64,000 bases of DNA from Gracilaria domingensis. Lineage: Eukaryota; Rhodophyta; Florideophyceae; Gracilariales; Gracilariaceae. This document shows, one piece after another, positions 1 to 64,000 of this stretch (positions are counted from its first letter, which is position 1; the number at the start of each line of letters is the position of its first letter). The stretch spans positions 305,763 to 369,762 of the forward strand of contig VCMS01000035.1 of NCBI GenBank assembly GCA_022539475.1. Reading direction: 5' to 3'. The position numbers and the translations under genes were made by a program. The notes beneath the pieces were generated by a model. The model was not told the origin of the DNA. It saw only the letters and a program-made list of their open reading frames with translations, and ran no database searches.

Positions 1-266
1 CCAACCTCTAACTGACTCAGATGCACCGCACCCCTTCTTTCCATTGTGACCCCCTCCACCTCCAATTCTACACCCTTCTCCACCTCATCACCATCCCCTC
101 TCCTCGCCTCACACTTCTTTCCTTCATCAGCCACTTCGTTCTTCTGCGACATCCGACCAGCCACCGTAATCACGTCCTCTTCCCGCTTTGGTGACTGTGT
201 CTGCGGTACCTCCTCCACCTCCAACAGCGCCAACAGCTCCTCATCCTTCACGTATCCGTTCGACAT
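1..266 (-). CDS. Partial acidic protein of unknown function (N-terminus only)
   Basis: The minus strand is open from an ATG at 266 to the window edge (88 codons, no stop), so the gene continues to the left. The predicted product is rich in Glu, Asp, Lys and Val, with runs such as EELLALLEVEEV, and looks like a soluble, largely disordered N-terminus. The ATG has A at -3. The complementary plus strand shows a Ser/Pro-rich open frame (46-540) that I take to be the shadow of this purine-rich strand. A competing minus frame (241-447) overlaps the start and would leave no room for this one. I recognise no family. Confidence 0.4.
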   Translation of the reverse strand, partial: MSNGYVKDEELLALLEVEEVPQTQSPKREEDVITVAGRMSQKNEVADEGKKCEARRGDGDEVEKGVELEVEGVTMERRGAVHLSQLEV

Positions 267-615
267 CTTCAGAAGAACAAGTAGTAGTTGGATCGAAGTT
301 GCCGCTGCGATACAGTGCAATCGAGCTAAACTGTGCTGTCCACCCCCACTGTCCAACCACACGGGCTATATCCAGCACCATGATTGCCACTGTTTCCCTC
401 ATCCATTTCCCGCCAAAACATCTACTGTACACCTTCGCACCTTCCACTATTTAAGCGCCACCTCTCTGTCTCCTCTTTCGCGCTCACATAATCCCCAACC
501 ACCTCGCCTCGACCGGAGATATTTTTCTCTTCCACCATAACCCCACTCGATGGTTATAGCAAACCAGGAAGATATTGCCAGTGGAGGCAAGCTAGGGACT
601 AGTGATTGTACTTAG

Positions 616-867
616 AGTTGCTCACCCTCTGTCTCGACTGGGGGCATGTTCTTCTTCCGTCACATCCTTTGTGGGTTGTGACAAAAAAAGAATATGTCAC
701 CACTCGACACCGGATGGGTAACAATGATAGCACGTAGAGTAGTTCATCCTCCCTCTCAGCATCCACTGGGGATATATTGATGTTCTCTCACATCCTTGAC
801 CGGTTGTGATACAAGAGAAATACATCTCCAATGGAGACGGAGAATATAGTCATGATAACACGTAAAG
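616..867. repeat. Imperfect tandem duplication, about 125-bp unit
   Basis: Two degenerate copies (about 616-740 and 741-867) share a C/T-rich start, a central 'tcacatcctt' followed by 'ggttgtga', and a 'gata(g/a)cacgta' end. They fill the gap between the partial gene at the left edge and the epimerase fragment. No coding content is visible. Confidence 0.5.
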
Positions 868-905
868 GTAACAATGTAATAAACAATAAATTTATGCTAC
901 TATCT

Positions 906-1250
906 CTAACCAACCTTTCGAAAACCAGCTATGACATGAGCTGGGTTACTCGAGCCAAAGATGGCAGATCCTGCAACTGAAATGTTTGCATCGGCCTTCA
1001 CTACTCTTTTCACAGTACTCAGTCCAATACCCCCATCCACCTGTATCCCTATTCTTGGGTACAACTCCCTTGCATGTCGCACCTTATCAAGAACACCCTC
1101 CATAAACGCCTGTCCTCCAAACCCTGGCTCCACCGTCATCAACAATAACATGTCTACAACTCCTTCCGTCATAAGTGCTTCTACGACCTTTATAGACGTA
1201 TTCGGGCGCAACCCAACTCCATCCTTTTCAATATGGCAATCCGAGTGAAG
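906..1250 (-). pseudogene. Ribulose-phosphate 3-epimerase, C-terminal half only
   Basis: The minus frame encodes the C-terminal half of a Calvin/pentose-phosphate cycle epimerase (D-ribulose-5-P to D-xylulose-5-P). The family signatures are clear: a TVEPGFGGQ block, then IQVDGGI with the second catalytic Asp, then VAGSAIFG near the end. The frame is closed upstream by TAG at 1251-1253. The N-terminal half of the TIM barrel, with its metal-binding His/Asp and VDVMDG-type motif, is not found in the next 370 bases, where the divergent gene at 1624 begins. A missed upstream exon is possible because host introns are short, but no coding match was seen. I favour a 5'-truncated gene fragment; a plastid Calvin-cycle copy would lie elsewhere. 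Confidence 0.75.
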
Positions 1251-1623
1251 CTATAGAACCCGTTCACGTCATTTATGAAGCCAAAATGGCTCCTTTCATC
1301 CTGTATTCAAGCTCCCCGTAACTCGTACTTTACAACTACTTTACAACTCAGGTTCGAAATCAGTTTCATTCATTGTACACTTTCTACTCTTCCACCTACT
1401 TTTCATAAAACATCATCACACTTTGTGGCTTGTCGTCTCATACAAGCCCTATCATTCATTCAGTACAATCACATATCATACATTTCGCTCACTTTCACAA
1501 AGTGAACCATGTTCCCGTTCTGCGCTTCCCAACCGTTTGTACTTAAGTATCACTCTTTACCCCAGCAGTTCTCCGCCCCATCTTCCATTTTTATCGTCAC
1601 ACAAAAACAATCGAACACTTGCA

Positions 1624-2526
1624 ATGAACTCCGAGTCCGACATGCCTCCGGCTCCGCCTCCGAGTCCCAGATACTCTGACGTCCCTCAGGCCTCATCTCC
1701 CACCCGAAAGACTCGGGCCGTTATTGTTGGAAGGGGACGTATAGGTACCATGCTGGCAAACGAAGAAGATACGGTCATTTCCGCACACGAATTCTGCAGC
1801 ATGGCTGCTACCTCTCATCTTTCTGATGTACCGATACTAGTTTGCGGAAGAACGAACACCCTGGAGACCGTAATTCAGGCTTGCCCTTATTCGCTGAGAA
1901 AGATTCTCGTTTTCTTCCAGAATGGAGACATCATACCATTGCTTTCGAAGCTCGGTGTGGACAAATGTTCAAAAGTTGTCCTATACGTTGGTGTCCCCTC
2001 AAGAAACGCAGCTCCGCAGGATGGTGTCACTCCTCAAAGTCCGGATGGTCTCACTGTCGCAACAGGAAAGTGGGCCTCCAACGTTGCAGACAGGTTTAGG
2101 TCTATGGGTCTCACTTGCGGGGTTGTCGACGAAGACACATTTCTCGTAAGCTATTATGAGAAGCTCGTGTGGCTATCATCGTTCAACATCGTCGGGGCCT
2201 CAAGAAGTTTCATTCCTATGGACGTAGTCGCTACGGAGTACAGTACGGTTGTGCTCACAATAATGAAAGAGCTGTTGAAGATAGTTTCGCTTAAGACAGG
2301 TACTACTTTCAACCTGTAAGAGACCGTTGGGCGACTTCTTGCATATGGGAAAACTCTCGTTGGCTTTCCTACTTCTTTCTCCGACTTTCAGTTTAGAAAC
2401 GCGTACTTCTACGACCTTTCCCGCCAAGAAAGAAACATCGTAGGCCGTGACCCGGCTCCTTTTCATACGAACTACGTCAATTTTGTTAAGGAAAAGTTAT
2501 CCCCCTCCCCATTCCCCCAGCTTTGA
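1624..2526 (+). pseudogene. Ketopantoate reductase-like (ApbA/PanE-type) oxidoreductase with in-frame stop
   Basis: From ATG 1624 the frame runs 231 codons to TAA (2317-2319), then continues in the same frame for another 68 codons to TGA (2524-2526). Residues about 31-41 form a Rossmann dinucleotide motif, RAVIVGRGRIG (GxGxxG), after a Pro-rich 30-residue leader. FFQNGD around residue 100 resembles the family's conserved Asn-Gly, and YYEKLVWLSSFN resembles the Lys-containing helix opening the C-terminal domain. The sequence after the stop (GRLLAYGKTLVGFPTSFSDF and onward) is typical of the C-terminal helical domain in algal and cyanobacterial relatives, so the TAA looks like a recent nonsense change, an error or a readthrough site. 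Family placement is moderately sure; the substrate is unknown. Confidence 0.6.
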
Positions 2527-3152
2527 GGTTAGAACACATGACTTTTCGGTGTTTTAAACCTTTTAGAGATAGTCAAACATAAGAGTTGCTTTATCGAAAT
2601 GACCTGTTCCTATTACATTACTTATATTGTTCGTCCTTCTGTGGTTCAAATATGCCCCTTGAAATCCTACATCCTTTATCACTAATACCTGGCTAAGTTT
2701 TTGCTATATGGAAAAGGGTCATTCCACATCATTAAAGTGCACGATACTACTAACAAAACAAGTACAAAATTGTGATATTTCTGAAGAACTAAGCCTTTGC
2801 AATACTTGGGTCACCCGTATAAAGTAAAGTAAACCTTTTATGGGCTTCAACCCTTAATGGAGGTTGTTTTACTCTTCTTGATTTCTAAGCTCATGTTGAA
2901 GATATTCATAGTTTTCTTTACCCACTTGAACCCGTACATATAATTTATGACTAAATCATCCTTTCTTTACTGCAAATCAATGCAACAGCTTCTCGTCGTA
3001 GTAACGTTTTAAAACAGTGCTACAATACCCGTATATGGTCGTTCTTAGACTATTTTTATACTACGAAACACCTTGTGAACATCAATCACATCCTTCTCAT
3101 TCGTATACCCACACCCATTTGCAAAACGAACCCTTTCGAAAGCTTTCAAAAC
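2527..3152. other. AT-rich intergenic region, no gene seen
   Basis: About 630 bases of AT-rich sequence between the reductase-like gene and the HAD protein. No open frame of note, repeat or RNA gene is visible. It should contain the promoter of the downstream plus-strand gene, but I cannot point to a specific element. Confidence 0.5.
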
Positions 3153-4025
3153 ATGTATAACTCAGAAGTTAGAGCCCAAGAAGTAACTCCTCAGCAGCTG
3201 GCTAACGAAATATTCGAAAATGGCTACGCCGTGATTAGTGATATTGACGGTACTCTGAAAAGAGCTGGGGAGAACATTCCGGCCGAAACAGTCAAATGCA
3301 TGAAGTACATCAACGCACGCGTTGGTTTCGGAATTGCTACTGGGCGAGATATAGAGGATGCCGAGAGTTTCATGGAGCACCTGGGTGGCTACACTTTTGG
3401 CATCTCTGGAAACCAAAGCGCACGGGTTAGATTATCCAATGGTACCGAAATTGATCAGGACCTTGACAGGGAAGGCTACGAAAGATGTGCAGCCGAACTT
3501 GAGAGACTTGCACTCTCCTTAAATGAATCGCACGGACTTCACGAAGAGCGTCAACAAGCAGTTGTGAGCACTAGAAAAGACAGTGGACTCCCTAACTTCA
3601 CGTACAATGGACTGTCGAAGTGGAAAACAGAAGTTAACTCCGGTATTTCAAAAGTGTTGACATACTTTCCGAACCTGGTTGCGTACCCTCAGGATGAAAA
3701 CTGTGACATAGGGGACATTCGTTTCACGAAAAACACTGGGGCGCTAGCCTTGGTTGAAAACGACCCCCAGTTCGACACACATTTAATCGTTGCTTTCGGG
3801 AATGCTTCCAATGATGGCCCTCTATATGAAATGGCAACCCTGGCAGTTCATGTGAAGGGAGACGACCATCCAGCAGGGGTAAGATATCTTGTTGATGGGG
3901 TGGAGGACGTGCATGAGACCATCAGAAGGGTGGCAGAACTGTACGGGTACAGAAAATGCAAGTGTCAATGGTTTAGAAATGCTCTTGGAATTTGTTTCAA
4001 GTGCTACGATGCCTGTAATACTTAG
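3153..4025 (+). CDS. Trehalose-6-phosphate phosphatase-like HAD hydrolase
   Basis: 290 residues from ATG 3153; the open frame extends 26 codons upstream, but only to a GTG. HAD motif I is intact as SDIDGTL (Asp30 nucleophile, Asp32 acid/base), followed by FGIATGRD (motif II region), a GISGNQSARVR strand resembling the trehalose phosphatase cap entry, and GNASNDGPLYEM at the motif IV position, where only the last of the usual acidic residues remains. Length and motif order fit OtsB/TPP-like phosphatases; whether the substrate is trehalose-6-P is unproven given the weakened motif IV. The C-terminus ends in a Cys-rich tail (KCKCQWF... CFKCYDAC). It lies tail-to-tail with a diverged paralogue whose stop is only about 60 bases away. 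No intron is needed. Confidence 0.65.
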   Translation: MYNSEVRAQEVTPQQLANEIFENGYAVISDIDGTLKRAGENIPAETVKCMKYINARVGFGIATGRDIEDAESFMEHLGGYTFGISGNQSARVRLSNGTEIDQDLDREGYERCAAELERLALSLNESHGLHEERQQAVVSTRKDSGLPNFTYNGLSKWKTEVNSGISKVLTYFPNLVAYPQDENCDIGDIRFTKNTGALALVENDPQFDTHLIVAFGNASNDGPLYEMATLAVHVKGDDHPAGVRYLVDGVEDVHETIRRVAELYGYRKCKCQWFRNALGICFKCYDACNT

Positions 4026-4084
4026 CTAGGATATGAGATCTTAGTAATAAAAGTGTCGTATATATCTCAATACCCTTTTATGAT

Positions 4085-4993
4085 TCATGATTCATGGTGG
4101 TTTTTATCGTGCTGCTTTTCCTCGTAGCCGTACAACAGAGCCACCAGCATAATTGTCGAATGTACATCCTCCACGCTTTCGAACAGGTTGTGTACTCCAC
4201 CCGGGATACAATCTTCTTTGACGTGAACGCCGTACACGCCTACCTCATGCAACGGCCCGTCGCTCAAAGCACTTCCGAACGTCACGACGTCATCCGTATC
4301 AATAAATCTCGGTTCATTATCCACAAGATTTGCTCCTCCGCTTCCTTTTGTGTATCGCTTGTCCACAATTTCGCAACTTTTATCGCCGGGATAGATAACA
4401 AACGCATCCATCTTCTGCAACAGGTCCCCAATAGCAGAATCCACTTCTTCTCTCCACTGCCACAGTTTCTTGTACACGAAATTGGGAAGGCCACTATCAC
4501 TTCTGGTCTCCACGAACCCCTTGTCATCATCATTCACAATACCATGCCTCCTATTCAAATCCCTTGCCAGGAACAGTAGTCCGTCAACAGTGTGGTCAAG
4601 GGTGTGATCATTGAATGCACCCTTAATTTCCCTCTCGTCAGAGAAACGCAGGAAAGCTCCATGATTCGCCGAGACACCAAACTTATAGTCTCCGAGTCCT
4701 TCCATTTTCCCCTCCACGTCGCCCACATCACCCCCTGTGACAAGTCCGAAACCAACACGTTCGTCAATGAACTTCATACACTTCACAACTTCTTCTGGAA
4801 TTGACTCTCCTTCTCTTCTCAACGTTCCATCAACGGAACTTAATATACCGTAACCATTGGCATATATGAACTTAGACAAGGTATTGGGTGAAATTTCGGC
4901 CAAGTCTCTCTGTTCCTCTGCCATTTTTCCTGATACAGTTACCATACTGCCACAAGTACCGCATAGACAGCTGTATAGACTTCTCAGTTTCAT
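4085..4993 (-). CDS. Probable catalytically dead paralogue of the HAD phosphatase
   Basis: 302 residues from ATG 4993. It aligns along its length with the convergent neighbour at 3153-4025, sharing ENGY/ANGY, DGTL, IPEEVVKCMKFI, VGFG, DSGLPNF and SDGPLHE blocks. The motif I nucleophile is replaced: SSVDGTL instead of SDIDGTL (Ser53 where Asp is required, second Asp55 kept). TGRD has become TGGD, and motif IV is GSALSDGPLHE. HAD phosphatases need the first Asp, so hydrolase activity is unlikely; a regulatory or sugar-binding role is possible, as for inactive trehalose-synthesis paralogues in other eukaryotes. A Cys-containing N-terminal extension (about 24 residues) is absent from the neighbour. 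The frame is intact, which argues for constraint rather than decay. Confidence 0.65.
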   Translation of the reverse strand: MKLRSLYSCLCGTCGSMVTVSGKMAEEQRDLAEISPNTLSKFIYANGYGILSSVDGTLRREGESIPEEVVKCMKFIDERVGFGLVTGGDVGDVEGKMEGLGDYKFGVSANHGAFLRFSDEREIKGAFNDHTLDHTVDGLLFLARDLNRRHGIVNDDDKGFVETRSDSGLPNFVYKKLWQWREEVDSAIGDLLQKMDAFVIYPGDKSCEIVDKRYTKGSGGANLVDNEPRFIDTDDVVTFGSALSDGPLHEVGVYGVHVKEDCIPGGVHNLFESVEDVHSTIMLVALLYGYEEKQHDKNHHES

Positions 4994-5033
4994 ACTTCTC
5001 TTAAAAGCAACCTTAAGTGCAGTTTCAGAAATG

Positions 5034-6533
5034 TTAGGACGCTACATGTTCAATTGCGAATTGCACAGTCCCAATCAGTTGGCTCTCCTTCAACACTTCT
5101 GTCACTTCTGCAGGATCCACGTCTGCCGGCGTCACCCCCTCAACATCTTCAATTAGAATGGCGACCACACTAACTATAGAGTGTATCTTGTCTGCAAACA
5201 TCATCCTTCGCATGGTACTCGTTGACTCATTGAGGTACGAAGCAACACATAACAATTCCTTCATCCCAATGGGCCTCCGATCTCTTCGTATCAGCAGATT
5301 GCAACGCCAAAACCTGGCTAATCGCTTCCACTTCTGTGCACCAGTCGCTGCCAAATATTGTATAGCTTTCAGACGATGCAAACCATCTACAATGAAGCAC
5401 TTCTTCCTTAGGCGTCCCTTGTCAGCATCCCTCTCTCCCGTAGTAGCATCTTGTAAGGCCACCACTGGAGAACCCATCGACTGCAATATCCCCCGCTCCT
5501 CCATACTCTTCACAAGGGCTTCAACGTGGCGTCTACTTACTCCACGGAGTAAATTGGGCGGAGTGTCCACCAGAGTGATGTTAACAGTAACAACAACCAT
5601 CCGGTAGTGATTGAGGTTCACCTTTGGTACCTTCTGACGAATTCGTCTGTACGTCTTGCTCCGAGTAGGTGTCCCTTGTGTTCCAGACCGCTCGCCAGAA
5701 ACACTTGAACGTGCCATTCTTGCGGACAGAAACAAAACGTCATCGTCCTGCTGCTCCGCAGTTTCTGGTGCAGTTTGGGGTACAGATAGACCAGCTCCTT
5801 GTGCGGATTGCGCATCCGCGTCTGGAAGGGGACCTTTCATGATCTCATCTTCCTCCTCTTGCACAGCCGTCCCCTGCTGAACCGTCTGTTTCGACGCAGA
5901 AGATCCCCTTGTGTCGACGGTCTGATTCATTGCAGCAGATGCCCTTTTCGACGCAGTGGGCTCCGTAGCGGAGATAGACTTTGTTTGACCTGTCCGCTTC
6001 GTAGCTGGGGATGATATTGTCTCCTTAGTCCGCTTCGCAACAGACGATGGACCGGCCCGCGGAGGTGCTACTGATGCGCTACCTCTCGGTGTTGATGAGC
6101 TTCGAATTGGCTCCGTGCGGCTTGTCGGCGTCATCGCTTTACTCATAGCGCTCACCGTTCGTCGTTTGGAGGCCGGAATGCTGGCTGCCACCGGTTCCAT
6201 CATTTTCTCATCCCAAGGAGCGGCCGTCCGGAGATCCTGGATATATTGTGGAAGATCCAGGCCCTCCGCCCGGTAAGGGTAGAACGTCTGACTGCTTCGA
6301 CTGATGAGAATATTATGAACCACCACAAGACCTGGGTCCAATTGCTTCCCGTGCAACTCGCGGCGTAGAACACTTCCAATTCCATGCAACAACGCTTCCC
6401 CGACTATCACCTTTCCTTCATTCTCAATATCCATCTGCAGCGAAACTCGCATTCCACCTTGCAATAATCGAGTGCTCCGCTGAGTGCGAGGAGTCACGCT
6501 TTGCGTACGCTTTCGAACACGAGTTGGCTTCAT
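5034..6533 (-). CDS. ParB/sulfiredoxin-fold domain protein with long disordered N-terminal half
   Basis: 499 residues from ATG 6533. Residues 1-105 are moderately ordered; 110-300 are low complexity, Ser/Thr/Lys/Ala-rich with degenerate short repeats (AKRT, ATKRT, ASKR, ASKQT) ending in an acidic EEEDE patch. From about 331 a ParB N-terminal-like domain is recognisable: GVSRRHVEALVKSMEERGI, then VVALQD, then the signature IVDGLHRLKAI (Gly-x-His-Arg, residues 382-391), followed by a helical tail. In bacteria this fold binds CTP and loads partition clamps or acts as a nuclease; in eukaryotes such proteins are poorly described, and sulfiredoxin shares the fold. The basic, disordered half suggests a nucleic-acid or chromatin role. 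It lies 40 bases upstream of the HAD paralogue on the same strand. Confidence 0.5.
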   Translation of the reverse strand: MKPTRVRKRTQSVTPRTQRSTRLLQGGMRVSLQMDIENEGKVIVGEALLHGIGSVLRRELHGKQLDPGLVVVHNILISRSSQTFYPYRAEGLDLPQYIQDLRTAAPWDEKMMEPVAASIPASKRRTVSAMSKAMTPTSRTEPIRSSSTPRGSASVAPPRAGPSSVAKRTKETISSPATKRTGQTKSISATEPTASKRASAAMNQTVDTRGSSASKQTVQQGTAVQEEEDEIMKGPLPDADAQSAQGAGLSVPQTAPETAEQQDDDVLFLSARMARSSVSGERSGTQGTPTRSKTYRRIRQKVPKVNLNHYRMVVVTVNITLVDTPPNLLRGVSRRHVEALVKSMEERGILQSMGSPVVALQDATTGERDADKGRLRKKCFIVDGLHRLKAIQYLAATGAQKWKRLARFWRCNLLIRRDRRPIGMKELLCVASYLNESTSTMRRMMFADKIHSIVSVVAILIEDVEGVTPADVDPAEVTEVLKESQLIGTVQFAIEHVAS

Positions 6534-6961
6534 GTTGAACAGCTATTGCAGTGAAAGGTGTATATCAACAATACGCTCGCTCTGGACGATACAAGAACGG
6601 ATGCGAGCCTTTTAAATGGCGACTTACGCTGGGCACGCCCGCTTTCGGCAGCTCCTCCCAGCGCACTGCCAGTCTCGTCCGTGTCCTGTCCGTGGCCGCT
6701 CGCACGCTGATTGTACGCTTTAGAGTCGTGGAGTTCACGCAATGATGACTCACGTGAGCAATGGTCGCGCTGTCTAATCGTGATCTTCAAATGCTTTGCA
6801 TAGTAGTCAAGAGTACACTCATTCACTTCCATGTAGAGCCTACTCCCGCAAATACACGTGGACAGCGGCGCCAACGTACCGGCGGCCGGGTGTACCGAAA
6901 TCACTGCGGGGCGGCGTGTTTTGGGAGATCCCGGGAAGGCGCCGGAATGTGGCCAGAACGT
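6534..6961. other. Gap between ParB-like gene and satellite
   Basis: About 430 bases upstream of the minus-strand ParB-like gene. Several short overlapping open frames occur on both strands and none resembles a protein family. The stretch presumably holds that gene's promoter and the end of the adjacent transposable element. Confidence 0.4.
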
Positions 6962-7857
6962 GCCCGCGGGCGGGAGGGGTCGGTCGTGTTAGGGTACCTA
7001 CCCTAACACGACCGGACCCCCCCGCCCGCGGGCATAAAATCGCACATTTTTCAAAAAATCGTCCAAAACGTGCCCGCGGGCGGGGGGGTCCGGTCGTGTT
7101 AGGGTAGCTACCCTAACACGACCGACCCCCCCCCGCCCGCGGGCATAAAATCGCACATTTTAAAATCGCAAATTTTTCAAAAAATCGTCCAAAACGTGCC
7201 CGCGGGCGGGGGGGTCCGGTCGTGTTAGGGTACCTACCCTAACACGACCGACCCCCCCCGCCCGCGGGCATAAAATCACACATTTTTCAAAAAATCGTCC
7301 AAAACGTGCCCGCGGGCGGGGTGGTCCGGTCGTGTTAGGGTAGGTACCCTAACACGACCGACCCCCCCCCCGCCCACGGGCATAAAATCGCACATTTTAA
7401 AATCGCAAATTTTTCAAAAAAACGTCCAGAACGTGCCCGCGGGCGGAGGGGGTCGGTCGTGTTAGGGTAGCTACCCTAACACGACCGACCCCCCCCGCCC
7501 GCGGGCATAAAATCGCACCTTTTTCAAAAAATCGTCCAAAACGTGCCCGCGGGCGGGGTGGTCCGGTCCTGTTAGGGTAGGTACCCTAACACGACCGACC
7601 CCCCCCCCGCCCGCGGGCATAAAATCGCACATTTTAAAATCGCAAATTTTTCAAAAAAACGTCCAGAACGTGCCCGCGGGCGGAGGGGGTCGGTCGTGTT
7701 AGGGTAGCTACCCTAACACGACCGACCCCCCCCGCCCGCGGGCATAAAATCGCACCTTTTTCAAAAAATCGTCCAAAACGTGCCCGCGGGCGGGGGGGGT
7801 CCGGTCGTGTTAGGGTAGCTACCCTAACACGACCGACCCCCCCCCCCCCCCCCCCCC
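6962..7857. repeat. Palindromic satellite: eight GC-rich hairpins in 110/126-bp alternation
   Basis: Eight near-perfect palindromes of about 70 bp start at 6962, 7072, 7198, 7308, 7435, 7545, 7672 and 7782. Each is built as GCCCGCGGGCGGG, a G run, GGTCGTGTTAGGGTA, then the mirror image. Start-to-start distances alternate 110, 126, 110, 127, 110, 127, 110, so the real repeating unit is a dimer of about 237 bp. The longer spacers carry an extra 'attttaaaatcgcaaat'. Spacers are A/T-rich. Each arm contains TTAGGG and its complement around a central TAGCTA-type core. The last copy degenerates into a run of about 26 C. The array lies directly at the 3' end of the transposase gene and supplies its last codons. 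Confidence 0.9.
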
Positions 7858-10795
7858 TTTCGGCAGTGATTTCGCTGCACACGCCGTGCACATATATCAA
7901 ACTAGAGAAAACTAGCGCTTCACACCCACTTGATCCGCGACTTTTGGCACAATACGCGACCTTTGCAATAGCTCCGAATCGCGACGTGGCCGACATCAGA
8001 GCGACTACCTGGGCAACCCAAGTCTCTGAATCTTCTCCGCTTACCAATACAGTAGAAAACCTTGGCTTTCTACTGGGACCAAATGCTGGAGAAGCGAAGA
8101 CATGTTGGATGATGGGGTATTTGGGTCGTCCCAGCTTAAGTGCCTTAGAAGACGAATCGAAGTGTTCAAGAGTCGGAACGAAACCGCCTTTCACGAGGGC
8201 CGAATTCACCAGAGTTATCCTTGTCTTTTCTGGGAAGTATGTAATAGAGTGCTCATCCAGTGTTTCTTTCACGAGACTGAGGAAAGGAGGAAGGGCCTGT
8301 TCACCAATTTGATCAAGAATCGACCTTGTGTCCGTACTTGAGAACATTTCTCTAACAGCAGTCCATGTTTTTGAACTGGACATACTTGAAACACAATGTT
8401 GAAGAGCTCGTAAAGTGAAAGAACGCCCTCTCATTGCAAACCGAGGAAGCTGTGTGGAAGTTCCTGGTAAACCTGGATTACGCTGGTAAGGAGTATTGCC
8501 ATTCCATTGCTTTCTAACATGTCCGTGCTCAATGGAGCGAATAGTCTCCTCCACAGCCGTTGCTGTTCTTCTGGACGTCTTTTTGTAGTGTCTTTTAAAT
8601 AGCAGGTGTGCATGTTCGTATATGCCTGCGTCATAGTACTTGATACTTCCCAGACGGCGAATATCGTCCACGAGATGATCGAGAAGATGAAACTTCAGAG
8701 TTCCCAGTCTGGAGGGATGAAAATCCGCCAGAGTCTTTGTTGCGGAACGCTTGAAGGCTTCAATCTCCGAACTAAGACACAGGAGAGAGCTTTCAGTCCA
8801 ATACGGGTCACGATTGTATCTGAATAAGGTCGAGAGCAAGTCCGAGTACTGAGAGAAAACGGTTGTGATTGGGGCAACGTCCTGTTCTCCACAGCATATG
8901 TCAAAGAATGCTCCTATGAAGGGAAAGACCATGTCAAGTGCTTTGTAGTTTTTGGCCTCCAGCATTCCACGGAGACCGTCTTTCGTGAAGATACCATTCA
9001 AAGATTTGCCTTTCTCCTGCGTGGAGAAATCGATATGTAAACCTTTGGCAGGAGAATCGCGTTCTATGGCAGCTAGAATTGCGTTTGCATGGTTGAGGAG
9101 TTGGGTGCGTATCGTTCGAAATGAACGCGATGCAGATGTTCCTATTGTGGTGCACAGGGTGTCTGACTGCAGTCTCTCGATTGTGGCCGTTTTTATCAAC
9201 TTTGAGATGCCGAGATGCAAGTTGTGTAATGGTTCGAATGAGAACAGACTGTATGGAGACAATCCCGGGATCATTCCAAGGCTTACGGAAGTTTCGAGGA
9301 ACGAAGGAATGAGAGATATGGAATTTGAACGCATCAGAGTATCCGCTTGAGATCTCCTCTCCCTCGCACGACGTGGACGTCTTTCCGCCTCGTCTTTTTG
9401 TGCATGTTGCAAGATAGCTGTGTATGTCTTTCGGATGCTTTTCGTGTGTTTCTGAGAACGTCCGTTGAATGAGGTGGGAATAGGACTGCATAAAGATGAG
9501 CGAGGGGCTTTGCATCTATGACACGGGCTTTCCGTTTTGGTCCCATGAAGAATGGACAGAATGTCCTTAGCCTCAGGAATGTCCGCACAATAACTTGCAA
9601 GCAGAGGATGGCACACTCGACTTAGTTTGTCTTCGCCGATGAACTGAAAACCTTTCTGCGTGAGATTTAGAATGGGCTCCAGGACTTGACGAAGAGATTC
9701 TTGAAGGATTTGCATCCTGGACTCGCGTAGAGACTTGCTAGAAACGAATGGCGTTGCGTCTGCTTCAGATGCGGAAACCTCGATCAGTGTGGTAGGGAAG
9801 TATGCCACTACTGTGAGGTCGTCACGGATACACTTACGGCGAAGCTCGTCGGAGAAGTTGAGAAATATGAGGTGAAGAGGATAGGCGGTAACCGATGTTT
9901 GCTTTAGAGTTGTTGAAGACTTATCGGTGTATACCTGCAGAAGACCTACGAAAGATTCACTGTAACTTATTTCTTGGGAGTACCACACTATTCTACTATC
10001 CAAAGAGCCCATGACCATTTCCTTAAGTTTTGAGGTGGCGTCTCTTGCGAGAGAGCCGGACATGGAGTGAGATATTTTCGTGGAGTGGGTCTGATGTACA
10101 GGGTGGAAGAATGTGTTTTCGTTGTTAGCCAACTGGAGCTGTTTCACAAGTGTCTGAACGATGTCTCTCATGTAGAGGGTGGCGCTGAACTTACATCCTT
10201 CTGGCGAGACAGTTCTGCGATTGAAACCGTCCTTTGAAGCGTATGGTTCGAAAATGGCCTTCTTCAGTTCTGTACAGCGCTTGGAACTTGTTATGGTCTC
10301 GTTGAATCGCTTTTGCGAGAATCGCGGGTCCCGAAGTAGCCCAATTAGCTCGTCAGCCTCACGATGACCAAGGTTGGAAGCTACTGAAGCCAGACAAACC
10401 GTGAGATAATCCATATGCAAATCACCGAGGGCCTCCTCAGAAGGCACTGGGCGGGAACTGCTTCCGTGTTCTCGCTCTAATGACGCGGGAGCCGGGGAAG
10501 GAGAAACACAATGCGAAGTGTCCGGAATGGGAGGGGCGCACGGAGTGGGGTCGACGATGTCCTCGGACACTGGAGGCTCGGGAAGGCGACAAGGGGCAGT
10601 GACCGTTTCGGAAGATGCGGGCGCGGGTGCGGAAAGCTTGAGACGCTTGCTTCTCCGAATGGGCCGGCTATTGTCGTCTTCCAGCGCTGCTTTCAGACGA
10701 AACGGGCAATGGTTGACATGCTGTTGAAGGGATAAGACTCCTCGGCGAGTAACGAAGGGGCACCCACGCTTCTTATGTGTACAGTAGTAGACCAT
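7634..10795 (-). CDS. Plavaka/CMC-type transposase, full-length open frame
   Basis: About 1,053 residues from ATG 10795 (the open frame extends 28 codons further up). The N-terminus has a zinc-finger-like arrangement, YCTHKKRGCPF...QQHVNHC, as in Plavaka/KDZ-type elements. Further on come LASYCADIPEAK and ESPCHRCKAP (CxxC), FEPLHNLHLGISKLIK, and YEHAHLLFKRHYKKTSRR, matching the order of conserved blocks in the CMC (CACTA/Mirage/Chapaev)-related Plavaka transposases of fungi and algae. Unlike almost every other transposon gene in this window, there is no stop or frameshift, so the copy is young. The last about 70 residues (Gly, Arg, Pro-rich) are translated from the palindromic satellite and are unlikely to be part of the conserved protein. 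Terminal inverted repeats were not identified. Confidence 0.75.
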   Translation of the reverse strand: MVYYCTHKKRGCPFVTRRGVLSLQQHVNHCPFRLKAALEDDNSRPIRRSKRLKLSAPAPASSETVTAPCRLPEPPVSEDIVDPTPCAPPIPDTSHCVSPSPAPASLEREHGSSSRPVPSEEALGDLHMDYLTVCLASVASNLGHREADELIGLLRDPRFSQKRFNETITSSKRCTELKKAIFEPYASKDGFNRRTVSPEGCKFSATLYMRDIVQTLVKQLQLANNENTFFHPVHQTHSTKISHSMSGSLARDATSKLKEMVMGSLDSRIVWYSQEISYSESFVGLLQVYTDKSSTTLKQTSVTAYPLHLIFLNFSDELRRKCIRDDLTVVAYFPTTLIEVSASEADATPFVSSKSLRESRMQILQESLRQVLEPILNLTQKGFQFIGEDKLSRVCHPLLASYCADIPEAKDILSILHGTKTESPCHRCKAPRSSLCSPIPTSFNGRSQKHTKSIRKTYTAILQHAQKDEAERRPRRARERRSQADTLMRSNSISLIPSFLETSVSLGMIPGLSPYSLFSFEPLHNLHLGISKLIKTATIERLQSDTLCTTIGTSASRSFRTIRTQLLNHANAILAAIERDSPAKGLHIDFSTQEKGKSLNGIFTKDGLRGMLEAKNYKALDMVFPFIGAFFDICCGEQDVAPITTVFSQYSDLLSTLFRYNRDPYWTESSLLCLSSEIEAFKRSATKTLADFHPSRLGTLKFHLLDHLVDDIRRLGSIKYYDAGIYEHAHLLFKRHYKKTSRRTATAVEETIRSIEHGHVRKQWNGNTPYQRNPGLPGTSTQLPRFAMRGRSFTLRALQHCVSSMSSSKTWTAVREMFSSTDTRSILDQIGEQALPPFLSLVKETLDEHSITYFPEKTRITLVNSALVKGGFVPTLEHFDSSSKALKLGRPKYPIIQHVFASPAFGPSRKPRFSTVLVSGEDSETWVAQVVALMSATSRFGAIAKVAYCAKSRGSSGCEALVFSSLIYVHGVCSEITAERGGGGGGVGRVRVATLTRPDPPRPRARFGRFFEKGAILCPRAGGVGRVRVATLTRPTPSARGHVLDVFLKNLRF

Positions 10796-11164
10796 GGGAA
10801 GAAGAACTGAACGAGAAACGACGACAAAGACTGCAAGGGAAGGGCGTCCGAAGGGAGAAGGAGGTCGAGCGACAGTCAATATCGACGTGTTGCTCAGAAC
10901 GGAGAATATATTTTGAGTTTAAATCACGTGCTTTCGTTCAAAAAGGAACGTAGGTACACGTCGACCTCAACACAAGGGTGTACTTCTCGTATTATCTACC
11001 ACTGGTTATAAACCTGTGGTTTCCCAACGTTGTACGCTGTACACTTGTCCAATCTCGCACAGAAAAATAAATCTCTTCCCTTCGCCGCCGCCGCCGCGCC
11101 TCCGACGTCCGAACTTCCGTTACCGTCGTGAGCCATGCCATCGATATCATCGCGTTATACTCCG
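10796..11164. other. Region upstream of the transposase
   Basis: Holds the transposase 5' region. A small hairpin 'accactggttataaacctgtggt'-type element (about 10999-11021) begins with CACTG, as CMC element ends often do, but no matching second end was found. A CCG-repeat stretch occurs near 11085. Confidence 0.3.
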
Positions 11165-11239
11165 CTCCGTCGTGCTTTTTCCCGCCCTCCACTTTATGGA
11201 GGCTCCATAAAGTAGAGGGCGGAAGAAAGTAGGACGGAG
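11165..11239. repeat. Large palindrome 1 (37-bp arms, 1-base centre)
   Basis: Left arm 11165-11201 pairs with 11203-11239 with about five mismatches; the centre reads TTTATGGAG-G-CTCCATAAA. Such a structure would extrude as a cruciform or, if transcribed, fold into a single long hairpin. Confidence 0.85.
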
Positions 11240-11493
11240 TCATCCGTATCTCAGGGATGTTTTCCGTGCAGTCTTTTTGTACGTTCTCCCATATCCTTCC
11301 ACGTATCTTTGCTCTAAACTAACCAATCCTCACCGCGTTTCTTCGCGCTCTGCGACATGGAAACGGCAGGAAATAAGCTAATCACCCTCAACTTCTTCTA
11401 TTTGTTCAAGATATAGAACGAGTTGAAGGGTGAAAACGGGAACCCGGTAACCCAAACCGACGACTGTAAGTACGCGACCAATAGTTCATTTCG

Positions 11494-11576
11494 TTGCGCC
11501 ATAGGCTCTAGCTTCGCGTCTTGCGCTGCTTTTCAAAAGTAGCGCAAGACTCGAGAAGCTAAAGCCTATGGCGCAA
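11494..11576. repeat. Large palindrome 2 (about 40-bp arms)
   Basis: Left arm 11494-11533 (starts TTGCGCCATAGGCT) pairs with the right arm ending AGCCTATGGCGCAA at 11576, with a few mismatches. The sequence is unrelated to palindrome 1. Confidence 0.85.
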
Positions 11577-11610
11577 CAAACCAAGTTGGTTTCTCGGCGA
11601 TCTTGGATCT

Positions 11611-11953
11611 CTGCCTGTTCGGGATAGGCGATTCTGGTACTTGGTTGAGACATAGGTTTCTGTATCGTTTATCGCATCTTGCGGTATGTTTTCTGCATGG
11701 GCATTCTCGGTGTCGTTGCTTGTGAGTTCTTGCTTCGAGACCTTTCGCGTTTTACGATGAATGGATTGCTGGTAATCTAACCGATCACTTTCCTTCTTCT
11801 TCTTCCTTTTGCGAGTTACTAGGTCCCTCGACTTTTCTAGCGCAACGTTTCTGTTTTGCTTTATCAATGGTACGTTCCATCGCAATTCAAATGTTTCCAA
11901 CGGAGCATTGACTAACTTATGGATACTTTCTGCTTGCGTATACAGGTAAACGA
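11611..11953. repeat. Direct repeat, copy 1 (about 343 bp)
   Basis: Matches 12025-12371 at roughly 87-90 percent by eye. Shared landmarks: GTTCGGGATAGGCGATTCTG at the start, TGGTAATCTAACCGATC in the middle, and CTTGCGTATACAGGTAAA at the end. It is bracketed by palindromes 2 and 3. No convincing protein product. Confidence 0.85.
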
Positions 11954-12023
11954 CCAATTTTATTTCATCTCTCCAGATCTATCATCGATCTTGAGAGACA
12001 AAATGAAATTGGTCGTTTACCTG
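11943..12023. repeat. Large palindrome 3 (about 37-bp arms)
   Basis: CAGGTAAACGACCAATTT at 11943 pairs with AAATTGGTCGTTTACCTG ending at 12023, with a short centre. It overlaps the end of direct-repeat copy 1 and abuts copy 2. Confidence 0.85.
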
Positions 12024-12024
12024 T

Positions 12025-12371
12025 CTGACTGTTCGGGATAGGCGATTCTGGTACTTGTTTGGGATATAGGCTAGATTCTCGTTTATCGCGTCTTGCGGTA
12101 TGTTTGCTGCATGGACATTCTCGGTGTCCTTGCTTGTGAGTTCTCGCTTCGACACACCTTTCGCGGTTTACGATGATATGGTGGGCTGGTAATCTAACCG
12201 ATCCCTTTCCTGCTTCTTCTTCCGTTTGCGAGTTACCAGGTCCCTCGACTTTTCTAGCGCAACGTTTCTGTTTTGTTTTATCAATGGTACGTTCCATCGC
12301 ATTTCAAATGTATCTAACGGATCATTGACTAACTTATGGATACTTTCTGCTTGCGTATACAGGTAAATGAC
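12025..12371. repeat. Direct repeat, copy 2 (about 347 bp)
   Basis: Second copy of the repeat at 11611-11953, in the same orientation, separated from copy 1 only by palindrome 3. It ends in CAGGTAAATGAC and is followed within 40 bases by palindromes 4 and 5. Confidence 0.85.
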
Positions 12372-12408
12372 TTTTGATGCGGACGTAGCTCACGAGTTGC
12401 AGGTGCAG

Positions 12409-12494
12409 GTTCCTCAAGTAGGGAACCATGCATCTGGGCATGGTTCCCTACATGAGGAACGGAGAGGATGAGGCGCTTCGCGCCTCATCCTCTC
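12409..12494. repeat. Palindromes 4 and 5, adjacent hairpins
   Basis: 12409-12460 is a hairpin with 23-bp arms (GTAGGGAACCATGC core) and a 5-base loop. Immediately after, 12462-12494 is a perfect hairpin with about 16-bp arms (GAGGATGAGGCGC). The arms of the two are unrelated in sequence. Confidence 0.85.
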
Positions 12495-13097
12495 GGAGTG
12501 CGTATGTGTTCTACCGATCCAGCACTATGGTGGAGGTGCAGTCCTGCGGCATCTGCCGCAGATTGCGCCTACACCCGATCCATTATGGGGAAATGGTACA
12601 TGTAATATAGCGAAGTAGTGGTTAGCAAAAGCGGTCGATAGAAGAATAGATACGAATAAAACGGTATGATTTCATAATGGGCATCATCTGTACTAGCACT
12701 AGTATTCCATGCGTTGCAGGGTATCATTCCGCAGAAGGTATCGTGTAATGTGCACCTTAATGGAAACTGAACCTAGACTTCGCGAAATACAGTTCAGGTA
12801 GCCCTCGACTAAAGAACTAGCACGAGTGGAAAACCCACCAGTATTTACTGCACAGCGATTCTGGACGACCCAAGCAATTATCTGCAGATTTTGAAATAAT
12901 TGATCTCGATATTTTTTCAAAAAATTTACTGGACGACCCTTGCCAATTTCTGGACGACCCTCGCCAAAAACTAGCATCTGCAAGAGACGCCGCTTTCAAT
13001 TTTCTGACCGCCGATCACTCTGGATTTCTCAGTCATACTCTGAAATTATTGAACCATCAAACTTGGTCGAAGCAATGGGTCTTAAGAGATTTGATAT
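12495..13097. other. Flank of the piggyBac-like relic
   Basis: Contains three scattered copies of CTGGACGACCC (near 12862, 12929 and 12951) and a small CTGCGGCATCTGCCGCAG hairpin near 12545. No gene was recognised. Confidence 0.4.
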
Positions 13098-14249
13098 TTG
13101 AGGAGATTTCCCGTTTTCAGTGAGAACTCTAAAGATGAAGTGCAGGACGAAGCAAGATGGTCGCTCGTTACTGGTTTTCTAAAGGCAATTAACAATCATA
13201 GGAGGGCCTTTGCCCTATCAGGTAGCACTCTATGTGTTGATGAAAGTATGTCACGTTGGTATGGACTTGGAGGAGACTGGATCGGTGTTGGCTTACCTCA
13301 TTATGTTGCTTAAGTTCGAAAGCCTAAAAATGGTTTTGAATTGAAAACCGTATGCTGTGGAAAAACCCGGACTATGTTGAATGGCGAAATATCTATAGGA
13401 AGCTCTGTTCAATTTGAACTCGTATTTACTGATGATAACGCACATGGTACTTCCGTGCTGATGAGACTTGTGCAGGATTGGTTTGGAACGGATAGACTCG
13501 TCTGTGCTGATTCATATTTTGCATCCGTTCAGACCGTGGTGAAGCTTTTGGAGAAAGGACTTCAATTTATTGGGGTCATAAACACGGCGACGAGAAAGTC
13601 CCCAATGAAGCATCTTTCAGAACTGACAATGACACAACGTGGAGAACACTATTCTATGGTTGCAAACGTTCCTGATTCTGATCAGCGTGTGATGGCTGTT
13701 CTGTGAGTTGACAGAGAAGGAAGATTTTTTGTAAGCACTCAGGGGTCCTCGAGTCCTGGAACCCCGATTTTGAGAGACCTTTGGCGAATAGGTAATGGAA
13801 TATGCAAAACGGTATCTCTATCTATTCCAATTCTAGAAGTTTCCGAAAGTTATTTTGATTGCTGCTTTAAAATTGACAGGCATAATGGATGTCGCCAAGA
13901 TGATTTGACTCTTGAGAAGAAGTTGGAAGTCAAGGAGTGGTGCTTTCGTATCAATACATGTCTCTTTGCAATTTGTGTGGTGGATGCCTGGAATCTTTTC
14001 GAGTGTTCTATTGGAGCTCGGAAACCTCTTACTCCGTATCATTTTTATTGCCAACTTGCAGATCAGTTAATCAAGAACATTTGGGACTCTAAAAAACTGG
14101 TTGCTCGTGCTTGTGAAGATTCGAATAAAGAAAATGCTGACACTAAAAGAGCTGGAACTGGTATACATTTGATCCAAAAAAATAGAAAGATAATGAAGAA
14201 GGATGTGGCTCTTACCGCTGCTACATATGACGGTCGATGCAAGGTTTGA
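13098..14249 (+). pseudogene. PiggyBac-like (DDE_Tnp_1_7) transposase pseudogene
   Basis: A single reading frame carries recognisable blocks of the PGBD/piggyBac transposase domain: INNHRRAF, LCVDESMSRWYG (first catalytic Asp region), GLPHYV followed by RKPKNGFELK, then CADSYFASVQTVVKLLEKGL (second Asp) and LQFIGVINTATRKSPMKHL, and a C-terminal PLTPYHFYCQLADQLI. It is interrupted by TAA at 13311-13313 and TGA at 13704-13706, but the frame resumes unchanged after each. The layout resembles oomycete and algal PGBD genes. The N-terminal segment is missing or unrecognisable upstream of 13098. The gene is dead by these stops unless they are read through. Confidence 0.7.
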
Positions 14250-15423
14250 AAATCTACGTTTAAGTCAAATCTTATTTGTTCCAAATCTTTGGAGAATACC
14301 TTAACAGAAACCATCGTCATTGAATCATCATGCGGCTGTCAATGAAATTGGTGCGTCTCAATATAATGTAAGCACATTTTTTAGGAATCTAATTTTCTCA
14401 AAATATCACACTCATGGAAATGTCAGTGAAACAAAAACCTACTTATTGTTCAATGACGTTGGTCACATTAGCTTACTACACTAGCCATCTTGCCTGCAAG
14501 TCTACTGAAAACTCTTTCAGTTTTCCCTTAAGAAGTTTTGCGTGGGAATAGGATGGAACAGGTTTACATTTGTCACATATCGACGGTAAGGGTTTGCTTC
14601 TTAAACTATTGCCTGACTGTCATTCCATTGCAGACACGGAGTGGTAAACAAGAAGGTAATATCTTGTGTCAACCTTTACTTGGAGCTTTTGCGTGAAGGT
14701 TTTTATATGTAAACAAAGCAAAAGTTCTAGTACTTATGGCCCCCTACTATTTCTGTTAGCGTCAGTTGACTTGCTAAATGCACTTTTATTCTGTGACGAA
14801 ACAATCCCTTTAACAGATGTCACCTTGTTCTGTCTGTTGTTTAAGTGGGCGCTTAAGCGCTCTTAGAATAAATCGATTTAGAAAGAGTGGAGCTCCCGAA
14901 GGAGTTTCTGAGATTTTGAACTGATCTCTGCAAGGCATGAACTCACCCATCCTTGCCACTGCACATCTGGTTAGTGTTGAGGACGCGAAGAAGAATATAT
15001 AGAGAAGAAGATGAGCTAGAGAGCTCTTTACTCGAGCTAATTATTGAATTTGCGCCAAGGCGGCTAAACTTTTCAAATATTTTGGTGGCGTCATTTTGGC
15101 CTCATATGGGGCCAAAGAGTTGGGCGGGTAGACACTTTTAGCGGCCAAAACGACTGTCATACCCTGTAGTGAAAAATCTCAAATTTGGAGTTCAGTTTTT
15201 GACGAGTTTAGTCCAAACTAATCTCAAAGCTTGCAATGTAAGCCACTTCTAAAGGGATAAGAATAAGTACACTACTCCTCCTACTTTAATATATGGCAAA
15301 TGAATTAGATGCATATGGGTCGCTTCTACTCAACTAGTTTGTGGAGCTTATTCTTCGACTAACCATATGATTGTCTGCCTTACCAGACAATCTAATCTTC
15401 GCTCGCTTCAAAAGTGGCGAAAG
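14250..15423. other. No gene recognised; probable transposon remnant
   Basis: About 1.2 kb of AT-rich sequence between the piggyBac-like relic and the hairpin satellite. Small hairpins occur (GGGCGCTTAAGCGCTC near 14848; GATTGTCTG...CAGACAATC near 15370). Short open frames only. Confidence 0.4.
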
Positions 15424-16345
15424 TGCAAATGTACTGCATGACCCAGTACTTTTGCACATCTGCTGCTTTTTGTTGATTACGAGGTGGTATGCCCCGCTCG
15501 TGCTGTGATATGTGTATGACCCATCTTCAAACTGCCCGGCTCGTCCGGCAGTCTGACGATGGTTCACGGGGTTAGTGACAAAGATGCAAAATTGCTGTCT
15601 GGCCCAGCACTTTTATACCTTTGCTACATGTGGCAGAGCAAGAGCTTGCTCGACCAATTCGTGCTCGGGATATGATGCGAGCCATCTCCAGACTGCTCGG
15701 CTCGTCCGACAGTCAGACGGTGGCTCGCAGAGATGGTGGCAAGGTGCAAACGTGCTGGCTCGCCCAGCACTTTTGCACCTTCACCACTTTAGGCAGAGCA
15801 CGAGCTGGCTTGCGCAGCTCGTGCTCAGGATATGTTGAAGGCATCGTTAGAGAGCGCGGCTCGTCCGGCAGAGTGGCGGTGGCTCGCAGGGATAATGACA
15901 AAGGTACAAAAGTGCTGGTTCGCCCAACACTTTCGCCCCTCCACCGATTTTGGTATAGCACGAGCTGGCTCGCCCATCTCGGGCTCAGAATATGATGTGA
16001 GCCATCACCAGACTACCGGGCTCATCCAGCAGTCTGACGGTGGCTTGCCGGGTTAGTGGCAAAGTTAGAAAAATGCTGGCTCGCCCAGCACTTTTGCACC
16101 TCCGCCACTTTGGTCAGAGCACGAGCTGGCTTGCCCAGCTCGTGCTTTGATATATGTGTGAGCCAACGTCAGACTGCCCGGTTCTTCCAGCAGTCTGATG
16201 ATGGCTCGCAGGGTTAGTGGCAAAGGTGCCAAAGTGCTGGCTCCCCCAGCAATTTTGCACTTTCGCTACTTGTGGCATAGCTTGAGCTGGCTTGTTCAGC
16301 TCATGCTCTGATATGTCTATATGCCATCGCCAGAGTGCCTGGGCT
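15424..16345. repeat. 161-bp tandem satellite, each unit with three hairpins
   Basis: About 5.8 units with a 160-162 bp period (equivalent points near 15547, 15708, 15868, 16030 and 16192). Each unit has three inverted repeats in fixed order: GTGCAAAAGTGCTGG/CCCAGCACTTTTGCAC, then AGCACGAGCTGG/CAGCTCGTGCT, then a CCATC..CAGACTGCC/GGCAGTCTGACGGTGG stem with a GGCTCGTCC-type loop. Units differ by 10-20 percent, yet complementary changes often keep the stems paired. Open frames crossing it on both strands look like by-products of the repeat. Confidence 0.9.
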
Positions 16346-17416
16346 GGTTGACATTCGCCCAGTGGCTTCAATTTTTCTTGCAGAGAACAATCATTTTCGA
16401 CTGCCTCGTCTGGATCCGGGTGTCGCGACCGGTATAAGCTCATCTCATCTATGAACTCGAGAGCAATTGGCGAACGTTTGTTAGAGTGGAACTCAAGACG
16501 TAACATTTTACTTAGAATGGGACTCACACATCTGCCGAGTACTTTCCAAATTCCCTTCCTCCCTGACAAATCGTAGCAAGGCACTCATGGAAACTCTCGG
16601 TTTCGAGAACAAGCTGCGTTTCTTAAAATATAAAATGCCAAACTCCCAGTCCCCATCTCGTCCGTCCATCTCAATCTTTAGGAATATTAGTCCATGCTCT
16701 GAAACGAACTGTGCTATATCCTTAAACCTATAGAAAACTGCTTTCTCACTGCTTCGATTCCAATGTTTATCCTTCTAGTTTCGAACGATTGTTCGCCGCA
16801 TAGAAGCCCTTAAAAGCAATCGAACGGGCTTAAAGTTCATCGTTTTATCTCTAAATCGCCATAATCGTACAATCTCTTCCAATGTAGGCGGCAATTTTAG
16901 AATGAATTTCATAGCTGCAACAGAGCTTTTGAAGCACTCTGCATCTTATGAACAAACGTACCAAATCCTTGCCCACATCAAAAGCAGTTTGAAAAGTTTT
17001 CTTCTGCTTATGAGAATCTGCCTAGTGGTTAAATTCATGGTGATAACTGCTAACTTCTGATTCTGGAATACATTTCTTTGGCGTGCCCCTATTGAACCTC
17101 TCTTCATAATGACACTGCTCAGTCATGATCTGTCTTCGACGAGTCGACGGGAAGTTCATATACCAGATCACGCTGCTACGACGCACTGTGACCACGTAGC
17201 GACCACAATAGAAGTCTTGCACCGCGGAAGGTCAGTCGGCAACGCGGCCATTGATCTTGTTTCGTTTCATCGAGGACACCATTAATGCCCACGGAAATGT
17301 GGGAAAAACCGTTCACAGTTCAATATAATAAATATAAAATCAGGCTTTTTTGTTCGTTAAACATATGGCGGTTTATATTGAACTACCCAAAAACGCTGAA
17401 ACATAATAGAACTAAG
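16346..17416. other. Unassigned stretch after the hairpin satellite
   Basis: A minus-strand open frame (16346-16584, continuing into the satellite) begins with a protein-like segment containing HPDPDEAVENDCSLQEKL, but I recognise no family and its 3' end is satellite. A short inverted pair GTTCAATATA/TATATTGAAC lies at about 17317 and 17374. Nothing else is supported. Confidence 0.3.
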
Positions 17417-17736
17417 TAATTGGACGCTTTCTGAGAACACAAATCGCATTTTGAGCATAGTTATTTCTACCCATGGGTGCACAATAGTTTGGTTTTGTGG
17501 GCACGCAAATCATTAGATTTGTCCGGGCCCCTAGCACAAACGAAGTTAAAGAGTGGTGTACTCAAACCTTAACCGCCGAAAAAATAATAAAAAATCAGGC
17601 TGAATGTTCATGCAGTCTACCATGAACTGTGCCGTCCTGCACAATGTGGAAGTCGTCTTGCACTGTATCTTGGTTTGTCAGAATCGGTCACGTTTTACTG
17701 CGTGTACTATTTTGTGTTTTCAGAAAGCGTCAATTA
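17417..17736. mobile_element. MITE, about 320 bp
   Basis: Terminal inverted repeats of about 25 bp: TTGGACGCTTTCTGAGAACA at 17421 and, inverted, TGTTTTCAGAAAGCGTCAA at 17715. AATT flanks both ends and may be a target duplication. The interior is AT-rich and non-coding. Superfamily not determined. Confidence 0.6.
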
Positions 17737-18012
17737 ATTGACACATCTCTCTTGAAAGATCAGTTTTCTATATATACCTAGAACTTTTAATTCCGATTCC
17801 CTCGTTATATAGAGATTACATGCACTATCAGCACGCAACGTGTTCAATATCAATTCTTATACAACCTACAAAAGCTTCCTTCAAGTAGACTGTTCAGCAC
17901 CATTGAGAGAAGGTAAGCTCGATTGGAGAAAACTCAACCTTCTGCAGATAGGTGAATCCGGAAACACACCCGATTTCGTTGCTTTCTCGTAGCGTCTTTC
18001 TGCAATTAAGAA

Positions 18013-18992
18013 ATGGAGTCGGATCCGAAGCACGCCAAATCGGCGCTTGAATACATCACAGACTGTCCAACCGAGCAAGATAGTGAGCTACAAAATTATT
18101 CCGAAAATTCTTTAAGCGACACAGATGAGAAGTCTATATCGAAAAATTCTTATTTCATGAAGAGGGTGATTCTGGTAAACCAGAAAAAACTAAGTTAAAC
18201 TGCGATGAAGTCAAAGAGCTCTACCGCAAAGTAGAGAAGAGCATATATGCGCAGTGGGAGGAAGGCAGAGTTTGAAAATCACACTTCACGAGCTTTGATA
18301 TATTTCTCATGGCGTTAACGACATATAAACTTGGTGGCACTTGAAATTCAATCGCTTGTATCTTCGCATCAAGACAGGAACATTCCAGAAATCGGTTCAT
18401 ATTTTTATGAATACGTTGGAGATGGACTTTTGGGTGGATTTTGTTGTAGACTTGGAGGAACGTTTCATTATTTCGTACATGAAGGAAAAGAATAGACGAT
18501 TCAATAGCTTTACGTACGCACGTTAATGCACTGATGTGGTATTCATTCGTGGTAGTCACCTAACAGAATCGTTTAAAGAGGAAAAGAAGTATTCCAGTGC
18601 TAAACATAAATTGTGTGGCTTGAAAGTGGAAGTATCCTTTCTTCCCGGTGGGATTGTAATTCATAGCTCTCATCCCACTCCAGCTGCTACAGCTGATAGT
18701 GCCATTTCTTGCACAACCTCTAGCTCCACCATGACCTGCTTGAGAAGAGAGGATTAGAAGGACAACTACCAGATAACAGAGCCTTGTTGGACATATACCC
18801 TAACCAGTGGGCATTTTTAATCGACAAAAGGGATATACTGAAATGACGGGATACGCAGGTTGCATTTATCCAAAGAAGAAAACGATGAAGGTACTTTTGC
18901 CATTTCATGAGATTTGCCCTAATAGGGCCATTTATTTTGACCCCATTTTTCTTGAGAACTATTTTGGAAGACTCACGAATGTGGCGAAATGA
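18013..18992 (+). pseudogene. DDE_4 (Harbinger/IS5-like) transposase pseudogene
   Basis: Fragments in more than one frame together show a DDE_4-type transposase like those common in oomycetes and algae. A 61-residue acidic N-terminal piece begins at ATG 18013. Near 18530 comes CTDVVF (first catalytic Asp region), then SSAKHKLCGLKVEVSFLPGG, IVIHSSHPTPAATADSAI, and after frameshifts QWAFLID, KGYTEMTGYAGCIYPKKK and IFLENYFGRLTNV (Glu in the ENxFGR motif). At least two frameshifts around 18720-18830 and several stops make it non-functional. Ends were not identified. Confidence 0.65.
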
Positions 18993-19503
18993 AGTGCGCT
19001 ACATGGTAGACGAACTGACAGAAGCCAACCAAAATATAGCGGCTCAAGCAAGCGCATGCTAAGACCTGCCTGCAGTCAGCACCTTCTATGAAGGATCTGA
19101 AAGCCAGCGAATGCCTTCCACAATGTTTGACAAAACCAAGCGGCTCACAACTGCGACACTTACCGCTAGCTTAAGACGTTCATTAGCGGTTCCGTCAACG
19201 TACCCGGATTTTATACAAAAAACATTCGTGAGAAATGCGAGATATAGAGCCAGCAGACAAACAGAAGTTAGTGCATCACACTAAAATTACTGATGGCCGT
19301 AACGGACAGAACGCAAAGTCCGTAACCACGGCGCGCCTTGAAAGACAGGATATCAAGATTTCATGTGATCAGTGCTAAAGGAGAATAAAACGCCGTCTCC
19401 CATGTCCTCTCACGGTCAAATTTGCGGTGTTGCTCTGTTTGCTACAGCACCATTCTTATCCAACCTCGAGACCGGTTGAAGTAGACAGGCATCCGCAAAG
19501 CCT
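18993..19503. other. No gene recognised
   Basis: About 500 bases downstream of the DDE_4 relic. No protein-family signal, repeat or RNA gene was seen. Confidence 0.4.
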
Positions 19504-20948
19504 TTGTATAGGTTTTTCACATGCAACGTCACGCGTTTCTGGCTCTCCAGTAACAGACAAAGGATGAGAAAGACGTCACTGCTTCCACAAGAAACAAGTC
19601 CTAGGCCATCAGAAGCGGGGCCCGGCGCGGTTACACCAACCGGTCGTGGCAGCCCGGCACACAAAGGGTTAATCGAAGTGAGTAGGTCGCACCCAGGACG
19701 GGAAATCCTCCGAGGTCGACGGGGCGTCCCACGGTCTGTTGCGAAGCGACGTCGCGGTCGCGAACTTCCGGAACCCTTGCCACGACTACAGCATGCAGGC
19801 GCGGGCTTATCGCCATCAAATCAGGCGACCCCTCACCGGGCTACCCAGAGGCAAGAAGGCAGGTACCCCAAAAGGCAAAGAAAGTCTAGATACCTGTTTG
19901 TGAAGTGGGACGAAGGTGATTCCGACGCGGACGATGAAAAGGGTGCGTTGGCGGTCAACACCACTATCTCCATAACGCGAACCACTGAACGGGATACTAA
20001 ATCGTACTGCGATGAACCCCTATCGAGCCACACTTTTAGCACGTCGGACTGCCGGGCAGTTTTTGTAGAAGACTTGTACATGTGGTAACGTGAGCCCCCC
20101 GGAATATGCCTTCACGACGACATCGCGACACGATATGCCCTGTATGATCAGGGTGATGGTGAAAAAAGGGCCTTCGATAAAGTCATGTTCATTGAGAAAG
20201 ACTTTATAATTTCGGGTCAGTTTGGGGTCCGTGTCTATCACCGGTCGGCGTATTACGCAAAGAATCATGATGAGCCGCGGTACGGATGAAGTGCAGTAAC
20301 AGTCTACAACATCAGCGACTCTGGTTTAAACTCTGCGTTAATCCGACAAGACATATGGCTAGATCCACTGCAGTGCCACGTTAAGAGAACTGGTTTACGT
20401 TTCTCGCTCGAGCCCAGGCTGACATCCAAAGCACTAGATGCGCTAGAAAGCCTTTGTGTTGCACATCCACGCCGTGCCATCAGAATATCAAGCCCAGGAC
20501 ATCGTTCGCTCTTCAAATGCACAAAATAATACCGCTTGCTTGAAGGAAAGATGTTGATCAGTAATATGCAGCTCTTCCGCAACCAAACCTCCGCAAGCAA
20601 CGGAGCGGCAAGGCTTTCCCGAGCGATGTATGCCAAATGAACACTGCTGTTCTCAGAGGTTCCATCGGATCTCAGCTTTGCAGAAATTAGGCGGTGGTTC
20701 CAGCAAGTTTTTGGGCGACTGAAACTGAATCGATTGAAGGGTATACCCACGGAGTTTGTAAATTAAGATGGATTGCGGCCCAAACTGTCAGCGGTTTTCT
20801 AGTACGGCTGAGAGTAAGGAATGTCTACCACGTCGTATGTATCGACGCAAGCGCAGAGCAGATTCTGGAGGCCGTTGAGACGTTCCTACATGAACTCTCT
20901 TACAAGAAGCTTTGTGGATGCATGGGTGCCTCGACGAAGGGGTCTGGG
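19504..20948 (+). pseudogene. Decayed long reading frame of unknown family
   Basis: An open frame of 194 codons (19504-20088, Arg/Pro/Ser-rich, containing RYPKRQRKSRYLFVKWDEGD) is followed in the same frame by protein-like sequence to about 20765, broken only by in-frame stops (about 20086, 20287, 20527, 20638 and 20764). Stretches such as FAEIRRWFQQVFGRLKLNRL and FIEKDFIISGQFGVRVYHRS look genuinely coding. Beyond 20760 the better frame shifts (VYHVVCIDASAEQILEAVE). I cannot name a family; the position between transposon relics suggests a retroelement or other mobile-element protein. Confidence 0.35.
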
Positions 20949-21396
20949 TAACCCAGGCCAAACGTTTGGAAGGAAAAATAAAAGGACTTTCATTAGATGT
21001 GCAAGGAGGAGTAGATCTGTAGTAAGTGAAACAGTACCAAAGTATTGAGTTGTAAGCAAGTGTTTGACTCACTGATATATCCATGAGTGTGATTTTTTGG
21101 AAAGTTAAATTCCTCAAAAGCGTCCCTCCACTTTATTGACAGGCGTTAATTTCATTTACGGCCGCGTGATGATTCAATGGCAGCCGGTTTTGCTAGAGTA
21201 ATGGAACTTCGAAAGTTAAATTTTTTCGCCAAGCGGATGAATTAGCGAGAACTTGAGGCAAGATGCGAACGCTTCACATAAACATGATTGAAGAGTTAGG
21301 CAATGTTTACGCCAAAGGTGCGTGGGTCAACAGGTCGTGCCAGAGACTCTCATTGCTTTGCGAAAAGTTCTCTGGAGCTCGCCGATGTACATTATC

Positions 21397-21453
21397 AAGG
21401 TTCACTTAACTTTGCAGACGCACAAAAGCGCGTCTGCAAAGTTAAGTAAACCT
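21397..21453. repeat. Palindrome with 25-bp arms
   Basis: AAGGTTCACTTAACTTTGCA at 21397 pairs with TGCAAAGTTAAGTAAACCTT ending at 21453, with one mismatch and a loop of about 6 bases. It is of the same general kind as the palindromes at 11.1-12.5 kb but unrelated in sequence. Confidence 0.8.
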
Positions 21454-21574
21454 TGTGCCCAGCGAAGCACAGAGATTTCTCCAGTCTCAAATGATTCCTG
21501 CGGCCTTGAGAACGTAGGTCGCAGGCAGTAATCCTTTTCCTCATGCAAAGGGGTGATTGTGGAGTAAACGTCCG

Positions 21575-24186
21575 TCAGATTCTACGGTTTAGACGAACAG
21601 GAGGTCCGAGTTCGCTCCATGTATCCGCACTATAGCACAAGCCATCATGCGTCACGATCGGTCTAGAAAGCCACGTAGCTAGTATCTCCGCACCAATGGA
21701 GCCAAATGAAACCCTAGATTGCTTGGAACTCGTCCAGTCAAGCACTTGAAATATTGGTGCTTCACCCCGAAATCCCTGAGAGATAACCCGACTTCCCATA
21801 CGATCCTTTGCCCTGTCTGGAATCCGAGAACGCCCGATCTCGCGGAGAAATCGCAAAAGAAGGCCGGAGCGGTACAAAAGCTGGGGCTTAAGGGACCGAA
21901 ACTCACCAAAGACTTGGTTCGCAAGAATCAAATCAGAAACCATAAGTCTCGAGGTGCGCTGCTGTACGTAACTTGCTGCGAACGACACCTGGAGTAGTAC
22001 AACATGTCTGAGTAAATAAAGTGATTCGGTTAGACCTAAGAACTCCGTCCGTTCAGCTGGGGTACAAGGATTGTCAAAGCATTTGCGTCTATCCCATGAT
22101 ATGGAGAATTTGTTGATGCTCGTCGTGACCTCCTTCATATTCACAGATATCGAGCCATTACCCAGCCGAGTGATGAGGAGCGTACTGAAGATCAATTCTC
22201 GTGAGATTTCGAACTTCCAACAGTGAACATCTGACTTCTATGGTGATAAAACCTTTGAGGGTCAGGCTGCCGCCCGGTGAGAAGCATATCGTCAACCACA
22301 TTGGCCATGACCAGCCGTATCGAACCGTTCTTGTTCCGAAATATGAAGATCTGTGGGAGACACGGGAGAGTTTCGATACCCTTCTGCGCCAGAGAGTTTC
22401 TAAAAGCGAGTTTCCATAGCCGCCCCGACTCAACAAGACAGTATGTCGGTGCTAAAAAGCTTCCGTACATGGCCATGTTCAGCCCAGCCTTTGGGCAGGA
22501 TCATGAAGATATATCGTATCAGCTCACCTCCCGGCAGGTACGCCTCCTTTATATCAAGGGTTGCGAGCGATAGTCCTGGCGTAGCGGCAACGAACAGCAT
22601 CGTGCGAATGACTCGGAACTGAGGGGGAGAGGAATCTTTTCGTGTACCCTACTTCTCCATATCTCTATTCTCGTGAGGGCCAGCCAGCATTTGAGGCGAA
22701 GCGCACCATCCTAACCATCGTCCTTGATGTGGAAGAATTGATGGGAGAAGACGACATTAGCGTGCTTTGGGAGTGTATACCTTCGGACTTCCTAATACCG
22801 CCTCTTATATAAGTCCCTTTCTTTCGCGATGGCCTGGTCTACGACCCACCGCGGAAGGAATTGCGTTCGAAACTCCGAGACATGCTCCCTCCCAAGCCCC
22901 ACCATGGCATTCTTGAGAATTTCTTGCTCCACAGACCCCAATTAAAATGTAGCTGTCACTTTCTTCATGGTGGTGGTTCTGACGTCCTTGGCTGGACGGG
23001 GTGGTTCGTAGAGACTACCGTTGTCTCGTTCTGGTCTGTCCACCAATTATGGCTTGTGGCCAGCGAAGAGCGACACAACGTTGAGATGGTCGGACCATAA
23101 TGTTGGTTTGTCATTCAACCAGAAGCCTATTGAGCTCTTGTGGAGCGATGCACTTATGACCGGTCTCTGGGAAACGTTGGTCTTTCTCACATGACGTTCG
23201 ATGCCGTGGCTGTTGACGAGACGTTGCTCGTCGACTTCGTCCAGTTCATACGAAAGCGAAGAATTGTACCCCATTTGGTCCAGTACCATGAGTAGGGCTG
23301 AAGTCGGTACGAGACGGACGTTCTCGTATGCAACACGTATGCTCTGGCCCAGCCCAGCGAATAATCTTGCAATCAAATATAATTCGCATATAATAGGATT
23401 TTCATTTTCTATTCGGTACATTTTCATTACGCCATGTCGTGCGTCATTATGTCCTCATTGCATCAAAATCTCCTAGGATTATATTGAAAGAAAAGTTTCT
23501 AAAAATTTCATCTATTGAAAATGCCTATAGCTTCCACAAAAAAATGCTTAAATAGAGGAAAGTGAATGAATATTCAATGAAAAAGGGTTTTACCTGGGCT
23601 GGTAAAGCTCGTTCAAAGAATGTAGCAGCGAATGTTTCTGAGTCTTTCGAACAAAACTAACATGCCACACGCCGAACTTCGGACCCCTCTTAAAGTAATA
23701 AACTGCATTGCCCCTTGGGAACTGGGCCTGAGTGAGAACGTGAGAGCTCCTGGTCTTTTCTATGTTCTGGATAGCTCTCCTAGCTACCTGTTCTTGGAAG
23801 GCCTCAAGGCGTTTCGTGGTCACCTTGGACTGCGGCAGGCCCATCAGACTGAGGGTGTGACCTCTAAAAGGTTCGAAGCAACTCGGTTTCCAGCTCCCGT
23901 ACATACAGTTGCTGAAGAACGTTCCACGAGAAAGTATCTCTTCGTACGAGAACATTGTCTTGCGAATCGCCTAGAAATAGCTTGCGTCTCGAAGAATTCG
24001 TGTACATACAAGCCCACGAAGCACAGTCTCCAAAACTTTATTGCCACTTGGAAAAGCTTTTGTCACCCGGTACATACCATTCCATACCTGTGACATTTGA
24101 TCAATTGCTGTCGGCTTAATGCAGTTGTGAACCTCTGTATTAAGCCTGATCCAAATTCCGCTGTGATGTAAGCGCCGACCACTCAC
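21575..24186 (-). pseudogene. Ty1/copia-type retrotransposon pol relic
   Basis: Read on the minus strand from about 24186 downward, the fragments follow copia order. First comes a decayed integrase end (23.9-24.2 kb). Then the post-integrase linker: GLPQSKVTTKRLEAFQEQ, VYYFKRGPKFGVW and SIRVAYENVRLVP (23.3-23.9 kb). Then reverse transcriptase, with LVESGRLWKLA and ANVVDDMLLTG (catalytic Asp-Asp) at 22.2-22.5 kb, and the connection/RNase H part (RTEFLGLTESLYLLRHVVL, ASYVQQR) at 21.6-22.2 kb. Multiple frameshifts and stops separate the pieces. No LTRs were found, and the hAT relic begins just beyond its 5' end, which may have removed it. Confidence 0.65.
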
Positions 24187-24519
24187 AGAATGTTAGTCAA
24201 CTTTATGGAAACAGGTTTCTTACAAGCTTTCAAACAGGACAGCAATGTACGAAAGAGAGCCGAAATTAATTCAAAACCGGCAGGGCTTGCAGACAGTACG
24301 CAACTGTGTTCTAGCGCGCTAAATTGATCTCCACACTCTGCGCCTTCTTGCTCCCATAAAAGACGTCAACAAGTCCCTTGTCGCTCTTTTACCCCGTATA
24401 TCACAAGCAGATCTCTCCTCAGACGTTGTCGAGGAGAACTTTTTGGCATGCTTGCACCAATATTTGCGGATAACTCTTTCTGTTCTTGCGAAGTTTGAAC
24501 CAACAAACTCCTTTCCCCC

Positions 24520-26795
24520 GTGATGTCTTCAAACCAAAGAAGTAACCTTGCATCAAACGACTCCAATGAACACCGGAAGAGCGGTCGTAAGCGCATCTGG
24601 TGTCTCGAGGAGTGCTTTAATTTTCTTGAAAGCAGCGCGTCCTCTCGCAAGCGAGCGATTTTCAAGTTCTGTGTATACAAATCTTTCGCATCTGTACCTA
24701 ACTCAACGCAGCTGGGAAAACACCTTCTTGATAGTGACAATTTCTCGAAGGTCATCAAGCACAGCCTGCTGCGTGAGCCAGCCTTTGCTCAGCAATATCA
24801 GTTACGATGGAGCACCGCGATGTGCTATGATGTCATGGAGAGACCGGTCAAGAAATCCAGATCGAATTCAGAAAAATAACAGTCATGAACTTTGTACAAG
24901 AGGTGAAAGAAGAACTTCGAAGGGAGAGAGAGCAGCGTGAAGTAATCTCAGGAGAGCAGTTTGATGTGAACAGCGAGCTCAAGGAGCTTTTGACATCGTT
25001 CATTATCAATCATATGCTACCATTCAGTGTGTTAAGTCGTAAGGAAGGCTATAAAGAACTATTCAAAATAGTGGAGTTGCTTAATCTTAGCATGGTGAAG
25101 CATATTTCTATTGTGTCCATAATGGCAGGATGGCATCTTAATTCGTTCCATGACAAGATACTGGCTAATGTAACGTCGTGTTTGAAAACGGATTTATCGC
25201 AATTGTATGGTACTTTAGTGTTTGATGGCTGGATGGACACTAATGCAGAACATGTTGTCAACGTACTGCTCTCTATAACTGGAATTGGTCTTGCGCGTAA
25301 AACCTATTTTCTGGAACCAATCAACACAAGTTCCACAAGCTGCGATGCAGCGATGTACGCAAACATTGTGGAAACTGTAATGCTCAAGTATGGTAGTAGG
25401 GAAAAGATTTGTGCGGTTACGAGTGATAACACAAGTTGCTGTTTCAAGGCCAAAGAGGTCATCACTCAGCGACACAATAATATATTTGGCTGCCAAGGCC
25501 AGACAAATTTTGCAAATTTACTGATGCAAGACACGGTACAACTGTCTTGGTTGTCTGAGATTCTTGGAACAAGTTCGAGGCTAGCAGGCGATGTCAAAGC
25601 ACGTCCGAAAATGCTACACAGATTCAAAGAACTATTGGAGCAGCACAATGCTGCGCTACGAAACTCTGGCTACAGTAGTTTTATGGTGAAGTATGACTGG
25701 CATGAAAGACTACTTCCGCGTCGTTCTGCTGTGCGCGCAGAAAAGATGGCGACGACGCGCTTTGTTAGTTCGGAGTCTATGCTAGAAGCATTTTTAAGAA
25801 GCAAAGCTGTTTATCGCAGCATGGTGGACTGTGAAGACTTTCCAAAAGCTTTATATGGCTTGCGATACGAAAAGAAGCCAGCTAAATTTGAGAATGCAGT
25901 GCGGGATGATGACCTATTCGCCAAATGTAGCAATGTTTATTATATATTCCGGACGATGAGGCAGTACCTCCGTGTATTTGATAAGGACAGTTCCATGATT
26001 TCTGAAGTCTATCCTGCTATAACGCAGCTGCAAAACAAATTGGAAGAGCTCCCGCTGACAGATTTTTTCGCTCCTGATCGAGAGACTGAAGTTCTCGACG
26101 TGTTCCAAAAACGGCGTGATGGTATTGGGAGAAAGATTAGACTTTTCGTTTCTTTGCAATACGTTCCGTACTTCTTAGATCTACGTAGCCCGCTTTTAGA
26201 GGTAACGAATGAGAGTGAGGATCGGATTTGGAAACAAATCGAAGTCTTCGTAGAATCATCTGCGTTTCCTGCGACGCGGAAGCTATAAAGTGATGGTGGG
26301 GTAGAAGAAGCCGTCAATAGGCTTCTCCAAGAGCCTATGCTTCTCCCTCTCAGCTGGAAGAACCAAATAATTGGTGGAATTCGACAGAAGATCCCTATGG
26401 CGTATCGAGATGTTCCAATTCTGTATTGGATTCAGTGCAAAGAGAGCGCTCTCTGGCGATCTTTTGCTTTGCGCAATCTGTCTATCAGTCCTTCCTCGTC
26501 CACTGTTGAAAGAAGCTTTATTCTACAAGCTCGAATTAGAATAACTGTTCGAAATCGCCTTCACCCCTAAAACGTGAAGAAAATGATTTTCTGCGCATTC
26601 AACAACGTTCTTTTTAAGGAGAGAAGAAATGACGGTAAGGTTTCACGACCATATTATACGTGCGGAAGAAGCGGAACAGTTAGTGAGGTTACAGTTTCGT
26701 ATTTGGATGACGAAAGTGACGTCGAATATAGTGCGGAAGGCATGGAGTGGGAGGACTTTGAGGAATTGAGTTTGCCTCCTTTGCAAAAAATGTAA
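24520..26795 (+). pseudogene. hAT-like (DUF659) transposase pseudogene, copy 1
   Basis: The main frame (24885-26795) holds a DUF659-type hAT transposase: ILSRKE-like start, YGTLVFDGWMDTNAEHVVNV, TSSTSCDAAMYANIVE, AVTSDNTSCCFKA, NLLMQD, and at the end PPSSSTVER-like ISPSSSTVERSF with QARIRITVRNRLHP (hAT dimerisation region). TAA at 26286-26288 and at 26568-26570 interrupt it without changing frame. The BED-type N-terminus lies in another frame (24520-24879, with SVPNSTQLGKHLL) and has lost its CxxC, so a frameshift lies at about 24880. A homologue faces it at 27832-29448. The acidic C-terminal tail (DDESDVEYSAEGMEWEDFEE) is typical of hAT proteins. Confidence 0.75.
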
Positions 26796-27831
26796 AAAAA
26801 GGATCTCGTCCAACTAGATGCATTGTCAAACCTATAGTTGCATATACCTACCGAGGGTTTTCTCCGGTTCTTGAGCGCTCGCTACAATCTCGTGAAGCGT
26901 TATGAACGAGCGCGATAGTCTTCTTTGAACAATCTTAATCATCGAAATTCCACGCTGTAATCCGTATCCAACTTCTGTCGTTCTCGCCCAACCCACTGCG
27001 CATTTTCCCCTTTTCAGAGCCAAGTATAGGTCTAGAAGGAGAATATGGATCACAGGACACACAGAGAACAGAACATCCGGCAGTGAAGAAGTTGAAGGTC
27101 AACCGCGCTCATCCATGTCTTCAATTTGCCACCCGATGCCATTCTTTTTATGCCGGCGTAAGGTACCTAACCTTGTTTTATAGCTTATGACTCAGTCGAA
27201 GCAAGTTATTTAGAGCTCGGAAAAGATCCGTAACCAGCGATGATAACTCTAGTAATTCTCCGGCGGTTTATCATCGAAGAAGCGAGCACGCGCTCGCGTG
27301 TACGGTCTAACGTCCACAATCTTGACTGCTTTCAAGCGTTAACGTCCGATATTATCGATCATGATACCTCTATGAGTAAGCGGTTCAAAGCGGTTCAGCT
27401 AGCCACTAGAGCGACCTTGCGCCAACTGTATGGTATCAAGATCATGCAGCAAAATCTTGAATGTAGGTTCACCGTTACTGGGTCCATAAAACAGAAAACC
27501 ATCACGTGCAACTGTCGTTAGCCACCCTGCCGCGGCAAAGTAGATCAAAAGTGTGGTTGTGAGCTTCGTCTGTGAAGTTTGGCAGTTCTCACAACGCAAT
27601 CTAACTGTGACCGACGCACGTTTTAGTCGCATGACGTTGCAGGAGGTCCGTGGAATGCATTGCGTGGTATGCGCGCACGGTGCGTAGGAACAATTCTCAG
27701 GGTCAACGTGAACGGAATTGCAAGCGTTTGTTTCATCTGGATGGTCGACCGACACCATGTCGCTTCGGGGAGTTCATAAATCGTTTCTGCTTAGTCCATC
27801 GTTCAAATCTTTACCCAGGCTCAGAAGCTAC
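26796..27831. other. Spacer between the two hAT relics
   Basis: Short overlapping open frames on both strands (largest 27399-27758 minus, with CENCQ) match nothing I know. It probably holds the 3' ends of both hAT copies and other debris. Confidence 0.3.
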
Positions 27832-29448
27832 CTAGCGTTCATCCTTTGTCCATCCTTTCTCCTTCATAAAGAAACTGTCCCTTCGCGCCAATGTGAAGAA
27901 CGAGGACAATGGCAGAACTCGTAGTTTCTGCTCAGGCTGCCGTGTTGCTGGAAAAACTTCAGGAATGACGGAGCTGTCCTCATCAAATATGCGAACGTAT
28001 TGGCGCATGATTCGAAACACATAGTAGACGTCGACGCACTTCTCAAAGAGAGAGCTGTCCAGAACGGTAGGTTCAAAGTTTTCTCGCCGACGGGTTTTTC
28101 TCTTGCCATAAAGATATGGACGAAAGTCAACACACTCAACCAACTGCTGGTATATAGGCTTACCTCTTATAAAGGAGAGCAAAATGCCCTCCAGACTCGC
28201 AAAACGCGTGGATGCAATCTTCATCGGAAGCACTGTCGTTCCTATTGGAGGCACTCTCCCATATTGATCCAAGTCCCGGTTACTCGTCACAAATCCAGAA
28301 TTACGTAGAATGACGTTGTACTGATCCTTCAACTATTTAAAGCGGAAATAAAGCTTTGAATGTTTCCGCAAATCATTCACTACTTCAGAAACTATAGCCA
28401 ATGTATCGGATACCCACTGTAGACCACCTATATCCTGCATGAGAAGATTGGCGACATGAGTCTGATCTTGTCCAGCGATGATGTGGTCGTACCTCCTTAC
28501 AATCCTTTCTTGAGCCTTCACACAAGACGCTGCATTGTCGCTCACGACATCAGTGATTGGCTTCATATCTCCGAAATTGCGAAAAAATGAGTCAAAAATA
28601 TCAGCGTAGAACAGTGCATCGCAACTAGTAGAACCTGTATATACAGATCGTAGAAAGTAAGTAATTCTTGAGCGATTGATTCCAGTTATTGTCAAGAGCA
28701 CATTCACAACGTTCTCGGAGTTACAGTCTGTCCCACCATCGAAGATTAGAGTACCATATGTCCGACGCAGCGAGGAGCTTATTGATGACTTAACCAAATT
28801 CAACTGCCTCTCGTAATATCCTTCTATATTCTTAGTAGCCATACGTCCAATGGTTGGAACCTGTCGCTCAAACCGTGGATCAAGGAGCTTCAATATCTCT
28901 AAAAGCTCATTATTATCTTCCCTTCTGCTTAAAATAGTGAAGGGCAACACATCATGCGCAATGAGACGTGCGAGTAAATCGTGCAATTTTTAAACCTTCT
29001 TCGCGAAAGCCTTCTCATCAATATTGTCTCTTGCTTCCAACTGAGTTCTTCTAGTTTTCAGAACTGCCGATCTGGCGGCTGAGCTTACTCCCTCTCGACG
29101 ACCTACCTTCGATGGAGTTATTGGAATGTCGAAAAATTCCGACGAAGAACCCAGTCTCTTAAACGTTCGTAAAATCGATTGAAACTTAAGCAGTCTCGTT
29201 AGTGTATCAGAGAATGTAACACTGCACTGCAGCAGCTGGGTTCCTAGTTGAGTCGCATTGGGTGTCTTCGCTTTCGTTTGCCACCCGCAACCGCTGCATG
29301 TGGTGTATACGTTTTCGGTCTGATTAGCAAGATCATTGTCTTCCTGCAATTTAAAACATTCAGTAAGCCACCAGGTTCCCTTTCGTCTCACCTTTCGTGT
29401 CGTAGACGATTTATGTTGATGCAGAGCAGAGTTCTTGCTTGTAGACAT
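27832..29448 (-). pseudogene. hAT-like (DUF659) transposase pseudogene, copy 2
   Basis: A single minus-strand frame of 539 codons is broken only by TAA at 28987-28989 and TAG at 28333-28335. It starts with a BED-like N-terminus that keeps CSGCGW (CxxC) and TPNATQLGTQLLQC, then FTILSRRED, YGTLIFDGGTDCNSENVVNV, TGSTSCDALFYADIF, VVSDNAASCVKA, ANLLMQD and YVFRIMRQYVRIFDEDSSVI. It is clearly homologous to copy 1 but diverged (perhaps 40 percent identical by eye), so the two are separate old insertions, not one inverted duplication. The C-terminal dimerisation domain is missing: the frame ends at 27832 and unrelated sequence follows. Confidence 0.75.
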
Positions 29449-29503
29449 AGAAAAATTGAGTGACTACTCGGTTGATCGTTTGCATGAATAAAGAGAGAAC
29501 CGT

Positions 29504-29872
29504 GTGCGCGGGCCGTATAGTTGCGAGACGTGTTTGAAGAGTATTAAGTCAGGGTTCTTGGGTTTCATGCAAAAGTGCGAGCTCATGAAGCGCAAATTTG
29601 TAGAGCATGTATTGGGAATGCAGACGGTTTTGGGTGGGTCGGAGAAAGCGAAAGTGGCGCGCGGAAACCTAGGAAATCAGCTGGTGAAACCGTCAAAAAA
29701 TGGCAGAGGAATGGAGCGCGGGAGTTGAACTGACGCCATACCAATGGAACTGGTCACGCTGAGTTCCAGCAAAATTGGCCATATTTGCAAGATCTGTAGA
29801 AGCAGAAGTAAACCCTATTCTGCCATGATGGCGCATTTTTGTGGCGCGTGTTTTGGAACGCAGTTGTAACTT
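29504..29872 (+). pseudogene. Possible zinc-binding fragment, divergent from hAT copy 2
   Basis: One frame, interrupted by TGA at 29726-29728, encodes two similar Cys pairs: YSCETCLKSIKSGF...QKC and HICKICRSRSKPYSAMMAHF followed by CGAC. The repeated CxxC-x-(H/Q)xxC spacing suggests two related zinc-binding units. Family unknown; it may be part of a mobile element. Confidence 0.25.
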
Positions 29873-31896
29873 GCAAGTCCCGTGGTTCTAGCAGAACCGA
29901 TTATTGAGGATTTGCAAGCGTATTTCAGCGTTCTTTCTGATTGTGCAACGTGGGACCTGCTACTTTGTACGTTGAGAATCGGAAGCTTTGATTACCGATA
30001 GTATTCATTGAACGGTGAAAATTAAGCTCGTATTGCTCACAAAGTGGCCCAGTATTTAGCGTGTAGCTCCCGCGGTCACGCCCGAAACGGACGACGTTGG
30101 GGACGAGAAAATTTTCTTTGGGAGGCAATAAATCTATTGAAGTTGTGTTTCACTGAGTGAGAGTACAATACAATGTGATGGAGAACTGTAGCCGTCCTGC
30201 TCAACTACCAATCAGGCCTTGAGAAGTAGGAGCTCAAGTAGCAGAAAAACGTTTCTCGCTCCTGCAGTTATACAGAACTAAAATGACGGTTGTTGGTGCT
30301 CGTGTGGATTGGGTTTTGCTGAACCAAAGATTTCCTGAATTAATATACTCAGGAAGAAAGCCTTCTATGCATGCTCTTGGTCCCTTTGTTGCGCTGCAAT
30401 TTCCCAGTTGATGATTTCTCTTAATTGCTTTTCAATTTTCTTGTGCTGTAAAGCGCTAAGCAGCTTAGAGTACAGTGATTGGTGATGGATTTTGTAACGC
30501 AATGCGATGTTAGTTATTGAGTAAGACCTGTTATTGCTTTGAATTAGACCGTACGTTTTGCATTGAAACTTTGAATGTTTGTCATGTTTCATAATGTAAG
30601 CATTAATTGCGCTCCAGACTGAGACTTTGGTGCTTGATTCTTTCTTTCACTGCCAAGACCTGGTCGCTCTTTGTTCTGTTTCTGTTGCTTTTCTGTAACT
30701 GCGGACGCTGTAAGTTGGACGTTTTTTGCTGTTTTCACTGCAGCAGTAGGCATGTTGAATACACAGGTGGTAAGATACACACGCTTGACGTCAACAGTAG
30801 TGGTGATGCCTTGATCTAGCGCATTTTCAACCTTAACCTACGTCCAGGCTAACGTCATGGTGATCTTTCATTTTCTACACGTATTAAAAGTCTGATGAGC
30901 TCTAGGTGTACAAGCTGTACAACTACTGATCCATGTTCTTGAGTACGTTGCTAAATTTGTACCAATTTGTGAGGTGACTGTTCAATATATTAAAAATAAA
31001 TCGTTTCTTGACTTTCACTTCTTGGGAAGTATGGAGAGCCTATCTCCATGGTACTTTCTTCAGTTTTAACGGAACAAACTTCATTTGAAAGCGACTACTT
31101 TCTATTTTCTGGAACTCGAGTTTAAAAGAGTTCTTTCAAGCAGTTTTCGACAGAGGTCAGAATAAGTGAACCTCCTCAAACATTCCCAAAACACCTGATG
31201 CATATAATTTGTAACTCGGGCCATGCACGCGGATTTAAGAACAGAACATCAGACAATTACGCCAAAACCAGTTTGAGAAAGGACAACAACAATGTACGAG
31301 AAGACAATGAAAGCAGTACAGTCTTCAAGCGAACTTCGCTACATGAAACGCAATATGGGAATTTCAAACAGATCCTAACGACGCTGACTCTGAAAAATAC
31401 CTGTCTCCTCACTTCCAAAACATTGCCTTTCGCGATCGGTTGTACGGTGACGACGACTATCTGGACGAGCTTCACGTGTGGCCCTGAAATGTTTGCGCAG
31501 AATTGTGCGCCTTGGCGCTAACTCAATCAGATGACGAAGATCGGCAGCGTTCTCTGTATTGCGCCAGTTTTGCGCTCGCAACTCTAAAGCAGCCAACACA
31601 TATTCGGCGCTTAAATGGGGACCTTTGATGTGTGTATACGAACTGTGCCACTTTTGGTCACATGCTGCGGATGCAGATCAACAAAAGACATTCCTTGTCC
31701 GACAAACTAAGCAAACAGCTCGTCCAAGTGCAGACCAGAGCCGTTCTCATCTTTCTCAATGTCTAGACCTTTGTTTAACGGAGCAGCAGACGGACCATTC
31801 TCGCTACGCACCCATAGCTCAGTACGCGCAAAGCCACTGCGAATATTGCGTACAGCTATGGATTCAGACATGAAAATTGAAACACATACTGTTACA
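29873..31896. other. Two kb without a recognised gene
   Basis: A short minus frame at 30365-30592 (NNRSYSITNIALRYKIHHQS) resembles the Psq-type helix-turn-helix of pogo transposases and may be a stray fragment. The rest, including open frames at 31198-31873, shows no family signal. Confidence 0.3.
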
Positions 31897-33415
31897 TCAA
31901 AAGTATCGATCATAGTTTGGTAGCTGGAAAATTCGATGAATCTCCTTTTGAAGATGGGATTTGGATGATGAAAATACTGAAATGTTCAAAAGTTGAAGCA
32001 CATGACTTGTGTATGAGGGGAGAGCAATCATAATTACTCCTTCGGACTTGAACAGGGTGAGCACGCAGAACTGTACGTGGCAGGAACAACCATCTAAGAC
32101 GAGTGGCAGTTTCTTCTTTCTGGCACGAAGACCCTCTGTTTCCTTCAAAACCTCTTCAGCCCACCGAAAGAAGATGGCCTTCTCGACGCCAGAAGTTTCT
32201 ATCTGGAAGGGATAGCAAGGAGGTCGGACGCTGTGTAGGGCCTGGACTTTGCCATTGAGGAAACGGTAATGTGTCCGTCTTTCACAGGACACAATAAATG
32301 GTTTGTATGTCACACCATCCAGAGACACAACTGGTTTTATAGTGATGCAGTCACTTGACCCCCCTATAAGAAATTTTTTCAAAATTGTGAACGTAACATG
32401 AAGGCAATCAGATGTTGCGGAGCCCCACATTACATTCATTAAGCCTTCCGCGCGACCTCCATTTTGGCACGGTGCATATTAAATTATCAATTTTTTCAAT
32501 TTTGTGAATATCATATGAGGGTGTGCTGAGGTTGTTCTCATTGCATGATAGGCTGTTCTGAGTGCGTTATGACACTTGCACTATCCTTTCCCACTCCTCC
32601 TACACTCACAGCACACTCCCTTTTGGCACCCTAAATGAGGTCATAGGAGGCGATTTTAATCTTCCATTCCATCACATAGTGCGCTCCTATTTTTGAAAAA
32701 CCATCCAATTTACATCCGCGCGTGATCCGCAAGCCGCAAAAATTTCTTATAGGGCCCTCTAATACGAACACTGCGCTGTAACAGAACAGAGCCATTTGAT
32801 GATATACCACGCTGTAACCTTTGGAAACGCATAAGACTAAGGGACGCACCAGCTTCATCGACGCTGAGAACATATTTTGCCTCCGTAAGGTTATAATTGA
32901 TCATCGCAGTTTTGACGAGAGCAATGTAGCTGGCAATATTCTCGGCAGTCACGGCCTTGACGCGTGCGTTTTCCGTTATCGTGACGAGAAGATATTTGAG
33001 CTCCTGACGACTTAAGGAGGATGAATCCAGTGTAGCGAAAGACGGTCATCTCTGAATCGAATTTCCATTCTGAGAGAGATTGGCAGTGAGCGAAGGAAGT
33101 GCTGCACAAGGTCAAGCAATCCGCAATCCTTGTTTGGTTAGAGGGATGTTGTTAGAAACAAAGTAGTTTATGGCTTCGACGAAAACCTTTTTCTAATGCG
33201 CCGTCAATGCATTAGGACATCTGCCAGCGTTCGTCGAAATAATCATGTCTCAGGGTTCCACCGCATCGTCCGTACCGTGGCGAGTCAGCCAATTGAGATG
33301 CCAACGACGTAAATGTTGGGTGCGAATATTGTACTTCTCTTTCAGCTCGTCATACATGTTATTATGGTTAATGCGATCGAGTAGGGTGCGTTAAATCGAG
33401 CGAGAAAACGCACTG
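31897..33415 (-). pseudogene. Pogo/Tigger-like (CENP-B HTH, DDE_1) transposase pseudogene
   Basis: Minus-strand order fits a pogo-like transposase. HTH_psq region: ELKEKYNIRTQHLRRWHLNW (33.3 kb). CENP-B-type HTH: INYFVSNNIPLTKQGLRIA (33.1-33.2 kb). Then TAENIASYIALVKTAM, YVLSVDEAGASLSL (first Asp), VSLDGVTYKPFIVS, LPLVLDGCSCHVQF (second Asp) and IALPSYTSHVLQLL. A MITE (32362-32754) is inserted within the catalytic domain; removing it joins RIRG to SSDCITIKPVV in a sensible way. There are additional in-frame stops (one before KKVFVEAI) and a frameshift near 32950. Non-functional. Confidence 0.75.
32362..32754. mobile_element. MITE nested in the pogo-like relic, about 393 bp
   Basis: Terminal inverted repeats of about 17 bp: CCCTATAAGAAATTTTT at 32362 and its inverse AAAAATTTCTTATAGGG ending at 32754. 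The host coding sequence is continuous across the insertion once it is removed. A related end (AAAAATTTCTTGTAGGG) lies near 36175 but is probably coincidental or another fragment. Confidence 0.7.
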
Positions 33416-33762
33416 ACAACTGTTGGGTTCACGGATCTCGGAGTATAAATTGTGTCTTAATCAATAGGCGGACTTTCTGGGGACGAGGAACCCTTTCGCG
33501 GCCTTCTTCGTCCAGGATGTTGCTGCATCTGTACCTTTCTTATACTACTGGCGAAGGCTTTGAACAGACTGCGCATCGTCAATGAACATAAGTCAGCAGA
33601 TGATCGTCTGTGTATGCCTGCTTTCTATGAGAACTTAATAATAAACCTTACATCGCTGCGTTGAACGTTGTCAGAGTGACTAGAAGTGCTCAAAAATCAT
33701 CTTGAAGACGATGGAATGCGGTTCACAATACGGTTTACAATATACGAAGATTAATGGAAATA

Positions 33763-34021
33763 TGCGTATCAGAAATTGGAATAACTTACAGAACGTGCGC
33801 GTATATCATTTATCATATCTGCTATCCTTTTTGAACGCGGTACACCATTGCCGACGTCCTTTATGCGTAATTACTATGGGAGTAGAGCAAGCAGTCATAA
33901 AATGTAGTGCCTGATGATTCCGACACCTGTTTTGAGTAATATACAAACTGAATTCAAGCACGGCAGAGAGTGATCGCACTCTCTCGCCAGTCTTTCTGTT
34001 CGAAGTCTAATAGTGAAAGGT
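33763..34021 (+). repeat. 5' LTR of the copia element
   Basis: Starts TGCGTATCAGAAATT and shares with the 3' LTR the blocks GAACGCGGTA, TTTTGAGTAATATA, AAGCACGGCAGAGA-TTGATCGCAC-type and CTGTTCGA. A small hairpin GAGAGTGATCGCACTCTC lies near its end. Confidence 0.7.
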
Positions 34022-34183
34022 TATGGTATACGTAACTGCTATGGCACTACGATCAAACATTTATTCAACTTCTTCTTCCTGCGACCACTTTGTACTGCGT
34101 TCATCAATCTCCGTTGTACTTGTGACAATTTTTGGGTTTGGCTTGCGTTAGTTAAGTTCTTCCTGACAGTTCTGACAAACACC

Positions 34184-37100
34184 ATGTCGGAGTGGGAGAA
34201 GAAGCGCATTGACCCACTCAAGGAAGGTCAGATTTTGCAATATGAAGGATCCGGATCGAGGCAGCATGCAACGCTAAGGGTGTGGGAGAAGCTTAAGACA
34301 ATGAAATGTGTCCCTCCGATACACAGAACAAGAGAATTCAATTTATTGGCTCAAAGAAGAAAGATTCTCGCATTATTGTGACCGCTTTGTCCAACGTAGC
34401 ACTGCGTATTGTTCGCAGTGACGTGCAGAATCCATTTGGCGTGTTACAGAAGCTGGGAGAGCGATATGATTCGAAGACTGCAGCCTCTAGAATGGCAAAG
34501 ATGACGGAACTTATAAGACTTCGCTACCCAAATCTTGAGCAGAATATGCGAAAGCATATCGAAAGAATGAGAGGCATTTTTGAGAAACTTGAAGCCATAG
34601 ATACGAAGATTCCGAACGAATTTTTAATCGCAATTCTTTTCTCGTCTATTGATTTTGATGAGCTAGTCCCAATCATGGCTGCTCTCGAAATTCTAGGTGA
34701 TGTTCTGCTACTTGGGACATTGTCTCAGCCAGATTCATTGAAGAACATCAATCATTGAGGGCCAAGCACAAACGTCTTGAGCGTGCACATACGGCACAAG
34801 ACTACTGCCAGATCTGCGACAAATCCGGCAATGCTACAGAAAAGTGCTGGCTCAACCCAAGCAACCCCTCTAATAAGCTGAAGTCACTGAATGAAAACGG
34901 CATATCCCATGCGAGAAGAAGCTTTATTAAGCAGAAAGGCTCAAGTCACGATAAGAAAAGGATGTCAAAGTCCGTGCTGCCATTGCGCGAGTGATGAAAA
35001 TGAAACCTAAGCACCAGCATAGATTGATGCCGGATCCTGGCACGACATCTCACATGACCCCTGATGAAGACTCCTTGAAGAACAAGGAAGGATGTTTTGT
35101 ATCCATTGCATTGGGAGACGACTCAGTAGTCTACGTAACGAAAAAGGGAGTGAAGACTGTACATTGGTCGGCAAGCGGACGACACACAAAAGTTGCTCTG
35201 ACAAATACCCTGAGTTGAAACAGTCTGGCAATGGACCTACTTCCTGTCCCGGTTCTGACCGAAAAGAATTTTACTGTTCTTTTCTCAAAGAAGAAAGCAG
35301 TTATTTCTGACGAGAACGTTGACTGTAGACCAGTTGTCGTAGCACCGGAGGATTTGGATCTTCTGCACTACACAACCAATCAAGGTGACAAGGGACTAGA
35401 GTGTGAGGCCGAACTACACTTATGATGGCAAAACTCGAAGGCCATGTCGACGGAATAATTGATGAACCATGGATTGACGCCAATCCATCAGACACTGACA
35501 CATCAAATACAGCCTCTTCCTTCAGAGGATAACTCGAGCAAGTACCTAGATACTATTGATTTGACGCACACTGTCGAAGATCAAGAGCTAAGTCTCAATG
35601 CGTCAGTACAAAGAGAACGAACTTCTGAATCGCCGTTGGACGTTGGCACAACCGCCCAGGACCTATGAGTTCAGAAAGTTTGATCAGCCAGTTGACCGCC
35701 AACGGAAAATTACCAATGGACCGAACAAAATCAAACAGCCGTCCTTAGGAGAAATTTTGGAAAAGGTGAGTGCAATTTGAGGTTGGATGGCATCAATGGA
35801 TGATACGTGGATGTGAAACGGATAGCGCATTAAGCGCGATCAATGTGCGATTGCAGCTTAATTTCGCGATGTCACATTGGAGGACGCCTGCTAAGCACAT
35901 GGAGCGCACTTGGAGTGGACGCGATACATGTTGCACTCCATCTGCGCCCACATTGTCCGCACTTCGCCCCCCACGATCTCAGTTTGCACTCCGTGCGCAC
36001 TCACAATAATGAAATAAACTATTAAAAAATTAAAATGACGGGCCATGGGTGTGACATTGGAGCGCGGGCGTACAAGCGGAGTGCAATCCGCCTGTACGCC
36101 CGCGTTCCAATGTGACACCCAGTCGGAGGCTAAAGCCTCCAAAAGATGCACTCCATTTGCACTCACAAAAATGAAAAAATTTCTTGTAGGGCGTGTCATT
36201 TGTGAGACATCCAAATTGAGGCGACCATACAAGGGCAGCCTTACCAAGGCGGTCAAGCTTGGGTCTCTCCAGGCAGATGTTGTAGGCAAACTCAAGCCCG
36301 TGACCCCTTAAGGCCATAGGTACTTTTGCACCGTCATGGATGAAAACAGCAGGGTTGTCTATCCCAAGGCAATGAAAGCAAAAGAAGAAGCTTCTGCTGT
36401 TGTAAAACGATTCATGACTTGGATGGAGAGGCAAACGTAACATGTGATTAGTTCATTGCACATTGATAGGGGAAAAGAGTTTTTTTCAGTGCAGACGAAG
36501 ATGAACAGGCTCAGAATTGAGATTCACGTTACTACACCATACAGGCCATCCTCGAACGGGCTGATTGAAAGAACAAAGGGCGTCCTGATACCATGAATTC
36601 GAGCGCGCCTCCAGCAGTCTAGTCTTCCTTTAAAGTACTGGAACTTTGCTCTACAGCATGTCGTTCAATCAAAGAACGTTGTTCTTCACTTTGTTCCAAA
36701 GACGTCGCCGTATATTGCTCTCAGGGAGAGCCGCCGCACTATGCTAAGCATATGAGACCATACGGCTGTCGCGTGTCAATTGCAGTACAGAAGTCGGAAA
36801 GAAAGCACAAGGGAAAGATGATGGCACTAATAGAGCAAGGAGTAAACCCTGGTCTTGTGAATGGCGGAATGTAAAACATACTTACCGAGAACGGAGTACG
36901 ATACTCGAAGCACGTGCGCTTTCGCGAGACCAGCTTTCCCAGGATCGCCATCTTTTCCACACACAACTGGAACGAAGGAGAAGAAAAATTAGTAGTATTA
37001 GAAAAACCCTCAGATGAGGGGACAGGAAATATGAATGAAGATGAACAGACTAGTAATGGAATTGAGGAGAGCCCTCCGAATAGAACGGATGAGGAAAAAG

Positions 37101-38903
37101 AGGACATGTTCGTCGATGCAAACGAGACTCCAGATCACGAAAATGAAGCAAATACCGAGAGCTACCTGACACACTATCCAGACCGCCCTTCGACTTTTGG
37201 TGGAGTGGAGTATCACGATGAAAACGAAAAGCCAGCAAGTACCCCTGATCCCATGCATTCGACAAAATACAATCTGAGACCGCGCTCTCACTCTGCACTG
37301 TGCCTCCCACGCCTACTCTCGACCAACTATAAGCCCTCGCCGGAGGACGCAATGCGTTCAAGTGAATGGGAGCTCTGGAAAAAGGTTATTCAGGAAGAAT
37401 TCACGACAATTCTTCAGGATGAAACCTATAAAAGTACCCTGGACATCTTTGCACAAGCACTTCCAACTGGCATCGTTCTCCGAGGGGGAAGAGTTATTGA
37501 AGACTGTCGACCGCATTCCAGTATCGGATGTTCCTGCGGACGCAAACGTTATCTCCAGTCACGTGTTCTACAAGATCAAGCGTTGTGATGATGGACAACA
37601 TATCTTGAAGGCCAGAATCGCTCCGCATGGAAATGAAGATAGTGCCAAGAAGAATATAAAGACTGACTCTGCTACCTGCCCGCCACTTGGGATAGGAATT
37701 CTGCTGGCAATGACGACCATCAGAATTTGGACGCTATCGAAGATTGATTTCAAGAGTGCATTCCTACAGAGTAGTGATGCAATGCGCGATGTCTACGTGG
37801 TGCCCCCGCGCGAATGCAAGACTAAGTACAGACACTACTGGCTATTGCGCGTTGCATCTTATGGTCTCGTATACGCCTCAGCTAAATGGCAAAAAGTTAG
37901 CGATGAACTCATGCGCCAGCTGGGCTTTCGTCATTTAGTCTACGTGCCACAGCTGTTCTACAGAGGTTTTGAAGGTCATGTTGAGATCATAGCTGTGAAG
38001 ATAGAGATGACGTGCTTTTGGGTGGTCTGCGAAACAACGTGAGGGAATCTGTTGAGCGCATACAGCGATTGTATAAACTCGAAACAATCGTTTTTGGACC
38101 TGGTCCTTTCACGTATTTCGATTTGAATATTACGCAGTTCGAAGATTATTCTTTCATGATCCATGGGGACGAGAGACTGAACGGTCTAGAATCCTACCCA
38201 ATCGATCGCAAGCGTAGGAAAGAGCGCGAAGAAGCACTAAATGCAGTCTAGTCGTTGGCTTTTCGATCCATACATAGCTTACTGGGATGGTTTAGAACCG
38301 CTGCGTCGCCGTTCTGTGCTTTTGCGGAAAGCTTCCTGCAACAGAACGGTCCTTAACCGGAGGTCAAAGATCTTGGTACCCAGATCGACATGCTCAAGAA
38401 CCTGAAGAAAAGAGGTTTTACAATACAGTATGTGCGGCCTACTGGTAACCGGGATTATAAAGTGTCAGGTATTTGCAGATGCAAGCAGGCACAAGGACCA
38501 TGGTCAGTTGGGCTGGATAGCTGGAATTCGGTTTGAAGACTTTGAGAAGGACGCAGTCTTTCACGCATTGTCTTGGTCCTCTCGCTAGTCAAGAAGACCG
38601 GTAAAGTAGATAGGTTCTGCTGAAATTGGCGCAGCAGGTGATACGATTGACGAAGGGAAAGTTCTCGTGAAAGCGTTGAAGACATTGCTGGAAATTGAAG
38701 TGAGTCTAATCGTCGTTGTGGATTCTAAAGACCTATTCAATACAATTTTGACTTGCAGAAGCAGCGTAGGTAGATCTATTCGGGCGGACGTCAGCGTCAT
38801 TCGATTTGAATTTGAGACGCACAACGTTGAAAAGATGATTTGGATGTCTGGAAAGTTGAATTTGTCACATCCTCTGATTAAAACGGATAGTCTTCTTGAG
38901 TAG
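34184..38903 (+). pseudogene. Copia gag-pol, frameshifted
   Basis: Gag begins at ATG 34184 (MSEWEKKRI) and continues after a frameshift with NPFGVLQKLGERYD...RMAKMTELIRLRYPN. A zinc knuckle, CQICDKSGNATEKC, follows at 34.8 kb. The protease motif is DPGTTSHMTP (35.03 kb; normally DSGA-S-H). Integrase starts at about 36.18 kb (SLTKAVKLGSLQADVVGKL) and continues with LHIDRGKEFFS and YRPSSNGLIERTKGVL (catalytic Asp and Glu) at 36.46-36.59 kb. Reverse transcriptase lies at 37.35-38.25 kb (SKIDFKSAFLQS, MRDVYVVPPRE, YGLVYASAKW; the DDVLLGG active-site block is in a shifted frame at 38.01 kb). RNase H is at 38.45-38.9 kb (VFADAS). At least four frameshifts and several stops. Confidence 0.75.
35766..36166. 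mobile_element. MITE with an internal long palindrome, nested in copia
   Basis: Ends GTGAGTGCAATTTGAGG at 35766 and CCATTTGCACTCAC at 36166 form short terminal inverted repeats (about 12-14 bp). Inside, 36044-36120 is a palindrome with about 36-bp arms (GGGTGTGACATTGGAGCGCG and its inverse), and GGAGGCTAAAGCCTCC at 36125 is a small perfect hairpin. Several GCACTC motifs recur. It separates the protease and integrase parts of the copia relic. Confidence 0.6.
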
Positions 38904-39254
38904 CCGCTGGAGTTGCTGTTGTTTTTTGGAAGATTAGGTGTCAAGTTGGAGCCGCAATAGTGTCGTAGCTAAGATTGATTGACAGGCTGATCTTAGCAAG
39001 AGACCACGAAAGAGAGGGTGTGTAGATTTTGTACAGATAGATCAAACTGTTCTGGCCGCAGAAACGGCTCTGCAGTTTGGTCACCAAAGATGAGAGCAGT
39101 GACCTTGGTGGAAGGCGCTGCACGCAGCAGTGCAGCACGCACTACATAGGGTTGCTCCAGCACCTGCAGGACCGAACCTACGTAGCTAGGCTGGTAGACA
39201 CCGACCCAAGAAGTAAACGCCGACACAACAGCACCGATCACTTGTCGTCTCCTT

Positions 39255-39512
39255 TGTTATCAGAAATTCAAATAACTCACAGAACATGCGCCTATGTCAT
39301 TTAAAGTATTTTTGATCCTTGTCGAACGCGGTATATTATTGCAGACCTCCTTTACGCGTCATTACTATAGAGGTGGATTTAAAAGTCATAGAATATACTG
39401 GTAGATAATCTTGACACTATTTTTGAGTAATATATAAAATGAGTTGAAGCACGGCAGAGATTGATCGCACGCTTTGCCGATTCACTCTGTTCGACGATTG
39501 ACTGTGAATAAG
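39255..39512 (+). repeat. 3' LTR of the copia element
   Basis: Starts TGTTATCAGAAATT. Same block order as the 5' LTR, with many substitutions; the terminal boundary is approximate. Confidence 0.7.
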
Positions 39513-40507
39513 TTTGATTACTTTCCTCTTTTTGTTGCTTAATAGAGCCCATTACAACATCAGAATGCTTTTTAGAGTTTGGGTGATACAATCGTTGTTA
39601 TAAAAAGAGGCCAAAGTGAATTAGGTCCTGCATTGTTGAAAGTTTCAAAATGTTGTTTGAAATACGTTTGTAAATGAGAAAACAATAAGATAGTACGTTC
39701 GTCATGAATATTGCACGACTGGCTTGCGTGGAAAAGAAACATGATTGCACCCGTGCTATATTAATTCTCAAAGTGTGCCCTGGCGCTTGATTATCAAAAG
39801 AATTCGGCTGCAATTGTTCGTCGGTGAATATTGGCATAATCGGGTGATGTGGTGAATGATTTTCAAAAACGCTATGACGCTCGCAGCCCCAACAACCTTC
39901 GTTCCGTGAAATCTGCACGCACCTTATACCCGTAGTGTGGAGATGTTTCGGTTTCGAATCTGTAAGCTTTTCGGTGTTACGCCTTTCGCGCCAAAATGAC
40001 TACGTTAACTCTTTTTGGCTCTAATTCAGGATCTAATGACGCTTTTGACATTGTTTCACGTTTCAGTGCAAAGCTGAAACACACTGTTTGGACCTATGTG
40101 AAGCTGGGCGGAATCTATTGAGAACATTGGACGCAGCACAAGTTGTGCGGGAACGCAGGGGCTCGAAGACGGCCATCTCCAGAAGATTCTGCGATCATTG
40201 CGCTATTTGGCGACGAATAATATGGCGAAATGGCGACAGCAGCGCTTGATCGTTCCGCGACACTGCACGTGCACGCATGTGCGCCTTGTCCCTTCCGCGC
40301 GAAAACGAAAAACAGCGAAAAAGTGCACCACGTGTGCCACTCGCACACGACGGGCCGCCATCCGCGCGATGATCACGCGCGCGGCTTCGACGCAAGCGCC
40401 GCCTGCGGCAATCGCGAATCGCCGTTTGACAACAGCGACGCCACGCGCCAGGCGCGCCATCTCCACCGGCCGAGCGCCCGCACCGCGCCACGCCCGCCGC
40501 GCCCCGC
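39513..40507. other. Transition from AT-rich repeats to the GC-rich gene island
   Basis: The first 600 bases are AT-rich with no supported gene. From about 40200 GC rises sharply and the stretch likely contains the scramblase promoter and 5'UTR. Multiple overlapping Arg/Ala-rich open frames there are by-products of high GC. Confidence 0.4.
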
Positions 40508-42091
40508 ATGTCCGCCGCGCTCTCCCGCCGCAGCCGCCACCTGTACGCGTCATGGCGCCGCCTCGCCTCGCCCCCGCGCGCCGCATCGCGCCGCCTCGGC
40601 GCCGCCGCGCGCCCCACCCCGCGCGCCGCCGCGCGCGTCGCCGCGCCGCGCCGAGCGCGCGCGCTGTGCGACGCCGCTGACGCGCCGCCGCTGTCCAAGC
40701 CGCGCGCGCTGCGCGCCGCCACGGGCGCGCAGCTCGTGCTGTCGCCGCCGGCGCTCGTCGTCACGCGCGAGTACGAGTGGGGCAACATTCTGCTCGGCTT
40801 TGAGCAGGCCAACAAGTACTCCATCCGCGCCGCGCCGGGCGGCCACGTCGTGGGCTACATCGCGGAGGTATGTTGCAGTTGCTTGTTCTCAGCAGTGTCT
40901 GTCCGTCGTGCTAACCGTGTGCGTGTGCGTTCGCGCGCAAACAGGAGGGCTCGTTGGGGAGCGTCGTCACCAGAAACGTGCTGCGCACGCGCCGCCCGTT
41001 CAAGGCCACCGTGTTTGACGGCGAGCAGAACGTCATCTTCCGCATTCGCCGCCCGCTGTACCTCATCTCCACCTCCATCTTCGTGGAGAGCCCTGACGGC
41101 GACGTGCTGGGCGAGGTGCACATGGACTGGCACATGTGGCGCCGGAGGTACAGCCTGTACGTCGACAAGACGCAGTTTGCGCGCGTCGACTCGGGCTTTC
41201 TGGCCGTCGACTTTGACATGCGCGATGAAGGCGGCGCGAAGATCGCTTCCGTCAACAAGGACTTTACCGGCTTTGCGCGAGAGCTGTTCACCGATGCCAG
41301 GCAGTACGTGCTGCGCTTGGACCCCTCGTACGGCCTGCAGCACGACGGGTCGCTCGTGTATGATGCCGCCACGGTGAGCGACGCCGCGGAGGAGCTTGGC
41401 GCCCAAAAGCTGGCCGAACGCGAGCGCGCCGTCATTCTTGGAGCCGCGATTGCGATCGACTTTGGTACGTTTCGCACGCTTTGTACCAGCTGCGGTGTGC
41501 GTAGCCCAAACTTGTGCCCAAAACTAACAGCCCTGTTCCGTTGTGTGTGTGTGTGTGTGTGTTTGTGTCACGATGTGGGCGTGAACAGATTACTTCAGCC
41601 TGCATAGTCGGGGGCCGGGGACTGCCATGATGATGATGCCGCCTGTGGGAGCGCCGACACCGGCTCCGCCGGGCGCTGGAGCTGGCGCTGGCGCTGGCGC
41701 AGCCGTTGGAGCTGACGTCATGTCAGACGCGATGGGCGGAGCGCCAACGGACGGCGAGACGCCGTACGAAATCAGCGACTCGGAAGTGAACGCCGATGGC
41801 GCGCAGGCGTCCTCGCAGCCGGGCGCGTGGGGCGAGGACGCGCCACCTTTGGAACAGGAGCGGTTTGGCGACGCAAACCAAGCGGGTGACGCGGCGGACG
41901 AGTCGCAGTGGGCCACGTTTGAGGAACCGGACCACGGCTTTGATGACCCGTACGCCGACCAGGATGCGTGGAGCTCGGACAGCGATGCGTGGGGGGGCGG
42001 CGGCGGCGGCGGCGGCGTAGGAGACGAGGAGGGCGGCGCGTTGGGCGGCCTGTTCGAGGTCATCAAGGGGATGATCTTTGGCGATGACTAA
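40508..42091 (+). CDS. Scramblase-family protein, probably mitochondrial, three exons
   Basis: Exons 40508-40867, 40945-41464 and 41589-42091 join in frame (461 codons, 460 residues). Both introns are GT-AG: 77 bp, and 124 bp with a (GT)n tract at 41542-41562. Residues 1-65 are Arg/Ala-rich without acidic residues until late, as in a mitochondrial presequence. The centre matches the scramblase (PF03803, plant/fungal AIM25-like) core: GNILLGFEQANKYSIRA, FRIRRPLYLISTSIFV, GEVHMDWHMWRRRYSLYV, and ERAVILGAAIAIDFDYFS across the second intron (D-Y-F-S as in plant homologues). The last 150 residues are a Gly/Pro/Ala-rich and acidic tail, probably disordered, ending GLFEVIKGMIFGDD. Exon GC is far above neighbouring genes. 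Function as a lipid scramblase is inferred from family only. Confidence 0.8.
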
Positions 42092-42119
42092 CTGTGCGTT
42101 GGACGCTGCAACGCGCGTA

Positions 42120-43115
42120 TCAGCACATTTTACCGCTGCGCAGAATGTCGATCATGTTGAACACCCGTTGCGTTTCGCGTCGGTCGCGCTGCGCGGCGAG
42201 GAACTGCACCGCGTCCACCGTGCCCGCCGCGTAGAACCGTCGGCCGCACACGTTGTGCTGGAACTCGAAGTTCACCGTGCCGTCCGCGCTGGCGAGGCGG
42301 TAGGTGTGGTACGCGTGCCCCGATGTAACGTACTGCTGAGGCACGTGCATCTCGTGCACGGAGCGCTGCTCCTGTCTAACTTTGTCGATTTGGTCGATGC
42401 CGAACGCGAGCCCAAGCTTATTAAACGACGCCACCACCGACTTGGCCGTGCCCGACGTGTCTGCCTTGGTGGCCTGGTGAGACTCCTTCACGCTCAGTTT
42501 GTATCCGGCAAACGCGCCGGGAAACTCCTTGGCCATCATCTCCATCATGGCTTGAAACGCCACGATTTGCTTGCCCATGTTTGGCGCAATCACTGCGTAC
42601 ACCCCGGCGGCAGCGCTCACGGCTCGCCTCATGGCGTCCTCGTCCCCGCCCGTGGTGCCGATGACGAAGCTGAGGCCCTGCTCGGCGTACTTCTCGACGT
42701 TCTTGTTGGCGGCGGATGGGTGAGTGTAGTCGACAAGAATTAGCTTTGGGTATTTGTTGCGCACTCTTTGAAGACATTGCACGTGGCCTTCAGGCGGCGA
42801 AAGAGCAACCTCTGTGCCTTCGATGAGCACGCTGCCCCGCATGCCAGGGCCAGTGAGCGCTTCATTGGCGAGCGTCATGCCCCTTCGAACCACTTCTTCG
42901 GCAGTTGCGGAGGCCATTTTGCCGGGCACTCCGTTCACCATAACGGCCAATTGATCACCCAGAGTGGCAGAGATAGTTACCTGCTGAGACATCGTGCGCT
43001 TGGCTGACGTTCGGAAGAGGATCCGATCTCTCCGGCAAACAAATTCCGAGAGCGTTGAAGAAAAATTCGCGCATCGGTATTGAGGCAAGGTAGAGCATTG
43101 CAGGAAGGCAATCAT
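42120..43115 (-). CDS. dapB: Dihydrodipicolinate reductase, plant type, plastid-targeted
   Basis: 331 residues from ATG 43115. Catalyses the NAD(P)H-dependent reduction step of diaminopimelate/lysine synthesis. Residues 1-41 (MIAFLQCSTL..., Ser/Arg-rich, no lysine-acid clusters, early Phe) look like a red-algal plastid transit peptide; a second Met at 42 begins the mature-like part. Family motifs of the plant form are in order: VMVNGVPGKM (nucleotide-binding loop, 59-67), LILVDYTHPSA (126-135), VIGTTGGDED (151-160), APNMGKQIVAF, and VKESHQATKADTSGTAK (209-224), holding the substrate-binding and catalytic region. The end (RRFYAAGTVDAVQFLA) is also conserved. It converges on the scramblase gene with 28 bases between stops. 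No intron. Confidence 0.9.
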   Translation of the reverse strand: MIAFLQCSTLPQYRCANFSSTLSEFVCRRDRILFRTSAKRTMSQQVTISATLGDQLAVMVNGVPGKMASATAEEVVRRGMTLANEALTGPGMRGSVLIEGTEVALSPPEGHVQCLQRVRNKYPKLILVDYTHPSAANKNVEKYAEQGLSFVIGTTGGDEDAMRRAVSAAAGVYAVIAPNMGKQIVAFQAMMEMMAKEFPGAFAGYKLSVKESHQATKADTSGTAKSVVASFNKLGLAFGIDQIDKVRQEQRSVHEMHVPQQYVTSGHAYHTYRLASADGTVNFEFQHNVCGRRFYAAGTVDAVQFLAAQRDRRETQRVFNMIDILRSGKMC

Positions 43116-44022
43116 GATGTGATCATGAAGCAGATAGACAACAACTCGGAAAGAACACCAACGCTTGACGACTGTTCAGCAACGACGCCTTGAACAACTT
43201 CTATCGTTTGGGTCGACGGTATCCGCGGTATGTCGGGAACAAGAACTGCGGCGTGGAGGATGGACGATTCTTCACAATCGGAGTTAGCCAATTGCTTCTA
43301 CGAAGAAGCTAACGGATAATGCTCGTCTGGACCAGAAAGGTACCTTTGGTATCAATCGACGGAAGCTCGGGCGGGTTTCAGCGGCAAAAGTACTTGATCC
43401 GGGTCACGAGAGCTCGTGCTCTACACGTGATCGTGCTGTAAAATGGTTAGATCAATTGGCATCATAATATTGGCATACGCATACATATGATCGCGCATCG
43501 ACGCAAGCACTCTCCCGCAGAGCGTACGCTCGTCTATGATATGCTATGGCACGTTCGTAAGTTTTGAGTATTCAAGTGGATGCGGTGCGTGAAAACGTGA
43601 GAGGCTTGTGAGCGATAGCTTTACGGTGGGAAAAGCCAAGATCAATCGTCTCATCGAGATTATCGTTTAAACTTGATGTCTGTGGGTTTCAAGGGATATT
43701 ATCGAAATGAGCCGGCAGAGGAATCGCATCAGCGTAGCCTTATTATGATAATGATATTGCGAAGAAAGCATCATGAATGGGTTTGCAAGGTTGGCATTTT
43801 TGACCGGCAGGATGATGTAATTGAAACAAGGCGACCCTCGCTGGATGTCTGATATGAGCGTAGCGAAGGAGAATAGCCAAACGTAATAACGTGCGCAGCT
43901 GTGAAGCAGGTTGTATTTGAGTAGCAGCCGCAATGCCTCCGCTAAGAAACAAGATAGAGAAATTCATCACACTCTCGATTCCATAGACGAGTTCGTATAA
44001 CCCAGTCACACTTTTGGCAGCA
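43116..44022. other. Intergenic, no supported gene
   Basis: About 900 bases between dapB and the small membrane-anchored protein. Minus-strand open frames at 43667-43933 and 43743-44135 overlap one another and lack any recognisable feature. Confidence 0.4.
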
Positions 44023-44451
44023 TCACTTCCTTGAACGCTTGGCGCTTGGTCGCCCGACCGGCTCCGACCGAGCTCTTTGTCCAAAACCACTTTCCACAGT
44101 CGCCGAACTTTCCATATCCACGATAACATTTCCATTCATTTCATGTTCTCCAGAATGGTTTGGTTCACCAAAGCCATTGACGCCCCCTATGCTATTGTTA
44201 GTACCCCGGTTCCACGACGCTCGGGATAACCTTTTTTCCCTCTTGTTGTGCTTTGCAACAGAACCCATGCAGAAGAGTTCGACGGGCGCTTGTTGCTTCA
44301 CTGACACGCCTTCATCAGTTTCACTTGTGTTCGAACTTTCGGAAGCTGTCTCCAATTTCTTCACTTGCTTTCTGTTTTTAGTCGCGTTGAGCACCTTTCG
44401 TACCCCCACGATGGCGATAAGAAGCGGAACAGCGACAAAAAGTCTGAACAT
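44023..44451 (-). CDS. Small membrane-anchored protein of unknown function
   Basis: 142 residues from ATG 44451 (the open frame extends to a GTG at 44517). An N-terminal hydrophobic segment, MFRLFVAVPLLIAIVGVRKV, followed by a Lys/Arg-rich patch (KNRKQVKKLE), predicts a signal anchor with the rest cytosolic or stromal. The remainder is polar, Ser/Asn/Glu/Lys-rich, probably disordered, with a basic C-terminus (GRPSAKRSRK) that could be a nuclear-type signal. No family recognised. Its coding quality is plausible but not certain. Confidence 0.4.
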   Translation of the reverse strand: MFRLFVAVPLLIAIVGVRKVLNATKNRKQVKKLETASESSNTSETDEGVSVKQQAPVELFCMGSVAKHNKREKRLSRASWNRGTNNSIGGVNGFGEPNHSGEHEMNGNVIVDMESSATVESGFGQRARSEPVGRPSAKRSRK

Positions 44452-45560
44452 CACTGATGGCGTAGACAAAGTACGAAGCTTCAGATGCGCTTCTTGAGGT
44501 TGAAAATTGCTCTCCACGGTCTTAAAGAGTGCTTTACACGAGATTGATGATTATCAGCGGGTAGCTGTTCGGTTTCATATCTTGCATAGGCGTAAGAATG
44601 CAAGATAGATCAGACCAACGTATTCATTCACATCCAATCGTGATAGTGCAGTGGACAGTTTTGCTCCTACCACAGCTTGTCCTCTCTGAAATGCTGATCT
44701 TTCAAACTGCAGCAGGACTGAAATTCAGACTTCGAGCAAAGTCAGCTACCTTGGCACGATTCTCTAGATGGGACAGGCCTGGGAAGGGGCGATCGTATTC
44801 TCGGTACCTTTGGTACCTGTACCGTCGGAATTCGACGAACCATTCTTTTCAACAGTTCTGAAAGCCTTGGGTTGCAACTTGCAAGATGCGCTGATGTAAA
44901 ACACGGCTTACACTGCTCAGCCAGGGTCAAGGGTGCTCCTTTTCGTGGATGTGAGCCATCTGGATTTTGGTTGGAAACCAAAGGTGTTCAAAATTGATCC
45001 ACGTCAGACGAGGATATAAGGATAGAAGGATAGAGGGCTACCTTCTGTGATCACTGCGCTGTTGCTCCCATTCGGCACTCCCGAGATACAAGTGGGCAAA
45101 CGAGCAGTACTTTCTGAGTGCCACCGACGGCATCAGCAAGATAATTATTCTCGAAGGCTTGTTCTGTCTTGCGTAGTGCGGTGCTCCGTTCCTCCTTGCG
45201 CGGATCTCCTTGTACTGTTCACGGCCTGAAACGAGGTGCGACGTGCGACGTCCTCCTTGTCGGTACGAATGCGTCCTAGAGGTGCCAAAGTTCATCAAGT
45301 GGTTGAGTTGAGATACCGGTGAGAGCAGTAGCCCTCTTCTGTTCAGCATTTGAAGCGAAGGAAATCACCGATATCGCTAGTTTTCTGTCCCAGGATCGAC
45401 CAATCAATCTAGTCGAGCTTGATTAAACATTTATTAGGTTCTGTTGGGACTTGGTCACAAGAGCGGGGAACTCGAGAACCATATCTGGCATATACCCCGT
45501 ACTGGGAATTACACCATCCAAGCACTAAAGCAAGTTGTGGTCCTTATCGGTGAAGTCAAA
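44452..45560. other. Intergenic, divergent promoters expected
   Basis: 1.1 kb between the minus-strand small protein and the plus-strand DUF1295 gene. No supported gene; a small GGTACC hairpin lies at about 44805-44827. Confidence 0.4.
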
Positions 45561-46604
45561 ATGAGCGCACCTTATCAGCTTTCCCAAGTGGTGCTTACCA
45601 TCACCGTCGCTTCTAACAGAGTACTGCCGGAACTTTTGAACAACTTCTCCTTTACGAATCTGTATGATACAATCGTCGCTCTAAACCCTGTTGTGACTGC
45701 CTTTTGGATAACAGCTTTCTTAATCTTCCTTCAGTTGGTTTTGGGTATTTTGACTCGCTCATATGCATGGAACGACCGCTTCTGGACATTCATTCCAATG
45801 GCGTATGCTCTGCTGTACGCATTGCACCCAGTAATCAGCGAAGACCGCCGGACAGACTCATCTCTTGACGTGAGACTCACGGTTATGGCTGCCCTAGTCT
45901 TTGCGTGGGGTGTTCGCTTAACGTATGGATCGTTCACTCGTGGGTACTACAATCCAGGTCACTTAGATTACCGTTATCCTTGGCTTCGTGACAATGTTGT
46001 CAAAAACAGCGTTCTGTTTGCTCTTGCGCACGCAGTTTTCGTTGTCGGAAATATGACATTGCTTCTGGCTTTCGCATCATCTCCTTTGTACATTGCGTGG
46101 ATAGGTCGAGGGCTCAGCCCGCAGTTTACTGTCATCGACACCATCGCTACTATTGGAATGATTGCTTCGATCCTCATGGAATCCATTGCTGACTTTCAGC
46201 AACAGTGTTTCCAAGACTGCAAGGCTAAATGGATGAAAGCTTCAGGGAGGTCAGATACCGAGGAGCTGAGCTTGACTCCAGTGCAGATTGTTGAGGTGAA
46301 GCAGGGGTTCATACAATCCGGACTGTTTGCATGGAGCCGCCATCCGAACTACTTTGGAGAAATCATGACATGGTGTTTCTTTTACTTGTTTTCCGTTTCA
46401 CCATGTTCCCAATTGTTGAACTGGACTTTGATCGGTCCAGTGTTGTACATCGTATTGTTTCAAATCACGATGCTCCTATCAGAGACCATATTGATGCGGA
46501 AGTATGCGACCTACGGTAATTACAGGGAGCGGGTGTCCAAACTTATTCCCTCTCCCTTCTCTAAGAAACTCGTCCCCGTCGCGAAGGAATCGAAAGACGA
46601 ATAA
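45561..46604 (+). CDS. DUF1295 / steroid 5-alpha-reductase-like membrane protein
   Basis: 347 residues from ATG 45561 (an upstream in-frame TTG at 45444 is less likely). At least six hydrophobic segments (about 50-75, 85-100, 113-130, 155-185, 200-215, 270-310). Conserved DUF1295 features are DRFWTFIPMAYALLYA, YNPGHLDYRYPW, and, near the C-terminus, GLFAWSRHPNYFGEIMTW (residues about 253-270), the NADPH-binding region shared with steroid 5-alpha reductases and isoprenylcysteine methyltransferases. It probably reduces a steroid or other enone lipid in the ER; the substrate is unknown. It ends KSKDE-like (KESKDE), not a canonical retention signal. Its last 85 bases overlap the 3' end of the convergent hydrolase gene. 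Confidence 0.8.
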   Translation: MSAPYQLSQVVLTITVASNRVLPELLNNFSFTNLYDTIVALNPVVTAFWITAFLIFLQLVLGILTRSYAWNDRFWTFIPMAYALLYALHPVISEDRRTDSSLDVRLTVMAALVFAWGVRLTYGSFTRGYYNPGHLDYRYPWLRDNVVKNSVLFALAHAVFVVGNMTLLLAFASSPLYIAWIGRGLSPQFTVIDTIATIGMIASILMESIADFQQQCFQDCKAKWMKASGRSDTEELSLTPVQIVEVKQGFIQSGLFAWSRHPNYFGEIMTWCFFYLFSVSPCSQLLNWTLIGPVLYIVLFQITMLLSETILMRKYATYGNYRERVSKLIPSPFSKKLVPVAKESKDE

Positions 46605-47447
46605 TCACTAGACAATCCGATGCAAAACTCGTCAACAGCAGCAGCGCATTCAGTTCCGTATCGTTGCAGCAACATGTGAGGACCTTTTGGTACTGAGACC
46701 CATGATATGTCTGGGCGCGCAGATCGCATCTGCTGGGCTTCCCTGCCTGAGATGAGGAAATCATCAGTGCCCCTCAGATACAATGTTCGAGACGACAGCA
46801 AGCGGTTGCAATCACGCCATACATGCCACGAATTCTCATTCAGACAAAGAGAGAGTCGATGACTCATCACTTCCGGCTGCACACGGGATGCCTGCTTTTG
46901 CACTTGCTCCATTCCCTTTGCATTTGGCCCCATGAAGAAACGGCTCACCATCCATGCAGGTGGAAGGTTCCTGAAGAACGGCTTCGTGGCTCCTAACGGA
47001 ATGTTTCGGAGGAATGGTGGACCCGGTGGGGAAGCAAAAGAGTTGATAAATACTTGTCCTCGTAGCATTCCAGGTAATCTGAGACGAGCAAGCCGGAACC
47101 CTACATGTCCCGAAAAGGACTGGTTCACGACTATGTAGCCTCGATTGTCGTTTGCGAGCCGTGACAGGTACTCTTCGATAACAAAAGAAGCTATCTCGTG
47201 AACGGAGAGAATGCGGTCATAAGGGTATCGAACGGCGATTACGCGATCGGGGTCATCGAATGTGCATAATTTTCTTCGAAAAGGGTCCAACAAAAGATCG
47301 GTTCCGTCTAAGCCTATGATTGGGAAGATATGCGACTAGACTATGTTAGATTCCAGCACAAAGCCGATAGGGAATGCGAAACTCGAACTCACCAGGAAGT
47401 ACAACAATACGGGGCAGCGTTGAACTGGACGGGTGCGTGATTGTCAT
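46520..47447 (-). CDS. Alpha/beta hydrolase, complete copy, two exons
   Basis: Exon 1 is 47393-47447 and exon 2 is 46520-47313; the 79-bp intron (GTGAGT...CATAG) joins VVLPG to LDGTDLLLDPF, restoring the oxyanion-side motif of this family. The product is 282 residues. The nucleophile elbow is VNQSFSGHVG (Ser about 84), as in the AESFSGP subgroup; the acid is in LRGTDDFLIS and the His in KGPHMLLQ. The start chosen (MTITHPSSSTLPRI) lacks a targeting peptide. The 3' end overlaps the convergent DUF1295 gene by 85 bases. This is the only complete copy; the units of the tandem array to the right carry versions truncated after the acid residue. Confidence 0.75.
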
Positions 47448-48566
47448 GGCAGCTCTTTGGCGAGCTGGAGGACGGGGCAAGCTCACAATCGGAAGGAATG
47501 CCGGGGCCATGCTTTCGTAGTTGTCTCAAATAAGAATGCAAGCGATACCTGTTTCGATGGGATCGTCCGCCATTGACTGCGGAAAGAGAACTCAAGAGTG
47601 GTGTTTCCTTTCCATGCAACCACAATATGAAAGCAATTGAAAGAAGGAAGACTGCGGAAACTGAATAAATTCACGTGCAACAACAGTTTGGCAGACCACC
47701 AGGTGCTTTGAACGGGCAGGTTATACGGGGAAGAGATGGCCTCAACTTACGTGAGGACCGGATGTAGGTGAATGCGGCACACTCAAGTCCTGCTGTGTTT
47801 GACACCTCGAAGCGAGAATTGCTTTACTACAGCTTCTAAGTGTCGAGTGCTTGAAAGTAGAAACGGGCTGAATCACGTGGCTCAACAAGTGCGACGGACA
47901 AGCAGCGAAGTACAAATTCTTTGTTGGAGAGGAGTCTATACGTTTCGCTCTACCTGTTACGGTGGATGTGCTCAAGAGAGCATCAGGGAATTCTGCCAAG
48001 GTAGCTTGCGCATGTTTGCAATCGAATCGAGAGGAATACCCTGACATCCCAAATATGTGAACCACAATCGTCCTGAAAAAGGATTTATTCCGCGCTTGGT
48101 TTTGCAAGATGAGAGCAAGAACGAGATGGTATCCTGATGCTTTCCAGTCCTGTGCCTCGGAGCTCTTTTGTGGCGCAAAGCATGCGCAAAGCTTCCAGAC
48201 GCTTTCCTCTTCCGGGAATTGTAAGTGCAGAACCAAGACTCGGTACTCGTTTACACCCTAGTCCCAATCTTGCGGTAACCACTTGCGTTCCTGAATCGAG
48301 AATCCTCCCTTTGACAACCTCTGCAGGCAGAGCAGGGCACAAGGACTTGCGCTGCGATCGTGAGCCACGATTCGTGGCAGGATGAATTGTTGGCTGTCGC
48401 GTGTGTGCGTTGTGCGGGCACTGTGTTCGCCTCCTTATACCTACCGTTGGTATAGAGTTACCTACCGTCGCACCTTTCATGTAAAGTTCGTCATCACACT
48501 CTTGCTCCGCCTCGCCTTGTTCTTCATTTACCCCATCCATATCCGTGGCAAACGCATCTCTTGATA
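47448..48566. other. Divergent promoter region between hydrolase and kinase
   Basis: 1.1 kb upstream of both genes. Open minus-strand frames of 164 codons (47742-48236) and 238 codons (48085-48801, running antisense into the kinase) are present but show no family signal and I do not call them genes. Direct neighbours suggest shared regulation of the two genes. Confidence 0.4.
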
Positions 48567-50003
48567 ATGGATGCAGGTCATGTGTGCTCACCCGGACGAG
48601 AACCGATCCGATACATTGCACTTTTTGTTGATGGATGGTATTGCGAGGTTCTTGTGCATCACAAGAACAACTCGATAAGGTTTCCAGTGATAGACTGTCC
48701 GGAAGTACCACACTATGCACAAGATATGAGCGAGTGTTTCCAGAAGAGTCTTGCAAAACTGTGTGGTACATATTACGATATGGTGTTCTTGTATACCACA
48801 ATCAGCGAGGTGTATATCGATACATATCCGACCCCATATAATGCTCTGTTTCACTGTACCTCTCCTCTTGCTCCCACCAAGAGTAACCCTCATACGCCCG
48901 CACTCCCAAAGCTCAAAGAGTACGAGTGGATGAGTATTGATCAAGTGACAGATACCTTGGGAAAAGACGGCTCTTCTTGGGCTCGGCAACGCTGTGTTAA
49001 CTCTGCGATTGAAACATTGTGGAGAGAAGAAGCTAGAAAGGCTCGTCCATGGGAGATACCTGGCTGGCATGAGTATAATATTGAAGGTGCCAAGTTGGCA
49101 CTGCATCAACGTGGTTTTATCTTGAAGGGTTCCTTTCAACAGTATCGGTGTGCGTCAAATTCGATTTTACTCCGAGCTGAAACTAACAAAGGTAGAGTAT
49201 TTTTGAAGGCCAGTGACGCTCGAGAGGGAAAAGTTACGGCCAAGATCGCAAGTATAGCTCCGTATATCGCCCGAAGACCTATATATGTGTGCGAACCTCT
49301 GGAATGGATGTTGATGGAAGACTATGGACAGTCATTAGAGGACACCATGTCGCTGGAAGACTACAACAATGTTTCGGCATTGCTTGCAAGAGCACAGGTT
49401 GATTCCATGCGGCATATTGAAGAGCTGAAAGAAGTTGGTTTGGTTTGCGAGTCAGTGGAATCTCTTATACGAAGAATGAAGGGGATGTTCGATGATGAAA
49501 ACGTGCGACAAAGTTTATTGGAGCTTGAAGAAATTTCGTCGAAGACAGAAGGAGAGGAGAACAAGCTTGATGAATACGTGCATAAACTGTTTGAGTGGAT
49601 TAGAGAAGTACATGAGGAAGGACGTTATCCTTTATCACTTGTGCATGGAGACATACATGACGGGAACATCATTAAAACAAAAGGAAAAGATGCAGAAAAT
49701 TCTTATGCCTTGATTGACTGGGGAGAAGCACACATTGGCTTTCCAATTCTTGACATTACTGGTGTATCAAGACTAATTGCTGCGCCTTCAGATACAGAAG
49801 TAGCTGATATGAAGAACTACTTGAACGTATGGAGCGGGCACGGAATGCCTCAGGATACGGAAAAGTTTTCTTCAGTTGCTTCGAAGAAACACGTTCTTGT
49901 TGGGATCACAAAGAAGTTTGAGTACTCAAAGAAGTGCACGATAATACCACGTTTGGGAAAGTATGACCTAACTGTTCTGAAAGAACTACTGATATCTGTT
50001 TGA
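48567..50003 (+). CDS. Aminoglycoside-phosphotransferase-like kinase, copy 1
   Basis: 478 residues from ATG 48567. Residues 1-170 form an N-terminal domain I do not recognise. From about 185 a kinase-like fold follows: HQRGFILKGSFQQYRCASNS, then VFLKASD (ATP-site Lys candidate), CEPLEWMLMEDYG (hinge), a helical insert at 255-345, the Brenner motif LVHGDIHDGNII (catalytic Asp362, Asn367), and ALIDWGEAHIGFPILDI (metal-binding Asp384). These are hallmarks of the APH/choline-kinase superfamily, which phosphorylates small hydroxylated compounds. It ends without a membrane anchor. Substrate unknown. The gene has no intron and is present three times in the array, copies 1 and 2 identical by eye. Confidence 0.7.
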   Translation: MDAGHVCSPGREPIRYIALFVDGWYCEVLVHHKNNSIRFPVIDCPEVPHYAQDMSECFQKSLAKLCGTYYDMVFLYTTISEVYIDTYPTPYNALFHCTSPLAPTKSNPHTPALPKLKEYEWMSIDQVTDTLGKDGSSWARQRCVNSAIETLWREEARKARPWEIPGWHEYNIEGAKLALHQRGFILKGSFQQYRCASNSILLRAETNKGRVFLKASDAREGKVTAKIASIAPYIARRPIYVCEPLEWMLMEDYGQSLEDTMSLEDYNNVSALLARAQVDSMRHIEELKEVGLVCESVESLIRRMKGMFDDENVRQSLLELEEISSKTEGEENKLDEYVHKLFEWIREVHEEGRYPLSLVHGDIHDGNIIKTKGKDAENSYALIDWGEAHIGFPILDITGVSRLIAAPSDTEVADMKNYLNVWSGHGMPQDTEKFSSVASKKHVLVGITKKFEYSKKCTIIPRLGKYDLTVLKELLISV

Positions 50004-50703
50004 TGATGTAAGTAAAGAATGTAGAAAGAGAAGATGTGATGGATGTATTTCTCATCTATGTTTACTTCCGTAGAGATGCAAGGATGTACGCCTACTATGT
50101 TAATTGCGTCAATAAGCGTCTCTAACACTCATTTAAGATCTACATTTAAACTCTCCGGGTCTCCATTGTCGTAGAACAGCACTAATGGCGATGGGGGTAG
50201 TCAGAATGGCGAATAAGCGCCAATCATCACGGAACGCGTTTGCTGCAAATTGGACCGTGACGATAACGAACGACAGTATAGAACTCTTTGGCCATCAAGA
50301 GCAGCTGCACCCCTTCCCCCTTCTACAATGAGCAAAGCCCGTAGAGATATTAGTTTCTGAGATGCGACAGTGCAACACCTTTCCATATCTCATTTTCAAG
50401 CAGTCACTGTCACTGGATCCTGCATAATTAACTCTTCCAGGGTACTGATGCAGAGATTATTTAATGAAAGAGATCGAAGCAACATGGGAACTACTTCGAT
50501 CTCCCTTAAAAGAGAGTACCAATTCGCGCATAAACTAACCAGCTGGTTACTTGTGTAGACTATAACATGATCGTTTCATATCCCAAAGATGCTCGCATAA
50601 CTGACTGCGTAAGGAGGCTTTCAAGCATGAAAACCTACAATAACCCATAAACACTTTCTGATATTCATTGCAGAGTAAAACCCTTGGTTTGGCAACGGTC
50701 ACC
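50004..50703. other. Spacer between kinase and C2H2 gene
   Basis: About 700 bases holding the 3' ends of the two convergent genes. No further gene, repeat or RNA was recognised. The same holds for the equivalent stretches in units 2 and 3. Confidence 0.4.
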
Positions 50704-51126
50704 TCAGGATTTGTTAATCAGCTGATCAATGCTAATCTTGTGCCTGCTATTCTTATGGTCCTTCAATTCCTTTTTGGAATCAAAAGACATTGTGCAGGAA
50801 GTACATTTGTAAGATTTGTTCTGATCATTCAAACGTAAGTCAGTTGAAATATGCTCTGTTCTTAGTCGTGTGAAATACTTTCCAACTCACATGCTTTTCC
50901 CTGACATGGGTTTTCAAACCAGCGTTGCTGTTAAACGTATATGAGCACTCCTTGCATTTTTCACTTCCTTGGTTCATGGAACTGCCACCTTTATGTCTTT
51001 TGTTGCGGTGCCTCGACAAAGAAGCTTTATATACAGTTTGGTTCATAGTTAGCGTAATGTGTCGTCATATATTCGTAAATTAGATTATAACTTACCTTCA
51101 GATTTGGTGACACTAGTATTGTACAT
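50704..51126 (-). CDS. Two-finger C2H2 zinc-finger protein, three exons, copy 1
   Basis: Exons 51096-51126, 50891-51024 and 50704-50820 join in frame (94 codons, 93 residues). Introns are 71 bp (GTAAGT...AAAG) and 70 bp (GTGAGT...TCAG), each with a plausible branch point. The product has two classical fingers: CKECSYTFNSNAGLKTH with VREKH, and CTSCTMSFDSKKELKDH with KNSRH, both C-x2-C-x12-H-x4-H, with the second intron exactly between them. A preceding SLSRHRNKRH looks like the tail of a lost third finger. It could be a small DNA- or RNA-binding regulator. Further 5' exons cannot be excluded. Confidence 0.55.
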
Positions 51127-52754
51127 GTAAGTGTTAGTTATTGATGCAAACACAGGAAACAAGTCTCAAAAAAGGAAGGGGTTCTTCTCACTATCGGCAG
51201 TTTGGTTCTTTGCAGCAGTACCATGTCGTCGTCGTGTCCGGCTTTGTTATTCCTCGCATGGACATATTCGAGAACGACAGATAGTAGAGAGCGAGAGACT
51301 GTGCGCTAGAGCGGATTTGAAAACGAAGATTAAAAGCGGAGCAGGAAGCTAGATCAAGACCGACAGAGATAATCTGCGATGCGCAGGCCAGCTGCATGAG
51401 CATCACGTTTATCAAGGGTGGGGAAAATGACATTTCTAGATCGACACGAGGTTGTACATGCAAAATGGAAACACGTCGACCTTGCGAGTTCGCTGTGCAG
51501 AATAAGAAGTGAATTCCTTACCACCATTCGTCTCCTGCAATAGGTTTTCGTGAGATCTGTAAGCTTTCGATCGTTTTGACTATTAGCGTGATTCATTCTT
51601 CTACGTGTACCTCCACATCTTGTACCCTTGGTTTGTTTGAACCTGTTTGCTCTAATAAGAGCCACAGTAGAAGAATCATATATTGTAGAGTCCAGCAAAA
51701 TTCATAAACAAAAATTTTAAAACAGCTAGGAGATGGTTAGAATACCTATTTGACTTTAGAATGTCACATGGGAGATACCATAAAGGTTGAATGAACCAGA
51801 TCTAATTTTGGGCAAGTTCGATACAATATAAACCTGGTCGCTTACAAACACGCCCTCGATAGCCTACTATCTGGGTCTAACAAAACAGGAAAAATTGGCA
51901 AACTGAAAATATGCCAGCGACTGCGCCGATGCAAAGGCTTTGTAACGAGGAGGTGTTTTTTGTTGCCTATATTCTCTTATCCACTAGCTCGCAGCTCTCT
52001 TTGAAACTGGGTTTTCTGCTGCTGCATTTTGCACCGTAACAAGCCTGAGTGATTTCTTTGCTGAACGATTCCACGCCTATTTACCACCACCGTAGCGTTG
52101 TACACCAACTTGTTCTGCTCCTTCTGTTTCTAAGCGTATATTATCTACACTCTCTTTTCCTTAATTGGTCGACCGAGAACGTATATATGGGTATATTATG
52201 CTCAGTTCGCACTCGAGCTTCGAGCTCAGTCGTCTTACCCGGATTATTGTGGGTGCGCCTACTACTCTTTGCTAGAACATGAGGAAAACGAGGGCCCAAC
52301 AAATATGATAAACAAACAGTTGAAATGTTTGCAAATGCGCCGACACAAAGAGTTCTGTACGGTTATTCCAGTTGGGTGTTCCTCTTTTCTATAATTTCTA
52401 TTGGGTGGTTCCACAAAACACAGGTTTAATAGTTGCACACACGTAGCCACGTCCTCCGCACAGGGGTGGCTCACACGTGCCTGGAATGCGGGCACGCGTT
52501 AGACACTGTGCACGGCACACGGCGCGATAGAGTGATCGTGAGTCACATGCGCACATCGTCCTCCCCAGAGACGGAAACGGGTGAACTACAGGGTAACCCT
52601 TTACTCTTCTGTGTACGAATTCTCCAGCAACCAAACAATCTTTACAAACACGTGCCTGGTCCTCCCCGTTCATTCCGTTTGCTAGAGCCCTGATACTACC
52701 ACCACAACGCGTATATTGCAGCGACAGGTGAGAACCGTTTGGTGCTAGGATATA
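51127..52754. other. Right part of repeat unit, no supported gene
   Basis: 1.6 kb with only short open frames (largest 51354-51698 minus, 114 codons, no family signal). A pyrimidine-rich stretch at 52049-52280 and GC-richer sequence at 52430-52680 precede the unit junction. Equivalent sequence recurs at 57185-58812. Confidence 0.4.
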
Positions 52755-53505
52755 TCACTTGTGGTATTTATGTTTCCCGCATCGCATCTGCTCTACTTCC
52801 CTGCCTGAGATGAGAAAACCATCAGTGCCCCTCAGATACAATGTTCGAGACGACAGCAAGCGGTTGCAATCACGCCATACATACCACGAATTCTCATTCA
52901 GGCAAAGAGAGAGTCGATGACTCATCACTTCCGGCTGCACACGGGATGCTTGCTTTTGCACTTGCTCCATTCCCTTTGCATTTGGCCCCATGAAGAAACG
53001 GCTCACCATCCATGCAGGTGGAAGGTTCCTGAAGAACGGCTTCGTGGCTCCTAACGGAATGTTTCGGAGGAATGGTGGACCCGGTGGGGAAGCAAAAGAG
53101 TTGATAAATACTTGTCCTCGTAGCATTCCAGGTAATCTGAGACGAGCTAGCCGGAACCCTACATGTCCCGAAAAGGACTGGTTCACGACTATGTAGCCTC
53201 GATTGTCGTTTGCGAGCCGTGACAGGTACTCTTCGATAACAAAAGAAGCTATCTCGTGAACGGAGAGAATGCGGTCATAAGGGTATCGAACGGCGATTAC
53301 GCGATCGGGGTCATCGAATGTGCATAATTTTCTTCGAAAAGGGTCCAACAAAAGATCGGTTCCGTCTAAGCCTATGATTGGGAAGATATGCGACTAGACT
53401 ATGTTAGATTCCAGCACAAAGCCGATAGGGAATGCGAAACTCGAACTCACCAGGAAGTACAACAATACGGGGCAGCGTTGAACTGGACGGGTGCGTGATT
53501 GTCAT
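52755..53505 (-). pseudogene. Truncated alpha/beta hydrolase, copy 2
   Basis: Exons 53451-53505 and 52755-53371 give 223 residues. The protein matches copy 1 up to LYLRGTDGFLISGREVEQMR, then ends in an unrelated CGKHKYHK encoded across the unit junction. It therefore lacks the C-terminal about 60 residues including the catalytic His, and the acid-loop TDD reads TDG. The nucleophile Ser remains. Probably inactive, though its reading frame and intron are intact. Confidence 0.75.
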
Positions 53506-54624
53506 GGCAGCTCTTTGGCGAGCTGGAGGACGGGGCAAGCTCACAATCGGAAGGAATGCCGGGGCCATGCTTTCGTAGTTGTCTCAAATAAGAATGCAAG
53601 CGATACCTGTTTCGATGGGATCGTCCGCCATTGACTGCGGAAAGAGAACTCAAGAGTGGTGTTTCCTTTCCATGCAACCACAATATGAAAGCAATTGAAA
53701 GAAGGAAGACTGCGGAAACTGAATAAATTCACGTGCAACAACAGTTTGGCAGACCACCAGGTGCTTTGAACGGGCAGGTTATACGGGGAAGAGATGGCCT
53801 CAACTTACGTGAGGACCGGATGTAGGTGAATGCGGCACACTCAAGTCCTGCTGTGTTTGACACCTCGAAGCGAGAATTGCTTTACTACAGCTTCTAAGTG
53901 TCGAGTGCTTGAAAGTAGAAACGGGCTGAATCACGTGGCTCAACAAGTGCGACGGACAAGCAGCGAAGTACAAATTCTTTGTTGGAGAGGAGTCTATACG
54001 TTTCGCTCTACCTGTTACGGTGGATGTGCTCAAGAGAGCATCAGGGAATTCTGCCAAGGTAGCTTGCGCATGTTTGCAATCGAATCGAGAGGAATACCCT
54101 GACATCCCAAATATGTGAACCACAATCGTCCTGAAAAAGGATTTATTCCGCGCTTGGTTTTGCAAGATGAGAGCAAGAACGAGATGGTATCCTGATGCTT
54201 TCCAGTCCTGTGCCTCGGAGCTCTTTTGTGGCGCAAAGCATGCGCAAAGCTTCCAGACGCTTTCCTCTTCCGGGAATTGTAAGTGCAGAACCAAGACTCG
54301 GTACTCGTTTACACCCTAGTCCCAATCTTGCGGTAACCACTTGCGTTCCTGAATCGAGAATCCTCCCTTTGACAACCTCTGCAGGCAGAGCAGGGCACAA
54401 GGACTTGCGCTGCGATCGTGAGCCACGATTCGTGGCAGGATGAATTGTTGGCTGTCGCGTGTGTGCGTTGTGCGGGCACTGTGTTCGCCTCCTTATACCT
54501 ACCGTTGGTATAGAGTTACCTACCGTCGCACCTTTCATGTAAAGTTCGTCATCACACTCTTGCTCCGCCTCGCCTTGTTCTTCATTTACCCCATCCATAT
54601 CCGTGGCAAACGCATCTCTTGATA

Positions 54625-56061
54625 ATGGATGCAGGTCATGTGTGCTCACCCGGACGAGAACCGATCCGATACATTGCACTTTTTGTTGATGGATGGTATT
54701 GCGAGGTTCTTGTGCATCACAAGAACAACTCGATAAGGTTTCCAGTGATAGACTGTCCGGAAGTACCACACTATGCACAAGATATGAGCGAGTGTTTCCA
54801 GAAGAGTCTTGCAAAACTGTGTGGTACATATTACGATATGGTGTTCTTGTATACCACAATCAGCGAGGTGTATATCGATACATATCCGACCCCATATAAT
54901 GCTCTGTTTCACTGTACCTCTCCTCTTGCTCCCACCAAGAGTAACCCTCATACGCCCGCACTCCCAAAGCTCAAAGAGTACGAGTGGATGAGTATTGATC
55001 AAGTGACAGATACCTTGGGAAAAGACGGCTCTTCTTGGGCTCGGCAACGCTGTGTTAACTCTGCGATTGAAACATTGTGGAGAGAAGAAGCTAGAAAGGC
55101 TCGTCCATGGGAGATACCTGGCTGGCATGAGTATAATATTGAAGGTGCCAAGTTGGCACTGCATCAACGTGGTTTTATCTTGAAGGGTTCCTTTCAACAG
55201 TATCGGTGTGCGTCAAATTCGATTTTACTCCGAGCTGAAACTAACAAAGGTAGAGTATTTTTGAAGGCCAGTGACGCTCGAGAGGGAAAAGTTACGGCCA
55301 AGATCGCAAGTATAGCTCCGTATATCGCCCGAAGACCTATATATGTGTGCGAACCTCTGGAATGGATGTTGATGGAAGACTATGGACAGTCATTAGAGGA
55401 CACCATGTCGCTGGAAGACTACAACAATGTTTCGGCATTGCTTGCAAGAGCACAGGTTGATTCCATGCGGCATATTGAAGAGCTGAAAGAAGTTGGTTTG
55501 GTTTGCGAGTCAGTGGAATCTCTTATACGAAGAATGAAGGGGATGTTCGATGATGAAAACGTGCGACAAAGTTTATTGGAGCTTGAAGAAATTTCGTCGA
55601 AGACAGAAGGAGAGGAGAACAAGCTTGATGAATACGTGCATAAACTGTTTGAGTGGATTAGAGAAGTACATGAGGAAGGACGTTATCCTTTATCACTTGT
55701 GCATGGAGACATACATGACGGGAACATCATTAAAACAAAAGGAAAAGATGCAGAAAATTCTTATGCCTTGATTGACTGGGGAGAAGCACACATTGGCTTT
55801 CCAATTCTTGACATTACTGGTGTATCAAGACTAATTGCTGCGCCTTCAGATACAGAAGTAGCTGATATGAAGAACTACTTGAACGTATGGAGCGGGCACG
55901 GAATGCCTCAGGATACGGAAAAGTTTTCTTCAGTTGCTTCGAAGAAACACGTTCTTGTTGGGATCACAAAGAAGTTTGAGTACTCAAAGAAGTGCACGAT
56001 AATACCACGTTTGGGAAAGTATGACCTAACTGTTCTGAAAGAACTACTGATATCTGTTTGA
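54625..56061 (+). CDS. Aminoglycoside-phosphotransferase-like kinase, copy 2
   Basis: Residue-for-residue the same 478-residue protein as copy 1, with HGDIHDGN and DWGE motifs intact. Upstream and downstream sequence is also the same, so both copies should be expressed alike if the promoter lies within the unit. Confidence 0.7.
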   Translation: MDAGHVCSPGREPIRYIALFVDGWYCEVLVHHKNNSIRFPVIDCPEVPHYAQDMSECFQKSLAKLCGTYYDMVFLYTTISEVYIDTYPTPYNALFHCTSPLAPTKSNPHTPALPKLKEYEWMSIDQVTDTLGKDGSSWARQRCVNSAIETLWREEARKARPWEIPGWHEYNIEGAKLALHQRGFILKGSFQQYRCASNSILLRAETNKGRVFLKASDAREGKVTAKIASIAPYIARRPIYVCEPLEWMLMEDYGQSLEDTMSLEDYNNVSALLARAQVDSMRHIEELKEVGLVCESVESLIRRMKGMFDDENVRQSLLELEEISSKTEGEENKLDEYVHKLFEWIREVHEEGRYPLSLVHGDIHDGNIIKTKGKDAENSYALIDWGEAHIGFPILDITGVSRLIAAPSDTEVADMKNYLNVWSGHGMPQDTEKFSSVASKKHVLVGITKKFEYSKKCTIIPRLGKYDLTVLKELLISV

Positions 56062-56761
56062 TGATGTAAGTAAAGAATGTAGAAAGAGAAGATGTGATGG
56101 ATGTATTTCTCATCTATGTTTACTTCCGTAGAGATGCAAGGATGTACGCCTACTATGTTAATTGCGTCAATAAGCGTCTCTAACACTCATTTAAGATCTA
56201 CATTTAAACTCTCCGGGTCTCCATTGTCGTAGAACAGCACTAATGGCGATGGGGGTAGTCAGAATGGCGAATAAGCGCCAATCATCACGGAACGCGTTTG
56301 CTGCAAATTGGACCGTGACGATAACGAACGACAGTATAGAACTCTTTGGCCATCAAGAGCAGCTGCACCCCTTCCCCCTTCTACAATGAGCAAAGCCCGT
56401 AGAGATATTAGTTTCTGAGATGCGACAGTGCAACACCTTTCCATATCTCATTTTCAAGCAGTCACTGTCACTGGATCCTGCATAATTAACTCTTCCAGGG
56501 TACTGATGCAGAGATTATTTAATGAAAGAGATCGAAGCAACATGGGAACTACTTCGATCTCCCTTAAAAGAGAGTACCAATTCGCGCATAAACTAACCAG
56601 CTGGTTACTTGTGTAGACTATAACATGATCGTTTCATATCCCAAAGATGCTCGCATAACTGACTGCGTAAGGAGGCTTTCAAGCATGAAAACCTACAATA
56701 ACCCATAAACACTTTCTGATATTCATTGCAGAGTAAAACCCTTGGTTTGGCAACGGTCACC

Positions 56762-57184
56762 TCAGGATTTGTTAATCAGCTGATCAATGCTAATCTTGTG
56801 CCTGCTATTCTTATGGTCCTTCAATTCCTTTTTGGAATCAAAAGACATTGTGCAGGAAGTACATTTGTAAGATTTGTTCTGATCATTCAAACGTAAGTCA
56901 GTTGAAATATGCTCTGTTCTTAGTCGTGTGAAATACTTTCCAACTCACATGCTTTTCCCTGACATGGGTTTTCAAACCAGCGTTGCTGTTAAACGTATAT
57001 GAGCACTCCTTGCATTTTTCACTTCCTTGGTTCATGGAACTGCCACCTTTATGTCTTTTGTTGCGGTGCCTCGACAAAGAAGCTTTATATACAGTTTGGT
57101 TCATAGTTAGCGTAATGTGTCGTCATATATTCGTAAATTAGATTATAACTTACCTTCAGATTTGGTGACACTAGTATTGTACAT
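56762..57184 (-). CDS. Two-finger C2H2 protein, copy 2
   Basis: Exons 57154-57184, 56949-57082 and 56762-56878, equivalent to copy 1. No differences seen. Confidence 0.55.
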
Positions 57185-58812
57185 GTAAGTGTTAGTTATT
57201 GATGCAAACACAGGAAACAAGTCTCAAAAAAGGAAGGGGTTCTTCTCACTATCGGCAGTTTGGTTCTTTGCAGCAGTACCATGTCGTCGTCGTGTCCGGC
57301 TTTGTTATTCCTCGCATGGACATATTCGAGAACGACAGATAGTAGAGAGCGAGAGACTGTGCGCTAGAGCGGATTTGAAAACGAAGATTAAAAGCGGAGC
57401 AGGAAGCTAGATCAAGACCGACAGAGATAATCTGCGATGCGCAGGCCAGCTGCATGAGCATCACGTTTATCAAGGGTGGGGAAAATGACATTTCTAGATC
57501 GACACGAGGTTGTACATGCAAAATGGAAACACGTCGACCTTGCGAGTTCGCTGTGCAGAATAAGAAGTGAATTCCTTACCACCATTCGTCTCCTGCAATA
57601 GGTTTTCGTGAGATCTGTAAGCTTTCGATCGTTTTGACTATTAGCGTGATTCATTCTTCTACGTGTACCTCCACATCTTGTACCCTTGGTTTGTTTGAAC
57701 CTGTTTGCTCTAATAAGAGCCACAGTAGAAGAATCATATATTGTAGAGTCCAGCAAAATTCATAAACAAAAATTTTAAAACAGCTAGGAGATGGTTAGAA
57801 TACCTATTTGACTTTAGAATGTCACATGGGAGATACCATAAAGGTTGAATGAACCAGATCTAATTTTGGGCAAGTTCGATACAATATAAACCTGGTCGCT
57901 TACAAACACGCCCTCGATAGCCTACTATCTGGGTCTAACAAAACAGGAAAAATTGGCAAACTGAAAATATGCCAGCGACTGCGCCGATGCAAAGGCTTTG
58001 TAACGAGGAGGTGTTTTTTGTTGCCTATATTCTCTTATCCACTAGCTCGCAGCTCTCTTTGAAACTGGGTTTTCTGCTGCTGCATTTTGCACCGTAACAA
58101 GCCTGAGTGATTTCTTTGCTGAACGATTCCACGCCTATTTACCACCACCGTAGCGTTGTACACCAACTTGTTCTGCTCCTTCTGTTTCTAAGCGTATATT
58201 ATCTACACTCTCTTTTCCTTAATTGGTCGACCGAGAACGTATATATGGGTATATTATGCTCAGTTCGCACTCGAGCTTCGAGCTCAGTCGTCTTACCCGG
58301 ATTATTGTGGGTGCGCCTACTACTCTTTGCTAGAACATGAGGAAAACGAGGGCCCAACAAATATGATAAACAAACAGTTGAAATGTTTGCAAATGCGCCG
58401 ACACAAAGAGTTCTGTACGGTTATTCCAGTTGGGTGTTCCTCTTTTCTATAATTTCTATTGGGTGGTTCCACAAAACACAGGTTTAATAGTTGCACACAC
58501 GTAGCCACGTCCTCCGCACAGGGGTGGCTCACACGTGCCTGGAATGCGGGCACGCGTTAGACACTGTGCACGGCACACGGCGCGATAGAGTGATCGTGAG
58601 TCACATGCGCACATCGTCCTCCCCAGAGACGGAAACGGGTGAACTACAGGGTAACCCTTTACTCTTCTGTGTACGAATTCTCCAGCAACCAAACAATCTT
58701 TACAAACACGTGCCTGGTCCTCCCCGTTCATTCCGTTTGCTAGAGCCCTGATACTACCACCACAACGCGTATATTGCAGCGACAGGTGAGAACCGTTTGG
58801 TGCTAGGATATA

Positions 58813-59562
58813 TCACTTGTGGTATTTATGTTTCCCGCATCGCATCTGCTCTACTTCCCTGCCTGAGATGAGAAAACCATCAGTGCCCCTCAGATACAAT
58901 GTTCGAGACGACAGCAAGCGGTTGCAATCACGCCATACATACCACGAATTCTCATTCAGGCAAAGAGAGAGTCGATGACTCATCACTTCCGGCTGCACAC
59001 GGGATGCTTGCTTTTGCACTTGCTCCATTCCCTTTGCATTTGGCCCCATGAAGAAACGGCTCACCATCCATGCAGGTGGAAGGTTCCTGAAGAACGGCTT
59101 CGTGGCTCCTAACGGAATGTTTCGGAGGAATGGTGGACCCGGTGGGGAAGCAAAAGAGTTGATAAATACTTGTCCTCGTAGCATTCCAGGTAATCTGAGA
59201 CGAGCTAGCCGGAACCCTACATGTCCCGAAAAGGACTGGTTCACGACTATGTAGCCTCGATTGTCGTTTGCGAGCCGTGACAGGTACTCTTCGATAACAA
59301 AAGAAGCTATCTCGTGAACGGAGAGAATGCGGTCATAAGGGTATCGAACGGCGATTACGCGATCGGGGTCATCGAATGTGCATAATTTTCTTCGAAAAGG
59401 GTCCAACAAAAGATCGGTTCCGTCTAAGCCTATGATTGGGAAGATATGCGACTAGACTATGTTAGATTCCAGCACAAAGCCGATAGGGAATGCGAAACTC
59501 GAACTCACCAGGAAGTACAACAATACGGGGCAGCGTTGAACTGGACGGGTGCTGATTGTCAT
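58813..59562 (-). pseudogene. Truncated alpha/beta hydrolase, copy 3, frameshifted
   Basis: Same C-terminal truncation as copy 2 (exon 2 58813-59429). In addition exon 1 (59509-59562) has lost one base near 59552 (GGTGCGTG to GGTGCTG on the plus strand), shifting the frame before the splice donor, so the N-terminus no longer joins exon 2. Confidence 0.7.
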
Positions 59563-60679
59563 GGCAGCTCTTTGGCGAGCTGGAGGACGGGGCAAGCTCA
59601 CATCGGAAGGAATGCCGGGGCCATGCTTTCGTAGTTGTCTCAAATAAGAATGCAAGCGATACCTGTTTCGATGGGATCGTCCGCCATTGACTGCGGAAAG
59701 AGAACTCAAGAGTGGTGTTTCCTTTCCATGCAACCACAATATGAAAGCAATTGAAAGAAGGAAGACTGCGGAAACTGAATAAATTCACGTGCAACAACAG
59801 TTTGGCAGACCACCAGGTGCTTTGAACGGGCAGGTTATACGGGGAAGAGATGGCCTCAACTTACGTGAGGACCGGATGTAGGTGAATGCGGCACACTCAA
59901 GTCCTGCTGTGTTTGACACCTCGAAGCGAGAATTGCTTTACTACAGCTTCTAAGTGTCGAGTGCTTGAAAGTAGAAACGGGCTGAATCACGTGGCTCAAC
60001 AAGTGCGACGGACAAGCAGCGAAGTACAAATTCTTTGTTGGAGAGGAGTCTATACGTTTCGCTCTACCTGTTACGGTGGATGTGCTCAAGAGAGCATCAG
60101 GGAATTCTGCCAAGGTAGCTTGCGCATGTTTGCAATCGAATCGAGAGGAATACCCTGACATCCCAAATATGTGAACCACAATCGTCCTGAAAAAGGATTT
60201 ATTCCGCGCTTGGTTTTGCAAGATGAGAGCAAGAACGAGATGGTATCCTGATGCTTTCCAGTCCTGTGCCTCGGAGCCTTTTGTGGCGCAAAGCATGCGC
60301 AAAGCTTCCAGACGCTTTCCTCTTCCGGGAATTGTAAGTGCAGAACCAAGACTCGGTACTCGTTTACACCCTAGTCCCAATCTTGCGGTAACCACTTGCG
60401 TTCCTGAATCGAGAATCCTCCCTTTGACAACCTCTGCAGGCAGAGCAGGGCACAAGGACTTGCGCTGCGATCGTGAGCCACGATTCGTGGCAGGATGAAT
60501 TGTTGGCTGTCGCGTGTGTGCGTTGTGCGGGCACTGTGTTCGCCTCCTTATACCTACCGTTGGTATAGAGTTACCTACCGTCGCACCTTTCATGTAAAGT
60601 TCGTCATCACACTCTTGCTCCGCCTCGCCTTGTTCTTCATTTACCCCATCCATATCCGTGGCAAACGCATCTCTTGATA

Positions 60680-62114
60680 ATGGATGCAGGTCATGTGTGC
60701 TCACCCGGACGAGAACCGATCCGATACATTGCACTTTTTGTTGATGGATGGTATTGCGAGGTTCTTGTGCATCACAAGAACAACTCGATAAGGTTTCCAG
60801 TGATAGACTGTCCGGAAGTACCACACTATGCACAAGATATGAGCGAGTGTTTCCAGAAGAGTCTTGCAAAACTGTGTGGTACATATTACGATATGGTGTT
60901 CTTGTATACCACAATCAGCGAGGTGTATATCGATACATATCCGACCCCATATAATGCTCTGTTTCACTGTACCTCTCCTCTTGCTCCCACCAAGAGTAAC
61001 CCTCATACGCCCGCACTCCCAAAGCTCAAAGAGTACGAGTGGATGAGTATTGATCAAGTGACAGATACCTTGGAAAAGACGGCTCTTCTTGGGCTCGGCA
61101 ACGCTGTGTTAACTCTGCGATTGAAACATTGTGGAGAGAAGAAGCTAGAAAGGCTCGTCCATGGGAGATACCTGGCTGGCATGAGTATAATATTGAAGGT
61201 GCCAAGTTGGCACTGCATCAACGTGGTTTTATCTTGAAGGGTTCCTTTCAACAGTATCGGTGTGCGTCAAATTCGATTTTACTCCGAGCTGAAACTAACA
61301 AAGGTAGAGTATTTTGAAGGCCAGTGACGCTCGAGAGGGAAAAGTTACGGCCAAGATCGCAAGTATAGCTCCGTATATCGCCCGAAGACCTATATATGTG
61401 TGCGAACCTCTGGAATGGATGTTGATGGAAGACTATGGACAGTCATTAGAGGACACCATGTCGCTGGAAGACTACAACAATGTTTCGGCATTGCTTGCAA
61501 GAGCACAGGTTGATTCCATGCGGCATATTGAAGAGCTGAAAGAAGTTGGTTTGGTTTGCGAGTCAGTGGAATCTCTTATACGAAGAATGAAGGGGATGTT
61601 CGATGATGAAAACGTGCGACAAAGTTTATTGGAGCTTGAAGAAATTTCGTCGAAGACAGAAGGAGAGGAGAACAAGCTTGATGAATACGTGCATAAACTG
61701 TTTGAGTGGATTAGAGAAGTACATGAGGAAGGACGTTATCCTTTATCACTTGTGCATGGAGACATACATGACGGGAACATCATTAAAACAAAAGGAAAAG
61801 ATGCAGAAAATTCTTATGCCTTGATTGACTGGGGAGAAGCACACATTGGCTTTCCAATTCTTGACATTACTGGTGTATCAAGACTAATTGCTGCGCCTTC
61901 AGATACAGAAGTAGCTGATATGAAGAACTACTTGAACGTATGGAGCGGGCACGGAATGCCTCAGGATACGGAAAAGTTTTCTTCAGTTGCTTCGAAGAAA
62001 CACGTTCTTGTTGGGATCACAAAGAAGTTTGAGTACTCAAAGAAGTGCACGATAATACCACGTTTGGGAAAGTATGACCTAACTGTTCTGAAAGAACTAC
62101 TGATATCTGTTTGA
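60680..62114 (+). pseudogene. Kinase copy 3, two frameshifts
   Basis: Identical to copies 1 and 2 except for a lost G near 61072 (GGGAAAAG to GGAAAAG) and a lost T near 61313 (a TTTTT run shortened). The first shifts the frame after the N-terminal domain; the second falls before the kinase core, and the two together do not restore the frame. The C-terminal kinase motifs remain open from about 61314. Either decaying or a consensus error in homopolymers. Confidence 0.65.
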
Positions 62115-62814
62115 TGATGTAAGTAAAGAATGTAGAAAGAGAAGATGTGATGGATGTATTTCTCATCTATGTTTACTTCCGTAGAGATGCAAGGATGTAC
62201 GCCTACTATGTTAATTGCGTCAATAAGCGTCTCTAACACTCATTTAAGATCTACATTTAAACTCTCCGGGTCTCCATTGTCGTAGAACAGCACTAATGGC
62301 GATGGGGGTAGTCAGAATGGCGAATAAGCGCCAATCATCACGGAACGCGTTTGCTGCAAATTGGACCGTGACGATAACGAACGACAGTATAGAACTCTTT
62401 GGCCATCAAGAGCAGCTGCACCCCTTCCCCCTTCTACAATGAGCAAAGCCCGTAGAGATATTAGTTTCTGAGATGCGACAGTGCAACACCTTTCCATATC
62501 TCATTTTCAAGCAGTCACTGTCACTGGATCCTGCATAATTAACTCTTCCAGGGTACTGATGCAGAGATTATTTAATGAAAGAGATCGAAGCAACATGGGA
62601 ACTACTTCGATCTCCCTTAAAAGAGAGTACCAATTCGCGCATAAACTAACCAGCTGGTTACTTGTGTAGACTATAACATGATCGTTTCATATCCCAAAGA
62701 TGCTCGCATAACTGACTGCGTAAGGAGGCTTTCAAGCATGAAAACCTACAATAACCCATAAACACTTTCTGATATTCATTGCAGAGTAAAACCCTTGGTT
62801 TGGCAACGGTCACC

Positions 62815-63237
62815 TCAGGATTTGTTAATCAGCTGATCAATGCTAATCTTGTGCCTGCTATTCTTATGGTCCTTCAATTCCTTTTTGGAATCAAAAGACA
62901 TTGTGCAGGAAGTACATTTGTAAGATTTGTTCTGATCATTCAAACGTAAGTCAGTTGAAATATGCTCTGTTCTTAGTCGTGTGAAATACTTTCCAACTCA
63001 CATGCTTTTCCCTGACATGGGTTTTCAAACCAGCGTTGCTGTTAAACGTATATGAGCACTCCTTGCATTTTTCACTTCCTTGGTTCATGGAACTGCCACC
63101 TTTATGTCTTTTGTTGCGGTGCCTCGACAAAGAAGCTTTATATACAGTTTGGTTCATAGTTAGCGTAATGTGTCGTCATATATTCGTAAATTAGATTATA
63201 ACTTACCTTCAGATTTGGTGACACTAGTATTGTACAT
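62815..63237 (-). CDS. Two-finger C2H2 protein, copy 3
   Basis: Exons 63207-63237, 63002-63135 and 62815-62931, same as copies 1 and 2; splice sites and both fingers are intact. Confidence 0.55.
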
Positions 63238-64000
63238 GTAAGTGTTAGTTATTGATGCAAACACAGGAAACAAGTCTCAAAAAAGGAAGGGGTTCTTCTC
63301 ACTATCGGCAGTTTGGTTCTTTGCAGCAGTACCATGTCGTCGTCGTGTCCGGCTTTGTTATTCCTCGCATGGACATATTCGAGAACGACAGATAGTAGAG
63401 AGCGAGAGACTGTGCGCTAGAGCGGATTTGAAAACGAAGATTAAAAGCGGAGCAGGAAGCTAGATCAAGACCGACAGAGATAATCTGCGATGCGCAGGCC
63501 AGCTGCATGAGCATCACGTTTATCAAGGGTGGGGAAAATGACATTTCTAGATCGACACGAGGTTGTACATGCAAAATGGAAACACGTCGACCTTGCGAGT
63601 TCGCTGTGCAGAATAAGAAGTGAATTCCTTACCACCATTCGTCTCCTGCAATAGGTTTTCGTGAGATCTGTAAGCTTTCGATCGTTTTGACTATTAGCGT
63701 GATTCATTCTTCTACGTGTACCTCCACATCTTGTACCCTTGGTTTGTTTGAACCTGTTTGCTCTAATAAGAGCCACAGTAGAAGAATCATATATTGTAGA
63801 GTCCAGCAAAATTCATAAACAAAAATTTTAAAACAGCTAGGAGATGGTTAGAATACCTATTTGACTTTAGAATGTCACATGGGAGATACCATAAAGGTTG
63901 AATGAACCAGATCTAATTTTGGGCAAGTTCGATACAATATAAACCTGGTCGCTTACAAACACGCCCTCGATAGCCTACTATCTGGGTCTAACAAAACAGG

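Follow-up and report, generated by a model that had tools for sequence, protein, structure and literature searches.

Hairpin-bearing 161-bp repeats of the red alga Gracilaria domingensis belong to a Crypton-like transposon family

A short tandem array in the red alga Gracilaria domingensis is built of 161-bp units, each of which can fold into three different hairpins. This raises the question of what such an array is, and whether its folds are maintained because something recognizes them. The array lies on contig C35 within the 64,000 nucleotides (contig positions 305763-369762) that were analysed as a whole (hereafter the window), and its features are listed in Table 1. Tandem Repeats Finder reports it at 15491-16315 (5.1 copies, 75% matches), while nhmmer resolves five near-full units at 15473-16275 and partial units at 15369-15469 and 16277-16364. 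The three dyads occupy unit positions 1-35 (A), 44-95 (B) and 102-156 (C); self-complementarity therefore extends over most of each unit. In the majority consensus of the five window units, 57 of 59 pairs could be called, and these comprise 55 Watson-Crick and 2 G-U pairs. The folding energy of 15424-16345 is -444.1 kcal/mol, compared with -340.3 +/- 6.9 kcal/mol in 20 dinucleotide shuffles (z -15.1). The presence of three hairpins per unit in a fixed order, the starting point of the original prediction, is thus real.

Table 1. Positions of the array, its hairpins and the element parts in the window and at locus L009
Feature	Position	Strand	Basis or remark
Array of 161-bp units, about 6	window 15369-16364	+	Tandem Repeats Finder, nhmmer with the unit, alignment A1
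Hairpin A, best-scoring window unit	window 16115-16149	.	15-bp consensus stem, tip GGCTTGCCC; alignment A1 and structure
Hairpin B, best-scoring window unit	window 16158-16209	.	21 pairs counted, tip GGCTCGTCC in most units
Hairpin C, best-scoring window unit	window 16216-16270	.	23 pairs, internal 2x2 loop, tip GGCTCGCCC in most units
Right-flank remnant (L009 7701-7822, outside the right array)	window 15139-15260	-	blastn, 82.8% over 122 bp
ORF2 3' part, residues 99-312 of 312, two pieces, broken	window 16511-17141	-	tblastn, blastn
RING-finger ORF	L009 1758-2396	-	Pfam zf-C3HC4, E 7.5e-9
Left array	L009 2565-3236		
ORF2	L009 3420-4355	-	
YR	L009 4509-5828	+	
Right array	L009 6127-7381		inverted orientation
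Right end of element	L009 7941		

The array as part of a mobile element

The array had been described as a satellite of its own; it is instead a fragment of a Crypton-like recombinase transposon. When the host genome (77.9 Mb, 680 contigs) was searched with the array at the DNA level, at least 60 matches were obtained, many of them as inverted pairs, and in six copies on five contigs (C1, C7, C29 twice, C70 and C315) the two arrays of a pair are about 3 kb apart. Comparison of these loci defined an intact element of about 7.96 kb, which shows that the 161-bp arrays are components of a family of Crypton-like DNA transposons whose enzyme is likely to be a tyrosine recombinase (YR). The order is CATTA, left end, a RING-protein gene, left array, the divergent genes ORF2 and YR, the inverted right array, and the right end with CATTA. 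At L009 both arrays are internal to the element. A diverged and broken copy, L023, keeps the same order of RING gene, array, ORF2, YR and array.

The ends were fixed from several insertions. On the left, CATTA ends all five flanks found (C1, C7, the outer C29 copy, C70 and the C29 tandem junction), and the search string used there began after CATTA, while the string for the right end contained it. The sequence that follows differs among all five right ends (C1, C29 twice, C70 and C315); in one case it is the left end of the next copy. CATTA is thus a 5-bp direct repeat, within a range of 4-6 bp, at both ends and common to different insertions; the left flank on C70, AATCCAACATTA, is also similar to the right end of the element itself. 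Inspected by eye, the extreme ends have nothing in common beyond a short AGAACCGT motif, and they carry neither terminal inverted repeats nor long direct repeats, the inverted arrays being internal. On C29 two copies stand head to tail, 7964 bp apart, and on C70 about 19.6 kb separate the two ends, implying an insertion. In the C7 copy YR is broken and the usual right end is missing; in the C315 copy YR is interrupted by a stop, and the usual left end is absent.

A YR match lies within about 5 kb of a 161-bp array on 6 of 11 contigs, or 7 if a weak 61-residue fragment on C219 is included. Where no strong YR match is near, the arrays still border on other parts of the element, namely the right flank on C501, C2 and C465 and ORF2 with the RING gene on C219, and a free-standing satellite is rejected for this reason.

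The assignment of YR is likely, because weak integrase matches and sequence motifs are taken together with the CATTA junctions. Two PHROG integrase families each match four of the five aligned YR members (best E 1.7e-4). Pfam gives a weak Phage_integrase match in one of the five (E 0.14) and DUF6708 in one of the five (E 0.016), no NCBIfam recombinase family matches YR, and the PDB holds no credible relatives of YR or ORF2. In the alignment of five members, RYDE is found in four and GHS in four, NYC is invariant, and L035 lacks the R and the H; the GHSxKRG box has K-R where R is usual. We take RYDE, GHSxKRG and NYC to be the catalytic motifs of a tyrosine recombinase. A search of the alga's own genome with YR returned 59 matches, many of them fragments. 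A viral origin of YR was considered and dropped, as one run of the YR alignment against viral contigs yielded 600 pattern stretches and no relative. ORF2 has no convincing Pfam family match, and QGGGTG is common to its five aligned sequences (L009 and L033-L036). A GCR1_C domain, suspected by eye in ORF2, was found neither there nor in YR.

According to excerpts of Kojima and Jurka (2011; PMC3212892), Cryptons carry short direct repeats of 4, 5 or 6 bp at their ends and have been reported from animals, fungi and stramenopiles. The element resembles them in its likely tyrosine recombinase, in the lack of terminal inverted repeats, in its 5-bp end repeat, and in its head-to-tail copies, which are consistent with a circular intermediate. 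It differs in its two-sided hairpin arrays, its divergent ORF2, its RING gene and the missing GCR1_C match. The main text of that paper does not contain the words hairpin, palindrom or red alga. Cryptons are known, and hairpin arrays in them are without description among the literature matches listed; by title and start of abstract, the open-licence matches listed include no red-algal Crypton and no Crypton hairpin array. In the excerpted Repbase table of 2015, the one red alga listed is Chondrus crispus, for which a bare count of 1181 entries is given.

The copy in the window is truncated: it consists of the right flank, the array and the 3' part of ORF2, without YR, for which tblastn found no match in the window. 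The array and the right flank are also spanned by one longer alignment (L009 6659-7822 to window 16342-15139, 68%). The ORF2 piece at 16511-17141 matches at 66% over 162 aa and 58% over 62 aa by tblastn and, as DNA, at 80% to L009 3343-4058 by blastn; element homology ends near 17141. The intact ORF2 adjoins the left array, while the window joins the right flank to the ORF2 side of the array; from this one remnant we infer that recombination between the inverted arrays turned the core around before the copy was truncated. Elsewhere in the window, 40341-41067 matches L009 706-1423 at 87% identity. That stretch of L009 is the GC-rich left portion of the element, which contains 236-bp repeats, and the window piece is either a separate element fragment or a shared insertion.

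Pairing within and between families

The original prediction held that differences between units often preserve pairing. To test this, we started from the 96 matches in the fetched loci that cover 140 unit positions or more; removal of identical units and of one weak reverse-strand match left 51 distinct ones (5 in the window and 46 at nine other loci), over which 59 pairs were counted. Paired cells make up 82.5% of 3001, compared with 82.0 +/- 0.2% after shuffling of the 3' letters (8 of 500 shuffles are at least as high). Pairs changed on both sides number 13 (17.0 +/- 2.9 in shuffles), double-changed cells 31 (27.7 +/- 4.4), and the covariation score is 0.115 (0.113). RNAalifold predicts just 5 pairs on the alignment. 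Column conservation is 0.863 in stems and 0.854 in loops, with spacers lower at 0.765, and the mispairs comprise 202 G-U and 170 A-C cells (52 and 49 distinct types). Thus neither covariation nor a clear G-U excess was found among the 51 units, and covariation is rejected as support inside this family. The claim that unit differences preserve pairing is not supported here; substitutions fall in stems about as often as in loops, which the prediction itself had named as its refutation, and the two strings quoted as an example are the two arms of one single hairpin.

The consensus sequences tell of the ancestor. Among called consensus pairs, the Watson-Crick share is 55/56 in the main family, 55/57 in the window, 40/43 in L023, 48/54 in L015 with L017, 44/52 in L022 and 39/50 in L021. 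The 161-bp copies are decaying, uncompensated, from a near-perfect palindromic ancestor, as covariation, RNAalifold, conservation and mispair counts are all flat.

Related families were sampled in seven stretches that surround other YR genes (L032-L038) and in five pieces of array (L039-L043). YR stands with a divergent ORF2 in five of the seven stretches (L033-L037); in L038 both genes are on one strand, and in L032 the ORF2 match is partial and 3 kb away. A 154-bp unit with several hairpins occurs in L033, L036, L037 and L040, with a diverged relative in L034 and L039, and a 90-bp unit with two hairpins, one of whose stems of 16 bp is perfect in several units, occurs in L038, L041, L042 and L043. 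No array was seen in L035. The association with YR recurs: 154-bp arrays are within 5 kb of a YR match on 6 of 7 contigs (on C332 by a 33-residue fragment), the distance on C18 being 13.5 kb, and 90-bp arrays are within 5 kb of one on 4 of 4 contigs, of which counts C251 and C249 are not independent, because the array queries came from YR loci.

Three further features of these loci were noted. On C26 (L037, continuing to C26:34667), 154-bp arrays recur about every 1.44 kb beside the YR gene, as a higher-order tandem. The 154-bp elements at L033 7694 and L036 7372 diverge right after ...ACCATTGA, resembling the CATTA junction of the 161-bp family. Between two hairpin arrays of L038, at 3948-4596, there are about three 227-bp repeats with a tRNA-like stretch, whose GGTTCGAAC box is presumably a tRNA-like feature; ARAGORN found no tRNA in it.

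Between diverged sister arrays the pairing behaves differently from that inside the 161-bp family. For the 154-bp family, 20 chosen sequences and 40 pairs were used, and the first hairpin (14 pairs) was omitted because L034 does not align there. The 21 double-changed cells compare with 6.7 +/- 2.1 in shuffles (0 of 500 as high) and with 2-11 in slid structures, the 8 double-changed pairs with 5.5 +/- 1.5 (43 of 500), and the covariation score of 0.140 with 0.090 (0 of 500); many of the cells fall in one lineage (L034 with L039), so that the independent events are few. For the 90-bp family (35 sequences, 28 pairs), there are 17 double-changed cells, compared with 8.8 +/- 2.4 in shuffles (1 of 500) and 4-9 in slid structures, and a score of 0.098 compared with 0.076 (0 of 500); only 4 pairs are double-changed (4.3 in shuffles), and 15 of the 17 cells come from just two pairs. 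In both families these comparisons are to be read with the caveat that related sequences can beat such shuffles without structure. The results support that pairing is maintained between sister families, by selection or by arm-to-arm conversion. The mispairs give no clear sign of RNA, with G-U and A-C cells at 64:46 in one sister alignment and 30:37 in the other (17 and 14 types).

A shared tip on different stems

What the families have in common is the tip. It reads GGCTYGYCC in the 161-bp family, GGCACAGCC in the 154-bp family and GGCACCGCC in the 90-bp family. Perfect hairpins were counted as those with a stem of at least 7 bp and a loop of 3-5; GGCnCnnCC, a motif picked after being seen, is at the tip of 35 of the 40 in the sampled arrays of the three tip-sharing families and of none of the 60 in the sampled background (17 from the window, leaving out the array and the palindromic satellite at 6900-7900, and 43 from pieces of other loci). 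The counts per array range from 11/11 (L043) to 1/3 (L034), 1/2 (window) and 0/1 (L041 with L042). In eight hairpins of our choosing, the tips are identical at 192 of 252 positions (76%), compared with 80 of 298 (27%, near chance) for the 5' arms. L032 is without the shared tip (0 of 2 perfect hairpins); between its genes it has clusters of GTGAACGTTCAC palindromes. A tree built from eight of the genome's YR proteins, rooted at the midpoint only, separates L032 with L035 from the six tip-sharing ones.

All 28 exact tips of the L009 element lie inside its arrays, and the window has four more exact tips outside arrays. The strand of the tips varies: they are inverted in L009 (11 plus, 17 minus), on one strand in 14 of 14 cases in L033 and in 12 of 13 in L034. 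On the YR side of L033 the tips mostly follow a 38-bp spacing, and 7 of 8 are without paired arms; the tip at 2562 is paired. The part of the original prediction that invoked selection on structure therefore fares unevenly: it fails within the 161-bp units, which show no covariation, and gains at greater depth, where sister families have unrelated stems, a nearly shared tip and an excess of double-changed cells.

What the arrays may do

Related elements in the same alga keep nearly the same tip on different stems, and the hairpins thus probably serve the element; our preferred reading is that they are candidate recognition sites, probably read as DNA. We propose that each tip is a recognition site for a protein encoded by the element, and that the arrays cluster these sites and confer specificity for the element itself; judging from sequence comparison, we give this a probability of about 0.55. 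The tip GGCTYGYCC, or its counterpart in the 154- or 90-bp family, would be recognized by the ORF2 or the YR protein, and the arrays would gather about 28 candidate sites around this gene pair. Such clustering could make the protein specific for its own element, and it might pair or regulate the two sides. The self-complementary arms may show the tip as a cruciform or hairpin, or may allow a dimer to bind, and the arm sequence would be free provided that the arms pair. The tip is our candidate protein site, with the arms helping to present it, because it is constant and, on the YR side of L033, mostly lacks paired arms.

The palindromes may also be neutral, a reading that we consider rather unlikely. 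Here, fold-back replication or conversion from arm to arm would make and repair the hairpins, unequal exchange would multiply them, and their structure would not be selected. The uncompensated decay of the 161-bp copies and the roughly equal numbers of G-U and A-C mispairs agree with it, and arm-to-arm conversion would also yield the double changes in the sister arrays; what it does not predict is that arrays recur beside the recombinase in several families, with the tip kept while the arms are replaced.

Somewhat less probable still is a function as RNA: both genes point outward to the arrays, and the hairpins would then be structured 3' untranslated regions, terminators or small-RNA precursors. 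The L009 arrays begin about 180 bp past the end of the ORF2 frame and 300 bp past that of YR, the fold of the window array is extreme, sister arrays have compensatory cells, and one sister alignment has more G-U than A-C cells. The two other alignments, the 161-bp one included, lack a clear G-U bias, however, and the strand of the tip relative to the genes varies by family. The window has 0 Rfam matches above the gathering threshold, and a structured RNA of a known family was rejected. Of the two targets named in the original prediction, RNA thus loses ground, with G-U close to A-C in two of three alignments, and DNA recognized by a protein fits better.

We regard as doubtful, and below both of these, that a eukaryotic transposon recognizes the folded hairpins through its recombinase or ORF2, as an independent counterpart of attC, and that they mark, pair or invert the gene core. 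If a protein does read the fold, this would be an unusual case of fold-based DNA recognition by a eukaryotic mobile element. The least probable reading is integron-like, in which YR would recognize a folded single strand or an extruded cruciform and the arrays would be the recombination substrates: a likely tyrosine recombinase gene beside palindrome arrays, with stems free and fold and tip kept between families, has a precedent in IntI and attC (excerpts of PMC2727003), but the element ends join at CATTA and not at hairpins, the 161-bp units stand head to tail without gene cassettes, and tip orientation varies between families. As far as those excerpts go, the likeness to attC arrays lies in palindromic sites with little sequence conservation, a conserved fold and an adjoining tyrosine recombinase. 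The differences are that the present tip is conserved rather than variable, that the mobile unit ends at CATTA, and that there are no cassettes; between 161-bp units, no gene-sized cassette was found, the spacers being a few bases.

For sites recognized by an element-encoded protein, Galileo offers the closest working parallel. In excerpts of PMC3688188, this element of the P superfamily has multiple binding sites for the THAP domain of its transposase, in tandem repeats of its long inverted arms; for Tetris, excerpts describe satellite arrays that were built from such repeats. The shared feature is long inverted arms with internal repetition. Galileo differs in that its arrays are terminal, while here they are internal, the sites are hairpins and the enzyme is a likely tyrosine recombinase. 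A foldback or Galileo-type element was rejected, as the arrays do not reach the element ends and Pfam found no transposase domain in the five ORFs scanned. A link to red-algal plasmids was likewise set aside, the main text of PMC4814812 being without hairpin, recombinase or integrase.

An apparent satellite becomes part of a lineage of red-algal recombinase transposons, with an unusual pattern of evolution in which the stems are replaced between families while most of the nine-base tip stays. One genome holds several families, with 161-, 154- and 90-bp units, and the proposal is therefore directly testable by binding assays.

The surroundings include other repeats. A second palindromic satellite lies at window 6953-7850; its unit is 237 bp long (110 bp in another reading), and its stems, of 15-21 bp, are perfect and enclose loops of 4 bases. 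From 46723 to the window end at 64000, head-to-tail repeats of a 6.06-kb segment follow one another with 99.7-99.9% identity. A 480-aa protein is encoded in each of the two 6.06-kb repeats listed, and its HGDxHxxN motif we take to be like that of phosphotransferase-type kinases. In keeping with a red-algal host, the phycobilisome linker family PF00427 has 14 matches on nine contigs of the genome, four of them on C680.
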